The notes below the pieces were generated by a model. It saw only the letters and a program-made list of their open reading frames with translations, was not told the DNA's origin and searched no databases. The translations under genes and the position numbers were made by a program. DNA of 21,484 nucleotides from Proteromonas lacertae (taxonomy: Eukaryota; Sar; Bigyra; Opalinata; Proteromonadidae): positions 1 to 21,484 of the forward strand of contig NGBS01000968.1 in the NCBI GenBank assembly GCA_002245135.1, in the 5' to 3' direction. Of this stretch, positions 1 through 21,484 are shown in pieces. Within the stretch, counting starts at the first letter, position 1, and every line of letters begins with the position of its first letter.

Positions 1-470
1 AAAATTTAATGTGTCATTACTATCATTTTCATTCTTTGATCTGATAGTATAGATATTAATATGTTGTATATAATATTATCAATATGACTAAATATATTAT
101 GATCTGTTAGATTATTTGACAAATAATAAAATATGAATGATAGATTGAGATTGATTTTGATTGGTTAATCTCTAATAGGATGTAATATTTTCCTAATAAT
201 ATGTATAATTCATTAATTAGGTGTTAATCATTTCATTATTCATACTATTCACTAGTTTGTAGTTGAAATTGATAAATGAAGCTAATTCATGAGTTTCAAA
301 ATAATTAGAAACAATAATGGATTTTGTGATAGAATATGAAGAAAATATCTGTATATGTGTGTATATAAATTGCTATTCTGCATTAATTCATCTTTCTTTA
401 TCTTTGAATTTGAAGATATTAGAATCAAACAAACTATTATATAAAATGAGTAGATAAATATACATTTGAT
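1..470 (-). other. probable frame-broken continuation of the neighbouring minus-strand gene
   Basis: No single open frame spans this stretch, but its minus strand is not random. Successive short open segments in different frames read like protein: one containing EDTIEEINQ and LFDSNIFKFKDK (about 390-500), one containing DELMQNSNLYTHIYRYFLHI (about 300-400), and one containing DHNIFSHIDNIIYNILISI near 14-100. A plausible 30-nt GTATAT..AATAG intron lies near 430-460. I infer that the gene to the right continues here toward the left edge, through unresolved introns or indels. Nothing else (RNA gene, repeat) is seen. Confidence 0.35.
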
Positions 471-3087
471 TTATTTCTTCAATTGTATCTTCTTTAATAT
501 AACCACTGGTAATGATGTTAAATATGATAGAATAGACTGTAGATTGTTTTTATAGTTATTGATGTTTTTCTTTATTAATTCAACAAAATATTCGTTACTA
601 TATTCTTTTATTTCATATTGTTCATAGAATAATGCATTTTTCAATAATTGACATCTTATACATTCTCTATATATCATTATAAATATAATGAATAATTAAT
701 ACTCTATATTCTGATGATCTGATAAACATAGTGGTAATGAATAAAACCATTCGACAAATTTATGAATAGATTCAGTGGAAAGATATTTAGTAATAAGCGG
801 AAAATACTGTAAAAACAACATCCAATTAGATGATAAACAATTCTTACACTATACAAATACAATGATCATTATAAAATTATACTTCGTTTATATAGACACT
901 AATGATTTGATTTGATAGTTTCTGTGCTTCTTTAATACTCTTTTTATGTACTTTTTCAGGTACATCTGCAATAGAATATGTGAAGTGATTCAAAAATTCA
1001 ATTCCTTGAAATAACAGTGTTAATACAATAAACTGATTATAATCTCTAAATGTCAAACATAAATCATAAAAGTTAATATGCTCAGATATTTTGTACAACT
1101 CTGAATCTGAAGGAATTGATTGTTTATATGGAAAACCAGTATAGATTTCTATCTTATTCTTTAGTGAATGAACTCCAGTGATTAAATATAAATTCATAAA
1201 AACTAAATTATATTCATCACTATCTCTTTTTAAGTTCATTATATCTGAAGGTGTATTGAAGTTTATGGATATTACTTTTTCATATAATGTATCTATTTTT
1301 GATAATATATTTCTACAATTATGTTCAGTTATTAACACATTTTCCATAATTAACAAATATATTTCTGTCATATCTTTAATACTATTGAAATTCTTATTAT
1401 CTATTGAATTTACTAATACTTCTAAACCTTTATCAAATAATACTGGAATTTGATTGGGTGAGATTTCTCTAATTATTTTCTTTATCACTTTCTTAATCTC
1501 ATTTGATGTATATAATATAGACAATGAATTAGTCATAGATGCTTCATATAAGAATGAAATCATATCTGGAAATCTTCTCAATTTACCAAATACATCTAAA
1601 ACTGTGACTATATTATCAACATTATTATATTTCCAAAAATATTTATTCCATTCATCTCTCTTTTCTTCATATAATTGATAGTTTAACTGACATAATAACG
1701 ATAATAATAGATGATCATTTTGTGGTTTAACTATCTCTAAATAGGTTAAATAATCATCTCTACATTTTCTTAACTTTGATAATTCATATTCATTTATTTC
1801 ATTTAAGGTGTAAATGTTATAAACATACAATCCATTTATTAATATTCTATACTTCTCCATATAATGAAATGATTATTCTTTTCTTTACTTATTTTTGTTG
1901 TTAAAATAGAATAAAGCTTTACAAAAAATGCAAATGAATGAGAGGTTTGAGAATCGGCTTGAGTAGAGGAAGAAGAGCTTTTCTTTTTTGTGATAGTCAC
2001 TTTCAATTTTGATATTATTCTCATTTATTCTTTCAACATAAGCTTGAAATATTAATTTTATTAATTGTGGAAATGATTTACTTTCATCATTTAACTCTAA
2101 ACTCAATATTTTATCAACAATTGATTTGAATGTGAGATAAACAAGGATGATTCTATTTTACTGTCTTTCTTTTCATCAATTTTCATTTTCTTATTCGATT
2201 TTATAGATACATCATAACTGAACAACAAATTATCATCAAATAATGTTGATTTGAATAAGTTTAATATTTCTTTATTTATATTTTCATTAATATCAATTAT
2301 ATATAATAAGTGTGGAATTAATGACAATATAAAATCAATTAATTTCTTCACATTTCCCAATCTACGACATTCACTTATTATTGATGAAATAATAGAAACA
2401 TAGAGTGATATGATCTTATTATTTTTATATGGATTAATATTTTGAGGAATGTACTTATATTCTTCTGATAATTGATTTGAAATTGGATAAATCTCTATTA
2501 ACACTTCTTTTAATAGTGATTTACATGCTTCTAAAGAGTATGTACCTAGCACTGAATATATGGATGAACTAGTACGATATAATAATGAACAATATAATGA
2601 TAATAAGTGGTAGGATAGGAGGGAAAAATCAGATGGAGTGAATTTTGTATGATTCTGGTATATTGATAATAATGTAGCATTTAATGAATTTACTAATAAT
2701 TTTGATGATGATTGAGATAATGGCTGCTGTTGTTGAGATTGTATTACTGTTATGTAGTGTATGAATCTCCATATTTGATAGTTATATTTTGGAGAATCAG
2801 TACTATCATCATCATTAAATGCAGATGTAACCTTAATACACCTAATAAAACAAGATTAACAAAAAATAATTAATTATATACCAATCAAGAATTCCATTTA
2901 GTGTAGATAGCGGAATGCTCTTTGATTTACTATTTTCTGATGTTATTAACCATTTATCTTCAGATAAATGAAGTAGTTCTGTAGCTATATCCAATTGAAT
3001 CTAGTAATGTTATAAATATTGTTGCGCTTATACTAAATATTTATCTTTTTCTTCTCTAATCTTTTTAAATATTGCTAATTTCGACAT
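471..3087 (-). CDS. large alpha-helical protein, possibly Urb2/Npa2-like ribosome-biogenesis factor
   Basis: The start is the ATG at 3087 (MSKLAIFKKIREEKDKYL). Six introns are inferred: 3001-3033, 2842-2881, 2102-2142, 1847-1888, 849-882 and 667-702. With them the frame stays open for 796 codons to a TAA at 471. The intron at 2102-2142 is the least certain because its donor is GTTTAT. The product is rich in Leu, Ile and Asn and looks like an all-helical repeat protein. There is no signal peptide, membrane segment or catalytic motif. Length and pattern loosely recall Urb2/Npa2, a nucleolar factor in 60S subunit assembly, whose C-terminus is the conserved part; that is a weak inference. The real C-terminus probably lies further left: one extra base at the T-run 547-551 would open a better-looking frame (SIIFNIITSGYIKEDTIEE). 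It could equally be an unrelated lineage-specific protein. Confidence 0.55.
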
Positions 3088-3178
3088 TATTCAAAATTCA
3101 AATGAAAAAGCTTGAAATGTTTGATTAAATTCTATTTTGATAAAATCCCAATAAAACACAATTTAAATATTATATTTA

Positions 3179-6176
3179 CTATTTAACTTTTGGTTTAATC
3201 AAGTCTAAACTACCAGGTATGTACTGCCATATGCATTTATGTCCTTTCCATATATTAATGGGATGAAGGTAACAAACACTACAAATCTTCCTTTTGCACA
3301 AAGAAACATGAAGAGGCTTCATGCATATATAACTAGCAGGACAACGTTTACATTGATTACAAAATCCTTCTTCTATCCAGTTCATTGGACAATCACCACT
3401 AAAATCAACGATTCTATGCATTTGAGACGAACCATTTTTGTGAATCTCTTCAGAACATTTAATACAAAATGAATCACCACAATTAGCACAAGATTTCTTT
3501 GCAAACTCTTTCTTACAAGATCCACACATGATACAATCCTTTGGAATATCAAATGATATCTTTGGACCAGAATAATTATAAAAATAATCAACATCTAATA
3601 AAACAACATAAAAAAAAATAATAATATACTCAAAACATTATCATGTCTTTGATACCATTTATTTCTATAATTACAATCAAATACTCTACCAAATGTAAGT
3701 GGTTTAATATGTCTATATTTTCTAGTCTTTGTGTTGTAGTATTCTATATTCTTTGTTTCTTCATTGTAATCTTTGAATATGTATTGTCTCAATTCTTCTA
3801 CCACTTTCTTTCTAACTACATAACCTCTCCATCTATTCATAATATAAACAATGATAATTATTATACATTTTCTGAAGAGCAGTACATAACCATATTTTCA
3901 TTTGTCTTTGTTTAAATATCGCTGTATTTTTAAACAACTTCTCTTCATCAGTTAGTTCTTTTCTATTCTTTTCAGCTTGTTCAAATTCTTCTCTTAATTC
4001 TTTCAATTTTATTGCCATTTGTTTGTTAATATAATCATCTGTTGCTTGGGTTATTGCATTTTCTAATTTCACTTTCTTTCCTCTCGCTGTTAAATCTTCA
4101 AAGAGAATATTTGCATTATTATTGATTAACGTTTGAACTTCCTTTTGTTTCATTAAATCATACTATAAATAATAAAAATAAATAGAAATTTATACTCCTT
4201 CAAGATTTTGGGCTTTCAATAAATCCAAAATTTCCATTTTTACTTCCTGTAATGGTTTCTTTGTACTTTGTAACCATTCATTATATCTATTCTTATCTTC
4301 TGTTTGTTGTTTCAATTTGAACTCTTCCATTTCTCTATCCAATTCTTCTCTTTCTTTCTTTATTCTCTCTCTTCTTGCTGGCAATTTTTCAGTAAAATAT
4401 TTCTCCCACTTTTCTTCTAATTCTCTTTGCTTTGCTTCTTCTTCACGTTTTAATTGAATATCAAACTTTGCTTGAAATAGTTTTCTTCTATCAGCAAGTG
4501 TTTTAGCTTGTTGTTTTTCTTCTTTCCATTTTGCTAAATCTGCACTATTTGTACCAATACCTCTTTTTGATTGAACTATCCTTTTAGCTTTAATACATCT
4601 CCAAAAACACTATTAAAGATAGAATTATGAATATATATATATATATATATATAAATACTTGTATTGTTAAAATTGCATTATTCTTTCTAATTTCTTTCTG
4701 TTTTTGTAATTTAATAGCATTTTCTTTAAACAAAGACTGCCAATGTTGAATTTCCATCTTCTTATAATGTATTCGAGCAATAAACATTCTTAAATATTTC
4801 TCTATAATAATTGCTGCTTTTAATCTTCTTCTATTTATTTCCTTAAATCGAACTCTTGCTATATAACCACGAAATACTGCTTGAATTCGAGTTGACATTA
4901 TAATCATTCTCCTTTTATCAATATCAGTTTTTCTACCATAATAATAACCTCTAAATATCTTTTCTATTTTTACAGCATAGTAATATTTGACTACTTCAGA
5001 TCTCCATTTATTCAATATCAATAATCGATTGTATTTACATATATTCTTATAAGCCCTTCTTAATTTCCTTCTGTTTTTAACAATATACTTCCACCTTCCT
5101 ATACATTCATGAATTATCATTTTTCTTTGGATTTCAAAGTTAATATTCAATTCTTTCAATTCTTTATATCTTTTTCTCGCATTTATTAGATATGATTGAA
5201 AGGGTCTTGGTAATAATGATTCTATTGATGAAATAAACTTGGTATCAATTTCTTTACCAATTATTCTTTCTTCAAATTCTTCAGTTTTCATTAATGTTTG
5301 AAATAATCTCATATTTATCTTCTTTCTTCCTCTGAATGTCATTGGATTTACTTTATCTAATGTATCATATATAAAATCTTCTAAAGTTTCAAGTTGGTAT
5401 GTGTTTGAAGCAAAAACAGTAAAGATTTTGATTAAGTCGAAATTGTTTATATGATTCTTACATACTTCATTCCTTACTGGTAATATTCCTTCACTTGCAT
5501 ATATGACGAAGAATTTATCAAATAATTGATTTATATTTACATTTGGATTCTCCAATAAACTAAATATTACAAATAAAAAATAGTAAAAATACTATAACAT
5601 GCAAATCAACATTCTAAAATCCATTGTAGGTAGATTGTAATAATTGAAACTAGTATAAAGTTTAGGCAACATATCAGTAATCTCAGGAGATAAATTTCTA
5701 TATACATTCTGAGTTACACATATAAATTTAACTAAATTAATTTCACCATCTGGTGCTATATGATATAATCTTGTATAGTAATGTTGCCATTTTGTGCCTC
5801 TTCGACCTCCAACAGCAATGAACTATTCAAATAATAATAAAGGAATATATATACAAATTTATTTAAACAATCCCATCTACTATGATTCATCTGAAAGTTC
5901 ATCATTTGCTTTTGTTTCTTTTCATATACTCTCTGGAAATGATTATCTATTTTCATCACATTTGTAGTATAAGCTTTTTCATTTGTTTTCTTAAGATTTT
6001 TTAAACTATAGATATGATAATAATGATATTAAATACTTAGTTTCACTAGATATCCATGTCCCAACTCCACTACTACCTAATCTATTAATTGCACCTCTAT
6101 CAATAGGCTTTTTAGTGTTAATAGTAGGTAGAGAATATGAATGAGGCATGTTTAATTTAGGTACAGTGTTGCTCAT
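3179..6176 (-). CDS. IQ-motif, coiled-coil, WW-like and B-box zinc-finger protein (cilium/cytoskeleton type)
   Basis: The start is the ATG at 6176 (MSNTVPKLNMPHSYS). Seven introns (6006-6036, 5823-5854, 5560-5598, 4610-4658, 4163-4195, 3833-3866, 3595-3629) give an exact 914-residue frame. IQ-like calmodulin-binding helices lie near residues 369-388 (VKIEKIFRGYYYGRK), 395-414 (TRIQAVFRGYIARVRF), 422-441, 469-488 (TIQCFWRCIKAKR) and 704-725 (LQKIWRGYVVRKK). A charged Glu/Lys coiled coil fills about 490-690. A WW-like strand set follows (YYNTKTRKYRHIKP, about 740-760), then a Cys/His-rich tail. That tail starts CGSC..CANC..CIKC with paired His (about 800-840) and has a second Cys cluster (about 850-895), as in B-boxes. 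Multi-IQ proteins of this size are common in flagella and basal bodies, so an axonemal or centrosomal scaffold is likely. I recognise no named orthologue. Confidence 0.85.
4631..4653. repeat. (AT)n microsatellite inside an intron
   Basis: An uninterrupted AT dinucleotide run of about 23 bp lies within the 49-nt intron 4610-4658. It is probably length-variable, and that intron is one of the longer ones here. Confidence 0.9.
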
Positions 6177-6346
6177 TTACTTAATTACAAAGAAAAAAAG
6201 AAAAAGAAAATTCTGAAACTGAATATGTTTGACGTAATTCAAACCTATTTTTATTTTTATGAATTTGTAATTATTCAGAAATATAATCAAATAAAAGCAT
6301 TTGATCTGAATATAAAATCAACAAGTTATACATAATTAAATGCAAT

Positions 6347-7815
6347 TTATTTAAATTCAGATGTAATCCAAGAATAAAACAATTGCTTTTGACATTCATT
6401 CTTAAACCCACCTGGTTTGAATGGAGCTTTGATAATTTCACTGAATCCTTCAGATAATTCTGGCTTCTTATATCCTTTAAAGAATGTTCTTAAAGCAACC
6501 ATCGGAACATGTCTATTTTCAACCCCATAAGGATCAACAACTCTAAATTGACTTAAATGGAAAGATATTTCCAGAGTTCTTTCCATATCAACACATCTAA
6601 CAGGAATTTTGAATGATTTGGCTATATTAATCCATTCAGCTCTATTCTATACAACATAGATAGAATAATATAATATACTGCAATATCCTTATTAGTATTA
6701 TCAATAATAACAGATTTACCACTAGAAAGTGCAGCTTTACATGCATTTATACATTTACTCTTTGTCTTTAAAGTATCTTGATTAATTCTTTCATAATTCT
6801 TAAATATATTAACAACTGTACTTTTACCAGCAGCAGGAGGTCCAACTAAAACAACAACTTCCTGTTTATCGCTTAATTTAATATCAGGAACAACGATTGA
6901 TGGATCATCAAATGTAAGTGGATCTGTAATCTTATTATTCCACATTCCTGGATCTAAATCAATCTTATTCTTACTCTCTTCAAAGAATGCATCTGGAGTA
7001 ATAAAATTACATCCAATATTCTGTGCAAAGAGATAATCTCCTGGACTAAAATCCTTCTTTCTTTTTCCAACTATACAAATAAAAACATTATTATAATATA
7101 ATATACATGCATCTCTACCAGCTGCATCACCACAGTAGAAACTCTTTTCAATATCAACAGGAACATCAGAATGAATAAAATTACAATAGAATTGAAACAT
7201 TCCAACACAAGGTTTTCTATAAATACTATGCTTTGATACACATGCTAAAATAACTAATGGAAATGGTAATAATTTTAAGAACTTCTCAAATCTCTTCTCC
7301 ATTTGATCAACTGTTACTTTACCTGCTGGAACACCCCCTTGGTTAGATATAATAGCTATTGAATATCCTTTATCATTCAATTCTTTCATTTTATCTATAA
7401 CATGTGGAAAACTGATTTTATCTGTATTATAATCAAATAAGGTTGAATCAAAATCAAAGCCATAGAATACTGATGATTTTAAATTGCATCCAGGAGGATA
7501 GTAATAGTATAAATCATCAATTTCATGCCAATTAGTGTCTGGAACAAGAGGTCCACTTAGTTTTATATTTGGAATTACATTCTCAGATACTCTTGGCTTT
7601 GCTGAACCAACTATCCAATTCTTTTTACATGCATTAGTTGAATCTGTTGTAGATTGTGGTTCACTTGCAGCTGTTTCAACTTTAGAAGCTTTTTCTGGTG
7701 GATTTGAAGATTTATCATCTTTTTCTTCTTCAGAAAGCTTTCTCTTCTGTGGAATGCTTTCATCTTTCTCTTCTTTCTTATCAACAGCCTTCTTTGAACT
7801 TTTTTTACCTGCCAT
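6347..7815 (-). CDS. PNKP: bifunctional polynucleotide 3'-phosphatase / 5'-kinase
   Basis: PNKP restores ligatable DNA ends: it removes 3'-phosphate and phosphorylates 5'-OH in single-strand and double-strand break repair. Introns at 7071-7106 and 6647-6678 give 466 residues from the ATG at 7815. The first 65 residues are Lys/Glu/Ser-rich, likely nuclear-targeting, and there is no FHA domain. The HAD phosphatase follows: the nucleophile motif is DFDST (D121, D123), where most relatives have DxDGT, then ISNQGG (about 156-161), YRKP and CGDAAGR (228-234). The P-loop kinase has Walker A GPPAAGKS (313-320) and the IIDNTN element. The end (HVPMVALRTFFKGYKKPEL) is typical of the family. The first intron is 36 nt with no in-frame stop, so unspliced mRNA would still be readable. 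The gene lies 170 bp downstream of its neighbour's start on the same strand. Confidence 0.95.
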
Positions 7816-8254
7816 TAATTATTGATTTTGATGTAAAAATGAGTTTTGATACAAAAATGTGAAAAACACTATAAATTGTATTTTAAGTTTTTCTCAATAA
7901 CTGTTAAGAATATTCAAGAATTAATTTGTCCAAATATGTACTGTGCATAGCACTACACATTTATGCACTTAAAATCGAATAACCATTTCTAGTCGATATC
8001 CATTATTACAAGTAGAGCGTAATATAATATTATATCTTTGAAGGGTGACTTATACATATAACATTTTAGATTTTTTTTCGAATTAAGAATTAAAAGGAAA
8101 TGAAATATAAAAAATCCTATAGTATACAGATGTAATTATTTTTATGTATTTGTATGTCATTGTTGTTTCTTATCTTATTGACTTAAGCAAACATAATACT
8201 ATTGCTTCATAGAGTTTTTTTCTCTTAACTCTTACTAATTAAGGAGATAAATGA
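7816..8254. other. AT-rich gap upstream of PNKP, no gene seen
   Basis: This 440-bp stretch carries the PNKP promoter region by position. I find no open frame of note, no tRNA-like fold and no repeat. Short T-runs and A-runs are scattered through it. Confidence 0.5.
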
Positions 8255-8889
8255 CTTTTTATTAATCTGTTTTCTTTAATTGTTTGCTCCATACCTATCA
8301 AATCAAATAGAAAGGTAGAATATAATAACATAGATACAGTCGATAAATTTGTTGAAAATAATATAAACAAAGATATATATGTTAATGTGGATCAATATTG
8401 TGAAGACAGCTTAATTATAGCTTTCTTGAGGTACAATATAAACTTTGTGAGAAATAAAAACGAAATTATATCAAGTACAGTATTAAAGTATTATATAAAT
8501 CAAAAATTTGAAGATAATATTTACATATATGATGATAGTTCTCTTGACTGAGTTTGGCAAAAGACGTCCTTTTACGTTTTGTCCTGTCCTTTGTCCCATT
8601 TTTGCTACGCTTAAGACTTAAGAAAACACTGGCGTCCTTTTCTGTCCTTTTCAATATTTCTCTCTTATCTTTCTTATTGCTAAACAACATGATGAGAATG
8701 AAATTCCATCAATTTAAACAGAAAATGAGAGAAAATAATTATGAGTATGAAGATTACATTCATACAGAAACTGAATCAAATGTTTTAGACTTAACAATAG
8801 AAGAAGAAGAAGAGAGTAGAGTTTCAAGCATAGAAGAAGATGAGAGTTTTTCAGATGATGAAGAAATAGTAGGAAGTCTTTATTTCTAA
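8255..8889 (+). pseudogene. broken plus-strand gene relic with acidic, SIM-like C-terminus
   Basis: Two protein-like segments lie in line. The first is open from 8255 to a TGA at 8549-8551, without an obvious start, and includes VDKFVENNINKDIYVNVDQY and STVLKYYINQKFEDNIYIYD. The second runs from the ATG at 8698 to TAA at 8889. It starts MKFHQFKQKMRENNYEYEDY, then has NVLDLTIEEEEE, an SxxEEDES tail and a stop. VLDLT followed by acidic residues matches the known SUMO-interacting motif pattern. The two halves are separated by a less AT-rich patch at 8536-8688. Removing that patch at its flanking 7-bp repeat leaves one frame slip, so the locus looks decayed, although an unrecognised intron is possible. 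The family is unknown. It may be an old mobile-element ORF or a dead host gene. Confidence 0.4.
8536..8688. mobile_element. possible 153-bp insertion flanked by ATGATGA direct repeats
   Basis: The 7-bp repeat ATGATGA occurs at 8529-8535 and 8689-8695. The DNA between is visibly less AT-rich than its surroundings and holds repeated GTCCTTTT/GTCCTGTCC words. It splits a coding-like stretch. Near its ends GTTTGGCAA (8552 on) and the inverted GTTTAGCAA (complement of about 8677-8685) are similar, which could be short imperfect terminal inverted repeats. A chance short repeat in AT-rich DNA is a real alternative. On the minus strand the patch also reads as a strongly basic peptide. Confidence 0.3.
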
Positions 8890-9189
8890 TATATTCATTA
8901 TATCAATTTATTATTTTCATAATCTTTCTACTGTTTTTTTTTATATATAAAATTAATTAATAATAAATTCAAAAATAATAATGAAAATATATTATAATAT
9001 AATCCTTAAATTAAAATAATTTTCAAAATAAAAAGTAGATACCATTGTGAAAAAGATAAATCCTTTTTTATTTAATCATAATAAGCAAAAAGTGACGTAT
9101 TCAAATTAAATAAAACTGATAGAAAAGAAAGTAGATGTAGGATTTCCATACTTTGAAAATAGAATAGTCATCCATTCAGTAAGGAACTA
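8890..9189. other. AT-rich spacer left of the transposon, no gene seen
   Basis: About 300 bp of A/T runs between the relic gene and the target-site duplication. No open frame or structured element is visible. Confidence 0.5.
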
Positions 9190-9198
9190 TAAATACAT
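9190..9198. repeat. left target-site duplication TAAATACAT
   Basis: Identical to 13271-13279, immediately outside the proposed element ends. The length of 9 bp fits MULE integration. Confidence 0.75.
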
Positions 9199-9857
9199 GA
9201 AAAGATGTAAATTTAGCACATGTTCAATCGATTGAACATGGGGTTTATAGAGGGTTTTCGTCTATTCTAATTAGATATTCTTATGCATCTTTGTATTTCT
9301 TATTTATAAAAATAGTCTCAGCTTCATATGTAAACTACATGCTAATTCAATTAATTTGATTTCGAATATTTCACTCAGTAATAGCTTCAAAAAATGCTAT
9401 AAATTATGTTTAGACAGGATCTCCGTTTTATTTCTTCATATAAAAACTATTGAATGAGAAATCTTTAAAAATAAAAATTGAGCACAAGTTTTGATTTGAA
9501 AATTTTTCAACATAGATTTAAATTTTGAGCATGGGGCATATAAGAAGTAAATTAATAAAATAAACATTACAATCAATTGCATATTTCACAAAAAATATTA
9601 TGAGTGACTAAAATAGTATTTTCATAACTTCATATAATCAAATTATTTAATTTCTTATTATTTTAAAACTCTGATTGAAATTATTTAATCAACAAAAATT
9701 ATATGTATCAATTCTATATTTATATTAATTTACATCAGTAGACTCAATATTAATAGCTTTTTTATTTAAATTCAAATCAAACATAGAAACGAATATAAAT
9801 TTTTATTAGTTTTCTTTTCTTAATTTCTTTTGTAGTTGCTACATGTATAGCATAATA
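9199..9857 (+). repeat. left terminal inverted repeat (659 bp)
   Basis: It pairs with the reverse complement of 12612-13270 almost base for base from AGCAC at 9215 to TAGCATAATA at 9857. In the part I compared closely (around 9800) I saw one substitution. The outer 16 bp are poorly matched. The transposase ATG (9843) lies inside this repeat, so the repeat probably supplies the promoter and 5' UTR. Confidence 0.92.
9219..9240. promoter_or_regulatory. subterminal 22-bp perfect palindrome, candidate transposase-binding site
   Basis: The core TGTTCAATCGATTGAACA is its own reverse complement and is extended by CA/TG on both sides to 22 bp. It starts 20 bp inside the element. The right TIR keeps the 18-bp core at 13231-13248. 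A dimer-binding site is an inference from symmetry and position. Confidence 0.6.
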
Positions 9858-11530
9858 AATGATGATACTATCGACATACCTATCGGTGTTAATAGTAGTA
9901 GCCACAGCATAATTGACGGTAGGATGAAGAATTTGTCCAAGTTATGTAAGCGTTACCCTCCGTTTGAGAAAATAGCTCAAATAGACTACTCTGTATTTAG
10001 TAAGAAATTTACAAAGCTAGAGGATGTATACTATACAGTATATGTCTTCTGCTTTCAATATGGTTTGAAAGTTAAGCCAATACACGGGACATTAGCTAGC
10101 TGTTCGACTCTAACATTCAAATTTAAATGTTGTAAAGCACAAATTAAGTGCTACTACTCGAAAACAATATAGTTTTGAAAGTGATAGATCATAATCATAC
10201 AATTCAAATAAAAAAAGTATTCAATATTAACACAATTATGGAAAAAGAAATTATTGATTTAATTGAAGCAACTAATTGTAATAGTAAACAAGTTATTGAT
10301 CTCTTAAATAAAAAATATTCTATAACAAAGAATGAAGAAAATCAAATAAGATCAATAATTAGATCAAAAAGCAAAGAAAAGAATGATCATCTTAGTGGAA
10401 AAACTAAATTTTTCGAACAAATTATCAATTATGAATATCATTGTAATTATGAGACTATTTTAGTTATACTGGATAGAAACACACTTAATAAGTACTCAAC
10501 TATTTTATGTGATGGAACCTTCTCTATTTTTATGGATAGCTCGCAATTATATATATATTCACAAGTTTCTCCTAAACTCTTTCTTCTTGTAGCTTTCGCA
10601 ATTACAGCAAATAGAAATAGTACAACATATGAATATATTTACAGATTTATCAACAAAAACAAAAATATAACTGCTGTAATTCACGATAGAGAACAAGCTG
10701 TTATGTGTGTTCTGAAGAAATTAAGAATTAATTTAGTAAGTGATTCATTTCATATTCTGATTAATATTAAAAATAATGCTTTAAAAAATATTGTAAAAAC
10801 ATATCTTAAAAACCCAAATGAAGTTGATCTAAATAATATTGATAAAAAGTATAAAGATTTTATAATTAAGTATGATTTGGACAATTTCGGAGCTTTTGGA
10901 ACACATAGTACCAGTTGTGTTAAATCTTTAAACAATAAGATAAAGAATATGCTGCATCACAAACGCAGCAGATATGATGTTGTGCTGAATACATTAATAC
11001 AAATTCACAAACAGCAAAAAGCCAAAATAATTGATGAAGTCAAAAAAAGAACAATGGTTAATAATATTGGATCATTATTATGGAATGAGTGTTCATCAAC
11101 ATTATACTCAGAAATGGAGAATATGATTAATAATAATAACTCAAATTCAAATTGTTATTTAACAAAAATAAATGGAAAAATTAATTGCAGCTGTAATAAA
11201 TTAAGTTATACTGGAATACCATGCAGCCATATTTTAAAATATATAATGGAAAATAATATTAAAATAGATACAGTAATTGCTAATGAATGCTTCAAAGATT
11301 ATTTTATTATTAATGAAAAAATAACAAATTATAATATCAATTTTAACTTTATTAATGATAATGAAAATAATAGTATTACAAAAGTAAATAATAATGAAAC
11401 AAAAGAATATGAAAATGATAATAGTAGTACATTTATAGAGACTTTTAATGTTAAAATAGTAAAAGGACATAAAATGGAAAAAAGAATAGATGTTCATGGC
11501 AATATTAGTAATAAATTAAATAAATTTTAA
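9843..11530 (+). CDS. MULE-family transposase with SWIM zinc finger (frame-broken copy)
   Basis: The transposase cuts and re-inserts the element by a DDE/RNase H-fold mechanism. The first segment (9843-10172) begins in the TIR and holds a FAR1/FLYWCH-like zinc region (KFKCCKAQIKCYYSK). The second frame (from about 10162) continues it with IVLKVIDHNHTI, completing a C..C..HNH pattern. One A missing at 10161-10164 would account for the break; an intron ending AATATAG at 10172 is the alternative, but it removes a Cys pair. The catalytic core shows ILCDGTFS (first Asp, codon 10511-10513), VIHDREQAV (second Asp) and SFHILINIKN. The helix that usually reads ESxN shows VKSLNN (Lys codon 10922-10924). 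The SWIM finger CSC..CSH sits near 11190-11230. The end is Asn/Glu-rich. Clear MULE assignment; activity of this copy is doubtful. Confidence 0.88.
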
Positions 11531-11562
11531 TATTTAAGAAAGAATTACGCTCAAGTTAGTTT

Positions 11563-11979
11563 ATGAAAATTGTTAATATATTAAATATTAAAAATATTAC
11601 TGATTGCTGTTTAATTCAAACATTTAATACAATTAATATTTATAAATATCAATTTATCCCAATACTTTATCACAATCATTACAGCTTATTATGTAATTTC
11701 AATAACAAATTAACTCATTATGATACAATTGGTTTACATTTGAATGATGAATATATTTATAGTAAGTTTAATGTTAAAAATGTTAAATGTATAAAATTAA
11801 AACAAAAATATGGTTTTACTTGTGGCTATTTTATATTATATATAATATTATTAATTAGTAATAATAAACAGATTGTGGAATTAGATGATGATGAAATGTT
11901 GGAAGATTTAAAATTAAATATTCAACAAAAATACAATGAAAATCCAGAGAGAGTGATTAATATAATTGAACAAAATTAA
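11563..11979 (+). CDS. Ulp1/SENP-like (C48) cysteine protease carried by the transposon
   Basis: C48 proteases cleave SUMO or related ubiquitin-like tails, or act like adenain on polyproteins. The 138-residue frame has the full catalytic set in order: His39 in NHYSLLC, Asp54 in HYDTIG, Gln81 and Cys87 in QKYGFTCGYF. The Gln-to-Cys spacing of six is as in yeast Ulp1. It is much smaller than cellular Ulp1, with nothing N-terminal to the catalytic region. It starts 32 bp after the transposase stop, on the same strand, so it is probably expressed with it or from a shared transcript. ULP1-bearing MULEs are known in plants, where the domain is usually long or fused; here it is a compact separate gene. 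Its frame is intact, unlike the transposase. Confidence 0.85.
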   Translation: MKIVNILNIKNITDCCLIQTFNTINIYKYQFIPILYHNHYSLLCNFNNKLTHYDTIGLHLNDEYIYSKFNVKNVKCIKLKQKYGFTCGYFILYIILLISNNKQIVELDDDEMLEDLKLNIQQKYNENPERVINIIEQN

Positions 11980-12611
11980 TATTAATAAATAATATTATTA
12001 TATTATTATTTTTATTATTATTTTTGTTATATTTATAATTTTTAATTAAAAAATAAACAAAATAGAAATATTATTTATTATACTTTTTATATATTAATTC
12101 AAAACAAAATTCAATATATAAATCAATTTTAATTAAATATTTACTTAATTAAATCTATTAAAATATTATTATCTATAATCAATTTTAATTTCTTTATAAT
12201 TTCATTTTTATCATCTTTTATTTATCAAAATGTTTTAAATGTTTTAATTATTTCTTTTTTCTATTATCAACATTTATATCATCATTTGATTTCATATTAT
12301 ACTCTTATTTGTAACATATTCTAATCTCTTCATCTTCTTTTAACATATTCAAACTTATATGTATTATCCATACCTACTGATCTGATGAATTTAAAAGGAA
12401 AGATAATACATATATGCAATTTTTGTGAAATTATCTCTTCAACTTAATACCATAACTACAATCTTTCATACTAATTTATGGATTAATAAATCTAAACTTT
12501 CTAAAGGAATAATAAAAATTATAGTACAATATGATTCTACCATCTCTGACGATTTATTCTTTCATCTACACTTTTATATAATAGACAAGTAATATATTAA
12601 AAATAAAATGC
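11980..12611. other. internal transposon DNA without a clear gene
   Basis: Very AT-rich. The minus strand between about 12300 and 12600 has scattered short open stretches (for example MDNTYKFEYVKRR and MKDCSYGIKLKR). These could be remains of an antisense gene, but no frame exceeds a few tens of codons. No repeat or RNA gene is seen. Confidence 0.4.
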
Positions 12612-13270
12612 TATTATGCTATACATGTAGCAACTACAAAAGAAATTAAGAAAAGAAAACTAATAAAAAATTATATTCGTTTCTATGTTTGATTTGAATT
12701 TAAATAAAAAAGCTATTAATATTGAGTCTACTGATGTAAATTAATATAAATATAGAATTGATACATATAATTTTTGTTGATTAAATAATTTCAATCAGAG
12801 TTTTAAAATAATAAGAAATTAAATAATTTGATTATATGAAGTTATGAAAATACTATTTTAGTCACTCATAATATTTTTTGTGAAATATGCAATTGATTGT
12901 AATGTTTATTTTATTAATTTACTTCTTATATGCCCCATGCTCAAAATTTAAATCTATGTTGAAAAATTTTCAAATCAAAACTTGTGCTCAATTTTTATTT
13001 TTAAAGATTTCTCATTCAATAGTTTTTATATGAAGAAATAAAACGGAGATCCTGTCTAAACATAATTTATAGCATTTTTTGAAGCTATTACTGAGTGAAA
13101 TATTCGAAATCAAATTAATTGAATTAGCATGTAGTTTACATATGAAGCTGAGACTATTTTTATAAATAAGAAATACAAAGATGCATAAGAATATCTAATT
13201 AGAATAGACGAAAACCCTCTATAAACCCCATGTTCAATCGATTGAACACGTGCTCAAATGTTAACTACCC
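12612..13270 (-). repeat. right terminal inverted repeat (659 bp)
   Basis: Inverted copy of 9199-9857. It therefore carries the same promoter-like sequence and the same ATG context pointing inward on the minus strand. That ATG opens only a nine-codon frame here. Confidence 0.92.
13231..13248. promoter_or_regulatory. subterminal 18-bp palindrome in the right TIR
   Basis: TGTTCAATCGATTGAACA, the counterpart of the left palindrome. Here the outer bases are CA..CG, so the perfect symmetry stops at 18 bp. Confidence 0.6.
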
Positions 13271-13279
13271 TAAATACAT
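13271..13279. repeat. right target-site duplication TAAATACAT
   Basis: Identical to 9190-9198. Neither copy can be extended by a further matching base on either side. Confidence 0.75.
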
Positions 13280-13612
13280 TATTAAAAAAAATATAACTAA
13301 TAATAATAATAAAAATTAAGTAATAAAATATATAGTATTATCAAATGGCAAACCAATTTCATTAGACAATTTAGCAATACTGATAATGATTAGCTAAAAC
13401 CCTATTTTAGCGGTATGTAAAAATTGCTTCTCAATGATTAGCTATTCATGAATATATTCGAGTTCAATTATTGTTATATAATCCAAATATGCAATATAGT
13501 AAATCAGAAACACAAACTGTTAAAAATCAATAGGCTATATATATAAAAGAAGTTAAACACTCATTCACATTCAACAAAAGCTAAAAATCAAAAATTAGTT
13601 AAAAACAGCTAA
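13280..13612. other. AT-rich spacer between the transposon and ZPR1
   Basis: No open frame of note. It contains the 3' flank of ZPR1. A short word related to GATTAGCTA occurs twice (near 13390 and 13436), without further structure. Confidence 0.5.
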
Positions 13613-15212
13613 TCAACTTTCATTTTCTTCTTCTTTCTCTCCATCATTTATTGTCGTTAATTCAGTTGTATAATTATCAGTTTTCATGTCTAATATTCCT
13701 AAATCTTCATTCTCTTCTTCAGAACGTGTATATTTTTCGACTTTTAATCTTTCATCAACTTCACATGGACTGAATATCCAACTATTAGCTAATGGATCTT
13801 TTACTATCAAACTAAAATCTCTCTTTCCATCTTTGCATAGTTTTAACTCATTTATAAATTTTCAAATTCAACTTTTCTTTCTTTTGCAGCTGAATCTCCA
13901 TCAAAATAATAATTCAATCCCATTCCAATTTTCTCGATTATTACTGCTAATACACCTTCAACTGAAGTATACATTCCACCCATTGTTCCAGGTTCCATAC
14001 TGAAATCTAATTCTGGTATTTCTATTTCAGCTGAATCACTTTTGATAAAATCTCGAGTTAAATCTTCATGACTTGTTTCTTTTGTCACTTTCAATGTGAT
14101 TATTTCACCTTCACTTGGAATTGCACCTCCTCCTTTTATTTCATTACATTTATATCCACAATGATCACATTGAAATGACATTATTATTATTTCTTTGAAA
14201 TTAGGTATATCTGTTACACACATCTTCGTTGAACCTTTCTTACTACAAGCATAGCAATTTGTTTCAAATTCCATCACTTCTTTCTCAGTATTTGTACTAC
14301 TACTATCAAAACGGATCTTTTCTTCTTTTATCTTTAAACTATCATAATCACTTACATTTTCATCTTTATTCTCTTCTCCATTCTCATTGGCTATATCATC
14401 TGGTAAAGCAACTCCTAAAGCTATTTGTTGTTCTTTTGTTCGGAAATATGTATTCATTTCTAATCTTGGATCACTGTGTGGAGCATATGGATTCTCTATA
14501 AAAGACTGACCAGCTGGATCATCTAATATAAAATGGAATGGCATTCCTTCTGGAGTTATTAATCTAGTAAATAAATAAATAAACAAACAAAAAATACTTT
14601 GATAGATTTTGAATAAATAAATCTATTTGAGCTGTTACTGTTGGATCGATCTTTCTTCGTTCTTCTTGACCCATTAATATCGCATCTCGAGCAGACATTA
14701 TTATACCTTCTATTGTTGATAATACTCCTTGTTGAGTTATGGAAGGAATTTCAAAATCTAACTCAGGAATTCGAACTACACCAGAATTGGACTTTATTAC
14801 TTGTCGATTCAAATCCTATTCACAAACATACATTAAATAAATTACAAATCATACTTTTTCATTTGAAACTGTTAAAGTGTATAAACAACCTTTTTCTGAT
14901 ATTTCACTTCCACTTTGAACTTCACTATTCTTAAAACCACAATGACCACCTATTCAATTTCAGTATTATTTTTCATTTTATTATATAATTTTCATAAAAT
15001 ATACATTCAAAAGCCATCAAGATTATATCTCGAAAAAAGGGGATTTTGGTTAATAATATCTTCGTCACACCATTCTTCTCACAGTTTGGACATAAACTTT
15101 CAAGACCTAAACAAAATTTATTACTAATTATCAATATACTTGTCACACCATTATCATCTGTATCTACTCCATTCGTACATTCACCTATTGTCGGATATAC
15201 TTCTTCTGACAT
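13613..15212 (-). CDS. ZPR1: zinc-finger protein ZPR1 (one-base frame break near the C-terminus)
   Basis: ZPR1 binds eEF1A and acts in its folding and in growth signalling, moving between cytosol and nucleus. The start is the ATG at 15212 ([11 protein letters not shown]). Introns are 15107-15139, 14950-15004, 14816-14854 and 14564-14597. The family's tandem architecture is complete: zinc finger 1 (LCPNC..FECGHCG), beta domain 1 ([18 protein letters not shown]), the [15 protein letters not shown] linker, zinc finger 2 (NCYACSK..FQCDHCG) and beta domain 2 ([22 protein letters not shown]). After EFE the frame stops at TAA, but the expected [25 protein letters not shown] continues in another frame. 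One A missing in the run at 13859-13862 explains it and gives 479 residues. A 26-nt GTTGAA..GAG intron also restores frame but discards a conserved segment. Confidence 0.93.
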
Positions 15213-15293
15213 AAAATGCAAATAAATATTCAAAATAGATTTGAAGGTAATTTACATGTTCTTTTACTTCTTCTTTTCTTAAAATTGAATTTA
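15213..15293. promoter_or_regulatory. 81-bp bidirectional promoter gap between ZPR1 and the proteasome beta-7 gene
   Basis: The two start codons face apart with only 81 bp between. The gap holds both 5' UTRs and promoters, unless one uses sequence inside the other gene. I see no named motif; it has CTT/TCT-rich runs near 15260-15280. Confidence 0.6.
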
Positions 15294-16138
15294 ATGTATC
15301 CCAAGATTCAAGTTCCAGTTTCACAACCAACACAAATAACATCGTATTATATTATGCATATATATGATGTAGAAGTCCTGTTTGTATGGCTGGAGGTGTT
15401 TTAGCTGTAAAATACTCCGATGGTGTAATGATGGCATGTGATACCTTAAGTATAAAATATTGCTGTATTTATTGATAATAAATAGCAACGTATGGTTCAA
15501 TGAAGATGTTCAAAAACACCAAAAGATTGATGTCAGTAGGTAAACACACTCTAGTTGGTGCCAGCGGTGATATGAGTGATTTTCAATTTGTGAAAGATGA
15601 GATAGAAAAGAAATTGTATATTTTTATATTTATATGTTATTTATATTTATTGTTTGAAATAGAATAGCAGAATATTGTTTAAATGATAAAGAAGAAATAA
15701 AAGCTTCCAAATTGAATTCCTATTTTTCTACTTTACAATACCGAAGAAGAAACAAAGGTGATTTTATTTGTAATAGTTTATTATTTGCTGGAATAGAGAA
15801 TGCCAAACCCTATTTAGGAATAAGCGATTATTTAGGCAGTGAATACACTGATAATTTCATTTGTACAGGATTTTGGTCTCATTTAGCCACTCCTTTACTT
15901 CGAAATCAATGGCATGAGAATATAAGTGAAGGTGAATGTAAAGGTTTGATAGAAGAATGTATGAAAATCGCAACATATCGTCATGATCGTGCTTTAAATC
16001 GAGTATTTTTATTAAGTTATATATTTTTATTAGTTTATTCTTGGTAAAGTAAGTTCAGATGGTGTAGTTATAAGTGATCCATTCTCAGTTAAAGGTAATT
16101 GGGATTATAAAGAATTTATTTTGGACTATTCACTTTAA
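15294..16138 (+). CDS. PSMB4: 20S proteasome subunit beta type-4 (beta-7)
   Basis: A structural, non-catalytic subunit of the 20S core beta ring. The start is the ATG at 15294 (MYPKIQVPVSQPTQITS). Introns at 15344-15372, 15450-15485, 15616-15662 and 16003-16033 give 233 residues, close to the mature family length, with a short propeptide. Recognisable blocks are GGVLAVKYSDGVMMACDTL, TYGSMKMFKNTKRLMSVG, LVGASGDMSDFQFVK, YRRRNKGDFICNSLLFAG, YLGSEYTDNFICTGFWSHLA and the ending NWDYKEFILDYSL. The active-site Thr of catalytic beta subunits is absent, as expected for beta-7. Its 3' end converges on the WD40/FN3 gene with 95 bp between. Confidence 0.93.
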
Positions 16139-16233
16139 TTTCTATCATTTTAATATATTATAAGAATAGATTATTATTATTGTATTTATTTTATTCGTTC
16201 AACACATATACAATGAAAATAACTACAATTAAT

Positions 16234-19168
16234 TTAATAATTTGACATTATATGTTCAATTGTCATAGGAACATTAATTAAATCAGTTTTAGTCCCACTT
16301 TCACTATCACCAACACAATTATAAGCATATACACAAAACTCATACGTATTTCCTTCTTTTACATCATAAAAAGTATGTTGAGTTTTATTCCCAACTTCAA
16401 TCATGTTATCAAACTCACCCAATTCATTAATTCTCTCAGTAATTTTATACCCCAAAATAGCAGCACCACCATCAAAGGGAACTCCCCATTCTATTGATAT
16501 ATATTCAGAGGTAAGTGCAACAACATTAACAAAAGGCGGACAAACTGGTTCAGTTGGAGCTAATGTAGATGTAATTAACGAAAATGAACTATAATTACTA
16601 ATACCAAGGCTATTTTCAGCTGCAATTCTTGAATTATATTCTTGGTCACTTCGTAAATCGTTGATGAAATATTCATAATAACTATTCTCTATTAATTCCA
16701 ATGTGTTTGGATCAATTGTAATACTAAATACTCTACTGTCTTTATCAGCATAATATAATTCAAAATGATACTTTGTTATCTTTGAACCATTATCATTATC
16801 AGGTGGAAATATTCGTGCGACTAACGAGATACTGGTTGGTTTGATAAGTGATGGTGGAGGTGGAACATTTGGAATTGAAATTGTTGCACAAATTGGTCCT
16901 AAAATATCACTCCATTCACCCCAACCTTCTTGATTCTTAGCGCAAACACTGAATTGATGATATTCACCAGGTTTTAAGTGTTTAAATGTATAATGAAAAT
17001 CATCTGATTTGAGTAATACTTCATTATTATCCATTTTTAATTTATAATTGATCAAAATACCTCCATTATCAAATGGTGGAATGATTTCTAATTCTATTGA
17101 ATCTCTTGTGATATTTACTACTCTTGGAGTTGGACATTTTGCAGGAACTATATTTATATAAATAATTGCATAAATATACTGTCTGCAGCAGTCATTGTAG
17201 TTAAAGAGGGAACACTAAAATCAGCTAAACCTAAGGAATTCTCAGCACTTACTCTAAATTGATATGGCAAACCTGGTTTGAGATTTTCTACTTTTATACA
17301 ACAAATTGAACCTCTTCCAATTTTCTTTAATTTCTGATTAATCATTTTCAATTCTAACTCTTCTTGTTCATCTTCCATTTCATTCTTGATTTCTTCTATT
17401 GTTTTAGTAGGGTAAACTAATGCTCTAATATTCAATGATTTATAATCAAATTGTGTTGATTTTCTTATCTATATAAAACAATAAATAACAATATAATATT
17501 TATACTTTTTCTCTCAATTGTTCATAAACAACACCTTCATGAATAGCAGTATCATGATCAATCTTCACATCTTTAATAGATCCCCATTCTCTATTACCAC
17601 CTCCTCGTACTTGCACTACAAAGTTCAAAATATCATTACCCATTGAAGATGGACAATGGAATTTGATAGTCATTGCTCTTGGTAAGATTTTAACTACTTC
17701 TGGTTGATCACATGTATCAGGTACTATTATAATAAAAACAATTATATATAAAAAATACTGGATGGTGCTGTTTTAATTGAATCAGATTCTTCACTAAATT
17801 CACTTGAACATTCTGTATTAACAGCTGCTACTTTAAATCTATAGTACTCTCCTGGTATTAAATCTTTGACTGGAATTGTTACATAAGCTTCAGGATCTAT
17901 AATAATTAATTTATATTATAAATAAAAATAAATATACTTGCAATTTTAATAGTAACTTCATTATCATATTTACTTTGATTCTCTAATCTATATTGAACAC
18001 GATAGTGAGTAATAGCAGCACCATTAGCAGGCGGAGCTCTAAAGTTAACTTGTACAGCTGCATTTCTATTCATAATATCAGTAATTGGATTTGTAATCAC
18101 AGGTTTATGAGGGATACCTGGTCCTTGAGGAATGACTTGCCAAATACCAACACTTTTATCATAACAACCAGTTGCTAATCTTCCACTATACTGATTATAA
18201 CAACAATCCATTATGGAATCTTTATGTCCATGATATTCTAAACGTTTAGTACCACTTCGAACACTCCATAATGTAAGAATACCACTTGTACCTGCTGAGA
18301 CTATTTGATTACCATCATCATAAAATTTACAGCAATTAATACATTCTCCATGACAATACATAGTACGAATTAACCATCCACTTTCTACATGCCATAGTTT
18401 GATAGTTCCATCACCACTTGCACTTGCTAATATCTTATCATCTGGTGAGAATTCTAAACTAGTAATCCAAGAATAATGAGACTATATAAAGAATAATTAA
18501 AATTATATAAAATATACACATCTAACTTCATTTGGAATTGATTGTTCAAATGTTCTGATTAATCCACCAGTTTCCATTGGATCTAATTCCTCTACAATTC
18601 TAATCTTACTAAATACTTCATTACCAATTGATTTACCTTCTTCTTCAGCCATTTCTAAAGCCATTTGCTTTGCTTCTTCAATTAATCGATCAATATCTTC
18701 TTGAGATGGTACAACCTTTCTTAACAAACTAATTCCTGCTTCTTCTACTTCTTTTGCATGTTGTTCTATTGATTTCTGTACTGTCTCTTCAACTTGTTTC
18801 CTCAATTGAGCTTTACCTTCTGAAGAATTCAAGTAATTAGCAGTTTCATTTCTCAACTTCTCACCATTCTGTTTAATAATATTTTCTCTCAATTTATCTC
18901 TCTGATGTTCCACAATATCACAATAACCACTATCACCAGCTCTAAGATTGCATCCACCGTGATACTGACAATGAAATGTCTCAGCTTGACCTGGAGGTAA
19001 GAATTGATCAATATCACCATGACCAGAAACACCTGTCTTTTCATATTCCTCAGGTAAAACAGACCAAAGTTTGATTGTCAAATCAGATGTACTACCTGCA
19101 CTAGCTATATAGTAACAATCATTACTAAATGTTACAGATGTCACACCATCTGTATGACCACTATATTA

Positions 19169-19202
<34 letters not shown>

Positions 19203-20307
19203 TACACATATGTTCTTATTAATTTGCCTGTTATTGCATCCCACAATTTTACCGTTTTATCTTCAGAACTACTGGCTATAAAATAACCATCTGGTGATGC
19301 TGCTACTGAATATACAATATCTTTATGATCTGTCAATGTCATTGTTTCTCTTCTACGTTTTAAATCCCATACTCTTACAGTATGTTAAACTTATAATTAA
19401 AGAAATACAAAAAATATATATGACAAAAATGATATATCATTGGAACAACTAACAATTCTTCCTTCTACTGGTGGCTCAGGTTCTTTATAATCTTCATCTA
19501 ATTCCTCTAATAATGAGTTCTGTAATATGCTAGGTTTCTCTTCTTCTATCCCTGATGATGTTTTGGGAAATTCTTCTGGTTGATTCTGTTGTTCCTCAGG
19601 AATTCCACCTAAACTAGAACGACTAGTGTTTTTTCTAGTTAATTTTCTAATCACATTTCTCATTGAATAATGATTTTCTATCTCATGTAAGGATGTTTTC
19701 TTTATTATGAAGGATGAATAATTTTGATTAACTGTTAGGTATAAATTTTACATCAGATATTGATTTTGTATGTCCTGATGCTTCTATGTCATCTTGAGGT
19801 AAAGTTAATAATTCATTTCCTGAAGAAGAAGACCAAATTCTGATGGTTTTATCTTCTGAACATGATACAATTAATGTTCCATTATAATTCATATCTACTC
19901 CTGATATACGACCTACATGACCATAGCATAGTCTTACTAAAGTAGCAGAAGATTTATGATGTTTTAGAGAAGTAAGCTTTCCATACCTAAAATGCAATCC
20001 ATCTTCCATTTGTTCAGCTAATATATCCTGCATACGCATTTCTTTAAATGCTCTTTCTTCCTAAAACAATAACAGAAATTGTGATACCTTTTTATCATTT
20101 TCTATTCTAAGTAACCTTAATGTATTTCTTGTTCTAGTCTCAAGTTCTGTTGCAGATTTATCTTCTATTTCCATCAATTTAGTTTCTTTCATTCGAATTC
20201 TTTCCTCTCTAGCCTCCAAAACTTTTTTACCCTTTTTCAATAACCTCATCTCGAGCTTTTTCTTGCTTCTTAGTATCTATTTTGGGTGTTGTTGGTAACG
20301 ATGTCAT
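16234..20307 (-). CDS. WD40 propeller with coiled-coil insert, fused to five fibronectin type III domains
   Basis: The start is the ATG at 20307 (MTSLPTTPKIDTKKQEKA). Introns are 20214-20244, 20061-20087, 19678-19732, 19374-19424, 19161-19205, 18482-18517, 17897-17937, 17724-17758, 17469-17505 and 17148-17179. Together they give 1227 residues in frame. A charged helix (about 15-90) leads into seven WD repeats (for example EDKTIRIW, SEDKTVKLWD, SGDGTIKLW, TSGILTLW). A Pro/Glu linker (about 175-230) interrupts the propeller early. A Cys/His patch plus an E/K-rich coiled coil (about 345-510) sits between repeats 4 and 5. Five FN3 domains follow (about 650-1227), each with the LKPGxxYxFxVxAxN type strand; the second has an acidic insert. 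No signal peptide or membrane segment, so it is intracellular. Likely a cytoskeletal or ciliary scaffold; no orthologue recognised. Two introns (20214-20244, 19374-19424) have atypical sites. Confidence 0.88.
19174..19202. repeat. (TAA)n microsatellite inside an intron
   Basis: Trinucleotide run of about 29 bp filling most of the 45-nt intron 19161-19205 of the WD40/FN3 gene. Confidence 0.9.
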
Positions 20308-20584
20308 TTTATGTCATTTTTGTCAATTTTATGTCAAAAAATAGACTATAGAACATTTTAGACGAAATAATTATGTTATTTGATCAGGTGATTTGTTGTA
20401 TATTATAATAAAAACACTCAAAGAATATTTTAGAAATGAATCATTTTAATAGTCTTTTCACATAATAATACTTATTTATACATATCTTCATTAGATAAAT
20501 AATATTTTATGGTCAATAACAGTTTTATAACATTATTCCTCCCATTTTAATTTTTGAATAAATAACCGAAAAATCTATTTTGAA
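20308..20584. promoter_or_regulatory. divergent intergenic region, 277 bp
   Basis: Lies between the start of the WD40/FN3 gene (minus) and the start of the next gene (plus), so it must hold both promoters. Near 20310-20335 the word ATGTCATTTT/ATGTCAAAA is repeated. Otherwise it is plain AT-rich DNA with no gene. Confidence 0.5.
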
Positions 20585-21484
20585 ATGCAAAATAATCTAA
20601 ATGAAGAAGATGAGCTAATTAATGAAATGGTATATCTTATTATTTCATATATTTATCAATAAATTCTCATAGAAACATAAATACCTACACTTCACCTTAG
20701 TACAAAATATGTCTTTTAGAAGAGAACCTCTTTTTTCAATAAACTTCTTTTCCGTCAAAATAGCTGAAGCTCTTTGTCGTATATACATCATTACGGTTAT
20801 ATAGTGAATAATTATGAAATATCCATAATTCAACATAATTATTTAGCCCTATGGTATAAATGTCCATCCAGAACATGCATTAAAGCTGAAAACTTGTTTA
20901 GTGCGATTGATTGTCAGTATAGTCCTGCTTTTGAAGAATATTTCAAAATAACAGGTATTCTGTGTAATGTTTATATTCACCAATAGATCATTTAATATCA
21001 ATGGATCATTTGTTGCAATTTATAGGTATTTTTGTATTCTTTTCGCTTGAATTGAGGGTAAAGAGTATAATCAAAATATTATTTTATGTTTATTACAATA
21101 GTAATGATGTCAGTATGTGGTTATCAGAGTAATATATCATTGACTTATCAACAAGCTTCCCAATTTTTTCACACTTTACTTGAAAATTCTCATTTAGAGA
21201 CATCCTTAGAGACATACATAGCTGGAAAAGATCCATCCGAATTTGTTTCACTTAGAGAAGTTGTATCGCTTATTCACAGTAGTTACAGTTTAATCTCTGT
21301 TTTGATAAATTAAAAGATCTTTAATTAGTGCATTCGTTGGAAAAAAGAATTTCCTCAGAATATGTGCTAGAATGCATTATTATAACTCATATTTGGATGG
21401 CTTTTATCTCTCTCCCAAACCTGTTGAAAATGTACTGAAATTATTAGCAGGATTGTAGTGCCTAAACCACCATTACTATACACA
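20585..21484 (+). CDS. unrecognised protein, 3' end off the window and splicing partly unresolved
   Basis: The start is the ATG at 20585 (MQNNLNEEDELINEM). Introns at 20630-20672, 20779-20804 and 20955-20986 are well supported by frame. They yield KHKYLHFTLVQNMSFRREPL, ALCLNNYEISIIQHNYLALW, CPSRTCIKAENLFSAIDCQY and ITDHLISMDHLLQFI. From about 21025 the path is unclear. SVCGYQSNISLTYQQASQFF up to about 21290, then ISAFVGKKNFLRICARMHYY up to about 21450, then IVVPKPPLLYT at the edge lie in different frames. They need either extra introns or single-base corrections. No domain, signal peptide or membrane helix is recognised. The gene runs toward the right edge. Confidence 0.55.

Follow-up and report, generated by a model that had tools for sequence, protein, structure and literature searches.

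A frame-broken Mutator-like element of Proteromonas lacertae whose relatives encode a transposase fused to an Ulp1-type protease

The window analyzed here, a stretch of 21,484 nucleotides of contig NGBS01000968.1 (C835 in the 50.2-Mb assembly) from the protist Proteromonas lacertae, carries a Mutator-like element (MULE) that we interpret as a frame-broken and probably non-autonomous copy. In relatives from this genome that lack interruptions, a transposase with a SWIM zinc finger is fused at its C-terminus to an Ulp1/SENP-type cysteine protease, which is predicted to remove SUMO or NEDD8 at the transposon ends. We assign this reading a probability of about 0.6.

Termini and target-site duplications

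The element spans positions 9199–13270 and is bordered on both sides by a perfect 9-bp target-site duplication (TSD), TAAATACAT (left copy, 9190–9198; right copy, 13271–13279), as the first-pass annotation had proposed. Given the base composition, two predetermined 9-bp sites would match by chance with a probability of approximately 2.5e-5. The terminal inverted repeats (TIRs), previously given as 659 bp, occupy 9199–9857 (plus strand) and 12612–13270 (minus strand). Their long arms, 9212–9857 and 12612–13257, differ by 3 mismatches over 646 aligned bases (the repeat tool itself gives 100%), and the outermost 13 bp are imperfect. The left arm also holds the first five transposase codons.

Contig C866 carries two copies of another insertion of this family, with the termini of the window copy and a different 9-bp TSD, GTTTTTCAT. 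Further 9-bp TSDs were found at C962 (CTAAATTAT) and at C953, a fused relative (CAAATGGCC). Perfect duplications were thus found at four of the eight places examined (window, C866, C953, and C962) and not at C73, C907, C364, or C462, where the boundaries are approximate and the right end of C462 is truncated. The TIR arms of relatives range from 615 bp to more than 2 kb, and a genome search with the TIR returned 32 matches, many of them short. In the C312 and C633 elements, most of the TIR sequence is a 121-bp unit repeated in tandem, with arms longer than 1.6 kb (L056:1–1641 and 5142–6733; L057).

The window copy and the C866 copies differ by only 22 mismatches and 5 indels in approximately 4.1 kb, indicating that they belong to one lineage. 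The C866 region (L049 and L050) is mostly an inverted duplication with 99.6% identity over 6.7 kb, representing either a true palindrome or an assembly fold-back. Eukaryotic genes flank the element in the window; the host neighbors, at 6622–7815 (minus), 13852–14586 (minus), 15712–16047 (plus), and 16234–20039 (minus), encode a polynucleotide kinase 3'-phosphatase, ZPR1, and a proteasome subunit, and comprise WD40/fibronectin-III ORFs.

Transposase

The transposase is encoded on the plus strand in two overlapping frames, 9843–10172 (109 aa) and 10148–11530 (460 aa), which are parts of one protein. The first frame is broken near its end, at a point where the C866 copies are open and carry a single 574-aa frame. 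Pfam located a SWIM zinc finger at 11168–11236 (plus strand; residues 341–363; 22.6 bits against a cut-off of 19.6), in agreement with the initial description, and also identified this finger in C312, C665, C866, P0001, and P0002. The MULE DDE domain (PF10551) had no match in the window ORF and scored below the cut-off of 27.6 bits in C312 (15.6) and C1104 (18.9).

With the support of the alignment, we take the catalytic residues to be the D/D/E of MULE transposases. The presumptive Asp codons lie at 10511–10513 and 10685–10687, and the presumptive third position, Glu in relatives, is Lys in the window (10922–10924). The motif around this third residue was sought in 18 sources, and 14 rows, which are not independent, were returned: Glu occupies the position in 11 of them, including the same-family copy C1012, and Lys in the window and both C866 copies. 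The element had been called complete; with its transposase split into 109 and 460 aa, compared with the one 574-aa frame of C866, and with Lys in place of the presumptive Glu, this description was not confirmed. Since the window and C866 copies share the Lys and yet occupy different insertion sites, they were likely moved in trans, and the window copy itself is likely dead.

Protease domain

The ORF at 11563–11979 (plus strand) covers the C-terminal 138 residues of an Ulp1/C48-type protease domain and includes the catalytic motifs. The residues reported earlier, His39, Asp54, Gln81, and Cys87, are all present, with codons at 11677–11679, 11722–11724, 11803–11805, and 11821–11823 (plus strand). 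Motifs for His, Asp, Gln, and Cys occur in this order in 10 of the 11 protease sequences examined, including the window; the remaining sequence, C73, ends before Gln and Cys. The assignment to C48 follows from profile or fold. The His-Asp-Gln-Cys set, the Gln-Cys spacing of 6, and the fold are common to the SENP, Ulp1, and NEDP1 peptidases, whereas the present protease is compact and transposase-fused, with 12–19% identity to SENP, Ulp1, and NEDP1. The domain is predicted to act on a modifier of the SUMO or NEDD8 type.

The reading frame breaks at the junction (11516–11562, plus strand), inside a conserved stretch near the N-terminus of the protease domain, where the copy at C462 is in frame. 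The block FIxFxxEL....F, conserved in relatives, therefore falls upstream of the supposed protease ATG, beyond the frame break. Helices are present at this block in the predicted model of P0006, and the first 22 residues of the window fragment have pLDDT values below 50 in its predicted structure.

Substitutions in the protease were counted for four pairs. C866 and C462 differ by 3 nonsynonymous and 5 synonymous changes (dN/dS 0.12; post hoc binomial 0.005), and the window and C462 by 2 and 5. Counter to the C866–C462 pattern, C312 and C1104 differ by 5 nonsynonymous and no synonymous changes; C312 and C953 show no change.

Fusion of the protease to the transposase in relatives

The first-pass annotation described the protease as a stand-alone gene and the layout as a possible separate lineage. 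Neither point is supported by the relatives, in which a single frame joins the protease to the transposase, whole or C-terminal portion only. The same-family deletion copy C462 has one 252-aa frame that begins in the C-terminal end of the transposase and continues through the protease; compared with this copy, the junctions of the window and C866 show a one-base difference in length. Single ORFs comprising transposase, SWIM finger, and protease were found at C312, C633, and C953 (887 aa), at C665 (764 aa), and in P0002, an 871-aa protein from public reads; among the genomic fused ORFs, Pfam was run on those of C312 and C665. In the partial proteins P0006 and P0007, a linker or SWIM finger precedes the protease.

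A genome search with the C312 protease returned 20 matches (38 candidates), ten of which cover at least three quarters of the query. Six of these are in frame with the transposase (C953, C312, C633, C677, C665, and C462) and four are frame-broken (C835, C866 twice, and C1104, the last at a different spot); the counts are not independent, as C312 and C633 share 99.9% identity across 6.7 kb and both C866 matches lie on one contig. With six protease domains as queries, no stand-alone relative was detected, and the two proteins returned from 3375 candidates were both of the transposase-fused kind. The separate protease gene of the window copy is thus most likely the product of a reading-frame break.

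The frame breaks could themselves be indel errors of the assembly, in which case the real window copy would be fused as well. This view, to which we give perhaps one chance in four, is consistent with a comparison of the inverted halves of C866, in which 7 indels were counted against only 2 mismatches in approximately 6.7 kb. The identical junction length at three places on two contigs, where the base run is short, speaks against it, and the Lys substitution remains regardless. Since the natural product would be fused with or without an assembly error, only the word "decayed" would change.

The fusion architecture would also suit a protease that cleaves itself from the fusion for maturation, as viral clan-CE proteases do on polyproteins. 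The fold lies near those of adenovirus, ASFV, and poxvirus proteases, and one A3 member matches Pfam C57 at 2.1e-5. Clan-CE proteases have a preference for glycine, however, and neither Gly-Gly nor Gly-X-Gly is found in C312, C953, or P0002. A single Gly-Gly is present in C665 and C73, at residue 114, N-terminal and before the catalytic domain, with none near the protease. These observations make self-cleavage improbable and weaken the earlier suggestion that the element matures its own proteins.

Somewhat less probable still is a genuine two-gene MULE, in which the protease would be translated alone from 11563, or slightly upstream, as a free enzyme acting in trans. The split, the 138-codon frame, and the catalytic residues are common to the window and the two C866 copies, and the ULP domain of Arabidopsis KI-MULEs is described as running in reverse to the transposase gene (PMC2528002). 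The three places nevertheless represent one lineage, the split point lies within a conserved domain, the split copies have Lys at the presumptive catalytic Glu, and the protease is fused both at C462 and in the uninterrupted C312, C633, C953, C665, and P0002. Programmed ribosomal frameshifting at the junction, yielding both transposase and fusion, would fit the equal junction lengths and intact protease frame of the window and C866, but a standard slippery heptamer, sought by eye, was not seen in the transposase frame and plain fused ORFs occur in the C312 type, the C665 type, and P0002, making this reading very improbable.

Distribution of the protease in the genome

A genome search with the window protease gave 17 matches (21 candidates, all scored) located at MULE places, and the host-like C48 gene at C356 was absent from them. 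On this basis a one-off gene capture was rejected, and the pairing of a MULE with an Ulp1-type protease proved right, the protease being found in several MULE subfamilies. The copies lacking the protease that had been named as evidence for such a capture were found in part, in sister subfamilies (C205, C168, and C58). The 664–688-aa ORFs of these sisters match the transposase and not the protease among the 51 of 138 candidates scored. In the sister at C205, the right TIR, marked by inverted start codons (371–430), follows the stop codon (L067:181–183) so closely that no room is left for a protease. Neither the window-protease nor the C312-protease genome search listed a protease match at other sister copies, and the P0007 match at C168 stops at residue 147, ahead of the His motif at 176. 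A short telomere-like (CCCTAA)n run lies between the transposase stop and the right TIR of the C205 element (L067, 184–371).

Peptidase_C48 has at least 150 matches in the genome (150 of 218 candidates scored), many in 194-aa ORFs. At C610:7665–7883, C1083:14314–14532, C1115:14653–14841, and C1054:8668–8958, a DNA_pol_B_2 match starts 6.8–7.4 kb away on the same contig, and these stand-alone C48 genes therefore resemble Polinton/Maverick proteases. A Polinton/Maverick identity for the window element was discarded, as the transposase and protease are the sole long ORFs within 9199–13270; DNA_pol_B_2 had no place on C835 among the matches listed (91 of 260 candidates scored).

Among SUMO-pathway markers, zf-MIZ exceeded the cut-off at three of seven places and UAE_UbL at one of three. 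The best Rad60-SLD pair among 19 genome matches is spaced like polyubiquitin, and these matches therefore do not establish a SUMO gene.

Discussion

The pairing of a MULE with an Ulp1 domain is already known from plants and animals. Ulp1 domains are described for the Mutator elements of two animals (hydra and lancelet) and four plants (Arabidopsis, maize, rice, and melon) as well as for Ginger1, and a role in transposition has been proposed for those of Ginger1 and Mutator transposases (PMC2836005). The hydra and lancelet elements resemble the present one by this description. Ginger1 likewise carries a C-terminal Ulp1 or OTU domain, but its transposase is Gypsy-integrase-like (PMC2836005); Pfam listed no integrase at E up to 10 for the ORFs of the window and its relatives, and only SWIM was above the cut-off. 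The plant ULP1 MULEs (Kaonashi/KIU; melon, rice, and grapevine) similarly combine a MULE transposase with a C48/ULP domain. For Arabidopsis, PMC6117577 cites a minimum of 97 C48-containing MULEs, ULP occurs in both orientations and patchily among the families of grapevine MULEs (PMC2528002), and a 2026 review describes KIU as conserved in eudicots and of unknown function (PMC13317346). As described, KI-MULEs are non-TIR elements with a reversed ULP, whereas the elements studied here combine long TIRs with a protease fused in frame at the C-terminus; these long TIRs and the same-orientation, in-frame protease of the relatives do not fit a Kaonashi identity.

Among protist MULEs, the TIRs of Entamoeba EMULE measure 187 bp and its TSD 9 bp (PMC2725143), and Trichomonas TvMULEs, unlike the window element, are without long TIRs. 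The main text of the EMULE paper (PMC2725143) contains no words starting with ulp, protease, or peptidase, its sole "C48" being a page number. Words starting with ulp, protease, peptidase, or sumo are absent from the main text of a broad MULE survey (PMC6446971), those starting with ulp or sumo from two VANC papers, and those starting with ulp, ulp1, or peptidase from an arthropod MULE survey. Among the papers listed in a limited search of open-licence literature, none, judged by its title or the opening of its abstract, deals with a protist MULE with Ulp1.

The first-pass annotation thus stands in its element, TSD, TIRs, SWIM finger, and protease residues, and in its overall view of a MULE with an Ulp1-type protease, but not in completeness, a stand-alone protease, or a separate two-gene lineage. 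For the preferred reading of a frame-broken copy with fused relatives, we propose that the transposase part would bind its own TIRs, where the fused protease may strip a ubiquitin-like modifier from the transposase, histones, or silencing factors. Removal of the modifier could then raise expression or integration. The window and C866 copies, with their Lys, broken junction, and different TSDs, would be mobilized in trans by the protein of another copy. The word sumoylation is listed 45 times for a paper that deals with a host factor and the transposition of Sleeping Beauty (PMC10138897).

More tentatively, these elements may represent a protist MULE lineage with a deSUMOylase or deNEDDylase built into the transposase, which would strip silencing or stability marks at the TIRs. 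Such a counter-defence would act in cis and would have been maintained across deep divergence, while broken copies ride on it in trans; we regard this extended view as doubtful. Ulp1-type domains have been joined repeatedly to unrelated transposases. The P. lacertae genome offers a natural comparison, in which protease-fused MULEs occur side by side with related ones that lack the protease, and the role of the domain is therefore directly testable.
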